49,976 nt of DNA. Source: Gemmatimonadota bacterium. GTDB lineage: Bacteria > Gemmatimonadota > Gemmatimonadetes > Longimicrobiales > Gaopeijiaceae. The stretch spans positions 83,944 to 133,919 of the forward strand of contig PBFD01000005.1 of the NCBI GenBank assembly GCA_002718595.1, given 5' to 3'. A program made the position numbers and the translations under genes. The notes beneath the pieces are model-generated. The model saw only the letters and a list, made by a program, of their open reading frames with translations. It was not told the DNA's origin and searched no databases. Positions 1 through 49,976 of this stretch are shown here, piece after piece; within the stretch, counting starts at the first letter, position 1, and each line of letters starts with the position of its first letter.

Positions 1-224
1 CGCGCTCTCTCCATATCTTCAGAATTAGTGAGCCTAGCTCCCAGAACATCCGTCATGTAGGAAAGAGTTTCTGAGATTTTCGATCTTTGCAGGCCTTCCT
101 CTCTGATTTGACTTATTACCTCTAGGTCCACTGTCCAATTGTTGGTCTGAGCGATCACCTTTCGAGTATTTCCTCCAAAAGCAGTCAACCCTATGAAAAG
201 CGAGTATAAGATGAGTTTTTTCAT
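1..224 (-). CDS. M28-family metallopeptidase, N-terminal fragment cut by window edge
   Basis: This is the first 74 codons of a gene that runs off the left edge. Read on the minus strand from an ATG at 222-224, it begins MKKLILYSLF and has a hydrophobic signal sequence ending near a VIAQ site. The mature part reads VISQIREEGLQRSKI, then a segment ending in DVLGARLTNS. That pattern (isoleucine-arginine-x-glutamate-glycine, then a GxRLTxS motif) is typical of the N-terminus of exported M28 aminopeptidases in Gemmatimonadota and Acidobacteria. The zinc ligands and catalytic residues lie outside the window, so activity cannot be judged. It is the last member of the minus-strand group that includes the next two genes, and probably joins the peptide-degrading set. 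The family call rests only on N-terminal resemblance. Confidence 0.6.
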   Translation of the reverse strand, partial: MKKLILYSLFIGLTAFGGNTRKVIAQTNNWTVDLEVISQIREEGLQRSKISETLSYMTDVLGARLTNSEDMERA

Positions 225-380
225 GTTATTATTTGATTGTTTATTTTGTAGTTTCAATCTTAAAACAGACCTGTGATAACGCCGTCGACTAGGCCTACAT
301 CCATTACAGCATGACCCTCGTGATAGAAAGATTCGGTCACTATAGTGTCAGAAACAACCTAATCCATAAGGCCCGGTGCC

Positions 381-401
381 AACCCTTGTTTTTGAAGGGT
401 T
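381..401. terminator. Small inverted repeat at the end of the class V aminotransferase gene
   Basis: A perfect 7-bp stem, AACCCTT at 381-387 and AAGGGTT at 395-401, encloses a 7-nt loop and overlaps the TAA stop of the minus-strand gene. No T-tract follows on the minus strand, so it is at most a weak terminator or a transcript-end hairpin. Confidence 0.3.
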
Positions 402-1716
402 AAGAGGCCAAGGACTCCACTGCATCAATAACTCTTTCTACATCCTCCATTGTATTATAGATATGAGGACATAGACGCACACCAGTGAATGCACCGCCCA
501 TAGCCGCTCCAGCTACACCGTATTGCTCATAAAGAGCAGTGACTAAGCTTCTCGCATCAGATCCTGGAGGTAAAAACACTACAACTCCCCCACTCATATC
601 AGTCTCCAATGGAGTATGAAAATGAGTGCCAGAAATGCGCTTACCCAAACCATTTTTCAAGGCAGATGCTAGCTCTAGTACGCGGGCTTCCACTCTCTGT
701 TCTCCTAAGGTCTCATGGAATCGCACGGTAGTCGCCACAGCAGCCACAGCCGCATCATCTCTTTGCCCTAGAACCTCGAATTTACGAGCACCGTTTCTTA
801 CCGCGTTTTCCCAGCCCACACCGACATGAGTAGCCCAAAGATTGTTCACTGCGGATCCACGAACATACAGCACCCCTGCTTCTCTAGGACCAAGAAACCA
901 TTTATGAGCACTTCCAGTGTAAAAATCACAACCCATGTCGTGCAAATCTACGTCCAAACAACCAAAGCTCTGAGCTCCATCCACCATAGCCAAAGACCCG
1001 TTGCTATGGGCCAATGCGCAAAGACGCTTAGCAGGAAGCTTAACTCCAGAAATATTTGACACATGACTGAAGGAGAGCAGTCTTGTTTTGGACGTCAAAG
1101 CATCTTGAAAAGGACGGATTACATCTTCAGGCGACTTCGGATTCACCGGGGTACCGACTCGCTTTACCTTAAATCCGTACCTTTCTGCCCTTACGTCCCA
1201 AGATATACTGTTGGTTGGATGATTCTGATCCCACAAAACCACTTCATCACCAGGACCCAAATCTAACCCATTGACCACTGTTGCATTCGCAGCACTTGTG
1301 TTGCGAACTATTGCTATTTCATTCGAATTAGCCCCCAGGAATCCAGCTAACATGGTCCGAGATTTTTCTTGTAATCCCGAAAATTTTCTTCTGTTTTGAG
1401 CTGAAGCATCTTGATCAACATCCAGCGTCAAATCCCATAGTTGGTTTTGTACGGAAATGGGAGACGGACATAAATTAGCAGCATGCATAAGGAGTAGGTC
1501 GGGTTTGAGTGAAAATGCTTCTTTCACCAAATCCCAATAGCTTTCGTCGACAACATCAACCGAAGAAATCTTATCCAAAAGATTCTCAGCTTTAACTTTT
1601 TCTCCTGGTGTCATATCTGCAACACCTCGACTTCCAGGATCAATGAACGAAGGGATGGAAGCGGAAACCACAACTCCACCCAAAGCATGGTTCAAGAAAT
1701 CACGACGAGTTTTCAT
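400..1716 (-). CDS. Tat-exported class V aminotransferase-like (isopenicillin N epimerase-like) protein
   Basis: A fold-type I PLP enzyme of aminotransferase class V, the group of isopenicillin N epimerase and cysteine desulfurase-like proteins. The N-terminus KTRRDFLNHALGG is a twin-arginine signal, so the protein is predicted to be exported folded with its cofactor. The cofactor aspartate is in MVDGAQS (D246) and the Schiff-base lysine in TGSAHKWFLG (K272). Length (438 aa) is normal for the family with a signal. The ATG at 1716 is preferred over a GTG at 1719 because AAGGGG lies 8 nt upstream. The substrate is unknown; lyase, epimerase and desulfurase chemistry all occur in this class. It sits 90 bp after an amidohydrolase lipoprotein on the same strand, so both may be transcribed together. 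Extracytoplasmic PLP enzymes are uncommon, but several class V homologues carry Tat signals. Confidence 0.85.
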   Translation of the reverse strand: MKTRRDFLNHALGGVVVSASIPSFIDPGSRGVADMTPGEKVKAENLLDKISSVDVVDESYWDLVKEAFSLKPDLLLMHAANLCPSPISVQNQLWDLTLDVDQDASAQNRRKFSGLQEKSRTMLAGFLGANSNEIAIVRNTSAANATVVNGLDLGPGDEVVLWDQNHPTNSISWDVRAERYGFKVKRVGTPVNPKSPEDVIRPFQDALTSKTRLLSFSHVSNISGVKLPAKRLCALAHSNGSLAMVDGAQSFGCLDVDLHDMGCDFYTGSAHKWFLGPREAGVLYVRGSAVNNLWATHVGVGWENAVRNGARKFEVLGQRDDAAVAAVATTVRFHETLGEQRVEARVLELASALKNGLGKRISGTHFHTPLETDMSGGVVVFLPPGSDARSLVTALYEQYGVAGAAMGGAFTGVRLCPHIYNTMEDVERVIDAVESLAS

Positions 1717-1809
1717 CACTCTAACCCCTTACTAAATCAGAATAGTCATAACTGATATTACTTCAACATTCAGAACAGTGAAACGTTTGAACAGATTCTC
1801 GATACCCGA

Positions 1810-3249
1810 CTATCTTACCAGGGCGTCTAGTTCACCACGGCTCAGGAATTCCCCTTTAGTCACCACTGCTTGCACTGATCGACTAAAGGTTATGTCATCC
1901 AAAGGATTACGCTCGAGTAAAACCAGGTCAGCCAACTTTCCTACTTCAATCGTTCCCATTTCATCCTCTAAGCTGAAAAATTCTGCTGGTCTTATAGTTG
2001 CTGACTTCAGTGCCTCCATTGGGGACAAACCCGCCCGCACTAGCATTTCCAACTCGCTGTGTAGGCTGTACCCTGGTGCTGCGAAGGCAATGGGTGTATC
2101 CGTACCAGCTCCTATAGGAACACCAGCCTCGTGCATCAGACCGACTAAGAACAAACTCCAATCAGGGAATGTGGTGTCTGTACTTCTACCACCCATCGAT
2201 CCATCCTCAGGCGCAGCCCAATCATTCACTGTCTCAGGAAGCTTCTCAACCACTTGGTCCCAGTCACTCCGTGAAAACGGATGTTGCAAAGCCATGGAGT
2301 TAAGCCTTAGAGTAGGCACCTGAATTGTAGACATCATTGAGGCTATGACCTCTCCACACTGTGCCTCATCATACGCTTCAATAGAAGGGATACGGTACAG
2401 CCCGTGAAGTTGTGATCGAAGCGCTGCTCCATCCAATCCATCTGGATTGTCCAGAAGTCCCCTTCTCTCCATTACAGTGGAACTGGCATTTACAACACAA
2501 TCCATCTCAATATTGCGTACGTGCTCCAGAGATTGGACATGAGGCCCCACTTCCCTTGCTTGCATGGATAGAGGCACATGACCGTCCATGGGAAGGCCTC
2601 GAGCTGTCGCTTCTTCCACTAAGACACTAAACACTTCGGGTGTCACCATTTCATATATTTTTACAAAATCCACTCCAACGTCAGCCAACCGAGCCATGTT
2701 CTCTCGAGCTGTTTCCACATCGGGGTTTCCAATGCCCAAAGGGGGATTGGGGTCTCCGTCATAAACCACATGTTCACCATCCATCAACGGTCCGGCAAAA
2801 AATACCCTTGGAGCTGTCGCTCCTTCAGCCCTTATGTCTTCGACAGCGGGCAAAACCAGTTCCAATGGACCACCCGTATCTCTAATGCTAGTAACCCCAT
2901 GATGGAGAAAAAGCCCTGGCATCGCTTCTGTGAATCTTTCGTCATATGCAAGGTGAACATGAAAATCCCAGAGCCCCGGAATGAGATATTGACCAGTAGC
3001 ATCCACCACTTCAGTAGCATTCACATCCTCTCCTGAAGATTGAACAGCTGTGATCATCCCAGAGGACACAACCACAGTCTGTCCTTCACGAACGCCATTC
3101 TCAGCATCAATCACGGTGACATTTTGAATTGCCAGATCCGCTATTTCCTCACCAGCCGTGCAAGATATTAGAGTCAATACCACTAAAGTTGACCACAGTC
3201 GAATCGTCACCTTTTGCTTCGCAAAAGTGATAAGATTTATATTTTTCAT
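1810..3249 (-). CDS. Amidohydrolase-family lipoprotein (imidazolonepropionase/prolidase-like)
   Basis: A metal-dependent amidohydrolase of 479 aa, probably hydrolysing an amide or dipeptide bond outside the cytoplasm. A hydrophobic N-terminus ends in the lipobox LISC (C30), predicting a lipid anchor. Metal-site residues are visible: HVH (H97, H99), a carboxylation-type lysine in VKIYE (K197), histidines in DGHVP (H224) and EHVRN (H243), and the aspartate of GAGTDTP. The C-terminus carries the usual composite-domain ending GKLADLVLL. GGAGG lies about 7 nt before the ATG. The order on the minus strand is this gene, then the Tat aminotransferase-like gene, then the M28 peptidase fragment, suggesting an extracytoplasmic peptide or amide degradation unit. 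Substrate specificity cannot be read from the sequence. Confidence 0.88.
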   Translation of the reverse strand: MKNINLITFAKQKVTIRLWSTLVVLTLISCTAGEEIADLAIQNVTVIDAENGVREGQTVVVSSGMITAVQSSGEDVNATEVVDATGQYLIPGLWDFHVHLAYDERFTEAMPGLFLHHGVTSIRDTGGPLELVLPAVEDIRAEGATAPRVFFAGPLMDGEHVVYDGDPNPPLGIGNPDVETARENMARLADVGVDFVKIYEMVTPEVFSVLVEEATARGLPMDGHVPLSMQAREVGPHVQSLEHVRNIEMDCVVNASSTVMERRGLLDNPDGLDGAALRSQLHGLYRIPSIEAYDEAQCGEVIASMMSTIQVPTLRLNSMALQHPFSRSDWDQVVEKLPETVNDWAAPEDGSMGGRSTDTTFPDWSLFLVGLMHEAGVPIGAGTDTPIAFAAPGYSLHSELEMLVRAGLSPMEALKSATIRPAEFFSLEDEMGTIEVGKLADLVLLERNPLDDITFSRSVQAVVTKGEFLSRGELDALVR

Positions 3250-3517
3250 GTTAGCTCCTCCAGATGACCGAAAATCACAAAATCAGTTATACCCTAACAT
3301 CTCACCCCTCAAAAAAAAACAGAGAGATCGTTCATAAAGCCGAATTCTCGTCTCATTGGCAATTCGAAGAAGTGTAAAATGGCTTATTTAAGCGATCCTC
3401 AATTGTCAGGTTTTGTCGTGCACTTCTGCAGACTGTAGAATGTTTGAATTACAGTATAGTTTGAAGAAACAAACCATTGATTACAAATTCCTTACTTTAT
3501 TTTTTGGCTTAAAACAC
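3250..3517. promoter_or_regulatory. Divergent intergenic region between the amidohydrolase and dnaE
   Basis: About 270 bp separate the minus-strand amidohydrolase from the likely dnaE start, so promoters for both should lie here. A run of nine A residues occurs near 3310. No convincing minus-35/minus-10 pair or operator could be chosen. Part of the region is open in the dnaE frame but lacks DnaE-like sequence. Confidence 0.35.
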
Positions 3518-6500
3518 GTGAGCTTCGTCCACCTCCACACGCATTCAGAATATTCCCTCCTCGATGGAGCGAATCGTATTAGCGATTTGGTTCATAGAGC
3601 CAAAGAATATGAAATGCCAGGACTAGCTCTAACGGATCACGGCTGTCTTTTCGGAGCATGGCAATTCCATAAAGTTGCTACCGCTGAGGGTATCAAACCT
3701 ATCATTGGGATGGAAGCTTATGTAGCAAACGGAAGGCGTCAGGATCGCTCGAAACCCAAGATTGGGGAGAGGTCTTATTATCACCTCATTCTCTTGGCCA
3801 GAGATATGGAAGGGTACCACAATCTGATCAAACTCTCTTCTATTGGATACACTGAAGGATTCTATCGCAAACCACGAGTGGATCACGAAGTTTTGGCTAA
3901 ACACTCGTCCGGCTTAATCGTTAGCTCCGCATGCCTGGCAGGGGAAATCGCACAGAGCTTAATGAAGGATGACTGGGATCAAGCACGAGAAACAGCCAAT
4001 TGGTATGGAGACGTTTTTGAAAACCGATACTACCTAGAAGTACAGGCTCACGAATCTGAGGGTCAATCAGAACTGAATGGGAAAATTTTCACATTGGCCG
4101 ATGAACTAGGGTTGCCCGTGGTTGCAACTAACGACGCTCATTTCCTCAATTGTGAAGACCATGAAGCTCATGATGTTCTGCTCTGTATTGGACTCGGTAA
4201 GGATCGTAAAGATCAAAGCAGAATGCATTACGATGAAGGGCTTTACTTCAAAAACAGCCTCGAAATAGCTGAATGTTTTCCAGGACGAAATGACGTCCTA
4301 GAGAACACGTTAGATATTGCTGATCAAGTCAACTTGTCGTTCAGTAAAACCTACCATCTACCGGCCTTCCCTATACCTGACGATCAATCTGACGAGAATG
4401 ATTATTTAGTTCACCTCAGTAAAAAAGGAGCAGAAGAGAAATACGGAAAACCACTCCCAGCAAATGTCCAAGAAAGGTTGGATCGTGAGCTAGCGACTAT
4501 AACAAAAACTGGTTACGCCGGTTATTTCCTAATCACTTGGGATTTTGTCTATTGGGCTAGAAGTCAGGGTATACCAGTGGGTCCAGGGCGAGGCTCAGCA
4601 GCTGGTTCAATAGTATCCTACTCGCTCGGCATAACCAATGTTGATCCCCTGGCCTTTGGCCTGCTTTTTGAAAGATTCCTGAATCCAGAACGTATTTCAA
4701 TGCCTGACATTGACATCGATTTTTGTTACGAACGAAGAGCCGAAGTGATCGAATACGTGAAAGAGAAATATGGCACTGATGCTGTCGGTCAGATCATTAC
4801 GTTCGGAACCATGAAGTCACGTGCGGTTATCCGCGATGTGGGAAGAGTTCTCGGTTTTGAAGTATCTGAAATAGACAAGATAGCCAAAATGATTCCCAAC
4901 ACTCCAGGTCAGGCTTTTACCGTTGAAGAAGCTCTGAATAAAATCAAAGATGTAAAAGAAATCTACCAAAATGGTGATCGTCATAAACAGCTTTTTGACT
5001 ACTCCATGACCCTAGAGGGTCTTTCAAGGCATTCATCAGTGCACGCAGCAGGAGTAGTCATCGCCCCGGGGCCATTGGACAACTACGTACCAGTATGTAC
5101 TCAGGGTGCTCGGACCCTAGGAAATGGTAAAACCACCAGTCCGGTCCAAGTGACTCAATATGATATGAACTGCTTGGAAGATGCTGGTATGTTAAAGATG
5201 GACTTTCTTGGTTTGAAAACCTTGACTGTCATCAATGACGCTGTCGAAGCAATCAAAATAAGAGTTGGAGCACTCGAACACCCTGGGACCAAAGATGCTT
5301 ACGCTTCAATAGATGAAGTGCCCCTGAATGATCCTGCTGTTTACAAGATGCTAGCACGTGGTGGGAATTCAGGTGTTTTCCAATTTGAATCAAATCTTGC
5401 AATTGACAAACTGAAGGCAATGCGATGCGATCAATTTAATGACCTCGTAGCCACCAATGCCTTGATCCGACCTGGACCTCTCGACTCTGGAATGACAGAC
5501 AGCTACATCCGAAGAAAAATCGGTCAGGAGGAAGTTTCCTATGAGCATCCTGACCTCAAACCGATTCTTGAATCGACCTACGGCATAATAGTATACCAGG
5601 AACAAGTGATGCGTATAGCTAACGTCATCTCTGGATACAATCTTGCTGAAGCTGATGTCCTCAGAAAAGCGATGGGCAAGAAAATTGCAAAACTAATTAA
5701 AAAAGAACTGAAACAATTTATAAAAAGAGCGGGTGATAGAGGTATAGATGCTAAAATCGCTAGCAATTTGGCTGAACAGATAGAAACTTTTGGGAGATAT
5801 GGATTCAACTTATCTCATTCGGTCGCATATTCTCTACTTTCCTACCAAACAGCATGGCTCAAAACCCACTATCCAGCCGAGTTTATGGCAGCGATTCTTT
5901 CTTCCGTCGTCTCGAATACTGACGATGTAGTCAAGTATATAAGTGAGTGCAGAGACATAAGTCAGTACCTGTCTGGATTAGACCGATCCATTGAAGTACT
6001 CCCACCAGATATAAACGAGTCTGGGTGGAAATTTACTGCAGTGGGAAAGAATCAGATCCGTTTTGGATTAGGAGCGGTTCGAGGTGTGGGAGCCTCGGCC
6101 GTTAAAGCTCTAATAGAAGCTCGAGAATCAGGCGAACCATTCAAAGCCATGTTTGACTTCCTAGAACGAGTTGATCTGAGAGCACTTAATAAACGAGCCG
6201 TCGAGGCTCTTCTGAGTGCTGGAGCGATGGATTCTTTTGGGCATCGAGCCCAACTCCTAGCTGGACTAGATGTGGCATACGCCGAAGTTAACGCAAGAAC
6301 AGCGGAAATCATCTCCGGACAAGAGTCACTTTTTGGAGGAAGCGAAGCCGCTCTTGAACGTGAGGATCCTGAGCTCCCAGAAGTACCAGAGTGGTCACCG
6401 CAGGATCGGTTAGCGCGAGAAAAAGAGGCTCTGGGATTTTTCATCTCCGGACATCCACTTGATCGTTACCGTCATTTGATGGACAACTTTCACATAAACA

Positions 6501-7063
6501 CAAGCAACTCAAAAGAGCACCCCGGCCTGGCCGTGGAGATCCCCTGTGTCGTAACTAAGGTAGACAAAAGAATATCACGAAGAGACAGTTCTGAGTGGGC
6601 AAAGATCACTATTGAAGACTTCCATGGAACCGCCGACGTACTAGCATTTAAAGACAACTGGACTAAATGTAAAGAAATACTTACGCAGGACTCGGTAGTA
6701 GTCGTAAAAGGTAAAATAAGTAACCGAGAAAGAGACGAAGAGAACCCCCCCATGTTTTTAGACGAAGTATCTTTGATGGAAGAACTTCCTAACAGTGGTG
6801 AGATGACACTTCAGATCACTTTAATTGAAGCCAGAGAAACCCTTAAGAGTAAGTTGTCACAAATCAAAGAAACACTGGCGAACCACCCAGGGAATGCACC
6901 GTTAGAACTTCACCTGAATGACAATGAAAATGGCTCGCCCATTCGAATGAGATCCAAAACAGTTTCTGTGGATCCCAGCCTTGAAACACTCGAAGAGTTA
7001 GGGGAACTATTGGGTCAAACTCAACTGAAACTTGTTAAGTCTTCAAATAACATTAGACGGTGA
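3518..7063 (+). CDS. dnaE: DNA polymerase III subunit alpha
   Basis: The replicative polymerase catalytic subunit. Domains in order: a PHP domain beginning FVHLHTHSEYSLLDG with later TDHG and TNDAH metal-site motifs; the polymerase core with GPGRGSAAGS, catalytic aspartates in PDIDIDF (D397, D399) and the third in KMDFLG (D562); fingers and a helix-hairpin-helix region; and a C-terminal OB-fold segment (VVTKVDKRIS onward). The frame is open upstream to a TTG at 3413, but the extra 35 residues do not resemble DnaE. The GTG at 3518 gives MSFVHLHTHS, which matches the family N-terminus; no strong ribosome binding site precedes either start. The length of 1181 aa is normal. The PHP metal residues look intact, so the domain may be active. 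It stands alone on the plus strand, followed by a 117-bp gap. Confidence 0.96.
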   Translation: MSFVHLHTHSEYSLLDGANRISDLVHRAKEYEMPGLALTDHGCLFGAWQFHKVATAEGIKPIIGMEAYVANGRRQDRSKPKIGERSYYHLILLARDMEGYHNLIKLSSIGYTEGFYRKPRVDHEVLAKHSSGLIVSSACLAGEIAQSLMKDDWDQARETANWYGDVFENRYYLEVQAHESEGQSELNGKIFTLADELGLPVVATNDAHFLNCEDHEAHDVLLCIGLGKDRKDQSRMHYDEGLYFKNSLEIAECFPGRNDVLENTLDIADQVNLSFSKTYHLPAFPIPDDQSDENDYLVHLSKKGAEEKYGKPLPANVQERLDRELATITKTGYAGYFLITWDFVYWARSQGIPVGPGRGSAAGSIVSYSLGITNVDPLAFGLLFERFLNPERISMPDIDIDFCYERRAEVIEYVKEKYGTDAVGQIITFGTMKSRAVIRDVGRVLGFEVSEIDKIAKMIPNTPGQAFTVEEALNKIKDVKEIYQNGDRHKQLFDYSMTLEGLSRHSSVHAAGVVIAPGPLDNYVPVCTQGARTLGNGKTTSPVQVTQYDMNCLEDAGMLKMDFLGLKTLTVINDAVEAIKIRVGALEHPGTKDAYASIDEVPLNDPAVYKMLARGGNSGVFQFESNLAIDKLKAMRCDQFNDLVATNALIRPGPLDSGMTDSYIRRKIGQEEVSYEHPDLKPILESTYGIIVYQEQVMRIANVISGYNLAEADVLRKAMGKKIAKLIKKELKQFIKRAGDRGIDAKIASNLAEQIETFGRYGFNLSHSVAYSLLSYQTAWLKTHYPAEFMAAILSSVVSNTDDVVKYISECRDISQYLSGLDRSIEVLPPDINESGWKFTAVGKNQIRFGLGAVRGVGASAVKALIEARESGEPFKAMFDFLERVDLRALNKRAVEALLSAGAMDSFGHRAQLLAGLDVAYAEVNARTAEIISGQESLFGGSEAALEREDPELPEVPEWSPQDRLAREKEALGFFISGHPLDRYRHLMDNFHINTSNSKEHPGLAVEIPCVVTKVDKRISRRDSSEWAKITIEDFHGTADVLAFKDNWTKCKEILTQDSVVVVKGKISNRERDEENPPMFLDEVSLMEELPNSGEMTLQITLIEARETLKSKLSQIKETLANHPGNAPLELHLNDNENGSPIRMRSKTVSVDPSLETLEELGELLGQTQLKLVKSSNNIRR

Positions 7064-7180
7064 AACTATCTGTGTTAATGGAGCAATGATGATAAAACTC
7101 GAAAGAAATGAACACTACGGAAGAAAGTAGCCCAAGTTGGGTTGCAGTTTACTATCCAATGCCAGGAGCAACGCTGATCA

Positions 7181-8260
7181 GTGTATAATCTAGACCAGGG
7201 AGTGCCAGTAGAACGACACACCGAAATGTCCCTACGGACATTCTGTAATTCAGTCCTCCTTTCCCTCGGAGCTACAGAAGAGGAAGCCAAAATAACCGCT
7301 GATGGACTTGTAACAGCCTCTCTCTGGTGGCATCCAGGGCAAGGACAAGGACTGGAAAAACTGTTTCGCTATAAACGCCGTATTTTGAACGGCGGTATTA
7401 TTCCAGCAACCACCATGGTTTGGTTGAAAGATAAACAGTCCATTGCTCTTCTGGATGCTCAAAAGGGACTGGGTTACGTCTCAGCAAACAGAGCTATGGA
7501 AAAAGCAGTTGAAAAAGCCAAAGAATCGGGTATATCAATGGTCGGTGTATGTCACAGTAACCATTTTGGAATTGCTGGATATCATGCCAAATACGCAGCT
7601 GATCAGGGGATGATAGGAATAGCTATGACTAACGCTGGAGCTGAGATGGCTCCATGGGGTTCTGTTACTCCGATTCTAGGAACTAACCCTTGGGGAATTT
7701 CTATACCACGGCCAGATGGAAAAGACCCCATTGTACTAGACATGGCATTAACACAATCGGGTAAAGGCATGATGCGTTGGTTAAGACGCCAGGGTTCACC
7801 TATGCCTAGGTCCTGGGCACTGACTGAAGAAGGTAGTGCTACCGAAGACCCCGAAGCGGCCGACACTGGCGTACTACTGCCCATGGGAGACTACAAGGGT
7901 TATGGACTTAGCCTTATAACAGATATTCTCACTGGCGTGTTAACCGGCTCTCTTTTTGGATCACGAGTCTTTCAGGATGATACTAACTTTGATGTGGCTC
8001 ACACCTTAATCGCAATCAACATAGAATCCTTCATGGATAAAGCCATTTTCAATACACGGCTTGAGAGGTTACTATCGGAAGTTCTTGACGCTCCACCCCT
8101 AGATTCGAATTTACCAGTCCAGCTACCTGGACAAGCCGAACAAGCCAGAGCCTTAAGAAGAAAAAAAGAAGGTATTCCAATAGACAAACAAACCATTAAT
8201 GGCCTACAAGCTTTGGCCACTGAACTGAACATACCTTTCCTTCTGAAAAAGGTTAAATAA
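7181..8260 (+). CDS. Ldh_2-family (malate/L-lactate type) NAD(P)H-dependent oxidoreductase
   Basis: A member of the malate/lactate/ureidoglycolate dehydrogenase family that is unrelated to Rossmann-type LDH. It reduces or oxidises 2-oxo/2-hydroxy acids or cyclic imino acids. Family motifs include SNHFGIAGYHA, the GTNPWGISIP cofactor segment, RRQGSPMP followed by SWALTEEG, and MGDYKGYGLSL. The length of 359 aa is typical. The usual SHG motif near residue 45, which carries the catalytic histidine, is replaced by WWHPGQGQG, so the active site may differ. The GTG at 7181 has AGGAG 12 nt upstream; an in-frame GTG at 7202 and an ATG at 7226 are alternatives. The stop is 10 nt before an AstE/AspA-type deacylase, so the two are probably one operon handling an N-acyl or cyclic amino acid. 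Confidence 0.88.
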   Translation: MYNLDQGVPVERHTEMSLRTFCNSVLLSLGATEEEAKITADGLVTASLWWHPGQGQGLEKLFRYKRRILNGGIIPATTMVWLKDKQSIALLDAQKGLGYVSANRAMEKAVEKAKESGISMVGVCHSNHFGIAGYHAKYAADQGMIGIAMTNAGAEMAPWGSVTPILGTNPWGISIPRPDGKDPIVLDMALTQSGKGMMRWLRRQGSPMPRSWALTEEGSATEDPEAADTGVLLPMGDYKGYGLSLITDILTGVLTGSLFGSRVFQDDTNFDVAHTLIAINIESFMDKAIFNTRLERLLSEVLDAPPLDSNLPVQLPGQAEQARALRRKKEGIPIDKQTINGLQALATELNIPFLLKKVK

Positions 8261-8270
8261 AGGATTCCCC

Positions 8271-9275
8271 ATGACAGATACACTCACAATAGGAAATGTC
8301 GAGGCACCCCTAAATAGTTACAGAAGAGGTGCCATTACAACTGGTAAAAACTTTGATGGACGATCCACAGAAATTCCAATACTGGTATGTCGAGGTAAGG
8401 AGGAAGGACCAAAACTCTGGCTAAATGGAGCTACCCACGGCGACGAACCGGAGGGAGCACTATCCATCTTCAAGACCTTCGAATGGCTACAGCATTGCTT
8501 GATAAAAGGAACAGTAGTGGGCGTCCCGGCAATGAACGTGCCCGCCTTTCAAGCAGGAAAACGGGGAGATCCATTAGATGGGTTTACCTACGACATGAAC
8601 CGTATTTACCCAGGAAATCCAGATGGATATCCCACCGAACGTTCGGCCTGGGCCCACTGGGAAGCAATGAAAGACAACTGTGATCTCCAAATAGCCATCC
8701 ATTCAGGAGGAGAACACTCCTATCTCGCACACATGATATTTGCTTCGGACAACCCCCGAAGTTTAGAACTGGCTGCCGCAATGGGACCGCAATGGGACCT
8801 AGTTTTCCGCAGTGGACAGGGAGGAAACAACCCTGCGTCCAAAATAGGAGACTCGGGAAAAGCGGGCATAACCATAGAATTAGGAGGTAATTGCCGGACC
8901 TTAACCAATGATTTCCACGAAGTTGCTGATGACCTTTCTAGTAGCTATAAAAATGTACTAAGACACTACGACATGATCGAAGGAGACCCACCAGAATATG
9001 TTACTGAATGGCGCATGGGCCACCAGCAAGCTCTCCTAGCACCCGCATCGGGCATGTGGGTAGGGGCGCCAGACATTCCCTTTGAAACCCAAATACCTAA
9101 GGACACCGTTCTGGGCTGTATTTACGACTTATATGGTGACATCCAATCACAAGTAGTGGCCCCCGAAGACGGAGTAGTCTTCGGCTTGCGTTCAAGACCT
9201 TCGGTACTCGCTGGAGAGTGGTGCTGCTTTTTTGGCATTATCGACGAAGTTAGGTCAGACCTGCTCAGCCGTTAA
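8271..9275 (+). CDS. Succinylglutamate desuccinylase/aspartoacylase (AstE/AspA) family deacylase
   Basis: A zinc-dependent carboxypeptidase-fold deacylase of the M14-related AstE/AspA group, which removes acyl groups from N-acyl amino acids or related amides. Zinc ligands appear in NGATHGDEPEG (H56, E59) and IAIHSGG (H144). The substrate-binding DMNRIYPG motif (R111) and the probable general base in ITIELGG (E203) are present. The C-terminal part looks like the family's barrel-type domain with APASGMWVG. The length of 334 aa is normal and no signal peptide is seen, so it acts in the cytoplasm. AGGA lies 6 nt before the ATG, 10 nt after the Ldh_2 gene. With that neighbour it suggests a pathway where an acylated or lactam-like amino acid is hydrolysed and the product oxidised or reduced; the substrate is not determinable here. 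Confidence 0.88.
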   Translation: MTDTLTIGNVEAPLNSYRRGAITTGKNFDGRSTEIPILVCRGKEEGPKLWLNGATHGDEPEGALSIFKTFEWLQHCLIKGTVVGVPAMNVPAFQAGKRGDPLDGFTYDMNRIYPGNPDGYPTERSAWAHWEAMKDNCDLQIAIHSGGEHSYLAHMIFASDNPRSLELAAAMGPQWDLVFRSGQGGNNPASKIGDSGKAGITIELGGNCRTLTNDFHEVADDLSSSYKNVLRHYDMIEGDPPEYVTEWRMGHQQALLAPASGMWVGAPDIPFETQIPKDTVLGCIYDLYGDIQSQVVAPEDGVVFGLRSRPSVLAGEWCCFFGIIDEVRSDLLSR

Positions 9276-9340
9276 CTTAAAACTAATACCTTCTTTCATA
9301 TATATCGCATATATTTTATATCTTCCTGCGTTTTTACATG

Positions 9341-9366
9341 TATATGTGCGTGCTTATGCGCATATA
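9341..9366. terminator. Hairpin between convergent genes
   Basis: TATATGTGCG at 9341-9350 can pair with TGCGCATATA at 9357-9366 over 10 bp (two G-U pairs) with a 6-nt loop. It lies between the convergent deacylase and the minus-strand unknown gene, in a stretch rich in alternating TA and CA/TG steps. There is no T-tract on either side, so terminator function is only a guess from position. Confidence 0.35.
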
Positions 9367-9383
9367 ATGGCAGGATTTAAAGT

Positions 9384-10064
9384 CTATTTGTTCCGAGTAC
9401 GCTTACGAAGTGTCTCCAGCGACAATCTGTGGAATACCTCTGCTATCCCTTTGTTGATCACACTGGGATGCTTCATTTCTTCCTGAGCAATCAAGGCCGC
9501 TGCCTGTCCCATCACCTGAAAGCGAATAAACCATTTTAAGTGGCTGTCCCCAACCTGCAATCTTCCAAATACCTGGTCGAGGACTCCGTCAACCGTATGC
9601 TTAACATACTTTCTGGCCGACTTTCCTTCTAATTCCAGAGGGACCTGTATTTCCACCTTCGAACCCAAGCCCTCTGGGAAAAACCAACCTTCTGCCGAAT
9701 TGCACTTTCTCATGTTGCAAAACTCGATGTGCCATTTAAACCAGTCATACTGCCAATTGTCATATAATCCATAGTATTCAAGCCATTCGCGTAATTTTAA
9801 CTCGAACAATTCGGGTTTCATTGTTGAACAATGCAGCGGACCCGAATCAAGTCTCTCCCACATTTCAGGACACATTGCTCGGGCAAACTCTAAGAACCTC
9901 CTTCTGAGAGCGCTTGTAGGGGTTGAGCCCTCTACCAACACTACATCGGCAACTTCATCCTCAAATTCTGGTGTGGGTGGAAACTTTATCCCGGCCTTGT
10001 CGGCCTCCCAGTATGGGTGCTTATTTCGGACCCTGAATTTCTTTTTATTGATCCAGTCCGCCAT
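9384..10064 (-). CDS. Unrecognised soluble protein, 226 aa
   Basis: I do not recognise this protein. It is basic at both ends (MADWINKKK and LRKRTRNK), very rich in tryptophan and tyrosine in the middle (EWLEYYGLYDNWQYDWFKW), and has no signal peptide or membrane segment. Two cysteines near the middle, in CNMRKC, and an earlier HCST could bind metal, but no known domain is evident. A start with a strong purine-rich binding site (GGGAGAGGGG just upstream of ATG 10064) and normal amino acid composition support a real gene. It is separated by over 280 bp from the next minus-strand gene and faces the deacylase convergently, so it is probably transcribed alone. Confidence 0.7.
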   Translation of the reverse strand: MADWINKKKFRVRNKHPYWEADKAGIKFPPTPEFEDEVADVVLVEGSTPTSALRRRFLEFARAMCPEMWERLDSGPLHCSTMKPELFELKLREWLEYYGLYDNWQYDWFKWHIEFCNMRKCNSAEGWFFPEGLGSKVEIQVPLELEGKSARKYVKHTVDGVLDQVFGRLQVGDSHLKWFIRFQVMGQAAALIAQEEMKHPSVINKGIAEVFHRLSLETLRKRTRNK

Positions 10065-10347
10065 ACCCCTCTCCCTTTGCGGCAGAAAACTGCCCTATAC
10101 CTACTGTGTGATCTACCTCTTAAATAAGGTGATTAACTCCATAATACAGTAATATGTACGTCATTAAAAGGCACAGATTGATTCGATTAATACTTTTTAA
10201 TGGTAGAGTGGTCCTCTTCTTGACCTTGAGAAAGAATGTAAATATTCCCTTTATGCTGGCATAAAATTGTCAGGTGCCGACTCGAAATGCCCCCATCACC
10301 ATTATTCGTGTCGCAAAAAACACTAATAACTCTTGAACCCTATATCG
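10065..10347. other. Intergenic stretch upstream of the unknown 226-aa gene
   Basis: This 283-bp AT-rich gap separates the hydantoinase stop from the start of the unknown gene, both on the minus strand. It should contain the promoter of the 226-aa gene and the end of the six-gene operon transcript. No clear terminator hairpin, RNA motif or supported small gene was found. Confidence 0.4.
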
Positions 10348-11745
10348 CTAGGGCAAAGACTTTGGATCTATTTTCTGGCGTCTTACTAGATGGCCACGAC
10401 CCCTCTTCGCTATAACCTCTCCATCTTGAACTATGACCTCTCCTCTCGAAAAAGTCATTGTTGGAAAACCTGACACCCTTAAACCTTGATACGGAGTGTA
10501 GTCCACTGCCGAATGCAAACATCTCGCGCTAAGCTCTACTTCTTTGTTCGGATCTACGATCACAATGTCTGCGTCAGCGCCCACCTTCAAACTCCCTTTG
10601 TTAGGGTACATTCCAAAAATTCGAGCCGGATTAGTCGAAGTTAGTTCCACGAAGCGACTCGGTGAGATACGTCCCGCCTTGACCCCATATGTAAACATTA
10701 GAGGCAATCGTGTCTCTATCCCCGGTAAGCCATTCGGAATTCTAGTAAAATTGTCACGACCTGTTGTTTTTTGATCCTCATAATGAAACGGGGCATGGTC
10801 TGATGAGACTTGCTGAAGCAAACCATCTTCGACAGTACTCCACAGTGCCTCTACCTGATCTATATCTCTTATGGGGGGACTACATACAAATTTTGCCACC
10901 TCGAAGCCCCCTTCCGGGTCATAAACTGCATCGTTTAAAACCAAATATTGCGGACAAGTCTCCCCCACTACTGGTTGTCCGCGCCCTCGAGCTTCTTCTA
11001 AATGGCCAGCTACAAGCTTAGATGTTACGTGAGCGATACAAATTGGAGCACCAGCAATCTCAGCTAACATGATCGCCCTATTAGTCGCCTCAGCTTCTAC
11101 GAGAACAGGTCGACTAGATGCATGAAATGATGGGCCCGTCTCCCCTCTAGAAATATGTCTTTCTATCAGGTGGGTAACCGCACAATCATTTTCACAATGC
11201 AGGTAAGCCAGTCCTCCTTTAGCGGCCAGCTCTTCCAGTAGTAGGAGCAAATCTCCATCTCCTACTTTCTTGTCACCATAAGTCATATAAACTTTAAATG
11301 ACGGAAATCCAGATTCAACCAGACTTTCCACCTCTTTGATGGAATTTGGATTGACATCTGTCACTATCGTATGGAAAGAGTAATCTATAATGCTATTAGG
11401 TTCTATCTCCCCTAATCTCCTATCTCTAGCCTTTAAGAGTGACTCTCCCCTATCCTGCAGAGAGAAGTCAATGATAGTGGTCACTCCACCACACGCTCCA
11501 GCTATTGTTCCTACATGGAAATCGTCCGCCGTTCTGACCCCTAGTCTTCCTATGGGATGATCCAAATGCGTATGTGTATCTATGCCCCCTGGCATTACCC
11601 ACTGCCCAGTTGCGTCAAAAATCGAACCATCGGTTTCTAAACCGGTCCCCTTCTGAGCGATCTTACCATCCCTGATTAGCACATCTGTTGGACCCATGCT
11701 GTCGGCTGTAACAACCGTGCCTCCGCGAATCAATATGTCAGCCAT
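10348..11745 (-). CDS. D-hydantoinase/dihydropyrimidinase-type amidohydrolase
   Basis: A cyclic-amide hydrolase that opens hydantoin, dihydropyrimidine or similar rings to N-carbamoyl amino acids. All metal and catalytic residues of the family are present: THTH (H58, H60), the carboxylated lysine in SFKVYMTY (K151), H183 in LHCEND, H239 in IAHVT and the aspartate of SSDHAP (D316). NGLPGIETRLPL and GADADIVIVDP are typical family segments. The length of 465 aa is normal and no signal is present, so it is cytoplasmic. Its start overlaps the end of the preceding aminotransferase by 8 nt, making it the last gene of a six-gene minus-strand operon. No N-carbamoylase gene is recognisable nearby; the amidase across the divergent promoter could serve a related step. 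The exact substrate is unknown. Confidence 0.92.
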   Translation of the reverse strand: MADILIRGGTVVTADSMGPTDVLIRDGKIAQKGTGLETDGSIFDATGQWVMPGGIDTHTHLDHPIGRLGVRTADDFHVGTIAGACGGVTTIIDFSLQDRGESLLKARDRRLGEIEPNSIIDYSFHTIVTDVNPNSIKEVESLVESGFPSFKVYMTYGDKKVGDGDLLLLLEELAAKGGLAYLHCENDCAVTHLIERHISRGETGPSFHASSRPVLVEAEATNRAIMLAEIAGAPICIAHVTSKLVAGHLEEARGRGQPVVGETCPQYLVLNDAVYDPEGGFEVAKFVCSPPIRDIDQVEALWSTVEDGLLQQVSSDHAPFHYEDQKTTGRDNFTRIPNGLPGIETRLPLMFTYGVKAGRISPSRFVELTSTNPARIFGMYPNKGSLKVGADADIVIVDPNKEVELSARCLHSAVDYTPYQGLRVSGFPTMTFSRGEVIVQDGEVIAKRGRGHLVRRQKIDPKSLP

Positions 11746-12958
11746 CTTCTTCCAGGCCTTCCACGAATTCTGTCATCCGAGCCATCGCCTCCTCTATACT
11801 TTTCTTAGGTGCCAAAAGAGATACTCTCACCCAGTTTCGCCAACTATCTCCAAAAGAATTTCCGGGGAACATTAAAACACCCGCGTCTCTTAATAGCCGG
11901 TAACAGAACTCTTCAGCACCAATACCAAACCGAGTCATATCAGCCCAAAGAAACAGCCCTCCATAGTGTTCTGCATATGGAACTCTCATCCTATTAAAAC
12001 CATCCATTAAAATCTGTCTTCGATCTTTGTACCTGCTCAGAAATTGAGGGCGAGAATCGTTCTCCATTTCTAATGCGGCCAGCGCAGCATACTGAGAAAA
12101 GGTTGGGCAGGGTCCAGACGTGGTTTCCTTGATCGATGACACTGCGTCAATAAAATCTGGAGGGCCGACCAAAAAACCAACCCTGAATCCAGTCATCGCA
12201 TATGACTTAGAAAACCCAGACAGCACTATAGAACGATCTCGAGCGCCGTCTACACCCCAAAAACAAAGAGATTTGTGATCATCAAAAATAATATCTTCAT
12301 AGATTTCATCAGACAAAACGATTATACCCATCTCCTTAGCTACTTCAGCTAGTTTACGAACACTTTCTACCGTTGCACACGATCCTGTTGGATTGGATGG
12401 GTTTACAAATACAAGCAATTTAGCATCGGACGCATACTCCCTAAGATCTGCTTCCTTTAGTTCGAAGAATCTGCCTTCCTGCTGCGTCGGGATTGACACT
12501 ATAGTACCTCCACATGCACCAATGGCTTGATCGTATGAAGTATATCGAGGGTCTGGACAAGCCACCTTGTCACCTGGATCCACAAGCGCCAATAGTGCCA
12601 AGAAGAGTCCCTCTTGGCCACCATTTGTGATTATCAATTCTTTTTCGGGATCCACAGAAATTCCCTTTTCCTCCATATATCGATCCGCAATTTTCCTTTT
12701 GAGATCGGGCAACCCTCGAACTGGGCCTAGGATGGAATTATCTGAACTTGCATCACGGTTTGACAAGGTAGAAAAATACTTCATTGTCCCATCAATTATC
12801 TCCCTTTGAGTGTGCAGATCCGGATCGCCTCTTCCTAACGAAATCACATCTTTTCTACTCTTAGCCAAATCCATCATTTTATAACGCAGAGACGTGGCTT
12901 TCTCACCGGATTCGACTGCTCCGCGGCCAGCCTTACTGCCCTTTTCTCTAGCACTCAT
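11738..12958 (-). CDS. Class I/II pyridoxal-phosphate aminotransferase
   Basis: A fold-type I aminotransferase of the aspartate/aromatic aminotransferase superfamily, 406 aa from the preferred start. Cofactor residues are intact: NPSNPTG (186-192), SDEIYED with D217 and Y220, and the Schiff-base lysine in SGFSKSYAMTGFRVGF (K251) followed by the phosphate-binding arginine. The C-terminal arginine that would bind the substrate carboxylate is in NWVRVSL. The ATG at 12958 makes an ATGA 4-nt overlap with the upstream gene and has AGGAG 7 nt before it; earlier in-frame starts at 12979 and 13033 would give longer overlaps. It follows a truncated relative that has lost the lysine, and precedes the hydantoinase. 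It probably moves an amino group to or from the acid made or used by the operon. Confidence 0.9.
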   Translation of the reverse strand: MSAREKGSKAGRGAVESGEKATSLRYKMMDLAKSRKDVISLGRGDPDLHTQREIIDGTMKYFSTLSNRDASSDNSILGPVRGLPDLKRKIADRYMEEKGISVDPEKELIITNGGQEGLFLALLALVDPGDKVACPDPRYTSYDQAIGACGGTIVSIPTQQEGRFFELKEADLREYASDAKLLVFVNPSNPTGSCATVESVRKLAEVAKEMGIIVLSDEIYEDIIFDDHKSLCFWGVDGARDRSIVLSGFSKSYAMTGFRVGFLVGPPDFIDAVSSIKETTSGPCPTFSQYAALAALEMENDSRPQFLSRYKDRRQILMDGFNRMRVPYAEHYGGLFLWADMTRFGIGAEEFCYRLLRDAGVLMFPGNSFGDSWRNWVRVSLLAPKKSIEEAMARMTEFVEGLEEDG

Positions 12959-13680
12959 GGCCTTTCTCCTAATGCCCATAGTGCCGCCCTTTGTGAAGGA
13001 GATGGGGCACAGATTGACGAAGCTTGTTTCCATCCAGTTATCCCTTTTAGGACAGAGGTATCGGCGGAAACAAATCCTAGATCAAAGCCATGTTTTCCGA
13101 GCAAGCTCGATAGGGACCCTAGCAAGATAGTGCTTGGAGAAAACTTCAGGCCAGTTACTTCTTCACCAAACAAAGTATCGCCCAATGCACAAATCTCAGT
13201 TTCGAACCCGCCGCTGGAAGATCCCATATTGGCTCCCCCTCTCAGTTCCCGATAGGCTATGGATATACCCATGTCCTCAGCGCCACAGACATCTATGCCC
13301 AGCCAATCAAAAAGTTTCTGATGATGGAGCCCTTTTTCTCCCGAGACGCGACCTCCTGGAACTAAATCCAGACCTAACATGGTCACAAAGACAGCTTCTC
13401 CTTCACTAGCCGTTATCAATACTTGATCTCCGCCACGAGAGTCATCTAGGTATTTCCCCAGTTCTCTTCCCACCATATCTCTGAGGTCTGCCATCCCTGG
13501 CCGATCGGGATAATGTGTTTCTCCTCTCCCTAGGTGATAACTAAGGCTATCAACCAGACCTTGGGGAATCTGAATGGCTCCTTTTCTTTTGGGCTTCCCT
13601 TCGGAGCTAGCATCTAATAGAACTCTAGCCCTCTCCGAAAGAGCTTCTGCAACTGTTGGTACTTTGTTCAATTTATTCAT
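12955..13680 (-). CDS. Degenerate aminotransferase-like protein lacking the PLP lysine
   Basis: A 241-aa protein that I read as a shortened class I/II aminotransferase. YPDRPGMADLRDMVG and DQVLITASEGEAVF match the N-terminal half of such enzymes. GDTLFGEEV sits where the DEIY motif belongs, and LLGSLSSLLGKHGFDLGFV (186-204) aligns with the lysine region. The Schiff-base lysine is serine (S192) and the phosphate-contacting arginine is aspartate (D200). The NPxNPTG segment is eroded to NMGSSSGG and the C-terminal small domain is missing. The frame is intact, and 4-nt ATGA overlaps join it to the SDR upstream and the aminotransferase downstream, so it is translated and retained rather than a fresh pseudogene. 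A role as partner or regulator of the intact aminotransferase is an inference. The homology is from motif reading only. Confidence 0.72.
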   Translation of the reverse strand: MNKLNKVPTVAEALSERARVLLDASSEGKPKRKGAIQIPQGLVDSLSYHLGRGETHYPDRPGMADLRDMVGRELGKYLDDSRGGDQVLITASEGEAVFVTMLGLDLVPGGRVSGEKGLHHQKLFDWLGIDVCGAEDMGISIAYRELRGGANMGSSSGGFETEICALGDTLFGEEVTGLKFSPSTILLGSLSSLLGKHGFDLGFVSADTSVLKGITGWKQASSICAPSPSQRAALWALGERP

Positions 13681-14495
13681 TCGTCCACTCCAGGTAGAAC
13701 GTATTCTGCAACCTCGTGAAGTTGTTCCAGGGTTAATTCTGATCCGAATTCTGCGATATAGTTAGCCAAAGTGAATGCGTCAAATCGACAACCGCTAATA
13801 CCACCCCTTAAGCAAGCTAACAAGTGAAAGGCGGGACCTAATATCGTGGGATCACTCCAGGCCTGACTGGTTGTTGATTGCAGTGCTACTACATCTGCAT
13901 CGGTAATAGAAGTGGGTTTAATTTTTAATCCTGGAGTAACCGAATTGACACTAATTTTTGACCCTGACAATTCTAATGCCAAACACCGAGTAAATGCCTC
14001 TATCCCAAATTTAGAAGCACAATAAGCCGTCTGATCTGCAAAACCTAGTACACCAGCTCGAGACGATATGTTTATGATTGATCCTCCCTGATCCGAAAGC
14101 AGAGGAACCATTTCTCTTGTCAGAAAAACAGGAGCTGTCAAATTCACCTGCAAAGTGTACTCCCAAGAATCCCTATTTATCTGCTGCAACGACTGCCTTT
14201 CAAGGACAGCCGCATTATTAATGATTGCAACCAGCCTGCTACTTCCTTGCTTGACGTCCCTGGTCAGCATCGATAGCTCAGATTCAGAAGCTAAATCGAT
14301 AACTCGTGTTTTTACCCAACCACCACTACCTCTAATATTCTCTGCCGTCTTTTCAAGCTCTTCTTCTACTTCGGAGGTTATCCAAAGGTGAGCACCAACT
14401 TGACCCAGGAAGCAAGCGATTCCCCTACCTAACCCCCGGCCAGCACCAGTTACCAGGACATCCATACCCTCTATAGGTTCCCTCAAATATTTCAC
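13677..14495 (-). CDS. Short-chain dehydrogenase/reductase (operon SDR)
   Basis: A classical SDR of 272 aa, NAD(P)-dependent and cytoplasmic. TGAGRGLG (16-23) is the cofactor-binding loop, NNAAV the structural motif, and the catalytic residues are serine in NISSRAG (S144 or S145), Y158 and K162 in YCASK. The C-terminal stretch after the PG motif is less regular than usual, with SGCRFDAFTLANYI in place of the common TGQ-type ending. It has a 4-nt ATGA overlap with the degenerate aminotransferase downstream and starts 7 nt after the DUF819 gene. In this operon it likely oxidises or reduces an alcohol/ketone intermediate, alongside the D-2-hydroxyacid dehydrogenase. The substrate cannot be told. 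Confidence 0.88.
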   Translation of the reverse strand: MKYLREPIEGMDVLVTGAGRGLGRGIACFLGQVGAHLWITSEVEEELEKTAENIRGSGGWVKTRVIDLASESELSMLTRDVKQGSSRLVAIINNAAVLERQSLQQINRDSWEYTLQVNLTAPVFLTREMVPLLSDQGGSIINISSRAGVLGFADQTAYCASKFGIEAFTRCLALELSGSKISVNSVTPGLKIKPTSITDADVVALQSTTSQAWSDPTILGPAFHLLACLRGGISGCRFDAFTLANYIAEFGSELTLEQLHEVAEYVLPGVDE

Positions 14496-14502
14496 TCTTT
14501 GA

Positions 14503-15699
14503 TCACCCTAACATTGCCCTGACTGCATAGGCACAGACGGTCCCTAGGTAATTACCCACAGCATAACCAAATATTCCCACTATAACTCCAGGTGCCACTA
14601 GCTTACCCCACCTCATGGCTAGGCTTATGGCCAGTGCAGAACCTGGACCCCCTATGGCCGCCTGGCTGGCTATTGTGACAATAGCCAAATCAATTTTAAG
14701 GAGCCATGCCGCTCCGTAACTTACAATTACGTGAACAGCCATAACGATGATCATGAGTGAAAAAATAGGAACACCAGCCTTCAAAACTTGGGAAAGCTCA
14801 GATGCTGCTCCCAGCTGGATAAAAAAGATATGCATTGCAAAATAAGAAAGTACTTCAGCCCCATTAAGATTTCTTACAACAGGTAGCAGGGAAGCTCCCA
14901 GAGCCAAGGTTGTCAGCCAGATGATATCAGGTATGCCTGGGAAAAGACTAAGCAACTGCTGAGCAACCCACAAAAAGAGAAGTGGTAGGGCACCTAAAAC
15001 AGCTAACTCCAACACATTAATCTTCGTATCTGTCCAGCGCTTTCTCATTGCCTCTGCTTCTGCTTCCTCCTCTTCAGAAATACCATCACCACTAGCTGCT
15101 ATACTCCCATCTTGAACACTGTCTTCACCTGCCGACTTGTTCGAACCAATTCGTCTCAAAAAAACCCCAGCCAGTGCAGTAGCAAGCCATATCTGCAGTA
15201 ACATATAGGGAACTGTAGACATATTATCCGCCACGGCTGCAGCAGCGAAAATATTTGTATCAATATCCAAGCTCTGTCCAATAGCAGCGAAATTTAAACC
15301 ACCACCCATAAATGCTGCTGCAAAAGCACCCGAAAGCTTCCAGGTCTCAGACCCTACAAAACCAGCTGTCGAAAGGCCTCCTATTATTCCCCCCACTACG
15401 CTACCTAAGCATGCGGCAGTATAGGCTATAATCATTGGCCATCCAGCATTTTTCAGCTCCCGCATATCCGTTCCCATGATGATCAGAACAATAGCATACG
15501 GAATAGCATATGTGCCCACAGCTTCATGGACTGGACCAGTGTGTCCTATCAATCCTATGTTCGCGAAAAATATACCGAGAAGTGTACAAACTACCGCAGA
15601 AGTGATTTTCTTTATGAATGCTATACGCTCTTCCAAAATTCTTGCAAAAGCAATGATCGCGAGCATAAAGGTTAATACCAATAAAGGGTCCTGAATCAT
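14503..15699 (-). CDS. DUF819-family integral membrane protein, probable transporter
   Basis: A 398-aa polytopic membrane protein with roughly ten hydrophobic helices in two halves, split by an acidic cytoplasmic loop around residues 185-220 (rich in glutamate). Family features are FMGGGLNFAAIG in the first half, QAAIGGPGSALA in the second, and the C-terminal GIFGYAVGNYLG. DUF819 proteins resemble inverted-repeat carriers; their substrates are not established. The ATGA 4-nt overlap with the D-2-hydroxyacid dehydrogenase, and 7-nt spacing to the SDR, tie it firmly to the operon, so it is the likely uptake or exchange carrier for the compound degraded by the pathway. That function is inferred from context. 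Confidence 0.88.
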   Translation of the reverse strand: MIQDPLLVLTFMLAIIAFARILEERIAFIKKITSAVVCTLLGIFFANIGLIGHTGPVHEAVGTYAIPYAIVLIIMGTDMRELKNAGWPMIIAYTAACLGSVVGGIIGGLSTAGFVGSETWKLSGAFAAAFMGGGLNFAAIGQSLDIDTNIFAAAAVADNMSTVPYMLLQIWLATALAGVFLRRIGSNKSAGEDSVQDGSIAASGDGISEEEEAEAEAMRKRWTDTKINVLELAVLGALPLLFLWVAQQLLSLFPGIPDIIWLTTLALGASLLPVVRNLNGAEVLSYFAMHIFFIQLGAASELSQVLKAGVPIFSLMIIVMAVHVIVSYGAAWLLKIDLAIVTIASQAAIGGPGSALAISLAMRWGKLVAPGVIVGIFGYAVGNYLGTVCAYAVRAMLG

Positions 15700-16700
15700 A
15701 CGTCCACCAATCCTTTTAGTTCTGATTCCGATCTCAATGAATCCAGATTATTTATCACGTCGGTCATCATACCTTTCTGTCCACCACCGGTGCCACCTCC
15801 CACGTGAGGTGAAAAGAGGACTTTAGGACAATCGACTAAAGGATGTCCTTGTGGCAACGGTTCATATAGAAACGCGTCCAGACCTGCTCCTCCAATACGC
15901 CCCTCTTGCAAGGCAGATACGAGTGCTTCTTCATCGACAAGACCCCCGCGCGCTGTATTAATTAAGACAGCGGAGGATTTCATCAAATCAAGAGCTTTAG
16001 TATTGATCATTTTTTCCGTTTGGCTCGTATGGGGCGCGTGCAAACTCACGAAATCACTTGTCTGTAACAGTTCCTCCATTCCCACATAACGAACATTGGC
16101 CTGGTGCTCATGCTCAGCCAGCAAAGGATGGCGTTTAGTATAAAGAATCTCCATGTCGAATGCTTGTGCACGGCGCGACACCTCGACACCGATATCGCCC
16201 AAGCCCACAAGGCCCAATGTTTTCCCATATAGTTGTTGGACATCGTCAAATTTCAACCAATTAAAAGCTATCTTGCGCTCATTAGTCTCAATAGGATCGA
16301 GGTCGAGGTCGAGGTACTCACCATCTCTAGTCCCTAAATGACCATCAACCAGTCGGCGATAACAGCCCAGCATGAGGGATATAGTTTGTTCGGCCACCGC
16401 TATAGCTCCTCGATGCGGTAATACAGATACTGTAATTCCTACTTCCCTAGCAGCCATCCAATCAACAGCCCAAGGAGCCCTACCCTGTACCTGAATGAGC
16501 TTAAGACTAGGAAGAGAGGACATCATTTCTTTGCTGATGTATTGCTTTGATGTCAGCAATACTTCAACATCAGTAAATGTGTCCCAGGGCGTATCAGAAA
16601 TATCGTCGTACCATATCACATCTATTCCAGCAGCGGTAAACTCCACCTGGAACAGTTCTCTAATCCACCGTGGGAAAGATTGGGCATGTAAGACTCTCAT
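15696..16700 (-). CDS. D-isomer specific 2-hydroxyacid dehydrogenase
   Basis: An NAD(P)-dependent enzyme interconverting 2-oxo and D-2-hydroxy acids. The Rossmann motif GLGDIG is at 166-171, and the catalytic triad is visible as R251 (NTARGG), E280 (LYEPLP) and H299 (SPHVGGGTGG). The length of 334 aa is standard, with no signal peptide. It is the first gene of the six-gene minus-strand operon and its stop overlaps the DUF819 start by 4 nt. The divergent 126-bp gap upstream must contain its promoter. The combination with an aminotransferase suggests that a 2-oxo acid is a shared intermediate. Specificity within the family (glyoxylate, hydroxypyruvate, D-lactate or others) is not determinable. 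Confidence 0.92.
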   Translation of the reverse strand: MRVLHAQSFPRWIRELFQVEFTAAGIDVIWYDDISDTPWDTFTDVEVLLTSKQYISKEMMSSLPSLKLIQVQGRAPWAVDWMAAREVGITVSVLPHRGAIAVAEQTISLMLGCYRRLVDGHLGTRDGEYLDLDLDPIETNERKIAFNWLKFDDVQQLYGKTLGLVGLGDIGVEVSRRAQAFDMEILYTKRHPLLAEHEHQANVRYVGMEELLQTSDFVSLHAPHTSQTEKMINTKALDLMKSSAVLINTARGGLVDEEALVSALQEGRIGGAGLDAFLYEPLPQGHPLVDCPKVLFSPHVGGGTGGGQKGMMTDVINNLDSLRSESELKGLVDV

Positions 16701-16826
16701 TATCCTGTTAGATCCTTATGTTGATTTTCACCAAATCCCAGATTATAGAGAATCCCAAGCTAAAGTGCCAATCTGTTGACCGGAGTGTTCCTCAGGGCTT
16801 ACACTCATGCAACCGAGAGGAATCAT
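16701..16826. promoter_or_regulatory. Divergent promoter region of the amide/hydantoin-type cluster
   Basis: These 126 bp separate the start of the six-gene minus-strand operon from the plus-strand Tat protein/amidase pair and must hold both promoters. GAGAGG at 16815-16820 is the binding site for the plus-strand gene. No clear palindrome or sigma site was identified, and no regulator gene lies next to it. Confidence 0.45.
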
Positions 16827-17114
16827 ATGAAATTAAATAGACGACAATTTACTAAAACGGCGGGGACTGGCAGTATCGCCCTAGCTATAGCCTGGCAACA
16901 AGCCTGTTCAGAAGTAGCAGAATCAGGTGAAGTAAGTACTGAAACAGTTGAAGTCTTACTAGACTCCCAAGGGTCTAGAGGTATTTACCAAGAAAGCCAA
17001 GAATTTGAACGGCTCCGTCGAGCGGTAAGTGGTATGATAAGGACTCAGCAAAATCTGAGGGATTTCACAATTGACGAGGACGAGCAGCCTTCCACCGTTT
17101 TCTGGAGAGGATGA
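16827..17114 (+). CDS. Small Tat-signal protein coupled to an amidase
   Basis: A 95-residue protein beginning MKLNRRQFTKTAGTG, a clear twin-arginine signal followed by a hydrophobic run and ACSEV, which could be a lipobox. The mature part is short and acidic with LRRAVSGMIRTQQNL; I recognise no enzyme domain. ATG 16827 is chosen because GAGAGG lies 6 nt upstream and it places the RR motif at the N-terminus; the frame is open to 16776. Its TGA overlaps the amidase ATG by 4 nt. It may be a separate Tat-targeting or membrane-anchoring subunit that carries the signal-less amidase out with it, or an exported accessory protein. Co-export is inference. Confidence 0.75.
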   Translation: MKLNRRQFTKTAGTGSIALAIAWQQACSEVAESGEVSTETVEVLLDSQGSRGIYQESQEFERLRRAVSGMIRTQQNLRDFTIDEDEQPSTVFWRG

Positions 17115-18586
17115 AGATGCCAGAACCTATTCATTTTCGGTCAGTCCGAGAACTAGCAGAAGGATTGCAAAAAAGGGAATTTTCATCTCTAGAACTCACT
17201 GAGCTATATCTCGCACGAGCCCGTGAACTTGACGTGCCTCCCTTCGATCTTCCTGATGAACCCCGTGAAGACCATGACGGCAAACTCGCCACTATGATTA
17301 CTATCGCTACAGATCATGCCATCGAGAGCGCTCGAGCAGCTGACAAAGACCTGGCCTCAGGTGACAGGAAAAGTATCCTTCACGGTATTCCATATGGTGT
17401 AAAGGACATACTGGACACCACTGGAATCCGTACGACTTGGGGATCTCGCATCTTCAAAGATCGCATCCCCAGTCGCAATGCTACTCCAATTGACAAACTA
17501 GAAGAGGCTGGAGCAGTCCTGATGGCCAAAATGTCTATGGGAGAATTTGCGGGAGGAAATACCAGCACAGCACTCAACCCTTGGAAACTTGACCGTACTA
17601 GCTTTGGTTCCTCCAGTGGAACTGTCTCAGCAGCAGTAGCTGGACTCATGGGATTCGGAATCGGTACCGAAACAGGAGGATCGATAGTTTACCCTGCATC
17701 AGCAGTGGGAGCTTCAGGCCTGCGACCAACTTTTGGAAGGGTCAGTAGATTCGGCTGTATGGCTTTATCATGGAGTCTAGACAAGATAGGTCCAGTCGGA
17801 CGATCGGCTGAAGACTGTGGCTATGTGCTGGAGCAAATAGCTGGGTACGACCCTAAAGACAACTCTACAGGCCAACGAACATTCAATTTTCGACCAGATC
17901 CTGGAAATATGCGAGGGAAGAAATTAGGAGTATGTAGGGCTGAGTTTGAGTTGTCAGCTTCAGAAACTACAAGAAAGGTCTTTCAGGAAGTTCTAGACTC
18001 TTTCGAGCAAATGGGGGTGGAACTCCAGGATATTTCATTTCCTCAGAGACCTACTGGAGCTCTCTTTTCAACACTCGTTACAGTCGAAAGTGGTACGAAT
18101 TTCAAAAATCTATTTGACGACGGACGTATCAAAGAGATGTTTTCTTTCAACGAAGACCGAGCTGCAGGGTGGATGGCAGGAAGAATGATGCCAGCTTCAG
18201 ATTATCTTACAGCGCAACGAATTCGCAACCAAGTGAAGAGAGAGGCCGACCAATTAGTCGGTGAATTCGATGCCGTGATTGCTCCTACCTGGCCTAATGG
18301 AGCAGCTCTACGTGTAGTGCAAAATGGCTGGCCAGTGCCGGCAAGACCAGAATGGGAACCACCAAATGAAGTAAACTCTGCCACTCCCAAACTAAATTCT
18401 ATCGGAAACCTAGTGGGGCACCCTGGCCTGGCAATTCCGTGTGGATTTGATGAAGATGGACTACCTCTTTCCGTTCAGATAGTCAGTTCAGCTTGGGAGG
18501 ATCAATCTACCCTTGATTTTGGCATGGCCTATCAAAGAGAAACTGACTGGCATCTACAAAGACCTCCCTATCCTTGGCGCACATAA
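17111..18586 (+). CDS. Amidase (amidase-signature family, GatA-like)
   Basis: A serine amidase with the Ser-cisSer-Lys triad: K98 in IPYGVKDI, the cis-serine within SFGSSSGT (167-169) and nucleophile S191 in TETGGSIVYPA. The length of 491 aa is normal. It lacks a signal peptide, while the overlapping upstream gene supplies a Tat signal without a catalytic domain. The closing SIGNLVGHPGLAIPCGF is typical of the family. It is not the GatA subunit of Glu-tRNA amidotransferase, judging by the absence of gatB/gatC and by context. The start at 17111 forms an ATGA overlap and has GGAGAGG directly upstream; an ATG at 17117 is an alternative. It probably hydrolyses an amide related to the divergent hydantoinase operon, which remains inference. 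Confidence 0.92.
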   Translation: MKMPEPIHFRSVRELAEGLQKREFSSLELTELYLARARELDVPPFDLPDEPREDHDGKLATMITIATDHAIESARAADKDLASGDRKSILHGIPYGVKDILDTTGIRTTWGSRIFKDRIPSRNATPIDKLEEAGAVLMAKMSMGEFAGGNTSTALNPWKLDRTSFGSSSGTVSAAVAGLMGFGIGTETGGSIVYPASAVGASGLRPTFGRVSRFGCMALSWSLDKIGPVGRSAEDCGYVLEQIAGYDPKDNSTGQRTFNFRPDPGNMRGKKLGVCRAEFELSASETTRKVFQEVLDSFEQMGVELQDISFPQRPTGALFSTLVTVESGTNFKNLFDDGRIKEMFSFNEDRAAGWMAGRMMPASDYLTAQRIRNQVKREADQLVGEFDAVIAPTWPNGAALRVVQNGWPVPARPEWEPPNEVNSATPKLNSIGNLVGHPGLAIPCGFDEDGLPLSVQIVSSAWEDQSTLDFGMAYQRETDWHLQRPPYPWRT

Positions 18587-18613
18587 CACAAACTTTGAAC
18601 CCTACAAGGCAGC

Positions 18614-20704
18614 ATGGAGACCAAAAACGCTCTCTCAGAATTAAAAACCGAAATCATTAGAGATCGTAGTTTTTCAAATATTAAAACGACTATTCTCTGG
18701 ATTCTTATCGTTGCAACATGCCACAAAGTTGAGGCTCAAGCTCCAAGACACCTACAGCCAGCTGATCAGTTTGAAATTAAGAGGCTGGGATCTCCAGTAC
18801 TGAGCCCCGAGGGCCAATGGATTGCCTATACAATAACCGAAACTAGCTTGGAGGAAGAAAGTTCTGAAACTCGCGTATGGATGGTCTCTTCGGATGGTGG
18901 TGAAGCTATACCGATGACTACTTCAGGAGCATCTTCCAGTAATCCACAATGGAGTCCAGATGGACGATTCCTTTCCTTCACTGGTTCCAGAAATGGGAGC
19001 AATAACCAAGTCTGGATCCTGGATCGCAGAGGAGGAGAAGCAGTACAACTTACTGAAGTAGAACAAGGTATTCGAGATTATCAGTGGTCACCAGATGGAT
19101 CACAATTACTACTGACTATTCGGGACCCCGAACCAGAAAATGGTTGGGGAAGTGAAAAGGAAAATGCACCTCAAGCCCCCTGGGTAATCGACCGGCTCCA
19201 ATTTAAACGTGATGGACAGGGATATCTGACCGGAAACCAACATACCCATCTATACATTTTTGATCTGGAAACCCATAACCTCACTCAAATCACTTCTGGT
19301 GACTTCGACGAATCTCAAGCCGTATGGAGTCCAGATGGACGAACCATCGCTTTTGTCAGCAATCGTACTGCCGAACCCGATGGAAATCAAAATACCGACA
19401 TTTGGATAGTCAGTTCTCAAAATACAGATAAGGGCCAAACCCTTCTGCAGGTCACATCCAACCCTGGTTCCGACTCATCACCGTCCTGGAGCCCTGATGG
19501 AAAATGGATCGCTTATGTCTCAGTTATCGAACCAGACCTGATCTGGTATGCAACTAGGCATCTAGCTGTTATCTCTTCTGACGGAGGTGAAGCTAATATT
19601 TTGTCGCAAGAACTAGATAGAAATGTGAGCTCACCACGATTTAGTGAGAATGGAGAAGATATAATTTTCCGACTAGAAGACTCATCTGAAGACCATCTTG
19701 TCAAAATTTCATCTCAGGGAGGTAGTCCTGTTCGAATTGTAGAGGGACCCTTGAGTGCGGGACTATTTTCTTTAGGAAAGAATGGAGTTGTGGCCAGCTT
19801 GATAGGCACTCTCGATAGACCATCTGAAATACATATCCTAAAGGACGATGAGTTGCGCAGAGTCACATTTACTAATGATGATTTTTTGGCAGATATTGAT
19901 ATCGCAGAAGTCAAGAACGTTCAATTCCCCTCCAGAGATGGCACTGAGATAGAAGGTTTCGTGACCTTCCCAGTAGGATTTGAAGTGGGAATACGTTATC
20001 CCACCCTTCTGAGAATTCATGGGGGTCCCGTAAGCCAATACAGACACTCATTCAACTTCGAAGCACAACTATTCGCAGCAAATGGCTATCTGGTTGTGCA
20101 AACAAATCCACGTGGATCATCTGGTTATGGACAGGATTTTTCGTCGGACCTTTGGGCTGAATGGGGAGTCAGGGACTACGAAGACGTTGTAGCAGGAGTG
20201 GACTACACTATTGAACAAGGGTGGTCAGATCCAAATCGACTCGGAGTGGGTGGGTGGTCCTATGGAGGGATACTGACCGACCACGTTATAACTCAAACAG
20301 ACCGTTTTTCAGGAGCGATCACAGGGGCCAGTGAATTTCTCTACATAGCAAATTATGGACATGACCATTATCAGCTTCAGTGGGAAAAAGAACTGGGCTT
20401 GCCTTGGGAAGGCAACAATCGTGAAAACTGGGAAGCCATCAGTCCTTTCAATAAAGTTGACAGGATAAAAACCCCTACCCTAGTGATGGGTGGGGAAAAA
20501 GACTGGAACGTACCCATACAGAATGGGGAGCAGATATATCAAGCACTTCGAAGGCTTGGAGTGCCAACAGAGCTCGTAGTTTATCCAGGACAGGGACATG
20601 GCCTCCGACCACCATCATACCAAAAAGACCGTTATGAACGATACTTGGCCTGGTACAACAAATGGGTCAAGAAGGATCAGATTCCAGTTAGTAACGAAAA
20701 TTGA
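18614..20704 (+). CDS. Exported S9-family (prolyl oligopeptidase/acylaminoacyl) peptidase, copy 1
   Basis: A serine peptidase of 696 aa with an N-terminal hydrophobic signal (ILWILIVATC, ending near VEAQA), a seven-bladed propeller region with at least four WSPDG repeats, and a C-terminal alpha/beta hydrolase domain. The catalytic triad is S549 (GGWSYGG), D630 (GGEKDWNVP) and H662 (GQGHGL). It is expected to cleave short peptides in the periplasm. AAGG lies just before the ATG, and the gene starts 28 bp after the amidase, so it may share that transcript. A close paralogue lies at 28790-30817; the two match through both domains, differing mainly in the signal region and in the propeller around residues 300-380. 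Confidence 0.95.
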   Translation: METKNALSELKTEIIRDRSFSNIKTTILWILIVATCHKVEAQAPRHLQPADQFEIKRLGSPVLSPEGQWIAYTITETSLEEESSETRVWMVSSDGGEAIPMTTSGASSSNPQWSPDGRFLSFTGSRNGSNNQVWILDRRGGEAVQLTEVEQGIRDYQWSPDGSQLLLTIRDPEPENGWGSEKENAPQAPWVIDRLQFKRDGQGYLTGNQHTHLYIFDLETHNLTQITSGDFDESQAVWSPDGRTIAFVSNRTAEPDGNQNTDIWIVSSQNTDKGQTLLQVTSNPGSDSSPSWSPDGKWIAYVSVIEPDLIWYATRHLAVISSDGGEANILSQELDRNVSSPRFSENGEDIIFRLEDSSEDHLVKISSQGGSPVRIVEGPLSAGLFSLGKNGVVASLIGTLDRPSEIHILKDDELRRVTFTNDDFLADIDIAEVKNVQFPSRDGTEIEGFVTFPVGFEVGIRYPTLLRIHGGPVSQYRHSFNFEAQLFAANGYLVVQTNPRGSSGYGQDFSSDLWAEWGVRDYEDVVAGVDYTIEQGWSDPNRLGVGGWSYGGILTDHVITQTDRFSGAITGASEFLYIANYGHDHYQLQWEKELGLPWEGNNRENWEAISPFNKVDRIKTPTLVMGGEKDWNVPIQNGEQIYQALRRLGVPTELVVYPGQGHGLRPPSYQKDRYERYLAWYNKWVKKDQIPVSNEN

Positions 20705-20749
20705 ATCATACGTCGCCATAGATACTAACGAAAATCTACTACGGGCCTT

Positions 20750-22027
20750 ATGTCACCTTCCACAAATCTAGTTTCTGAATCGCTACCTACAGAAGTAGAC
20801 GTGTTGATAGTCGGAGCTGGACTTGCTGGTTTAGCATGTGCTCGATTGCTGACCCTTTCGGGGATCAACACTCACATTATAGAAGCATCCTCTTCGGTGG
20901 GAGGCCGTGTTAAGACTGATGAAATGAACGGCTTTCTATTGGATAGAGGATTTCAAGTCCTACTAACATCCTACAGCGAACTCAAGAACCAAGTCGACTT
21001 GGAACAACTAGATCTAAGAGCTTTTAAATCGGGCAGTTTGATTCGGAGCCAGGATCAATTTCACCTTCTAAGTGATCCTATAAAACATCCATCAGACTTG
21101 ATGTCTACAGTACAAGCTAGGGTTGGATCCTTGAGCGACAAAACAAAAACAGCAATACTCAAATATCGTCTACTCAACCTATGTCCAGATAAATGCTTCG
21201 ACGGTCCAGAACGAACTACTCTAAGTGAACTGGAGAGATTGGGCTTCTCACAAAGATTCATCGACACTTTTTTTCGACCTTTCCTAGGGGGAGTATATCT
21301 CGAAAAATCGCTCAACACTTCCTCCAGTCTATTCAATTACTACTTACGTTGTTTCTCTTCAGGGGAGACCACGCTGCCTTCAGGAGGTATGCAACGACTT
21401 CCAGAACTCTTGGCACAGGATTTAGAGGGGCGTGTGACATTCAATACAATCGCCACACATATTGACAAAGGAAAAGTAACTGTTCAAAACGGACAGGTCG
21501 TAAAAGCAAGGGAGGTAGTATTAGCAGTAGACGAACCAGCAGCAGCGAAGCTGACCAAATCTCCAGTCAATCCCTTTAAATCATCTGTGACAGCTTACTT
21601 TTCAACCGACTATCCGCCTTCCAGGGATCCCATACTAATTCTCAATGGGGAGAACGATGGACCAGTAAACCATGTGGCAATTCTGAGTAATGTTTGTCCC
21701 AGTTACGCACCGGAAGGAATGCACCTTATATCTGTTTCCGGAGTTGACATGAACGAGAATGAGATAAAAGAATTTCCTAGAGAGGCACTAAAACAACTCA
21801 GGCAATGGTTTGGACCCACAGTAGAAAACTGGTCCTATCTGCATACATACTTTATTCCCTTTGCCCTTCCCAAACATCCCCCACAAACACTGCCAGACCT
21901 GAAGGCGCTGAATTTACGTTATGACAATTTCGTTCGAATTGGAGACTCCACTACATTCGGATCGATTCAGGGCGCTTTATTATCTGGACGTAAAGGTGCG
22001 GAACTTATACTGGAACAACTGGACTGA
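20750..22027 (+). CDS. FAD-dependent amine oxidase/phytoene desaturase-like oxidoreductase
   Basis: A flavoprotein of 425 aa beginning with a dinucleotide-binding motif (VLIVGAGLAGLACA) followed by the SVGGRVKTDE motif typical of amine oxidase, protoporphyrinogen oxidase and carotenoid desaturase relatives. The C-terminal FAD-contact segment is VRIGDSTTFGSIQGALLSGRKGA. FLGGVYLEKSLNTSS resembles a group of NAD(P)/FAD oxidoreductases of unassigned substrate. No signal peptide is seen. It follows the S9 peptidase by 45 bp and precedes the symporter genes. Substrate is unknown; a polyamine, porphyrinogen or polyene are all possible for the superfamily. Confidence 0.88.
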   Translation: MSPSTNLVSESLPTEVDVLIVGAGLAGLACARLLTLSGINTHIIEASSSVGGRVKTDEMNGFLLDRGFQVLLTSYSELKNQVDLEQLDLRAFKSGSLIRSQDQFHLLSDPIKHPSDLMSTVQARVGSLSDKTKTAILKYRLLNLCPDKCFDGPERTTLSELERLGFSQRFIDTFFRPFLGGVYLEKSLNTSSSLFNYYLRCFSSGETTLPSGGMQRLPELLAQDLEGRVTFNTIATHIDKGKVTVQNGQVVKAREVVLAVDEPAAAKLTKSPVNPFKSSVTAYFSTDYPPSRDPILILNGENDGPVNHVAILSNVCPSYAPEGMHLISVSGVDMNENEIKEFPREALKQLRQWFGPTVENWSYLHTYFIPFALPKHPPQTLPDLKALNLRYDNFVRIGDSTTFGSIQGALLSGRKGAELILEQLD

Positions 22028-22100
22028 ATTGGTTCACCGATTACAAGGACAACCTCGTAAGCTTGCCTCAACGGCAAACCTTCACCAAACTAGGCGCACA

Positions 22101-22391
22101 ATGACACAACACTCCACAGATGAAATTTCCAGAAGAAGAAGCCAATACTGGCGTAGAAACATCCAATACCTCTTGGTACTTCTCTCCGTTTGGTTTGTCA
22201 GTTCATACCTTACTGGCATCGTTTTCGTCGACATACTCAATCAATTCCGTATTCCAAAAACTGGATTTCCTTTAGGGTTCTGGTTTGCCCAACAAGGATC
22301 TATCTACATTTTTGTCATCCTGATCTTTATATACGTCTTTCTGATGAACAATCTAGACCAAGAATTTGGTGTTGAGGAGATAGACGAATAA
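22101..22391 (+). CDS. DUF4212 small subunit of a sodium:solute symporter
   Basis: A 96-aa membrane protein with two transmembrane helices. It matches DUF4212: QYWRRNIQYLLVLL, VWFVSSYLTG, GFPLGFWFAQQGSIYIFV and the acidic tail NNLDQEFGVEE. Such proteins are encoded immediately before, and act with, an SSF-family symporter, as here. ATG 22101 is the family-consistent start; the frame is open back into the flavoprotein gene. Its stop and the symporter ATG share one base (TAATG), implying translational coupling. Confidence 0.93.
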   Translation: MTQHSTDEISRRRSQYWRRNIQYLLVLLSVWFVSSYLTGIVFVDILNQFRIPKTGFPLGFWFAQQGSIYIFVILIFIYVFLMNNLDQEFGVEEIDE

Positions 22392-24094
22392 TGAGTGTGC
22401 AAAATTGGACTTTTCTATTGGTGGGTCTTTCATTTGTTCTATACGCTGGCATAGCTGTATGGTCTCGCGCTAGTTCGACCAAAGAGTTTTACATCGCTGG
22501 AGGAGGAGTCTCGCCATTAGCCAATGGGATGGCGACAGCAGCAGACTGGATGTCTGCTGCCTCTTTCATTTCCATGGCAGGGATCATCGCATTTAGAGGG
22601 TATGACGGTTCGGTTTATTTGATGGGCTGGACTGGCGGATATGTGTTACTGGCTCTGTTGTTGGCACCATATCTCAGAAAATTTGGAGCTTACACAGTTC
22701 CTGATTTTGTAGGCGAGCGATACTACTCCCAAACTGCAAGAATTGTAGCGGTCATCTGCGCGATTTTTGTCTCCTTTACTTATGTCGCTGGGCAAATGAG
22801 AGGGGTGGGTATTGTGTTCGGGCGCTTCCTGGAAGTGCCCATAGAAGCAGGTGTATTGATCGGCATGTGCATTGTGTTCTTTTATGCTGTACTGGGGGGA
22901 ATGAAAGGAATCACCTACACACAGGTTGCACAATACTGTGTGCTCATATTCGCCTATCTAGTCCCAGCCATTTTTCTTTCCCTACTAATTACTGGAAACC
23001 CGATACCGCAAATAGGACTGGGAGGCACAGACCAAGAAAGTGGTATGTTCCTACTTGATCGCCTCAACGGACTACATTCCGAACTAGGGTTCGCATCCTA
23101 CACTTCTGGAGAAAAAACAAGTACAGACATATTTTTTATCACGGCAGCTCTTATGGCAGGAACAGCTGGACTTCCCCATGTAATAATACGGTTCTATACC
23201 GTTCCAAAAGTAAAAGATGCCAGGATAAGTGTGGGATGGGCACTTCTATTTATTGCAATCCTTTATACGACTGCTCCTGCCATTGCTGTTTTTGCTCGAA
23301 CTAATCTTCTTAATACAGTCTCAGAGCAACCCTACTCTGAAATGCCAGAATGGTTTACTACATGGGAATCAACTGGGCTGATATCCTATGAAGATCACAA
23401 TCAGGACGGTCTGATACAATTCGTCGGTCCAGAGGCCCAAACAATTGACGCCAAGCCTATCACGAACGAATTGACAATCGACCAAGACATCATGGTACTG
23501 GCAAATCCCGAGATATCAGGACTTCCTAATTGGGTGATTGGACTGGTAGCTGCAGGTGCTTTGGCAGCTGCGCTTTCTACAGCAGCCGGGCTTCTAATGG
23601 TGGTATCTTCAGCAGTCAGTCATGATCTTCTGAAAAGAGCCCTCCTGCCTGGAATAACGGAAAAGGGAGAGCTAATTGCTGCCCGTGTCAGTGCTGGATT
23701 AGCGGTGGCAGTAGCTGGCTACCTTGGCATTAACCCGCCTGGTTTTGTCGCTGAAGTAGTTGCATTTGCTTTCGGATTAGCTGCAGCTTCGTTTTTTCCA
23801 GCTATCATCTTAGGAGTCTTCTCAAAAAGAATGAACCGTAACGGCGCAGTTCTGGGTATGGTAGTTGGAATCACATTTACTGCCGCTTATATCATCTATT
23901 TTAAGTTTATTAATCCCTCTTCAAACACAGCAGATCACTGGTGGTTTGGTGTATCTCCAGAAGGAATCGGCACCTTAGGCATGCTACTTAATCTCGCTGT
24001 TGCGACTGTAGTCTCTCGCTTTACCCCAGCCCCCCCAGAAAGAGTTGTTGCATTAGTTGATCGCATGAGGATGCCAAATGAGCCAGGATCATAA
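22391..24094 (+). CDS. Sodium:solute symporter (SSF family) large subunit
   Basis: A 567-aa integral membrane carrier of the SSF family with about thirteen helices. Typical features are FYIAGGGVSPLANGMATAADWMSAASFI near the N-terminus (the sodium-site helix), ALAAALSTAAGLLMVVSSAVSHD in the later core, and an extended soluble loop around residues 305-375. The DUF4212 partner next door places it in the two-subunit subgroup often annotated as acetate/cation-like symporters; the true substrate is unproven. GAGGAG lies 12 nt before the ATG within the upstream coding region. It is likely the uptake route for a small carboxylate produced by the surrounding catabolic genes. Confidence 0.94.
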   Translation: MSVQNWTFLLVGLSFVLYAGIAVWSRASSTKEFYIAGGGVSPLANGMATAADWMSAASFISMAGIIAFRGYDGSVYLMGWTGGYVLLALLLAPYLRKFGAYTVPDFVGERYYSQTARIVAVICAIFVSFTYVAGQMRGVGIVFGRFLEVPIEAGVLIGMCIVFFYAVLGGMKGITYTQVAQYCVLIFAYLVPAIFLSLLITGNPIPQIGLGGTDQESGMFLLDRLNGLHSELGFASYTSGEKTSTDIFFITAALMAGTAGLPHVIIRFYTVPKVKDARISVGWALLFIAILYTTAPAIAVFARTNLLNTVSEQPYSEMPEWFTTWESTGLISYEDHNQDGLIQFVGPEAQTIDAKPITNELTIDQDIMVLANPEISGLPNWVIGLVAAGALAAALSTAAGLLMVVSSAVSHDLLKRALLPGITEKGELIAARVSAGLAVAVAGYLGINPPGFVAEVVAFAFGLAAASFFPAIILGVFSKRMNRNGAVLGMVVGITFTAAYIIYFKFINPSSNTADHWWFGVSPEGIGTLGMLLNLAVATVVSRFTPAPPERVVALVDRMRMPNEPGS

Positions 24095-24172
24095 AGATCG
24101 ATCGCTGCCACGACCGTCTGAAATTGTATGAGCCAGCACCAAAGTTTTTCATTTTAATCTGAGGCCTCATAA

Positions 24173-24805
24173 ATGAATGGACCTACCAAAGAAATCCCTT
24201 CCTGGCGGGCAAGTGGGTCACTCTTTGAGAATTGTAACTGTACTGGTATATGTCCTGGCCATATACATTTCTCAAATGATTGTTCTCATGAACGTTGCAT
24301 CGGATACTGGGCCATACAAATCGATTCTGGATTCTTGGGTGACACTGACCTATCTGGAGTTCAGTGCGTTGTAGCCTTTGATTCTCCCCAAAGAATGATC
24401 GATGGAAAGTGGACTGAAGCAATAATCGTCGACCGAGAAGTATCTGAAGAACAGCTTATCGCCCTAGAAGCTATCCTTACTGGTTCAGTGGGAGGCCCCT
24501 GGGAGGTGCTCGATCGTTTCGTAGCAAAGAGGTTACCTACAAAACAACTTCCTATCAAAATAGTGAGAGAACAAAACATTGAGAAACTCAAGGTCGGCAA
24601 CATAATGGAAAGTGTAGTCACCCCATTACCAGGAACTCATAATAATGTCCCTGTGACCATCGAAAATATGTTCAATCAAATTCACGGTTCCTCACAAATC
24701 GTTGCGCAAGGAGAAACTAAATACTCGGACGGGACAATTACCATTGATACCAGCGGAACACACGCACTTATAAGCAGATTTAACTGGGAGATGGTCGATA
24801 AATAA
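24173..24805 (+). CDS. DUF1326 domain protein, cysteine-rich
   Basis: A 210-aa cytoplasmic protein of the DUF1326 family, whose function is not established. The hallmark N-terminal cysteine motif is SLFENCNCTGICPGHIHF (C21, C23, C27) with further C37 and C42; in most relatives the segment ends CPC, whereas here the last cysteine is glycine. WAIQIDSGFLGDTDLSG is also typical. The pair DUF1326 followed by DUF2182 recurs in many bacteria and a metal role has been suggested from the cysteines. GAGG lies 8 nt before the ATG. The next gene is DUF2182, then an ABC exporter, so the three are probably one unit. Confidence 0.88.
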   Translation: MNGPTKEIPSWRASGSLFENCNCTGICPGHIHFSNDCSHERCIGYWAIQIDSGFLGDTDLSGVQCVVAFDSPQRMIDGKWTEAIIVDREVSEEQLIALEAILTGSVGGPWEVLDRFVAKRLPTKQLPIKIVREQNIEKLKVGNIMESVVTPLPGTHNNVPVTIENMFNQIHGSSQIVAQGETKYSDGTITIDTSGTHALISRFNWEMVDK

Positions 24806-24832
24806 TGAGCAGGTCGTCCACCAAGGCTTCCA

Positions 24833-25435
24833 TTGCTGATTGAATTTTTTGCATGGATGACAATGATGTCAATCATGATGGTCCCCTCAGCTTACCCCTG
24901 GATAGCTGCATTTTTGTCTATTTCCAAATCAAGTAACAATGGTTCTCTAAAAGCAAGTTGGGTCATTCTTTTCATATTGGGCTATATAGTAGTCTGGTCT
25001 GGCTTCAGTGTTTTACTACTTTTCTCGAATTTTCAGCTAGATCGAATCTTTCAAAGGACATCTCTGAATCAAATAGACCTCTACTCTTCAATTTCTCCTT
25101 GGGTTCTTATCGGTGTCGGAGCCTACCAATTGACACCCCTTAAGAATGCCTGCCTAAAACACTGTAGAACACCACTGCATTATTTCCTTGCGCAATGGAA
25201 GAATGGACCTCGAGGTGCGCTTCTAATGGGAGCGCACCATGGCCTCTTCTGCCTAGGTTGTTGCTGGGCCTTAATGCTCGCAATGTTTTCTCTAGGCCTT
25301 ATGAGCCTTGTGTGGATGGTCCTCTTTACACTGATTGTTAGTATCGAAAATCTACTAGCCCAGGGAGAAGTTTTTGCGAGATTAGTTGGTGCTATAATGA
25401 TGACCTGGGGAATAACATTAATTTTGGGATCCTGA
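24833..25435 (+). CDS. DUF2182 integral membrane protein
   Basis: A 200-aa membrane protein of DUF2182, described as a predicted metal-binding membrane family. It has several helices with FAWMTMMSIMMVPSAYPW at the start, YQLTPLKNACLKHCRTPL in the middle and HHGLFCLGCCWALMLAMFSLG later; the cysteine and histidine positions are conserved features. The TTG at 24833 has AAGG 6 nt upstream. It is shorter at the N-terminus than many homologues. The preceding stop codon overlaps an ATG at 24805 (TAATG) that reads only 12 codons before stopping in another frame, hinting at a lost original start. It overlaps the ABC exporter start by one base (TGATG). Confidence 0.82.
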   Translation: MLIEFFAWMTMMSIMMVPSAYPWIAAFLSISKSSNNGSLKASWVILFILGYIVVWSGFSVLLLFSNFQLDRIFQRTSLNQIDLYSSISPWVLIGVGAYQLTPLKNACLKHCRTPLHYFLAQWKNGPRGALLMGAHHGLFCLGCCWALMLAMFSLGLMSLVWMVLFTLIVSIENLLAQGEVFARLVGAIMMTWGITLILGS

Positions 25436-27183
25436 TGGAAAAGAACAAAAAACTTACGGGAGCCAGTTTCCGTAACGCTTTTAAAGAAATCGTTTGGCCT
25501 CGGAGAAAACTAATATCCCTGGGATTGATACTGATCCTACTCAATCGGCTGAGTGGCCTAGTACTCCCCGCTTCTTCCAAATACCTGATTGATCAAGTCC
25601 TGGGGCAAGGTGATTTTGATCTTCTACTCAAGCTACTGGCTTTATTGGCAGCTAGCATTGCTATACAGGCGGGCAGTAACTTCTTACTCACTCTTTTGCT
25701 AAGCGTCGAAGCACAACACCTCATAGCACACCTTCGAGCTCAGGTCCAAAAACACGTACTTACTCTTCCAGTAAGAACCTTCGACGATTCAAAAACTGGT
25801 ATTCTAGTATCCCGTATCATGGACGACGTCGAAGGAGTTCGAAATCTAGTCGGAACAGGATTAGTACAGTTAGTTGGCGGAATTGTCACCGCAATCGTTG
25901 CATTCGGATTTCTGATACAAATCAATTTGTGGATGACGATCCTTGCTCTGGTTCCCTTAGCTTTGTTTGCAGTCATATCGATTAAAGCCTTTCAAAAACT
26001 TCGACCTGCATTTCGGGAAAGAGGAAAGATACGTGCGGAAGTGACCGGAAGGCTGACAGAATCATTGGGAGGAATCCGTATCATCAAAGGATTCCATGCT
26101 CTGGAAAAAGAGGGTGAGATTTTTGAGGACGGAGTCCTTAGAGTGTTCGAAAATGTCAAAACAACCCTGACCACATCTAGCGCAGTGAGCAGTATGGGAA
26201 CCTTCCTTGCTGGTCTAGCAAGTGTAATGATAATGGGATACGGTGGCAGCCTTATTTTGTCGGGATCTTTGACACTAGGGGAGTTATTTTCTTTCACTCT
26301 GTTTTTGGGATTTCTAGTTGTTCCTATCGCCCAAATGGCTAACATAGGAACCCAAATGACCGAAGCCTTCGCCGGTCTTGATAGGACCGCTGACCTTCTC
26401 TCCTGGCCCTCTGAGGATGATGACGAAAAACGTACAATCACAATGCCCTTAATAGAAGGTAAGGTCAGTTTTGAAAATGTTACATTTTCCTATGAGAAGG
26501 ATCAACAAGTTTTAAAAAACATTACTTTCCGTGCGGAACCGGGCACCGTAATTGCTCTGGTAGGAAGCTCTGGATCTGGAAAATCTACCCTGGCCAGTCT
26601 GGCAGCTTCTTTTTTGACCCCTGATAGTGGCAGGATCCTCATAGACGACCAAGATCTAGCAAACATTAAACTGTCGTCATACCGAACTCAACTAGGTCTG
26701 GTATTACAGGACGATTTCCTCTTTGAGGGGACAATTCGTGAAAATCTACTATTCGCTAAACCCAATGCTAGCCATGAAGCAGTGCTTTTGGCTGCCGAAC
26801 AAGCCCATGTAACAGATTTCACTAAGGATTTTCCAGATGGCTTGGACACACTGATCGGAGAAAGAGGAGTTAAGCTTTCGGGTGGTCAACGTCAAAGAGT
26901 GACCATCGCCAGGGCAATCCTATCTAACCCCCGTATTTTGCTTTTGGATGAAGCAACTTCGAGCCTAGACACAGAAAGTGAGTACCTTATCCAGCAAAGT
27001 CTTTCCCACTTGCTACAAGACCGAACGACTTTCGTGATCGCACATCGACTCTCAACTATCCAAAGAGCGGACTTAATCCTGGTAATTGAAGAAGGAGAAA
27101 TAGTGGAACGTGGTGATCACGAAGATTTAATAAGTCGGCGGGGCCGTTATCACGAACTCTATACGATACAGGCCAGAATCTAA
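25435..27183 (+). CDS. ABC exporter, MsbA/lipid or multidrug type, fused TMD-NBD
   Basis: A 582-aa half-transporter with six N-terminal helices (TMD, about residues 20-320) and a C-terminal ATPase. Walker A is GSSGSGKST (K383), the signature LSGGQRQR, Walker B ILLLDEATSSLD (D505, E506) and the H-loop IAHRLST. It is expected to act as a homodimer in the inner membrane exporting lipid or hydrophobic compounds. Its ATG overlaps the DUF2182 stop, so it may be linked to the function of the DUF1326/DUF2182 pair. It converges on an SDR gene with only 9 bp between, leaving no room for a long terminator. Confidence 0.94.
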   Translation: MEKNKKLTGASFRNAFKEIVWPRRKLISLGLILILLNRLSGLVLPASSKYLIDQVLGQGDFDLLLKLLALLAASIAIQAGSNFLLTLLLSVEAQHLIAHLRAQVQKHVLTLPVRTFDDSKTGILVSRIMDDVEGVRNLVGTGLVQLVGGIVTAIVAFGFLIQINLWMTILALVPLALFAVISIKAFQKLRPAFRERGKIRAEVTGRLTESLGGIRIIKGFHALEKEGEIFEDGVLRVFENVKTTLTTSSAVSSMGTFLAGLASVMIMGYGGSLILSGSLTLGELFSFTLFLGFLVVPIAQMANIGTQMTEAFAGLDRTADLLSWPSEDDDEKRTITMPLIEGKVSFENVTFSYEKDQQVLKNITFRAEPGTVIALVGSSGSGKSTLASLAASFLTPDSGRILIDDQDLANIKLSSYRTQLGLVLQDDFLFEGTIRENLLFAKPNASHEAVLLAAEQAHVTDFTKDFPDGLDTLIGERGVKLSGGQRQRVTIARAILSNPRILLLDEATSSLDTESEYLIQQSLSHLLQDRTTFVIAHRLSTIQRADLILVIEEGEIVERGDHEDLISRRGRYHELYTIQARI

Positions 27184-27192
27184 CTAATACTG

Positions 27193-28044
27193 CTATAGCT
27201 TCCCGTTAATCCACTCTTCATCTGTGAGTAGTTTTCGTTCATTGAGTGTCTGCTGCGCACCAGATCCCACCACATAACGAAACTTTCCAGCAGGATCATT
27301 AACAGCCTTCAGAATACAATCTGACACCACTTCAGGAGAATCCGCCTTTAATTGTGCTTCCTTGTACATACTGACCAATCGCTCCAGATGTTGCCCGTAT
27401 ACTGTGTCATCTATAACGATGGAATCTGCTTTGTTAAGAATAGTTGTTGAGATGAAACCTGGTTCTATCAAAACCACCCTGACACCGAACTGACTAGTTT
27501 CTATAGCTAAAGATTCGCTAATCGCCTCCAACGCATGTTTGCTAGCAGCATAGATACCATGTCCAGCAGTGACTAAGCGCCCTGCCACTGAACTAACATT
27601 CACAAGAGTTCCTCCTCTTAAACCCCTCATTATCGGAAGTACTTCCTGCGTTACCCTTAGTGCCCCAAACACGTTAGTCTCGAACACTGCTTTTGCTTCA
27701 TCCATATCGATTTCTTCAACACTACTTATACTGGATATACCGGCATTGTTAACCAGCACATCAATCCTTCTGGTTTCTTGACAAAGTTGCTTGATAGCGC
27801 TCTTCACGGAAACGCAGTCGTCTACGTCTAACTCTAACACCCCATGACCTCCACCTTCCTTGAGAGTCTCACTTAAGCTCTCACTGATGTCACTCGGGTT
27901 ACGCATACTGGCATACACTCGATAACCCTCTCTAGCAAAGCGCATTGCCGTTGCCTCACCAATCCCACCACTGCACCCAGTTATGAGAACCACAGGGCGA
28001 CTATCAACAGTCAAAGAAGTGCTCAAGTCAATCTCCTGACCCAT
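27193..28044 (-). CDS. Short-chain dehydrogenase/reductase (classical SDR)
   Basis: An NAD(P)-dependent SDR of 283 aa. TGCSGGIG (22-29) binds the cofactor, NNAG follows, and the catalytic serine (S151 or S152, in NVSSVAG), Y165 and K169 (YAASK) are all present. The segment IEPGFISTTI is usual for the 17-beta-hydroxysteroid-dehydrogenase-like subgroup; the real substrate is unknown. GAAGG lies 3 nt before the ATG. The start overlaps the end of msrA by 17 nt, so the two genes form a small minus-strand operon. Confidence 0.9.
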   Translation of the reverse strand: MGQEIDLSTSLTVDSRPVVLITGCSGGIGEATAMRFAREGYRVYASMRNPSDISESLSETLKEGGGHGVLELDVDDCVSVKSAIKQLCQETRRIDVLVNNAGISSISSVEEIDMDEAKAVFETNVFGALRVTQEVLPIMRGLRGGTLVNVSSVAGRLVTAGHGIYAASKHALEAISESLAIETSQFGVRVVLIEPGFISTTILNKADSIVIDDTVYGQHLERLVSMYKEAQLKADSPEVVSDCILKAVNDPAGKFRYVVGSGAQQTLNERKLLTDEEWINGKL

Positions 28045-28594
28045 GTGCCTTCAATTTTTTCGAGAATTTAGCTCTAAACTTATTCACTTTGGGGTTTATT
28101 ACGATCTGGCAGTAAGGCTGTTCCCGATTGTTTCTGAAATATTTTTGATGATATGCTTCTGCTGAGTAAAAACATTCAAAATCAACGACCTCGGTCACAA
28201 TGGGATCATCCCATATCTTTTCAGTCGTCAAAGTTTCAATCAACTCCCTAGCCAATCTCTTCTGGTCAGCATTATGAGCGAAAATTGCGGAACGATATTG
28301 AGTTCCTACATCGTTGCCCTGCCTATTCAAGGTAGTCGGATCATGTATCGAGAAGAAAATCTCCAGCAGATCAGTGTAAGTGATTACCTTACTATCAAAA
28401 CTAATCTGTACTACCTCCGCATGACCCGTTTCCCCAGAACAAAGTTCTTCGTAACTGGGATTTTCAATATGACCCCCAGAAGCACCCGATTGAACAGAAT
28501 CCACACCTTCAAGAAGTTCGAAAACTGCTTCTAAACACCAGTAGCAACCACCTCCCAAGGTGGCAATTTCCTTTGAGTTCACTCCGTCCTCCAT
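28028..28594 (-). CDS. msrA: Peptide-methionine (S)-S-oxide reductase
   Basis: Methionine sulfoxide reductase A repairs S-sulfoxides in free methionine and proteins. The active-site motif is GGGCYWCLEAVF (C17 nucleophile, C20); most relatives have phenylalanine where this has tyrosine. SGGHIENPSYEELCSGETGHAEVV and GNDVGTQYRSAIF are family-diagnostic. The length of 188 aa is normal and there is no signal peptide, so it is cytoplasmic. It is first in a two-gene minus-strand unit with an SDR, divergent from the second S9 peptidase. A purine-rich AGGAGG/GAAGGA stretch lies 10-16 nt upstream of the ATG. Confidence 0.96.
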   Translation of the reverse strand: MEDGVNSKEIATLGGGCYWCLEAVFELLEGVDSVQSGASGGHIENPSYEELCSGETGHAEVVQISFDSKVITYTDLLEIFFSIHDPTTLNRQGNDVGTQYRSAIFAHNADQKRLARELIETLTTEKIWDDPIVTEVVDFECFYSAEAYHQKYFRNNREQPYCQIVINPKVNKFRAKFSKKLKAHGSGD

Positions 28595-28789
28595 TATGTG
28601 ATAATCCTTCCTCCTGACGATCTATCCAGGACCTTACTATTGATATCTAAGATGATATAGCTGTATTCTAATTTCTCATTTCTTTTGTAGCCATGCTAAC
28701 AGGTAGATTTATCGGGCACGCGACTAATTTTCGATCTTCAAACTACATACTCAAAGTTTACAAAACTTTGGCCTAGGGAGAAAACAAAT
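28595..28789. promoter_or_regulatory. Divergent intergenic region between msrA and S9 peptidase copy 2
   Basis: A 195-bp gap holding the promoters of both neighbours. It contains a perfect palindrome at 28752-28770 and the plus-strand ribosome binding site GGAG at 28777-28780. No sigma site could be assigned with confidence. Confidence 0.4.
28752..28770. promoter_or_regulatory. Perfect operator-like palindrome before S9 peptidase copy 2
   Basis: CAAAGTTT at 28752-28759, spacer ACA, and AAACTTTG at 28763-28770 form an 8-bp perfect inverted repeat. It ends about 6 nt before the GGAG site of the peptidase gene. The place and symmetry suit a repressor operator or an mRNA hairpin affecting initiation. 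No equivalent is seen before the first S9 copy. Confidence 0.45.
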
Positions 28790-30817
28790 ATGAACCCCTC
28801 CACGGTTTCGGTTGTAAGGAATTTTTTGCTTTTCATTCCGACTTGTTTCATTGTTACGGCCCAGTTTGCTGTAGCACAACAATCCACCCTTGGAGTTGAT
28901 GATCAGTTCGCCATCCAGGCTGTTGCGAATCCCAAATTAAGCCCTGATGAACAATGGGTGGCTTATACTGTCCGTACTACAAGCATTGAACTGGAGAAAT
29001 CTGAAACGCGGCTATGGATGATTTCCACCAGTGGGGGTGTTCCTATCCCGATGACTAGTAAAGGATATTCCGTATCCAACGTAGAATGGAGTCCAGAAGG
29101 TGGGCATCTCTCATTTATTGCCAGCAAGAATTCTGGTGAATCTCAGGTATGGCAACTAGACCTCAGGGGTGGAGAAGCTCAACAAATCACTTCGGTAGAA
29201 CAGGGCGTCCAATCCTACGAATGGTCACCAGATGGCTCCAAATTATTACTGACATTACAAGATCCACAAGAAGAAAAAGATGAAGAAAAAACTGCAGAGC
29301 CTTGGGTAATAACCAGGCTACAGATTAAACGGGACGGTCGGGGGTATCTGACTGATACTCGGCACTCTCATCTTTATGTTTTTGATATTGAGACACAGGC
29401 ATTAAAACAAATAACTTCAGGACGTTGGGACGAATCACAGCCGTCCTGGAGTCCAGATGGTCGACTTGTAGCTTTTGTTAGTAACCGAACCGAAGATCCT
29501 GATGCCAATTCAAATTCTGACATCTGGATAGTCTCCGTAGACAATACCGACAAAGGTCAGACCTTACTCCAGCTAACCACCTATCCAGGATCTGACTCCT
29601 CTCCCTCTTGGAGCCCAGACGGCAAGTGGATCACCTACGTAACTGACGATACAGACCCCCAGTTCAGTAGCCTATCAGTCAACCAACTAGCTATGGTATC
29701 CTCAGCAGGAGGGCCCCGAAAACTGGTACATCCTGACCTGGACCGAAATGTGCGCAACCCCCAGTTCGATTCCGAAGGAGAAAATATTCTAGTCAGCATC
29801 GAGGACAGTGGAGAACGCTATCTGGGCAAAATCCAAGTACAGGGTTCGAACCTTGAACGAATCAGCAAAGAAGGCTACACAATGTCCTCTTTTTCAGCTG
29901 CTGCCTCTGGAGCCACTTCCCTGGTTCTGAGTAGTCCTCATCTCCCCAGCGAAGTATTCCTGATTGACGATGATGATCACAAACAATTAACTCACACAAA
30001 CGAAAACTTCATCCAAACACTTAATTTGGCTGAAGTCACAAATATCCATTTTCCAAGTAAAGATGGGACGTCGATAGAAGGGTGGATTTTCACGCCCCCT
30101 GGTTACGACTCTAGTCTCAGGTATCCAACCATCCTGAGAATTCACGGTGGACCTAACGGTATGTACGGGGTGAACTTCAATTTTGAAGCGCAACTTCTAG
30201 CTGCTAATGGATACGTTGTCCTACTTACTAATCCTCGTGGTTCTTCAGGATATGGACAAGATTTTAGCATGGCCCTCTGGCAGAAATGGGGTATCCCAGA
30301 CTTTGATGATGTCATGGCAGGTATCGATTACGTACTAGACGCAGGCTACGCCGATCCCAATCGACTGGGAGTTGGCGGGTGGTCCTATGGAGGTATCCTG
30401 ACAAATTATGTTATCACCAAGAGCGAACGATTTTCAGCTGCAATCACAGGGGCCAGCATGGGATTATTAGTCGCAAATTTTGGTCATGATCACTACCAGC
30501 TAGGTAACGAACGTGAGTGGGGTCTTCCATGGGAAACCCGTGAAATATGGGAAAACCTGTCTCCCTTTAATTCAATTGAAAAAGTTACAACCCCCACCTT
30601 AGTCATGGGAGGGGAAAAAGATTGGAACGTTCCAATTCAAAACTCTGAACAGATCTACCAAGCACTGAGGAGAATGGGAGTTCCGACCCAATTAATCGTT
30701 TATCCAGGTCAACCCCATGGACTTAGAATTCCTTCGTATCAAAAAGACAGGCTAGAGAGGTATTTGGCATGGTACGATAAATGGTTAAAAGGCACTGAAA
30801 CCGTGGAGAAACAATGA
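28790..30817 (+). CDS. Exported S9-family peptidase, copy 2
   Basis: A 675-aa paralogue of the S9 peptidase at 18614-20704. A classical signal peptide ends near VAQQS, followed by a beta-propeller with WSPEGG/WSPDG repeats and an alpha/beta hydrolase domain. The triad is S532 (GGWSYGG), D611 (GGEKDWNVP) and H643 (GQPHGL). It is expected to cleave oligopeptides in the periplasm. GGAG lies 9 nt before the ATG and a perfect palindrome is just upstream, so it appears to be separately regulated. An exported M20 peptidase follows 104 bp downstream, giving a small peptide-digestion unit. Confidence 0.95.
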   Translation: MNPSTVSVVRNFLLFIPTCFIVTAQFAVAQQSTLGVDDQFAIQAVANPKLSPDEQWVAYTVRTTSIELEKSETRLWMISTSGGVPIPMTSKGYSVSNVEWSPEGGHLSFIASKNSGESQVWQLDLRGGEAQQITSVEQGVQSYEWSPDGSKLLLTLQDPQEEKDEEKTAEPWVITRLQIKRDGRGYLTDTRHSHLYVFDIETQALKQITSGRWDESQPSWSPDGRLVAFVSNRTEDPDANSNSDIWIVSVDNTDKGQTLLQLTTYPGSDSSPSWSPDGKWITYVTDDTDPQFSSLSVNQLAMVSSAGGPRKLVHPDLDRNVRNPQFDSEGENILVSIEDSGERYLGKIQVQGSNLERISKEGYTMSSFSAAASGATSLVLSSPHLPSEVFLIDDDDHKQLTHTNENFIQTLNLAEVTNIHFPSKDGTSIEGWIFTPPGYDSSLRYPTILRIHGGPNGMYGVNFNFEAQLLAANGYVVLLTNPRGSSGYGQDFSMALWQKWGIPDFDDVMAGIDYVLDAGYADPNRLGVGGWSYGGILTNYVITKSERFSAAITGASMGLLVANFGHDHYQLGNEREWGLPWETREIWENLSPFNSIEKVTTPTLVMGGEKDWNVPIQNSEQIYQALRRMGVPTQLIVYPGQPHGLRIPSYQKDRLERYLAWYDKWLKGTETVEKQ

Positions 30818-30921
30818 CTATGATTGATGTGTCTGTGAGAGACCCTTAGCTTGCTATAACAAAACTGGAATGACGAAGGGATCAAACCAGTTCAAAAACC
30901 TCCCCAGAAAGTGAACTATAG

Positions 30922-32349
30922 ATGATGAGACACACAATCAAATACGGACCTAAGATCCTCACTGCTTTATGGATGTTCTTATTCCTCCCATCAGCAGACC
31001 TTAAGGGACAATCTTTTGAACTTGAACCTCATCAACAACTAGCAAGGGATATTCTACAGGAAATAATTGAGATAAACACGGTTGATTCAGCGGGAACGAC
31101 CAAGGCAGCCAAGGCCTTAGAACGTCGACTTCTTGAGGCTGGATTTTCCGATGAAGATGTGCGTGTAATTGGTCCTACACAGAAGAAGATGAACTTGGTA
31201 GCTAGACTGCGAGGTAGAGATACAGGACGTCCAGCAATTCTCCTGCTTGCCCACCTCGATGTAGTAGAAGCATTGCGAAGCGATTGGAACATGGATCCAT
31301 GGAAGATGATCGAACAGGATGGCCATTTCTATGGACGAGGAGTCATCGATGATAAAGACGAAGCCGCAATATACACAGCCAATCTCATTAGATATAAACA
31401 GGAAGGCTTTGTACCAGACAGGGACATTATTATAGCATTAACAGCCGATGAAGAGGGCGGTGAGCACAATGGAGTACAGTGGCTACTAGAAAATCACCGT
31501 GAACTAATCGATGCCGAATACGCGCTAAACGAAGGTGGCGGCGGTGAGATCAAGGATGGAAAACATAGAATTAACGCAGTCCAGGCTAGTGAAAAAGTCT
31601 ATCAAAATTTCAATTTGAGAACTGTAAATCCAGGAGGACACAGTTCGTTACCCAGAGACGATAATGCAATTTATGAACTGGCTGAAGCTCTAGTCCGGAT
31701 AAGCGAATACCAGTTTCCTATCGAGTTAAATGAGGTTACGGAAGCATACTTTAGGGGTACAGCCGAGGTAGAAGGGGGTTCTGTAGCGATGAATATCAAT
31801 ACTATGCTCGCCGACCCTACTAATGAACTTGCCGTAGCTCGGATTCAGTCAGAGCCAGGCTGGAACGCCCGACTCAGGACCACTTGCGTCGCAACCAGGC
31901 TGGATGGTGGACATGCCAACAATGCCCTACCTCAAACTGCCGAAGCCATTGTCAATTGTCGCATACTGCCAACCCACAACCCTCAAGATGTACTATCCAG
32001 CCTAAGAAGGGTGGTTGGAACCCAAGTTGAAGTGACACCAATGGGGCAAGCCAATCCCAGCCCTCCTTCCCCCCTCAGGACCAGTGTCCTCGAACCCATA
32101 CAACAAATCACTGAGGAAATGTGGCCAGGAGTGCCTATTGTACCGATAATGGCTACTGGTGCTACAGATGGACTTTACCTTCGAAGGGCAGGTATACCAA
32201 CTTATGGAGTCTCTGGAATCTTTGCGGACGTAGACGATAACCGGGCGCACGGTCAGGATGAACGAATACTGATAAAATCGTTTTTCGAAGGGCAAGAATT
32301 CCTATTTCGGTTAGTGAAAGCTCTTTCCAGTCCAGCGGGTGTGAGCTGA
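30922..32349 (+). CDS. Exported M20-family metallopeptidase
   Basis: A zinc-dependent M20 peptidase or deacylase of 475 aa with a signal peptide ending around LKGQS. Metal and catalytic residues are H111 and D113 in LLAHLDVV, the bridging aspartate in GRGVIDDKD, the glutamate pair in TADEEGG and the C-terminal histidine in DNRAHGQDER. A lid/dimerisation domain with NPGGHSSLP lies between. The final glycine-rich MATGATDGLYLR segment is typical of exported members. It likely trims dipeptides or removes C-terminal residues from peptides made by the S9 enzyme upstream. It converges with the rhomboid gene across 57 bp. Confidence 0.93.
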   Translation: MMRHTIKYGPKILTALWMFLFLPSADLKGQSFELEPHQQLARDILQEIIEINTVDSAGTTKAAKALERRLLEAGFSDEDVRVIGPTQKKMNLVARLRGRDTGRPAILLLAHLDVVEALRSDWNMDPWKMIEQDGHFYGRGVIDDKDEAAIYTANLIRYKQEGFVPDRDIIIALTADEEGGEHNGVQWLLENHRELIDAEYALNEGGGGEIKDGKHRINAVQASEKVYQNFNLRTVNPGGHSSLPRDDNAIYELAEALVRISEYQFPIELNEVTEAYFRGTAEVEGGSVAMNINTMLADPTNELAVARIQSEPGWNARLRTTCVATRLDGGHANNALPQTAEAIVNCRILPTHNPQDVLSSLRRVVGTQVEVTPMGQANPSPPSPLRTSVLEPIQQITEEMWPGVPIVPIMATGATDGLYLRRAGIPTYGVSGIFADVDDNRAHGQDERILIKSFFEGQEFLFRLVKALSSPAGVS

Positions 32350-32406
32350 AGCGAACGGAAGTATTCGAAGTCTATTGGAGACAGTATGGCGAGAAAAGAA
32401 TAGAGC

Positions 32407-33204
32407 TTAATCTGTTGAAAATCTGTTGAGGAAAGCTTTTTCCTCTCGGGATAGTGAATCCACTCCTTCACTCTGCACACGGCTTAACAGCCTCTGTATT
32501 TCTAATTTGTTTAATTCATGTATCGCAGATAAATCTATGGATGACCAGCGTTTTTTCAGTGAATCATCAGAACTATCGACTGAATCTGAAAAAATCTTGC
32601 GCTGGAACTCCCTTTGACCCTTCAACTTCCGCCAATCTTGCCAATAGAGCATTCCATAGCCCATAGCTAAACCCCCCAAATGAGCAAAATGGGCAACACC
32701 CCCTCCAGACCCTGAAATACCACTGTACAGGCTTATTGCCACCAATGCGGACACTAGCCAACGCGCTTCAACTGGTAGCACTCCCCAAATGTAAATGTTC
32801 TCACGTGGCCAGTACTTAGCAAAACCTATTAAGACTCCATAAACCGCAGCTGAAGCCCCTACAACTGGCGATGCTGTAGAAAACAGAAAGGAAAAGATCG
32901 CTCCCCCAAGGCCACTTACAATGTAAAATTTCAGAAAGCGTTTCCCACCTAATTTGTATTCCAATCTGGGTCCGAAAAAGAATAGTCCGATCATATTAAA
33001 GAACAGGTGACTAAAATTTGCATGCAAAAACATGTAGGTCAGAGCTGTCCAAGGTCTAAATGGTAATGCTGGGAAATAGCCACTATCAAGTCCAATGAGC
33101 GCGGGTGGGAATAGAGTACAAAGTAAATAGACCAAACTCCCACGCGGTATCAAAAAAAATACTAAGACGTTCAGCGCTAGGATTCTGGACACCCAGAAAG
33201 TCAT
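32407..33204 (-). CDS. Rhomboid-family intramembrane serine protease
   Basis: A six-helix membrane protease of 265 aa. HANFSHLFFNM holds the oxyanion histidine and asparagine (H66, N70). The nucleophile S118 lies in VVGASAAVYG and the base H175 in AHFAHLGGLA. The family motif is usually GxSG; here the residue after serine is alanine, a variant to note but with the Ser-His dyad in place. The C-terminal cytoplasmic tail after residue 190 is charged and ends with LSREEKAFLNRFS, which also occurs in related bacterial rhomboids. GAGGGAGGG lies about 9 nt before the ATG. No substrate is evident from the neighbours. Confidence 0.92.
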   Translation of the reverse strand: MTFWVSRILALNVLVFFLIPRGSLVYLLCTLFPPALIGLDSGYFPALPFRPWTALTYMFLHANFSHLFFNMIGLFFFGPRLEYKLGGKRFLKFYIVSGLGGAIFSFLFSTASPVVGASAAVYGVLIGFAKYWPRENIYIWGVLPVEARWLVSALVAISLYSGISGSGGGVAHFAHLGGLAMGYGMLYWQDWRKLKGQREFQRKIFSDSVDSSDDSLKKRWSSIDLSAIHELNKLEIQRLLSRVQSEGVDSLSREEKAFLNRFSTD

Positions 33205-33297
33205 CTTTAAACACCCTCCCTCTATCTCTGACGGACCCTACGCAATTCTATTCTATGCACAAAGTCAATAGTGTTGACGCCTTGCCTCCATCTAAGC

Positions 33298-34557
33298 CTA
33301 CATGAAACGGTCTGGCTTTAGTGCTTCCATTTGTGGGAATTCCTCTGAGCTACCTAGTACATATTGCTCAATCATTTTTCCTGTGATTGGAGCCAAGGTG
33401 AGCCCCAGGGTAGCATGACCAGTAGCTACAAAGAGCCCTGAATGCCCAGGAACTGGACCTACACATGGCACTCCATCTGGGGTGCATGGTCGTAAACCCG
33501 TCCACTCTGAAATGACTTCAGAATATTCCAGACCACTCATGTACTCAGCTGCAGAATTCGTGACGTAATTCAATCTTTCCTTATTAAGATCATGGTTCAT
33601 ACCGCTAAATTCTATGGTACCCGCAAAGCGAGTAAAGCCACTCATCGGTGAGCAATAAACAGAAGTTTCCGACATCACAAAAGTGTGCGTGGGAGGTGGA
33701 GGACCTTCACAAGAAAACCTGACGTCCCTGTGGTAGCCCTTTCCTGGCTGAATAGGCAGATGGAAACCAAATTTTTGTGTAAGACGTTGACTATAAGAAC
33801 CAGTGGTCAATATGACTGTGTCCGCTTCGATTTTTTCACCTGTATCCAACAATACACCGGTTATTTTAGTGTCCTGACTCAACACTTCAGTCACTTCATT
33901 ACCCAGGATAATTCGAGCGCCCGATTTCTCGGAAGACCTTGCCATTTCCAGGACGAAGCGAAATGGATCACAGGTAGCCCCTTGGGGGAAATACGCTCCT
34001 CCCAAAATTGTTTCCTTCAGTGCTGGTTCGACCTCCCTCAATTCTCCCGCTGACATCATAGCTGGACTATACCCATATCTAACCATAGTCCTAACGTCAG
34101 AATTTATATGTTCAAGAGCATTGTTAGTTAGGCAGACCTCAAAAAAACCTTCCCTCCTATAGCCACACTTCAAATTTTCTTGATCCACCAAGCTATCAAA
34201 CAAGTCCAGAGTGGCATGTCCCAATGAACTAAGTGCATTGGCACTTCTTTCAAAACTTTCCTTGTTACAGTGACTCCGATACTTCCACAGCCACTTTATA
34301 AGCCCTGGATTCCAGCGAAGTGGAATACGAAATGGACTTCTTGGATTGAGCATTTCCCTGGCAGCTTCTAGAACACGACCAGGTTTATTTATCGGTGTGT
34401 GACCCACTGCAACGCTCCCTGCGTTGCCGAAGGATGCCCCAGAACCAATTCCATTTCTTTCTATCAGCGTTACTCGCAATCCTCGCTTGGCTAAAAAATA
34501 GGAGCAGCATATGCCAATAACTCCTCCTCCCACAACAACAACTCTTTCTTTAGTCAT
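33298..34557 (-). CDS. D-amino-acid dehydrogenase-like FAD oxidoreductase (DAO family)
   Basis: A flavoprotein of the DAO superfamily resembling DadA, which oxidises D-amino acids to 2-oxo acids at the membrane. It begins with VVVVGGGVIGICCSYFLAKRG and ERNGIGSGASFGNAG, and ends with WTGLRPCTPDGVPCVGPVPG and TGHATLGLTLAP, all family motifs. The length of 419 aa is normal. ATG 34557 is preferred, since it starts right before the Rossmann motif; a GTG at 34584 gives nine more residues. It lies 66 bp after the ATP-grasp gene on the same strand. Hydroxyproline or sarcosine-type substrates are possible alternatives. Confidence 0.88.
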   Translation of the reverse strand: MTKERVVVVGGGVIGICCSYFLAKRGLRVTLIERNGIGSGASFGNAGSVAVGHTPINKPGRVLEAAREMLNPRSPFRIPLRWNPGLIKWLWKYRSHCNKESFERSANALSSLGHATLDLFDSLVDQENLKCGYRREGFFEVCLTNNALEHINSDVRTMVRYGYSPAMMSAGELREVEPALKETILGGAYFPQGATCDPFRFVLEMARSSEKSGARIILGNEVTEVLSQDTKITGVLLDTGEKIEADTVILTTGSYSQRLTQKFGFHLPIQPGKGYHRDVRFSCEGPPPPTHTFVMSETSVYCSPMSGFTRFAGTIEFSGMNHDLNKERLNYVTNSAAEYMSGLEYSEVISEWTGLRPCTPDGVPCVGPVPGHSGLFVATGHATLGLTLAPITGKMIEQYVLGSSEEFPQMEALKPDRFM

Positions 34558-34623
34558 TTCCACCAAAAACCACCTATTTTCCACATTTTCATTAACACAG
34601 CAATTGGCACTTTAATATTTTCA

Positions 34624-35943
34624 TCACTGAATCTCTACACTTAGGCTTGCAGAAGCTTCCCTAAGGGCGGATTCAACAAATTCTGGAGTCTCACCCTTGG
34701 CAAATAAAAATCCCAGATACTGATTTCCATCAGGCAAGGGCAAAACCTGTGCTCCTGTTGGCAAGGTTATCTCAACGTCTTTTATACCTTTGACACTCCT
34801 TGCCTCCTCGATTCCAAACACATTGTGCAATTTGCCTTCCTTCGGCACAGGCAACATAAACACCCCCTCAGATTCACCTTGACTCCTGTAGTGATCAACC
34901 TCCCTGCCTAAAGAGTGTCTGAGTATTAATTCCTCCAAAGTCGATTCCGGATGGAACCTGAAAATCCTCGAGCAGTAGCCCCCAATGGACCGTGGGGCGA
35001 TCTCCAAAAGATTGATCTCCTCCGCTTTGACTCTGAACTCAGCATGTATTGGTCCATTTTCTAGTCCAAGGTTGATAGCAATTTGTTCAGTCCTTTCCGT
35101 TAATTTTTTTTGCAAAAGAGCACTGAGTCTAGAAGGTGTGATGAGAATTGTCTCCTCAAAAAAAGGACCCTCCATTGGATCTGGCTTATCCAAGATACCT
35201 ATCAACATCAACCTGCCCTCGTCCATGATCCCCTCTACAGCTACCTCCCTTCCTTCAAGATATTCCTCGATAACAACCTCTCCCAAAGACTCGTCCGATC
35301 CTTTTCCGAAGCCCCCCGATTCCAGTATTTTATTTAAACGAGTCCAAGCGATCATAAACTCCTCAGAATTATTACACCTAGTAACTCCTCGACTTCCTGA
35401 TAACGAAGTCGGCTTGACAACACATGGGAACCGAATTTTTTCTAATATGGAGTTAATATCTTCACTTAAGTCACAACTTTGGAACCAGATAGTGTACCCT
35501 TCCTTACCTGCCAGTTTTTCTCGCATCAAGCCCTTATTACGGACTACTGAAACACCCTTCAGAGAATGTTGGACCAGACCAATGCTTTCAGCTGCCGCAG
35601 CGGCCAGAATAGCAAAATCGTCTTCCGCTGCTACAACACCACTGAGTTCGTACCGGGAATGAAATTCAACGATACGTTTGGCCGAGGTAATTATGTCATC
35701 TGGGTCCAACAAAAGACTAGATCCTGGGACTACCTCACTCAATGATTGCTGGTGATTTGAACCTACTGAAATTTCAAGTCCAAGCTTTCGGCCAGCTTCC
35801 ATGAAAGCTTTAGCCCGATAAGTAGTCTTCGCTAATAGGATTAAAACCCTTTGCGAAGTTCCTGTTTTCGTCTTCTTAGCTGTTGCTGATCTATTTAGCA
35901 CCGGTCGTATATGGGTTTGAACCAGCCGCATGATTGGTGACAT
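34624..35943 (-). CDS. ATP-grasp domain ligase (amino acid/carboxylate-amine ligase-like)
   Basis: An ATP-grasp enzyme of 439 aa that forms a bond between a carboxylate and an amine by an acyl-phosphate. The N-terminal domain (RVLILLAKTTYRAKAF) is followed by the grasp: CVVKPTSLSGSRGV (ATP-binding lysine), EEYLEGREVAVEG and the metal-site segment INLLEIAPRSIGGYCSR. It resembles BacD/L-amino acid ligase and carnosine synthase-like proteins, but the product is unknown. The start is uncertain: ATG 35943 overlaps nfuA by 53 nt, and a GTG at 35901 would overlap by only 11. Only a weak binding site precedes either. It lies between nfuA and the D-amino-acid dehydrogenase-like gene. Confidence 0.85.
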   Translation of the reverse strand: MSPIMRLVQTHIRPVLNRSATAKKTKTGTSQRVLILLAKTTYRAKAFMEAGRKLGLEISVGSNHQQSLSEVVPGSSLLLDPDDIITSAKRIVEFHSRYELSGVVAAEDDFAILAAAAAESIGLVQHSLKGVSVVRNKGLMREKLAGKEGYTIWFQSCDLSEDINSILEKIRFPCVVKPTSLSGSRGVTRCNNSEEFMIAWTRLNKILESGGFGKGSDESLGEVVIEEYLEGREVAVEGIMDEGRLMLIGILDKPDPMEGPFFEETILITPSRLSALLQKKLTERTEQIAINLGLENGPIHAEFRVKAEEINLLEIAPRSIGGYCSRIFRFHPESTLEELILRHSLGREVDHYRSQGESEGVFMLPVPKEGKLHNVFGIEEARSVKGIKDVEITLPTGAQVLPLPDGNQYLGFLFAKGETPEFVESALREASASLSVEIQ

Positions 35944-36499
35944 CTTCAATAGCTTTTATTTCAGGAATCTTCTCCTTCAATATCTTCTCGATACCCTGAT
36001 TGAGTGTCACTGAGGCCAGTCCACAGCCCTGACATCCACCACCCATTTGAACATACACCACTCCATTCCTTACCTCTACCAAGGTCACATTGCCCCCGTG
36101 CTGTGCCACTCCAGGAGTGACATACTTGTCAATTACCTGCTGAACCTTTTCGGCCAAATCACCCTCAAGCGGCTTAGAGCCTATCGGAGCCAAATTAGGA
36201 TTTTCAAACTTAAAACCACTTTCGGTTAATGTTTCTACCCAGTCAATCCTCGTTCCATCAAGCACCTTAAGACTCTCCGAATCGACAACAACGTCAAAAC
36301 CTTCCACATGGAATATGACATCCCGAGCAGCCTTTTCTTCAGGATCAATGAGAGTGACCTCATATCGAGGGTCTAGAGGACTAGCACTAGCCACGCTAAT
36401 CCGAACAGCCGCAGCCTCCCCCTGCATTTCTATAAAGTTTAGAATTGTATCGCTAGCCAGTTGGCTAAAGGATATTGGAGTGCTAACCTTTTCGTTCAT
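35891..36499 (-). CDS. nfuA: NfuA/NifU-type iron-sulfur cluster carrier
   Basis: A Fe-S cluster scaffold or carrier of 202 aa. The N-terminal part resembles an A-type carrier domain without its cysteines, as in NfuA. The C-terminal Nfu domain has the cluster-binding GGGCQGCGLAS (C156, C159) after GGNVTLVEVRNG. ATG 36499 is chosen because it lies 2 nt past the preceding stop and gives MNEKVSTPISF; the frame is open a further 39 bp into the upstream gene. It supplies clusters to apo-enzymes in the cytoplasm. The ATP-grasp gene overlaps its 3' end. Confidence 0.93.
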   Translation of the reverse strand: MNEKVSTPISFSQLASDTILNFIEMQGEAAAVRISVASASPLDPRYEVTLIDPEEKAARDVIFHVEGFDVVVDSESLKVLDGTRIDWVETLTESGFKFENPNLAPIGSKPLEGDLAEKVQQVIDKYVTPGVAQHGGNVTLVEVRNGVVYVQMGGGCQGCGLASVTLNQGIEKILKEKIPEIKAIEDVTNHAAGSNPYTTGAK

Positions 36500-36501
36500 T
36501 A

Positions 36502-36948
36502 TTAGGGCACCACAAAACGCACTGTGTCCACCACCCACGGATCCACTGGTATATGAATACCGTCACCCACGACAGCTATTACAACGTGCTCGCCTGAAGC
36601 TAACCCCGTCAATTCATACTCTGTTTGAGCCTGGCCGAGATGGATGTAGGTACCTTCGACAGTGGGAATCGGAGCTCCCGCTGGAGGAAGATCCGCGTCT
36701 ACCACAAAGTGATGATGACCAGTACCGCCCTCCATTGTTCCCGCCGGAACAATCTCTATCCCAGATGCCTCTAGTCTGAGGACTACCGAATTCCCTTCTA
36801 AAGTCGCTCCGTCTTCAGGATGGACAAAATTTATCGAAGCCCCGGCCTCTGTAGGTTCGGGTTCCGACGCATCTGTGCACGAAATCAGAATGAAACTTAA
36901 AAGTCCCAACCCCAAAGGTCGCAAAGAACTACCCAAAGATGAAATCAC
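36502..36948 (-). CDS. DUF4399 domain lipoprotein
   Basis: A 148-aa secreted lipoprotein with lipobox LISC at about C24. The mature part matches DUF4399: FVHPEDGATL, GTGHHHFVVDAD, and a histidine- and glutamine-bearing YIHLGQAQTEYEL, then SGEHVVIAVVGDG. The clustered histidines suggest metal binding, but no function is established. The start is a GTG with AGGAG 9 nt upstream. Its TAA is 2 nt from nfuA, so it heads the four-gene minus-strand run through ATP-grasp and possibly the flavoprotein. Confidence 0.85.
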   Translation of the reverse strand: MISSLGSSLRPLGLGLLSFILISCTDASEPEPTEAGASINFVHPEDGATLEGNSVVLRLEASGIEIVPAGTMEGGTGHHHFVVDADLPPAGAPIPTVEGTYIHLGQAQTEYELTGLASGEHVVIAVVGDGIHIPVDPWVVDTVRFVVP

Positions 36949-37149
36949 TGATCTACTCCTAGGTTAGTGTAGAGAGGACAAGACAGGTGAAGATTAAGGT
37001 ATTTAATAGCAAATATAAAGGTCAACTCAGACAGTCATTTGATTGTGATGCCCGTCTTTACCATTTTTAGTGATGATCCAAACCTTTTTCTACAGTTCAT
37101 CGTTCTCTGAGAGCAGACTCATGCCCCGAAATAATATGACTTGCAACTT
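36949..37149. promoter_or_regulatory. Divergent intergenic region before the CxxCH protein
   Basis: A gap of about 200 bp between the divergent DUF4399 and CxxCH-protein genes. It should carry both promoters. Apart from AGGAG near 36958 for the minus-strand gene, no operator, hairpin or coding signal stands out. Confidence 0.3.
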
Positions 37150-38448
37150 ATGGACAGCTTCATGATCCGCTTAGCGATAATGGTTCTGGCGACTTTCTTT
37201 TTGCACTCAGAAGTTGTCGAAAGCCAGCAACACAGGTACGACAGAGACTACCCACAAATAGGCTACTCCTCGCTGACTCCCACAGACAGAGTCCAAAAAC
37301 TTGGCCAGTTGTTGGAAACCCAGAAAGACATTCTGCAATTTGAAAATGAAAACGGATACCTAAAATCGATTTTGAGTGAGCTCAACATTTCTACCAATTC
37401 ACAAACCCTCGTGTTTTCTAAAACCAGCATAAATGCTAGGCTAATCACTCCGGGAACACCAAGAGCAATCTATTTTTCAGATGATGTCTACGTAGGTTGG
37501 GTACAAGGCAGTGAATCCCTTGAAATCGCTGCCACTGACCCAGACCTGGGGATGGTTTTCTACACTTTAGCTCAAGAAAAAACCGATAATCCTCAAATTA
37601 AAAGACAGACCTTTCTTTGCCTGGAATGTCACGACACATACGGATTGACTGGCGGAGGAGTGCCACGACTTTTAATGGGATCTGGCACGACTGATGAATA
37701 CGGCCGTTCAGCAAGCCACGAAGGATGGAGACTTACCGATCACCAAACCCCACTAGAGCAACGATGGGGTGGCTGGTATGTGACTGGAGAACATAACAAT
37801 CAGGAGCACCTGGGAAATTCTATCATAACAACCTCTGGATCAAGAATTCTGGCCCAAGACAACATAAATAAAATTGCAACTCTTGATGGACTAATTGTTG
37901 ACAATCGACACCTAGTTGAAACCAGTGATATAATCGCTCTCATGCTCCTAGAGCACCAAATTCACATTCAGAATCTTTTAACCCGCCTACAATGGGAAGC
38001 AAGCAACAATCTCGACTTGGAGTTGCTAGATCAAAAGATCCTTTCAGCTTCTGAGAAGCTACTGGAGGGGATGTTTATGGTCGGCGAGGCTCAAATAATG
38101 GGACCCCTTTCCGGTGATCCTCAATTCCAAAAAGACTTTGAAACTAAAGGGCCCTATGATCGGAAGATGCGATCACTGCGTCATCTGAATTTACAAACTA
38201 GACTATTCCAATACCCTCTCAGCTACATGATTTATTCCACAACTTTTGAGGCACTGCCAAAACCTCTTAGACATCACCTTTTCAGCAGAATCTGGGAAGT
38301 TCTAATCGGCCTAGATCGCTCTAAATCATTTGAACATTTATCCTCTGCTGACCGAAGTGCAATCCTAGAAATCCTGAGGAGCACCAAGAGTGATTTTAGA
38401 GACTGGCAAAGAACAAGGATGAAACAATCATCGCCCAACGACTCCTGA
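37150..38448 (+). CDS. Exported protein with a single CxxCH heme-binding motif
   Basis: A 432-aa exported protein of a family seen in environmental Acidobacteria- and Gemmatimonadota-like bacteria, with no known function. The signal peptide ends near VVESQ. The central region contains PRAIYFSDDVYVGWVQG, LEIAATDPDLGMVFYTL and then FLCLECHDTYG (C157, C160, H161), a c-type heme attachment site, followed by RWGGWYVTGEHNNQEHLGN. Only one CxxCH is present. It is probably a periplasmic electron carrier or redox sensor. ATG 37150 is chosen; a TTG at 37141 or an ATG at 37162 are alternatives and no strong binding site distinguishes them. An amidase lipoprotein follows 13 bp downstream. Confidence 0.8.
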   Translation: MDSFMIRLAIMVLATFFLHSEVVESQQHRYDRDYPQIGYSSLTPTDRVQKLGQLLETQKDILQFENENGYLKSILSELNISTNSQTLVFSKTSINARLITPGTPRAIYFSDDVYVGWVQGSESLEIAATDPDLGMVFYTLAQEKTDNPQIKRQTFLCLECHDTYGLTGGGVPRLLMGSGTTDEYGRSASHEGWRLTDHQTPLEQRWGGWYVTGEHNNQEHLGNSIITTSGSRILAQDNINKIATLDGLIVDNRHLVETSDIIALMLLEHQIHIQNLLTRLQWEASNNLDLELLDQKILSASEKLLEGMFMVGEAQIMGPLSGDPQFQKDFETKGPYDRKMRSLRHLNLQTRLFQYPLSYMIYSTTFEALPKPLRHHLFSRIWEVLIGLDRSKSFEHLSSADRSAILEILRSTKSDFRDWQRTRMKQSSPNDS

Positions 38449-38461
38449 GGAGAAGTACCCC

Positions 38462-40066
38462 ATGAAAAGCTATCCCAAAACATCTAGAACCGTCCTGATT
38501 ATAGGCTTGTGTTACTTGTTACAAGCTTGTAGCTCATCAGAAGATTCTGCTAAACAATTCCCTATTGATGTCATGGAGCTCACTGTCACTGATATTCAGA
38601 ATGCGTACTCATCTGGGCACTATTCTGCGATAGATCTCACCCAAGCTTTCCTGGATCACATCGCTCTCTACGAGAACACCTACAATTCATTTATTTCTAT
38701 GAATCCCAATGTCATGGACATGGCGTCAACTTTAGACGCAGAGCGCAAAGCTGGAAAAATCCGCAGTGCCTTACATGGAGTCCCTATAGTAATAAAAGAC
38801 AACATAGACCAGGAGGGCTTGGTTACCACCGCTGGCTTTTCTGGATTCAGTGCGGCCACTGGAGGCATTGACATGATCCCAGGAGATGATGCTGCTGTTG
38901 TGGAAAGGTTGCTCGAAGCGGGAGCCATTATTCTCGGTAAAACAAACTTGCCAGATTTTGCAGGTGATGGAACACGCACCAAAAGCTCGGTCAGTGGCAC
39001 AACTCTTAACGCATATGATGTAACCAAAGCCCCTGGCGGATCAAGCGGGGGAACGGCCACCGCCGTCAATGCTAGTTTTGCCGTACTAGGGCTGGGGACC
39101 GAAACAGGAGGATCAATACAGAACCCAGCGGGAGCACAAGCTTTGGTAGGAGTTAAGCCCACTTTTGGACTAGTTCCATTGGAAGGTGTCGTGCCAATCA
39201 ATGCAACGTATATAGATGTGGTCGGACCATTGGCAAAAACTGTTTACGACGCTGCTATAACTCTTGATATTATCGCAGGGCCTTCCCATGAGGATCTTGC
39301 GACGTTTGCTTCAGTCGGTAAAACACCTCCCAATGGTTACACCGACGGACTCACTCAAACTACCCTAGAAGGAAAACGGTTCGGTTCAGTTGGGGTTGGC
39401 TGGAGAAGCCAGTGGTTACCTCTGCATCCTGATACCGAAACATTGTATCAGGACGCCCTGAATGTGCTAAGAATGCGAGGCGCGACTATAGTGGATGATC
39501 CCTTCCAAGACAGTGAATTTGTTGAACTGTATGGGAGTCGTCCTAGGGTTCCTTCTGTAGGGCCTCACGACATGATGGTTTACATGCAAGGACTGGGCGA
39601 CTCGTCTCCCTTCAGTAATATACAAGAATGGGAGGAATTGACGGGACAAAAATTTCGCGAAGGCAGAGTGCAAGTTCCACCAACAAGACCTAGTTCGACA
39701 GAGGAAGGAGACGCCTTTCAGGCTTGGCGAAAGCAGATGCGCAGCCTTTACAGAGAAGTACTAGAGAACTCTGAGCTCGATGGGCTTTTTTTTCCGCAAG
39801 CTGGTGCACCTATTAGGAATCTCATAGAGGATCCTGAACGTCCCGACTATAGCCCTAATAATCATCCGGAGCTAGCAAGCAATATTATTAATGAAATAGG
39901 GGTTCCAGTTGTGACGGTTCCCTTCACCTATTATTCGGACGGAACACCTTTTGTAGTTGTATTCATTGGAGACATGTGGACAGAAAAAGAACTGCTAGGT
40001 TACGCACACGACTTTGAACAAACCACTCTAGGAAGAATACCTCCATCACTAGTACCTACACGATGA
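38462..40066 (+). CDS. Amidase-family lipoprotein
   Basis: A 534-aa serine amidase predicted to be lipid-anchored through the lipobox LLQAC (C23). The triad is K112 (VPIVIKDN), the cis-serine in APGGSSGGTA and nucleophile S218 in ETGGSIQNPA. The C-terminal region ends INEIGVPVVTVPFTYY, as in other exported amidases. It acts on amides outside the inner membrane. GGAG lies 10 nt before the ATG. The gene follows the heme-type protein by 13 bp and may share its transcript. It is a different subfamily from the signal-less amidase at 17111, which has the same triad but little else in common. Confidence 0.93.
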   Translation: MKSYPKTSRTVLIIGLCYLLQACSSSEDSAKQFPIDVMELTVTDIQNAYSSGHYSAIDLTQAFLDHIALYENTYNSFISMNPNVMDMASTLDAERKAGKIRSALHGVPIVIKDNIDQEGLVTTAGFSGFSAATGGIDMIPGDDAAVVERLLEAGAIILGKTNLPDFAGDGTRTKSSVSGTTLNAYDVTKAPGGSSGGTATAVNASFAVLGLGTETGGSIQNPAGAQALVGVKPTFGLVPLEGVVPINATYIDVVGPLAKTVYDAAITLDIIAGPSHEDLATFASVGKTPPNGYTDGLTQTTLEGKRFGSVGVGWRSQWLPLHPDTETLYQDALNVLRMRGATIVDDPFQDSEFVELYGSRPRVPSVGPHDMMVYMQGLGDSSPFSNIQEWEELTGQKFREGRVQVPPTRPSSTEEGDAFQAWRKQMRSLYREVLENSELDGLFFPQAGAPIRNLIEDPERPDYSPNNHPELASNIINEIGVPVVTVPFTYYSDGTPFVVVFIGDMWTEKELLGYAHDFEQTTLGRIPPSLVPTR

Positions 40067-40107
40067 TTTGATATCTCATAAATTCGTTCGACTTGCAAAT
40101 CGTACTC

Positions 40108-40113
40108 TATAAT
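40108..40113 (+). promoter_or_regulatory. Possible minus-10 box upstream of the DUF1028 gene
   Basis: TATAAT occurs 54 bp before the DUF1028 ATG. TTCGAC about 15 nt upstream is a poor minus-35 match. The site fits a housekeeping sigma factor by sequence and position only. Confidence 0.3.
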
Positions 40114-40166
40114 TCGCATAATGAGAATCACTGGCACTCGTTTAGTGTCCCACACCTACAGGAGAA

Positions 40167-41021
40167 ATGAGCGAAATGATGCAATTCAACATTCGAGCCA
40201 AACTCATAAATTTATTCGCTATAGCTACAATCCTTGTCGTAACTCCTGTTGATCTCTCAGCTACCTGGTCAGTGATAGCTGTAGATGCGAGAACAGGAAG
40301 AGTAGTCATTGCTTCCGCAACATGTGTTCCTCAAGCCAGGCTTATACGAGGAGACGCCACTGGACTGATGAATATCCAAGCGATCGTAATACCTGGAATT
40401 GGAGTCGCTGCTGCACAAGCTGGAGTGGATCGCACCCGACAGAACCAAAAGCTCATCTATGCTGAAATGAAGAAAGGAACTGATCCAGCAACAATCGTTG
40501 AGATGTTGAGTGATGATCCCGACTTCCAGAGACGTCAATTTGGAATTGTAGATCTTACCGGGCGAATGGCTGGATTTTCTGGATCCAGCAACAACGCCGC
40601 CTCCCTCTCTGTGCAAGGACGTTTACCTGATCAGGATATTTATTTCTCCATCCAGGGTAACATTCTAGCATCAGATGATGTCGTCTACGAAGCAGTTTTC
40701 CGCTTTATGAGTGCTGAAGGCACACTCACTGATCGAGTCATGGCTGCAATGGAAGGAGCGGATGAAGCAGGTGGAGACGTGCGCTGTACCTGCGAAACTG
40801 AACCCATCGTAGAAGCCCCATGTCATGGCCGCAACGCCCATGTCGCTTACATCTTAGCCGCTGATTCTTCTGATCAAGAAGGAGAGAGCTTCAATGATGG
40901 GCAGTACGCAATGTTTATAGATGTCACTGACCAAAATATCCTACCCCATGAGGATGGTAATCCTGTGCTGACTCTAAGGCAGCGATATGGTGCCTGGAAA
41001 GCCAGTCGCACAGAACCATAA
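40167..41021 (+). CDS. DUF1028 family exported protein
   Basis: A 284-aa protein of DUF1028, an Ntn-hydrolase-like family whose function is not settled. The diagnostic stretch is SATWSVIAVDARTGRVVIAS, followed by AQAGVDRTRQN, RRQFGIVDLTGRMAGFSG and SIQGNILASDDVV. A signal sequence precedes the ATWS segment, and removal after LSA would leave it near a new N-terminus, as Ntn hydrolases require. AGGAG at 40160-40164 is only 2 nt from the first ATG but 11 nt from an ATG at 40176, so the true start may be 40176 or 40179. It is followed by a 200-bp gap and an MFS transporter. Confidence 0.88.
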   Translation: MSEMMQFNIRAKLINLFAIATILVVTPVDLSATWSVIAVDARTGRVVIASATCVPQARLIRGDATGLMNIQAIVIPGIGVAAAQAGVDRTRQNQKLIYAEMKKGTDPATIVEMLSDDPDFQRRQFGIVDLTGRMAGFSGSSNNAASLSVQGRLPDQDIYFSIQGNILASDDVVYEAVFRFMSAEGTLTDRVMAAMEGADEAGGDVRCTCETEPIVEAPCHGRNAHVAYILAADSSDQEGESFNDGQYAMFIDVTDQNILPHEDGNPVLTLRQRYGAWKASRTEP

Positions 41022-41137
41022 AAAATCATCTAATACTTCCTAGAAATCACTTTCAATGGATTAAGTGAATGCCCCATCGATTGAGGATTCTCTTCGAGTC
41101 ATTGCTTGTGCTTGAAACAATAGAGAGCTTCAAGGCT

Positions 41138-41226
41138 ATGAAAAATACCCTAGCAGGCTTCTTCCCCAAGTCCCGGAGAAGGCATAGAACTACATGAAAA
41201 CATCAACATTCTGGTTAGTAATTTGA
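41138..41226 (+). other. Two overlapping micro-reading frames leading into the MFS gene
   Basis: A 19-codon frame (41138-41197, preceded by AAGG) ends in TGA that overlaps the ATG of a 10-codon frame (41194-41226), whose TGA in turn overlaps the TTG start of the MFS gene. Both peptides are too short to judge. The chain of 4-nt overlaps could mean leader-peptide coupling, or simply decay at the start of the transporter gene. Confidence 0.25.
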
Positions 41227-42413
41227 ATCAAGAAAAACCTTCAGACTTAGTAGTAATCTTTGCTCTGTGGCTACTAGTCTTTGCCTCGAGCAGTCAAATC
41301 ATGGTCATATCCCCTATTCTCCCCCAGATAGGGACACAACTTAATATTCCCACTTCGGCTTTGGGCAGCCTTGTTTCGGTCTACACACTTATGGTTGGAA
41401 GTCTTGCCATCATATCGGGACCCATTTCAGATAAGATTGGTAGACGCCGCATACTCCTTCTAGGTACTACCTTAATGACCTGTGCACTCATAATGCACCA
41501 TTTCGTAGTTGGCTACTATTCTTTCCTGCTTGTCCGTATCCTCTCTGGCATAGCTGGAGGAATCCTAAGTGGCAGCGCTGTTGCGTATATTGGAGATTTT
41601 TTTCCATACAATAGAAGAGGTTGGGCGACTGGATGGGTCATGAGTGGAATGGCTTTTGGCCAAATTGCTGGTATACCTCTAGGAATACTTTTAGCAAGCC
41701 AGTACGGATTCAAGTTTCCTTTTTACATGTTTGCCCTCGCCATGGGAATGACATCAATTCTCATCTGGCTCCGAATTCCTCAGCCTGATGTTGAGTTGTC
41801 ACAAGAACCTTTGACTATTAGGAAATCCGCAAATACATACCGTAATATGCTCAAACAAAGGGAAATTGCTGCTGCTGCAGTAGCTTACTTCATGATGTTC
41901 ATGGGACTCTCTTTTTTCATAATTTACTTACCTTATTGGTTAGCAGAATCGCTCAACGCCTCCCCACAACTGATTGCAACAATGTTCATCGTTGGAGGTT
42001 TGGCCAACGTACTAACAGGCCCCCAAGCGGGAAAATTGTCGGATCGTATCGGAAGAAAAACCATCGTAATAGTTTCCAATCTAGGATTGTCTTTGGTAAT
42101 GGTCTGTGCGACAGTTTTCACCAGAGAATTGTGGTTGGCATACCCTCTCTATTTTATAATAATGGTATTGGTAGCCATGAGAATAAGTCCATTTTCTGCC
42201 TTACTTACTGCCTTGGTAAGTGATAGTAACCGTGGTGCCTTGATGAGTCTTACGGTAGCACTCGGACAATTTGGATTTGCAATAGGAGGCACTCTGGCTG
42301 GTCCTCTGTATACTAATTTTGGCTATCAAAGCAGCTCACTGGTGGGTGCTTTGGCCATGCTCATTACTGCTGGAGTAATCCATACCCTTGTCCCCGAACC
42401 AGACATTAACTAA
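41223..42413 (+). CDS. MFS transporter
   Basis: A 396-aa major facilitator superfamily carrier with twelve predicted helices. The conserved loop between helices 2 and 3 is GPISDKIGRRRIL, with a second copy, GKLSDRIGRKTIV, in the C-terminal half, as expected for a two-fold repeat. DFFPYNRRGWATGWVMSG is another family feature. The start is uncertain: TTG 41223 overlaps the stop of a 10-codon frame and has no good binding site, yet no ATG exists before the first helix. Substrate is unknown; drug or sugar efflux and amino acid uptake are all represented in this group. Confidence 0.9.
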   Translation: MNQEKPSDLVVIFALWLLVFASSSQIMVISPILPQIGTQLNIPTSALGSLVSVYTLMVGSLAIISGPISDKIGRRRILLLGTTLMTCALIMHHFVVGYYSFLLVRILSGIAGGILSGSAVAYIGDFFPYNRRGWATGWVMSGMAFGQIAGIPLGILLASQYGFKFPFYMFALAMGMTSILIWLRIPQPDVELSQEPLTIRKSANTYRNMLKQREIAAAAVAYFMMFMGLSFFIIYLPYWLAESLNASPQLIATMFIVGGLANVLTGPQAGKLSDRIGRKTIVIVSNLGLSLVMVCATVFTRELWLAYPLYFIIMVLVAMRISPFSALLTALVSDSNRGALMSLTVALGQFGFAIGGTLAGPLYTNFGYQSSSLVGALAMLITAGVIHTLVPEPDIN

Positions 42414-42438
42414 TAAGTACTTTGACTCAGCTTATTAG
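42410..42438. terminator. Inverted repeat at the end of the MFS gene
   Basis: CTAATAAG at 42410-42417 and CTTATTAG at 42431-42438 form a perfect 8-bp stem with a 13-nt loop across the stop codon. It is AT-rich and lacks a T-tract, so terminator strength would be low. Confidence 0.35.
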
Positions 42439-42536
42439 CGAGTATAGCCACTTCAGGCCATAACCCATTACAATTATGAACCGATAAACGATTCGTTTAA
42501 TTTCTGCTGCATTGAACTAATAAATGGAGATACCCC

Positions 42537-43529
42537 TTGGGCGCATCACCAAGACTAAAGTTTGAACGGAAAATCACTGAAGTTGAAGAACAGATCGAGA
42601 AATTGCTCGAACAGTCTGAAACCAATGAGTTTGACGTTGCGGGCGAACTCAAAGAACTGCAGAAGAAACTTCATTCCTTGAGGCAAACTACCTACCAAAA
42701 CTTGACTCCAATGGAGCAAGTCCAAATGGCTAGACACCATAAGAGACCCTACACGTTGGATTATATCCATAGAATCTTCGAGGGCTGGATCGAATTGCAC
42801 GGTGACAGAAAATTCCGAGACGATGAAGGTATAGTCGGAGGATGGGCCAAAATCTCTGGCACTTCTGTGATGGTCATTGGCCATCAAAAGGGTAGAAACA
42901 TGAAGGAAAATCTCAGACGTAACTTCGGCATGTGCCATCCCGAAGGCTACCGAAAAGCCCTTCGCTTAATGAGGCTAGCAGAAAAATTTGCTCGGCCTGT
43001 CATAACCTTCATAGATACACCTGGTGCCTACCCAGGAATTGGATCGGAGGAAAGGGGAATTTCAGAAGCTATAGCTTACAACCTTAGAGAAATGTCGAAC
43101 TTACGAACTCCCATGTTGTCAATCGTAATCGGAGAAGGTGGCTCTGGTGGCGCATTAGGAATTGGAGTCACTGATAGAATACTCATGCTGGAGCACTCCG
43201 TATACTCGGTAATCAGCCCTGAAGGTTGTGCCGCTATTTTGTGGAGAAGCGCTGACTATAAGAAAGAAGCCGCTAAAGCCTTGAAGCTCACTTCCAAAGA
43301 CCTGCTGGAGCTACAGATAGCTGATGAAGTCATACCTGAGCCAGTGGGTGGAGCGCATTCTGATTGGGATGTGGCTTCAGAAAATGTAAAAGAAGCCATC
43401 CAACGCAATCTTGGCGACTTAGAGCACGTTGACATAGATGACCTTCTTTCTAATAGATGGGCCAAGTACGAATCCATGGGCCAGTGGAAAGAAAGTCCTT
43501 CCGACCAAGACGACTCTCTTAACAAATGA
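42537..43529 (+). CDS. accA: Acetyl-CoA carboxylase carboxyltransferase subunit alpha
   Basis: The alpha subunit transfers carboxyl from biotin carboxyl carrier to acetyl-CoA in fatty acid synthesis, together with AccD. The N-terminal coiled region LKFERKITEVEEQIEKL, RPYTLDYI, the GDRKFRDDEGIVGG segment, ITFIDTPGAYPGI and GEGGSGGALGIG are all characteristic. The length of 330 aa is normal. The start is a TTG with GGAGA 6 nt upstream, giving MGASPRLKF; no ATG is available nearer. It is followed 13 bp later by the PSP1 gene and metG, a grouping that suggests a housekeeping operon. Confidence 0.97.
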   Translation: MGASPRLKFERKITEVEEQIEKLLEQSETNEFDVAGELKELQKKLHSLRQTTYQNLTPMEQVQMARHHKRPYTLDYIHRIFEGWIELHGDRKFRDDEGIVGGWAKISGTSVMVIGHQKGRNMKENLRRNFGMCHPEGYRKALRLMRLAEKFARPVITFIDTPGAYPGIGSEERGISEAIAYNLREMSNLRTPMLSIVIGEGGSGGALGIGVTDRILMLEHSVYSVISPEGCAAILWRSADYKKEAAKALKLTSKDLLELQIADEVIPEPVGGAHSDWDVASENVKEAIQRNLGDLEHVDIDDLLSNRWAKYESMGQWKESPSDQDDSLNK

Positions 43530-43542
43530 AGACATTGGAATA

Positions 43543-44376
43543 ATGAGTAATTTCGCCGAAGTGAAATTCAAGGGAACACGAAAAGAATATTTCACCTATG
43601 ACAAGCTAAAAATCAAGAATGGTTTACAGGTAGTGGTCCAGTTAGAGGACGGCCAAGACTACGGAGAAGTAACAGCGATAGGTGAGATCGCTGAAAGAAA
43701 GTGCGGGTCATCAAGCGGTTGTGCCACACCTTTGCCCAAAAATTCCATCCTAAGAATTGCTCGTGCAAGTGACAAACTCAAAACAAAAACACTCAGACAA
43801 GATGAAGAAAGGGTTCGTAAAGAGACACGAAGACTAGTAAAGAAACACGAATTGGAAATGAAGATTGCCGAAGCCGAGTGGAGATTCGATAAAAAAAAAT
43901 TGGCGATCTATTTCACCGCTGATCAAAGAGTGGATTTCCGTAAATTAGTTCGTGAATTAGCAAAGACTTTTAGGACCCTTATTGAACTAAAACAAATCGG
44001 AGTGCGAGATGAAGCTGCACTTCTCGGAGGCGTAGGACGTTGTGGAAGGGAATTGTGTTGCTCCACATGGCTACCAGAACTGAAGCCAGTAAGCTTGAAA
44101 CTAGCAAAAGATCAATCTTTAAGCCTTAATCCATCGCAAATATCAGGTTGCTGTGGGCGTCTGATGTGTTGTCTGATCTACGAGCACAAAACATATGTGG
44201 ACGCAAGACGTAGGTTCCCAAGAGAGGGAAAAACACTTCAAACAGCTATTGGTAAAGAATTGGTGCGATCAGTAGATATACTAGCCGAAACGGTGACACT
44301 CACTTCCAAAGACGGACAAAAGCGAACCGTGTTACTGAACGACCTAGAACTTGAGAATGCCAGGCGTTCGAAATGA
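43543..44376 (+). CDS. PSP1 C-terminal domain protein (RicT/YaaT-like)
   Basis: A 277-aa protein of the PSP1 family. The cysteine-rich core GGVGRCGRELCCSTWLPEL and ISGCCGRLMCCLIYE is diagnostic and, in Bacillus RicT, belongs to a Fe-S-bearing complex affecting RNA processing and development; in other phyla its job is unknown. A basic helical stretch (residues 65-110) precedes the core. ATG 43543 gives MSNFAEVKFKG; the frame is open upstream into accA. Its TGA overlaps the metG ATG by 4 nt, so the two are translationally coupled. Confidence 0.93.
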   Translation: MSNFAEVKFKGTRKEYFTYDKLKIKNGLQVVVQLEDGQDYGEVTAIGEIAERKCGSSSGCATPLPKNSILRIARASDKLKTKTLRQDEERVRKETRRLVKKHELEMKIAEAEWRFDKKKLAIYFTADQRVDFRKLVRELAKTFRTLIELKQIGVRDEAALLGGVGRCGRELCCSTWLPELKPVSLKLAKDQSLSLNPSQISGCCGRLMCCLIYEHKTYVDARRRFPREGKTLQTAIGKELVRSVDILAETVTLTSKDGQKRTVLLNDLELENARRSK

Positions 44377-45884
44377 AACCCTACTATCTGACTACTCCAA
44401 TTTACTATGCTTCTGGAGAACCACACATTGGCCATGCCTATACAACCATACTGACCGATACATTGGCACGCTATGGTCGGCAAACTGGTACTGATGTCAC
44501 ATTCCTTACTGGTACCGATGAACATGGGCAAAAAATGAAGGAAGCTGCTGCTGACAAAAAGACGAGTCCCAAAGAGTTGGCTGACAAAATGGCTGAAGGC
44601 TTCAAGAAAGCATGGATAGATTTAGACATTTCATTCGATCGATTCATACGCACTACCGATCAAGCCCATGTTGACCTTGTTCAAGATATTTTGATTCGAC
44701 TCTGGGAAAACAAGGAGATTTATTCAGATATATACAGTGGTTGGTATTGTATCCATGAGGAGAGATACTGGACCTCCAGGGAGGTGGGAGGACAGCAACT
44801 CTGTCCGGACTGTAAGAGACCGGTCGAATACGTTGAGGAGACAAATTACTTTTTTCGAATGGGGAAATACCAGGAACGACTGCTTAGCCACATAAACAAG
44901 AACCCTAATTGGATTATTCCTAAAACACGTAGGAACGAAGTCTTAGGATTCCTGAATAAACCACTCGAAGATCTATCTATATCTAGACCAAAAAAGCGTC
45001 TGGACTGGGGAATTACATTGCCATTCGACGAATCTCACGTTTGTTATGTTTGGGTAGATGCTCTATTCAGTTACGTAACAGGTTCAAGCTTTCCTAGCGA
45101 ATCGACTAAAGGCCCAGAATATAATTGCTGGCCAGCGGATCTTCAGGTGGTCGGAAAAGATATATTAACTACTCATTCGGTGTATTGGCCCACTTTGTTA
45201 ATGGCGAGCAATCTCCCTCTTCCTAAAAAGATCTTAGCCCACGGGTGGTGGCTCAGTGAAGATGCCAAGATGTCGAAATCAATGGGCAATGTCATAGACC
45301 CTCTACAGTTGAAAGAACAATTCGGAACAGATGCTGTTCGCTGGTACCTATTGAGAGATATGCCGACAGGCTCAGACGCCACCTTCACTAAAGAAAGGTT
45401 TAATACTAGGTACGAAGAACTGGCCAATGTGCTAGGCAACCTAGCTAGCAGAACAATATCTATGATCGCTAAATACAAGCTCGGAGTACTTCCCAGTAAA
45501 ACGGAGACTGACCTAAAAGAAGAACTCAAAGAAACACTACATAAATTCAAACAGCATATGGAAGAACTTCAGGTGCATTCTGCCTTAGATGTGGCAATGG
45601 ACCTAGCAAGAAAAGCTAATGCCTATATCGATCAGAAAGAACCCTGGGCGCTGGCTAGAGACACAGCACAAGTACAATCTTTGGACACCACCCTAGCCAC
45701 GCTACACAGAATACTGACACTATTGACAATCTTGCTTTTCCCTGTGATGCCCGAGAAAATGAGTGAGCTAGCTAGGCGTCTTGGACTAAGTACAGTGCCT
45801 ACGCTTAATAACTTCGACGTGATACTGTCTGAGAGATCAAAGGTAGAAGAAGGAAGTCCACTTTTTCCGAAAGATATTCTTTGA
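44373..45884 (+). CDS. metG: Methionyl-tRNA synthetase
   Basis: A class I synthetase charging tRNA-Met. The nucleotide-binding HIGH motif is at 18-21 and KMSKS at 299-303. The connective peptide has a reduced zinc knuckle, with CIHEERYW and LCPDCK, as in the short bacterial form. The anticodon-binding region follows with VRWYLLRDMPTGSDATF and the helical C-terminus. At 503 aa it lacks the extra C-terminal tRNA-binding EMAP-like domain found in longer enzymes. It overlaps the PSP1 gene by ATGA. Confidence 0.97.
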   Translation: MKPYYLTTPIYYASGEPHIGHAYTTILTDTLARYGRQTGTDVTFLTGTDEHGQKMKEAAADKKTSPKELADKMAEGFKKAWIDLDISFDRFIRTTDQAHVDLVQDILIRLWENKEIYSDIYSGWYCIHEERYWTSREVGGQQLCPDCKRPVEYVEETNYFFRMGKYQERLLSHINKNPNWIIPKTRRNEVLGFLNKPLEDLSISRPKKRLDWGITLPFDESHVCYVWVDALFSYVTGSSFPSESTKGPEYNCWPADLQVVGKDILTTHSVYWPTLLMASNLPLPKKILAHGWWLSEDAKMSKSMGNVIDPLQLKEQFGTDAVRWYLLRDMPTGSDATFTKERFNTRYEELANVLGNLASRTISMIAKYKLGVLPSKTETDLKEELKETLHKFKQHMEELQVHSALDVAMDLARKANAYIDQKEPWALARDTAQVQSLDTTLATLHRILTLLTILLFPVMPEKMSELARRLGLSTVPTLNNFDVILSERSKVEEGSPLFPKDIL

Positions 45885-45915
45885 TACCCAACACTTCCCA
45901 GAGATACCCTAGATA

Positions 45916-45930
45916 ACCTAGATTAGGTTA
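45916..45930. repeat. Short inverted repeat after metG
   Basis: AACCTA at 45916-45921 and TAGGTT at 45925-45930 form a 6-bp stem around a 3-nt loop, 31 bp past the metG stop. There is no T-tract, so it may be a weak terminator or processing hairpin. Confidence 0.3.
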
Positions 45931-45950
45931 GATATGATAAGTTGATTTCG

Positions 45951-45978
45951 GTGACCTTGATTCTCACTATGGTCACCC
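45951..45978. promoter_or_regulatory. Inverted repeat before the coiled-coil lipoprotein gene
   Basis: GGTGACC at 45951-45957 is inverted as GGTCACC at 45972-45978 with 14 nt between. It ends 25 bp before the ATG at 46004, close to a binding site (GGAG near 45993). It could be an operator or a hairpin that delays initiation. Confidence 0.4.
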
Positions 45979-46003
45979 TGGAAAGAAAAAAACGGAGTCG
46001 GAC

Positions 46004-46774
46004 ATGAGAAGAGGTAACCTTTTGCATACAGCTTTGCTGGCTGTACTGGTTTCGGCATGTGGCCCTACCCCAGTTGTAATCACAGCCGAATTGAGCGAAG
46101 AAAGTGCAACAGAAGGCACAGTGGTAACATCACTTGGCGATCTTGAAATTCGTCTATTTCCTTTTGACCGTGACGCAATCTTCGATTCGTTAACGGCCTC
46201 GGCTCCTCGCCCTGAACCTCCGATCCCCGACTCGGTTCTCGAGGCAGTCAATGAAGTAGCTGCAGCGCAAGAAGAATGGCGCAATGCAGAAGCTAGGTGG
46301 GGGGTTCTTCGGGATACACTTCAAGCTCTAGGCACAGCTCTAGAAGGATTGAGTAGAGGGCAGGCACAGTATCGGTTGCTCTTCAATGACTTCCAGGACC
46401 TGGAAGCCGAATACAATCGTCTAGACAGGGCAAATGCAGCAGCCTTTAACAGGTTTGACGACTTACAGAAAGCTTCGATAGTTGCAGAACAAGAAATCAC
46501 ACTGCTACGAGAAGAATGGGCAGACGAAGCTTTTGCTGATGTAAACCAAATTATGATGATGCAAACGAGGGAATCTGGGCTAGAGATACTCTACGATACC
46601 ACTGATGCAAGTGGAGTTGCTACTCTTGAGGTTAAAGATGGGGCTTATTGGGTGGTTGCTACCTACGAAAAACCCTACTCGGAACTCTATTGGAATTATC
46701 CGGTCATGATTGAAGGAGAAATGGAACCGATTCGGTTGACCACTGAAAACGCTACTGAAAGGCCTAAATTCTAG
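46004..46774 (+). CDS. Predicted coiled-coil lipoprotein of unknown function
   Basis: A 256-aa protein with a signal ending in the lipobox LVSAC (C19), so probably lipid-anchored. After a short beta-like segment (residues 25-50) there is a long helical stretch, about 80-175, rich in alanine, glutamate and glutamine with heptad-like spacing (EVAAAQEEWRNAEARW, then QAQYRLLFNDFQDLEAEYN), a likely coiled coil. The C-terminus, from LEILYDTTDASGVATLEV, resembles a carboxypeptidase-regulatory-like beta sandwich. I do not recognise the family. It follows metG by 119 bp with its own inverted repeat, and a good hairpin lies after it, so it is probably transcribed singly. Confidence 0.72.
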   Translation: MRRGNLLHTALLAVLVSACGPTPVVITAELSEESATEGTVVTSLGDLEIRLFPFDRDAIFDSLTASAPRPEPPIPDSVLEAVNEVAAAQEEWRNAEARWGVLRDTLQALGTALEGLSRGQAQYRLLFNDFQDLEAEYNRLDRANAAAFNRFDDLQKASIVAEQEITLLREEWADEAFADVNQIMMMQTRESGLEILYDTTDASGVATLEVKDGAYWVVATYEKPYSELYWNYPVMIEGEMEPIRLTTENATERPKF

Positions 46775-46805
46775 GGTAATCCCTTTCAGTGATTTTGGAG
46801 GACAG

Positions 46806-46845
46806 AAGGGCTCCAGGAACTCTACGATCGATTCCTTGAGCCCTT
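46806..46845 (+). terminator. Probable intrinsic terminator after the lipoprotein gene
   Basis: AAGGGCTC at 46806-46813 pairs with GAGCCCTT at 46838-46845; a further GGA/TCC pairing inside extends the stem. The second arm runs directly into TTTT. It is the clearest terminator-like hairpin in the window and ends where the next reading frame could begin. Confidence 0.6.
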
Positions 46846-47526
46846 TTGCATCCCTATAGGGAGATCCCAATCACCACAGCAAACCAGCACAAAGTCAAAC
46901 GCGACAATGTCACCAGAGCTATCTGGGGGATCATCCCCTGTTGTGGAAAATCCCGTCGTATGGGTACATCCAAACCAATGCTCAGAATTGGAAATCAAAC
47001 GTTCTTAGAACACGCCATCTTTACCCTTAAGAGGGGAGGATGTGAAAGGGTTTTAGTCTGCTTACCCGATAAACACGGCCCACTAGCGGCAAAAACATTA
47101 CAAGCAGGAGGCCACGTCATACAAAATACTGATCCAGAGAAAGGACCTATCTCATCCCTGCAAATAGGAATCAAACACTTGATGCCTGAAATTGAAAGGG
47201 TTTTGTTTTGTCCAGTTGATTACCCTTTAATTAAGGTTAAAACTGTCCAGAAATTGGTTGATCATTTTCAAAAAACCGATGCACCTCTAACTTTTCCAGT
47301 TTACAAGAATGAAAGAGGCCACCCTGTCATCTTCCACAGAAAGCTTTTTGGAAAACTCCTTGAAGATGACCTTCCTGAAGGAGCTCGCACAGTCGTTCTA
47401 GAAAATCTCTCCCATGCACACCCAGTAAACACAGAAGATAATGGTGTTGTGATAGACATTGATGATATGGCCACCTATCGGCAACATTTTCCTGATGAGT
47501 ATCGCAATCGTTTTAGTGCCAGATGA
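46846..47526 (+). CDS. MobA/MocA-like nucleotidyltransferase
   Basis: A nucleotidyltransferase of the MobA/MocA group, which attaches GMP or CMP to molybdopterin. The N-terminal nucleotide loop reads IPCCGKSRRMGTSKPML, in place of the usual LAAGxSxRMG-type sequence, and FCPVDYPLI supplies the metal-binding aspartate. The C-terminal DIDDMATYRQHF is usual for the family. There is no ATG before the core: the only NTG start is TTG 46846, at the foot of the preceding hairpin; an ATC at 46870 with AGGGAG 6 nt before it is a possible rare start. The TGA overlaps the next gene by 4 nt. It is grouped with XdhC-like genes, as expected for cofactor maturation. Confidence 0.8.
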   Translation: MHPYREIPITTANQHKVKRDNVTRAIWGIIPCCGKSRRMGTSKPMLRIGNQTFLEHAIFTLKRGGCERVLVCLPDKHGPLAAKTLQAGGHVIQNTDPEKGPISSLQIGIKHLMPEIERVLFCPVDYPLIKVKTVQKLVDHFQKTDAPLTFPVYKNERGHPVIFHRKLFGKLLEDDLPEGARTVVLENLSHAHPVNTEDNGVVIDIDDMATYRQHFPDEYRNRFSAR

Positions 47527-48371
47527 TCTGCCAGAACAGGGCACCCTTGAGTGCCGAAGAAGCTACTAAAGAAGTTATTCTGGCGAGGCAACGTCAGGAA
47601 GCAATCGCACTAGTCCTCCTCACTAGTGGACCCAGTAAAACTCTAGGTCAAAGAATTGCAGTTAAAAGATCGCAGGATGGCACGCTGAGCGTAACAGGCT
47701 CATTTGAGGAAAAGGAAATTAACGATAGGGCAATATCCCTAGCAGAATCCTCACTTGGTTCAAGACGCTCTGAAGATCTACAAAAAAGTGAAGTGACCAC
47801 AGCTTCAGGACAAACTTACACACTATTTGTCGAAACATACCGCCCCAAACCCGAATTGATCATTGTTGGGGCTGGGCACATAGCCCAACCCTTATGTTCG
47901 ACAGGCATCCTGTTGGGATTTAAAGTCACCATAATTGACGATAGAAAGGAATTCGTCACTGAAGCCCGTTTCCCAGATGCCCATCGATTGATAGAAGTGG
48001 ATTTCAACGACCCGTTTAAGGATATATCGATTAGTCTCAATAGTTATTTTGTTCTCGTTACTAGAGGACATAAATACGATTTTGAATGTCTTCGGTTCCT
48101 CCTAAAAAATGATATCGAAGCTGGTTACATAGGCATGATCGGAAGTAGGCGTCGTATAAGGGCAGCTTTCATCCAACTAGTAAACGATCAGATTGATCCA
48201 AAACGAATTTCCCAGATTAGAGCACCCCTAGGACTGGATTTAGGAGCAGAGACGCCAGCAGAAATCGCGATAGCCATAGCAGCAGAACTTGTCTTGCTAT
48301 CTAGAAAAGGGGATGGTACTCCTTTAAGCGAAAAAGAAAATATTTTCAATCGATTTTTTGACCACAAATAG
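47523..48371 (+). CDS. XdhC-family protein, Rossmann-domain part
   Basis: XdhC/CoxI proteins bind molybdenum cofactor and load it into xanthine dehydrogenase-like enzymes. This 282-aa protein has a poorly conserved N-terminal region, then PELIIVGAGHIAQPL (Rossmann loop, from about residue 111), DDRKEFVTEARFPDAHR, VLVTRGHKYDFECLRFLL and GYIGMIGSRRRIRAAF, all diagnostic. GLDLGAETPAEIAIAIAAEL closes the family signature. The classical N-terminal XdhC domain is not at its front but is encoded separately in the next gene. It overlaps the MobA-like gene by ATGA. No molybdenum hydroxylase gene is seen in the window. Confidence 0.9.
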   Translation: MICQNRAPLSAEEATKEVILARQRQEAIALVLLTSGPSKTLGQRIAVKRSQDGTLSVTGSFEEKEINDRAISLAESSLGSRRSEDLQKSEVTTASGQTYTLFVETYRPKPELIIVGAGHIAQPLCSTGILLGFKVTIIDDRKEFVTEARFPDAHRLIEVDFNDPFKDISISLNSYFVLVTRGHKYDFECLRFLLKNDIEAGYIGMIGSRRRIRAAFIQLVNDQIDPKRISQIRAPLGLDLGAETPAEIAIAIAAELVLLSRKGDGTPLSEKENIFNRFFDHK

Positions 48372-48380
48372 GATTATCTC

Positions 48381-48719
48381 GTGAAGCACAAAGATCAAGA
48401 TCTCCATCAAGAAATACTAAATAAAACGGAAGAAGGAAGAACTGTAGCATTGGCTACAGTGGTAGCTACCAAAGGTTCAGTCCCTCGAAAAACTGGAGCG
48501 AAAATGTTGGTAGATCCTGGACATGAATTAGTTGGCACGGTAGGGGGAGGTTGTGGAGAAGGCGAAGTAATCGAAATAGCACATCAGGTCATTGAATCAG
48601 GAAAACCTCAGATGGTGCATGTCGATTTGACCGAGGACATTTTGTCCCTAAGCCCAGCAGTTTGTGGGGGTACAATGGAAGTATTTGTAGAGGCAATCAA
48701 ACGCCAAGATGTCGAATAA
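48381..48719 (+). CDS. XdhC/CoxI N-terminal domain protein (separate small gene)
   Basis: A 112-aa protein that is just the XdhC/CoxI N-terminal domain: ALATVVATKGSVPRKTGAKMLV, then GTVGGGCGEGEVIEIA with its conserved cysteine and SPAVCGGTMEVFVE. In single-chain XdhC this domain precedes the Rossmann part; here it follows it as a separate gene 9 bp later. The start is GTG 48381, with AGGA 7 nt upstream. It probably works with the 47523-48371 protein. Its end overlaps the DUF402 gene by 11 nt. Confidence 0.88.
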   Translation: MKHKDQDLHQEILNKTEEGRTVALATVVATKGSVPRKTGAKMLVDPGHELVGTVGGGCGEGEVIEIAHQVIESGKPQMVHVDLTEDILSLSPAVCGGTMEVFVEAIKRQDVE

Positions 48720-49251
48720 ACATCACCTACCACTCATTCATCTTCATTATCATAGGCCCCCCGATCGAGAACAAATCTACCAACAATATCTGATCGCTGA
48801 GGAAGCAGAAGCACACGTAACATTATCCACTGATTTAACGATAGACACACCCGCCAGGATAAAAGGTGAAACAGTTTTGGAAGTAGGATCCAAGATCATA
48901 TGGTTCACCTTTCCAAACACTTGGCACGACATAGGGCTATTCCACAAATCTGACGGAACATTCACGGGGATCTATGCTAATATTATCACACCCCTCAAAC
49001 AACTATCACCGTTTGTTTGGGAAACAACGGATCTGTTCTTGGATGTCTGGATCAATTCGAGAAAGGAATTCTTTGTCCTTGATGAAGATGAGTTTACACT
49101 AGCAAAGAGGAATAAATGGATCTCTTCAACAATCGCAAGTAACGCAATCAGTGAATCGAAACGCTTGGCTGAAGGATACCTAGACGGAACGTGGCCTCCA
49201 CCTTTTATATTCGAGTGGAACCTAGCACGTGCACTTCAGCTACTAAAGTGA
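48709..49251 (+). CDS. DUF402 (FomD/Ntdp-like) domain protein
   Basis: A 180-aa protein of DUF402, whose characterised members (FomD, Ntdp) hydrolyse nucleoside di- or triphosphates or nucleotide-linked compounds with divalent metal. Family features are VLEVGSKIIWFTFPNTWHDIG, GIYANIITPL, TTDLFLDVWIN and the acidic VLDEDEFTLAKRN. It starts inside the preceding XdhC-domain gene (11-nt overlap) with no strong binding site, so it likely depends on coupling. Its place with MobA-like and XdhC genes hints at a nucleotide-linked cofactor role; this is inference. Confidence 0.88.
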   Translation: MSNKHHLPLIHLHYHRPPDREQIYQQYLIAEEAEAHVTLSTDLTIDTPARIKGETVLEVGSKIIWFTFPNTWHDIGLFHKSDGTFTGIYANIITPLKQLSPFVWETTDLFLDVWINSRKEFFVLDEDEFTLAKRNKWISSTIASNAISESKRLAEGYLDGTWPPPFIFEWNLARALQLLK

Positions 49252-49279
49252 TAGACATCTAAAAAATTAAAGTTTCCCT

Positions 49280-49976
49280 CTACTCCAATCCTTCATCCTC
49301 AGCCATCAACCTATCAATTGTTTCCGCTATTGCAGAAAATTCATTCCATCTGCTGACTCTGACAGCTGGACTGCTACCTCGATTCACTAGGATGCTGGGT
49401 GTTCCCATTATCCCCAATTCTATACCCAACCGCAAATTAGCGCTTACTACATCAGCATATTGTTCACTGGCTAAACAGGAAGCAAAATCATCCACATCTA
49501 GACCGATTTCATCTGCGATACTTTCAAAAGCACCCATGGGAGGAGACCCGCTGACAGCCCATGCCGACTGCCTGGCAAACAACCGGTTGTGAAAGTTCCA
49601 ATATGAATCCCTGTTTTGGTCTAGCGCACACCTGGCCGCCCTGTGTGCTAAGAATGAGTGGTTATGCCTTGGATAATCATAGAAAACGAAACGAGCAATA
49701 CCCGATTCAACATACTGCATATCGATCTGTGGCTTTATAAGAGATGCAAAGTCCTGACAGGCGGGACACTGGTAGTCTCCAAACTCCATAATAGTGATAG
49801 GGGCATCAGGATCACCAAGTTCGATCCCTTTTGCCATCTCGACAAAAGCCTCAATTCCTCCTAGCTCTTCCATCTCCCCTGTGATGATGCTCTCTGTAGG
49901 TTGCAAGGCTGCAGAACTAGATCCCAATCCATTACCTGTCAGCATCCACATAGCACCAGCAACCATTAGCACCCCT
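49280..49976 (-). CDS. DsbA-like thioredoxin-fold protein, possibly cut by window edge
   Basis: A protein with a hydrophobic N-terminal segment (VAGAMWMLTG) that acts as a signal or anchor, and a DsbA-type thioredoxin domain. The redox motif is GDYQCPACQDF, and MGTPSILVNRG gives the cis-proline. Inserted helices carry RHNHSFLAHRAARCALDQ. It probably oxidises or isomerises disulfides in the periplasm, or serves a reductase pathway. The frame is open to the window end. A GTG at 49972 and an ATG at 49966 exist, but the true start may lie beyond, so treat it as 5'-partial. It is convergent with the DUF402 gene. Confidence 0.85.
   Translation of the reverse strand, partial: GVLMVAGAMWMLTGNGLGSSSAALQPTESIITGEMEELGGIEAFVEMAKGIELGDPDAPITIMEFGDYQCPACQDFASLIKPQIDMQYVESGIARFVFYDYPRHNHSFLAHRAARCALDQNRDSYWNFHNRLFARQSAWAVSGSPPMGAFESIADEIGLDVDDFASCLASEQYADVVSANLRLGIELGIMGTPSILVNRGSSPAVRVSRWNEFSAIAETIDRLMAEDEGLE

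Follow-up and report, generated by a model that had tools for sequence, protein, structure and literature searches.

What could be the function of a bacterial locus in which a hydantoinase, a D-2-hydroxyacid dehydrogenase, a DUF819 carrier and two aminotransferase-like genes, one of them degenerate, are assembled? Such a locus occurs in the window analysed here (the whole stretch of 49,976 nucleotides), which belongs to a Gemmatimonadota genome of 2.0 Mb that is 93.7% complete. The original prediction, made for eight genes at 10348-18586, proposed uptake, hydrolysis of a ring or amide, transamination and reduction, in a combination that is not known as a named pathway. The ORF coordinates agree with its description of six minus-strand genes, the junctions of which overlap by 4, 4, 4 and 8 nt with a single 7-nt gap (between the DUF819 and SDR genes), and which face a plus-strand Tat protein/amidase pair, itself joined by an ATGA overlap, across a short divergent spacer (Table 1). 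The family assignments were likewise confirmed by Pfam and NCBIfam (TIGR02033, PF05684, PF00155, PF02826, PF00106, and PF01425). All eight genes stand, but the boundary at 10348 does not, since two further conserved members lie beyond it: the cluster is a ten-gene set, which includes the convergent genes for an Ldh2-type dehydrogenase and an AspA/AstE-like deacylase. The minus-strand gene at 9384-10064 encodes a 226-aa protein without a family match; it shows 59% conservation in a second species of the genus (locus L014), while no copy turned up close to the cluster in other genera.

Table 1. Position of the cluster features in the window, with the evidence for each.
Feature	Position	Strand	Evidence
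Malate/L-lactate (Ldh2) family dehydrogenase, L-2-hydroxyacid type	7181-8260	+	PF02615, 348 bits
AspA/AstE-like Zn deacylase, convergent with the main operon	8271-9275	+	PF24827
D-hydantoinase/dihydropyrimidinase-type cyclic amidohydrolase	10348-11745	-	TIGR02033
AT, class I/II aminotransferase-like PLP enzyme, 406 aa, putative catalytic subunit without Tyr70 equivalent	11738-12958	-	PF00155
ATGA shared by degAT (stop) and AT (start)	12955-12958	-	(A/G)TGA at degAT stop across loci
degAT, large-domain-only pseudo-aminotransferase, 241 aa, keeps Tyr70 equivalent	12955-13680	-	AF2 model, Foldseek, conservation
SDR, TGxxxGxG and YxxxK intact	13677-14495	-	PF00106, 151 bits
DUF819 membrane carrier (CPA/AT superfamily, reentrant fold)	14503-15699	-	PF05684
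D-2-hydroxyacid dehydrogenase, Arg/Glu/His motifs intact	15696-16700	-	PF02826, 193 bits
Spacer separating the divergent transcription units	16701-16826	no strand	126 bp, sequence
Small twin-arginine-signal protein, 95 aa, ATG at 16827	16827-17114	+	Alignment of 14 orthologues
Amidase-signature hydrolase, Ser-Ser-Lys motifs intact	17111-18586	+	PF01425, 257 bits

The degenerate aminotransferase gene (degAT; its intact neighbour is termed AT) was used as the most specific marker of the cluster. Scanning a four-sequence alignment against about 85,000 species genomes revealed 21 true relatives, and none were found in viral contigs. The record titles of these relatives are nearly all Gemmatimonadetes or Longimicrobiales (four are Gammaproteobacteria), and many of the bin names are those which we take to come from sponge metagenomes. 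Within the phylum, degAT is present in 20 of 395 genomes, all belonging to three genera of one family; it shares 62-63% identity with its counterparts in the two further species of the genus and about 44% with that of a different genus. Within the limits of the contigs, about 20 loci in other genomes show the same genes in the same order: amidase and Tat protein face D-2-hydroxyacid dehydrogenase, DUF819, SDR, degAT, AT and hydantoinase, followed 3' by the convergent AspA-like deacylase and then the Ldh2 dehydrogenase (in L023, the amidase pair lies outside the 10 kb taken). This set and order are kept across genera despite protein identities of only 40-75%. Conservation of the neighbourhood in relatives, on which the original prediction had been staked beforehand, thus extends to three genera, and its recurrence in so many genomes means that the cluster is beyond chance.

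The two aminotransferase-like proteins differ strongly from each other. AT matches PF00155 with 209 bits (cut-off 19.7), and both this score and its catalytic residues place it in class I/II. degAT falls outside this class, having no lysine and only the large-domain fold, and it yields no Pfam match at E 0.001. Its AlphaFold2 model (pLDDT 74, pTM 0.75) matches the large domain of class I/II aminotransferases (Foldseek E 1e-9), and in the alignment the protein ends where the small domain would start, the whole of which is missing.

In the textbook picture, class I/II aminotransferases are homodimers whose two active sites are identical, and Tyr70 of aspartate aminotransferase (the numbering of which is used throughout) reaches across the dimer to the PLP phosphate of the neighbouring subunit. 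We aligned 23 degAT, 22 AT of the cluster and 25 further aminotransferases encoded in related Gemmatimonadota genomes. Tyr70, which corresponds to Tyr57 of degAT, is present in every degAT, in no AT and in 24 of the 25 other enzymes, whereas Lys258, Asn194 and Arg386 are each kept in 22/22 AT and 25/25 other aminotransferases and in 0/23 degAT (for Arg386, the domain is absent). Asp222, Tyr225 and Arg266 are also found in all 22 AT. The THY stretch is replaced in AT by a loop ending mostly in GPVRG, and because this loop contains no Tyr, the Tyr70 result is independent of the exact alignment. In degAT, the interface-adjacent segment carries an invariant loop, WKQASSIC.P.PSQ, which differs from that of AT, and the interface motifs are invariant in 22-23 copies.

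The term “degenerate aminotransferase” used in the original prediction is therefore apt for the loss of catalytic residues and of the small domain, but not for a decayed copy, since degAT is conserved and selected and its losses mirror those of AT. Of the seven close pairs for which its dN/dS could be computed, six give 0.15-0.23 and one gives 0.55, as compared with 0.06-0.18 for AT; degAT thus evolves faster than AT, and judging from these ratios it is a conserved protein under purifying selection. A pseudogene status was rejected on the same values (mostly about 0.15-0.25). In the tree, the degAT proteins group in one clade, which a long branch separates from AT, and degAT is therefore not a recent duplicate; this separate branching is no argument against its pairing with AT. 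One could still regard degAT as a decaying duplicate of AT lying in a loose collection of ordinary metabolic genes, as its lost catalytic residues and small domain would allow. However, the conservation data already contradict this, namely the low dN/dS in six of seven pairs, the invariant motifs and the same gene set and order in divergent genera, which makes such a decay extremely improbable.

We consider it quite probable that AT and degAT form a heterodimer. The complementary residue losses and the conserved start/stop overlap point to a putative one-site enzyme: AT appears to keep the residues for its own use, while degAT appears to keep the residue donated to the partner, for which it would need no small domain, and this is the pattern expected of a single-site heterodimer. 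The (A/G)TGA at the degAT stop was found in all loci checked that have both genes (in frame with AT except in L032), which suggests coupled translation. That the two aminotransferase ORFs seem to overlap by 79 bp is an artefact of start-site choice, as AT likely begins with the ATG at 12958. We are inclined to see here an obligate heterodimeric class I/II aminotransferase that works in a catabolic pathway not described so far and in which one partner has been pared down to its large domain; degAT would survive in it only to complete the active site of AT with Tyr70 and the invariant KQASSIC loop. This apparent division of labour between the two subunits seems to be the most interesting element of the cluster.

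Alternatively, degAT may be a separate regulator, chaperone or sensor of aminotransferase descent, with AT an ordinary homodimer that tolerates the Tyr70 loss. AT could have lost this residue for another reason, given the remodelled loop, and the faster evolution of degAT might be compatible with a regulatory role too, as are its truncation, its long branch apart from AT and the retention by AT of its own-subunit PLP residues. However, the strict reciprocity of Tyr70 loss and retention over 22-23 loci, the start/stop coupling of the two genes and the invariance in degAT of exactly the interface motifs argue against a separate regulator, which we regard as unlikely.

How does the putative heterodimer compare with known systems? 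Nothing relevant on heterodimeric aminotransferases was found in the literature searched. In some bacteria, the glycine decarboxylase P-protein, a fold-type-I PLP enzyme, is split into catalytic and non-catalytic homologous subunits (PA/PB); it differs from AT/degAT in family and reaction. The nearest precedent is serine palmitoyltransferase, in which LCB1 and LCB2 are homologous fold-type-I subunits, one of them without the PLP lysine, and which is thought to be a single-site heterodimer (PMC3794620). AT and degAT are likewise a homologous pair in which one putative subunit has no PLP lysine and the other has it, and the lysine-less one keeps the interface-donated residue (Tyr70 in every degAT copy). 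LCB1/LCB2 are eukaryotic, membrane-bound members of the alpha-oxoamine synthase family, whereas AT/degAT are bacterial and of the class I/II aminotransferases; the bacterial serine palmitoyltransferase homologue is a homodimer (PMC3794620). Unlike in LCB1/LCB2, nothing is left of the small domain in degAT, the putative inactive subunit of about 240 aa. If the heterodimer is real, this naturally split pair with its reciprocal losses would show a route from an aminotransferase homodimer to a one-site heterodimer, and also that the donating subunit can do without a small domain.

The curated family closest to AT is GntC, (S)-gamma-hydroxy-L-arginine cyclodehydratase (NF041364), which is the best NCBIfam model for both AT (272.9 bits) and degAT (40 bits). 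On these scores the locus might serve the biosynthesis of a non-canonical amino acid, AT being a cyclodehydratase similar to GntC. However, AT falls below the GntC cut-off of 415 bits and is no member of this family, while no tailoring, peptide-synthetase or export genes were seen in the locus, where hydrolases and uptake-type transporters dominate; a biosynthetic role is thus very improbable. In GntC, too, the neighbouring subunit contributes a residue, N52*, to the active site (PMC10367076), but GntC is a homodimer, in contrast to AT with its missing Tyr70 loop and its dedicated partner. The neighbourhoods of the closest ordinary aminotransferases (L116 and L118) hold peptidase and peptide-transport genes and gave no clue to the substrate.

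Returning to the catabolic reading, the hydantoinase is by score (528.5 bits against a cut-off of 393.25) a full member of the D-hydantoinase/dihydropyrimidinase family TIGR02033. Its best PDB match is the D-hydantoinase 1k1d (E 1e-117), and its HxH, Lys, His, His and Asp motifs, including the metal and lysine residues, are kept in 18/18 loci. Unlike D-hydantoinase systems, the cluster has no recognised carbamoylase or hydantoin racemase gene. The AspA-like deacylase is 71-84% identical and convergent with the hydantoinase in other loci, keeps its HGDE motif in 18/18 and pairs with the hydantoinase also in genera that have no aminotransferase module. Its only NCBIfam match is DoeB of ectoine degradation (84 bits against a cut-off of 403); unlike that pathway, the cluster was not seen to contain genes of the DoeA, DoeC or DoeD type.

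These hydrolases invite comparison with reductive pyrimidine catabolism, of which the cluster could be a variant with dihydropyrimidinase, ureidopropionase and beta-alanine transaminase, the more so as the hydantoinase passes the dihydropyrimidinase model and relatives add an NCS2 permease of the xanthine/uracil type. However, the dihydropyrimidine dehydrogenase PreA was not found above the cut-off in this genome (best match 121.6 bits, cut-off 335), which makes ordinary reductive uracil degradation unlikely; moreover, the transaminase is of class I/II with the alpha-carboxylate Arg386 and not of class III, and two 2-hydroxyacid dehydrogenases would be left unexplained. We therefore consider the pyrimidine variant improbable.

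The dehydrogenases are also well preserved. The Ldh2 enzyme is 64-68% identical in loci of other genera, where it adjoins AspA, and its catalytic motifs are kept in 16/16; its best NCBIfam model, L-sulfolactate dehydrogenase (NF040650), gives 238 bits against a cut-off of 500, which leaves it outside that family. The motifs of the D-2-hydroxyacid dehydrogenase are intact in 19/19 loci and those of the SDR in 20/20. Since the amidase keeps its Ser-Ser-Lys motifs as well (9/9), the gene set as a whole, from the hydantoinase and AspA-like deacylase to the dehydrogenases and SDR, looks enzymatically alive.

The amidase resembles GatA and biuret hydrolase among PDB entries, has no recognised signal of its own and is coupled to the 95-aa Tat-signal protein, which possibly is a Tat-exported partner carrying the amidase along. 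Among 14 orthologues of the small protein, RRxF and one Cys do not vary and the C-terminal tail is conserved, and Pfam, NCBIfam and PDB searches gave no confident family; an AtzG-like identity, suspected from the tail, was unsupported by the same searches. The DUF819 carrier, a member of PF05684 (182.5 bits, cut-off 27), is the sole copy in the genome. The transporter fold class to which it belongs includes the glutamate and the 2-hydroxycarboxylate symporters (PMC8396727); a 2-hydroxy acid or an amino acid as cargo would be consistent with this, though not proven by it.

Amide and cyclic-amide hydrolases, carriers of the uptake type and a pair of 2-hydroxyacid dehydrogenases, one for each handedness, suggest catabolism of an amide or ureide compound and argue for a route through an amino acid/2-oxo acid/2-hydroxy acid node. 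A catabolic or uptake role of the locus is fairly probable, and the best overall explanation, to which we lean, is an amide- or cyclic-ureide catabolic locus with an obligate heterodimeric PLP enzyme. The Tat-exported small protein would accompany the amidase, acting outside the cytoplasm or at the membrane, and DUF819, in relatives also a TRAP system and an NCS2 permease, would import the product or the substrate. As their families suggest, the hydantoinase and the AspA-like enzyme may then act as hydrolases, the former opening a cyclic ureide or imide and the latter removing an acyl or carbamoyl group, so that an amino acid is freed. AT would bring PLP-Lys258, Asn194, Asp222, Arg386 and the only small domain, with degAT supplying the missing Tyr70 equivalent, and as one enzyme they would interconvert the amino acid and its 2-oxo acid, which the D-2-hydroxyacid and Ldh2-type dehydrogenases could link to D- and L-2-hydroxy acids. 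Uptake, hydrolysis, transamination and reduction, as originally predicted, fit the genes present and the additional transporters of relatives; the order of the steps, with a hydantoin-like substrate, is tentative and rather doubtful. No described pathway with this content was found, in line with the original claim. The pathway is a candidate, while the cluster itself is real and conserved. Through it, a DUF819 carrier would gain a defined genomic setting, and there would be a hint of a nitrogen-containing compound that Gemmatimonadota, likely sponge symbionts among them, consume; apparently, marine and sponge-associated members of the phylum have in common a gene set for uptake and breakdown of a cyclic amide.

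The composition of the locus varies among genomes. In many relatives, inserted NCS2 permease and TRAP DctPQM genes separate the Tat protein gene from that of the dehydrogenase, a 1-Cys peroxiredoxin gene lies between AT and the hydantoinase, and a kynureninase-like class V enzyme is encoded 3' of the hydantoinase. Orthologues of DUF819 and of the hydantoinase are absent from four sister genomes that have no degAT. In two other genera, hydantoinase/AspA/Ldh2 or Ldh2/AspA/Tat/amidase occur as units from which the aminotransferase module is missing. The locus is thus built of modules, and hydantoinase, AspA and Ldh2 may have a separate function. A double-VOC protein (methylmalonyl-CoA epimerase-like) adjoins or lies near Ldh2 in other genera (L113:8105-8998; g12 and g25 clusters, e.g., L027:18849-19709) and is absent from the cluster of the window. 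Beyond the amidase, some clusters (L031:1260-2366, L036:2-598) carry an ordinary aminotransferase that is 36-39% identical to AT and may be a homodimeric relative; the L031 copy keeps Tyr70.

Four MAG records titled Gammaproteobacteria (L022, L023, L025, and L030) bear this Gemmatimonadota cluster. Horizontal spread to Gammaproteobacteria, which the titles would imply, was not supported: over 4,000 bases, L025 does not differ from G013, a genome belonging to the same family as the window, which makes the titles look misassigned, and L022 and L023 have the exact degAT sequence in common with genomes of genus g12. Elsewhere in the window, at 46846-48719, a MobA-like nucleotidyltransferase gene and two XdhC/CoxI-like genes were recognised by eye, which suggests a molybdenum hydroxylase maturation set nearby.
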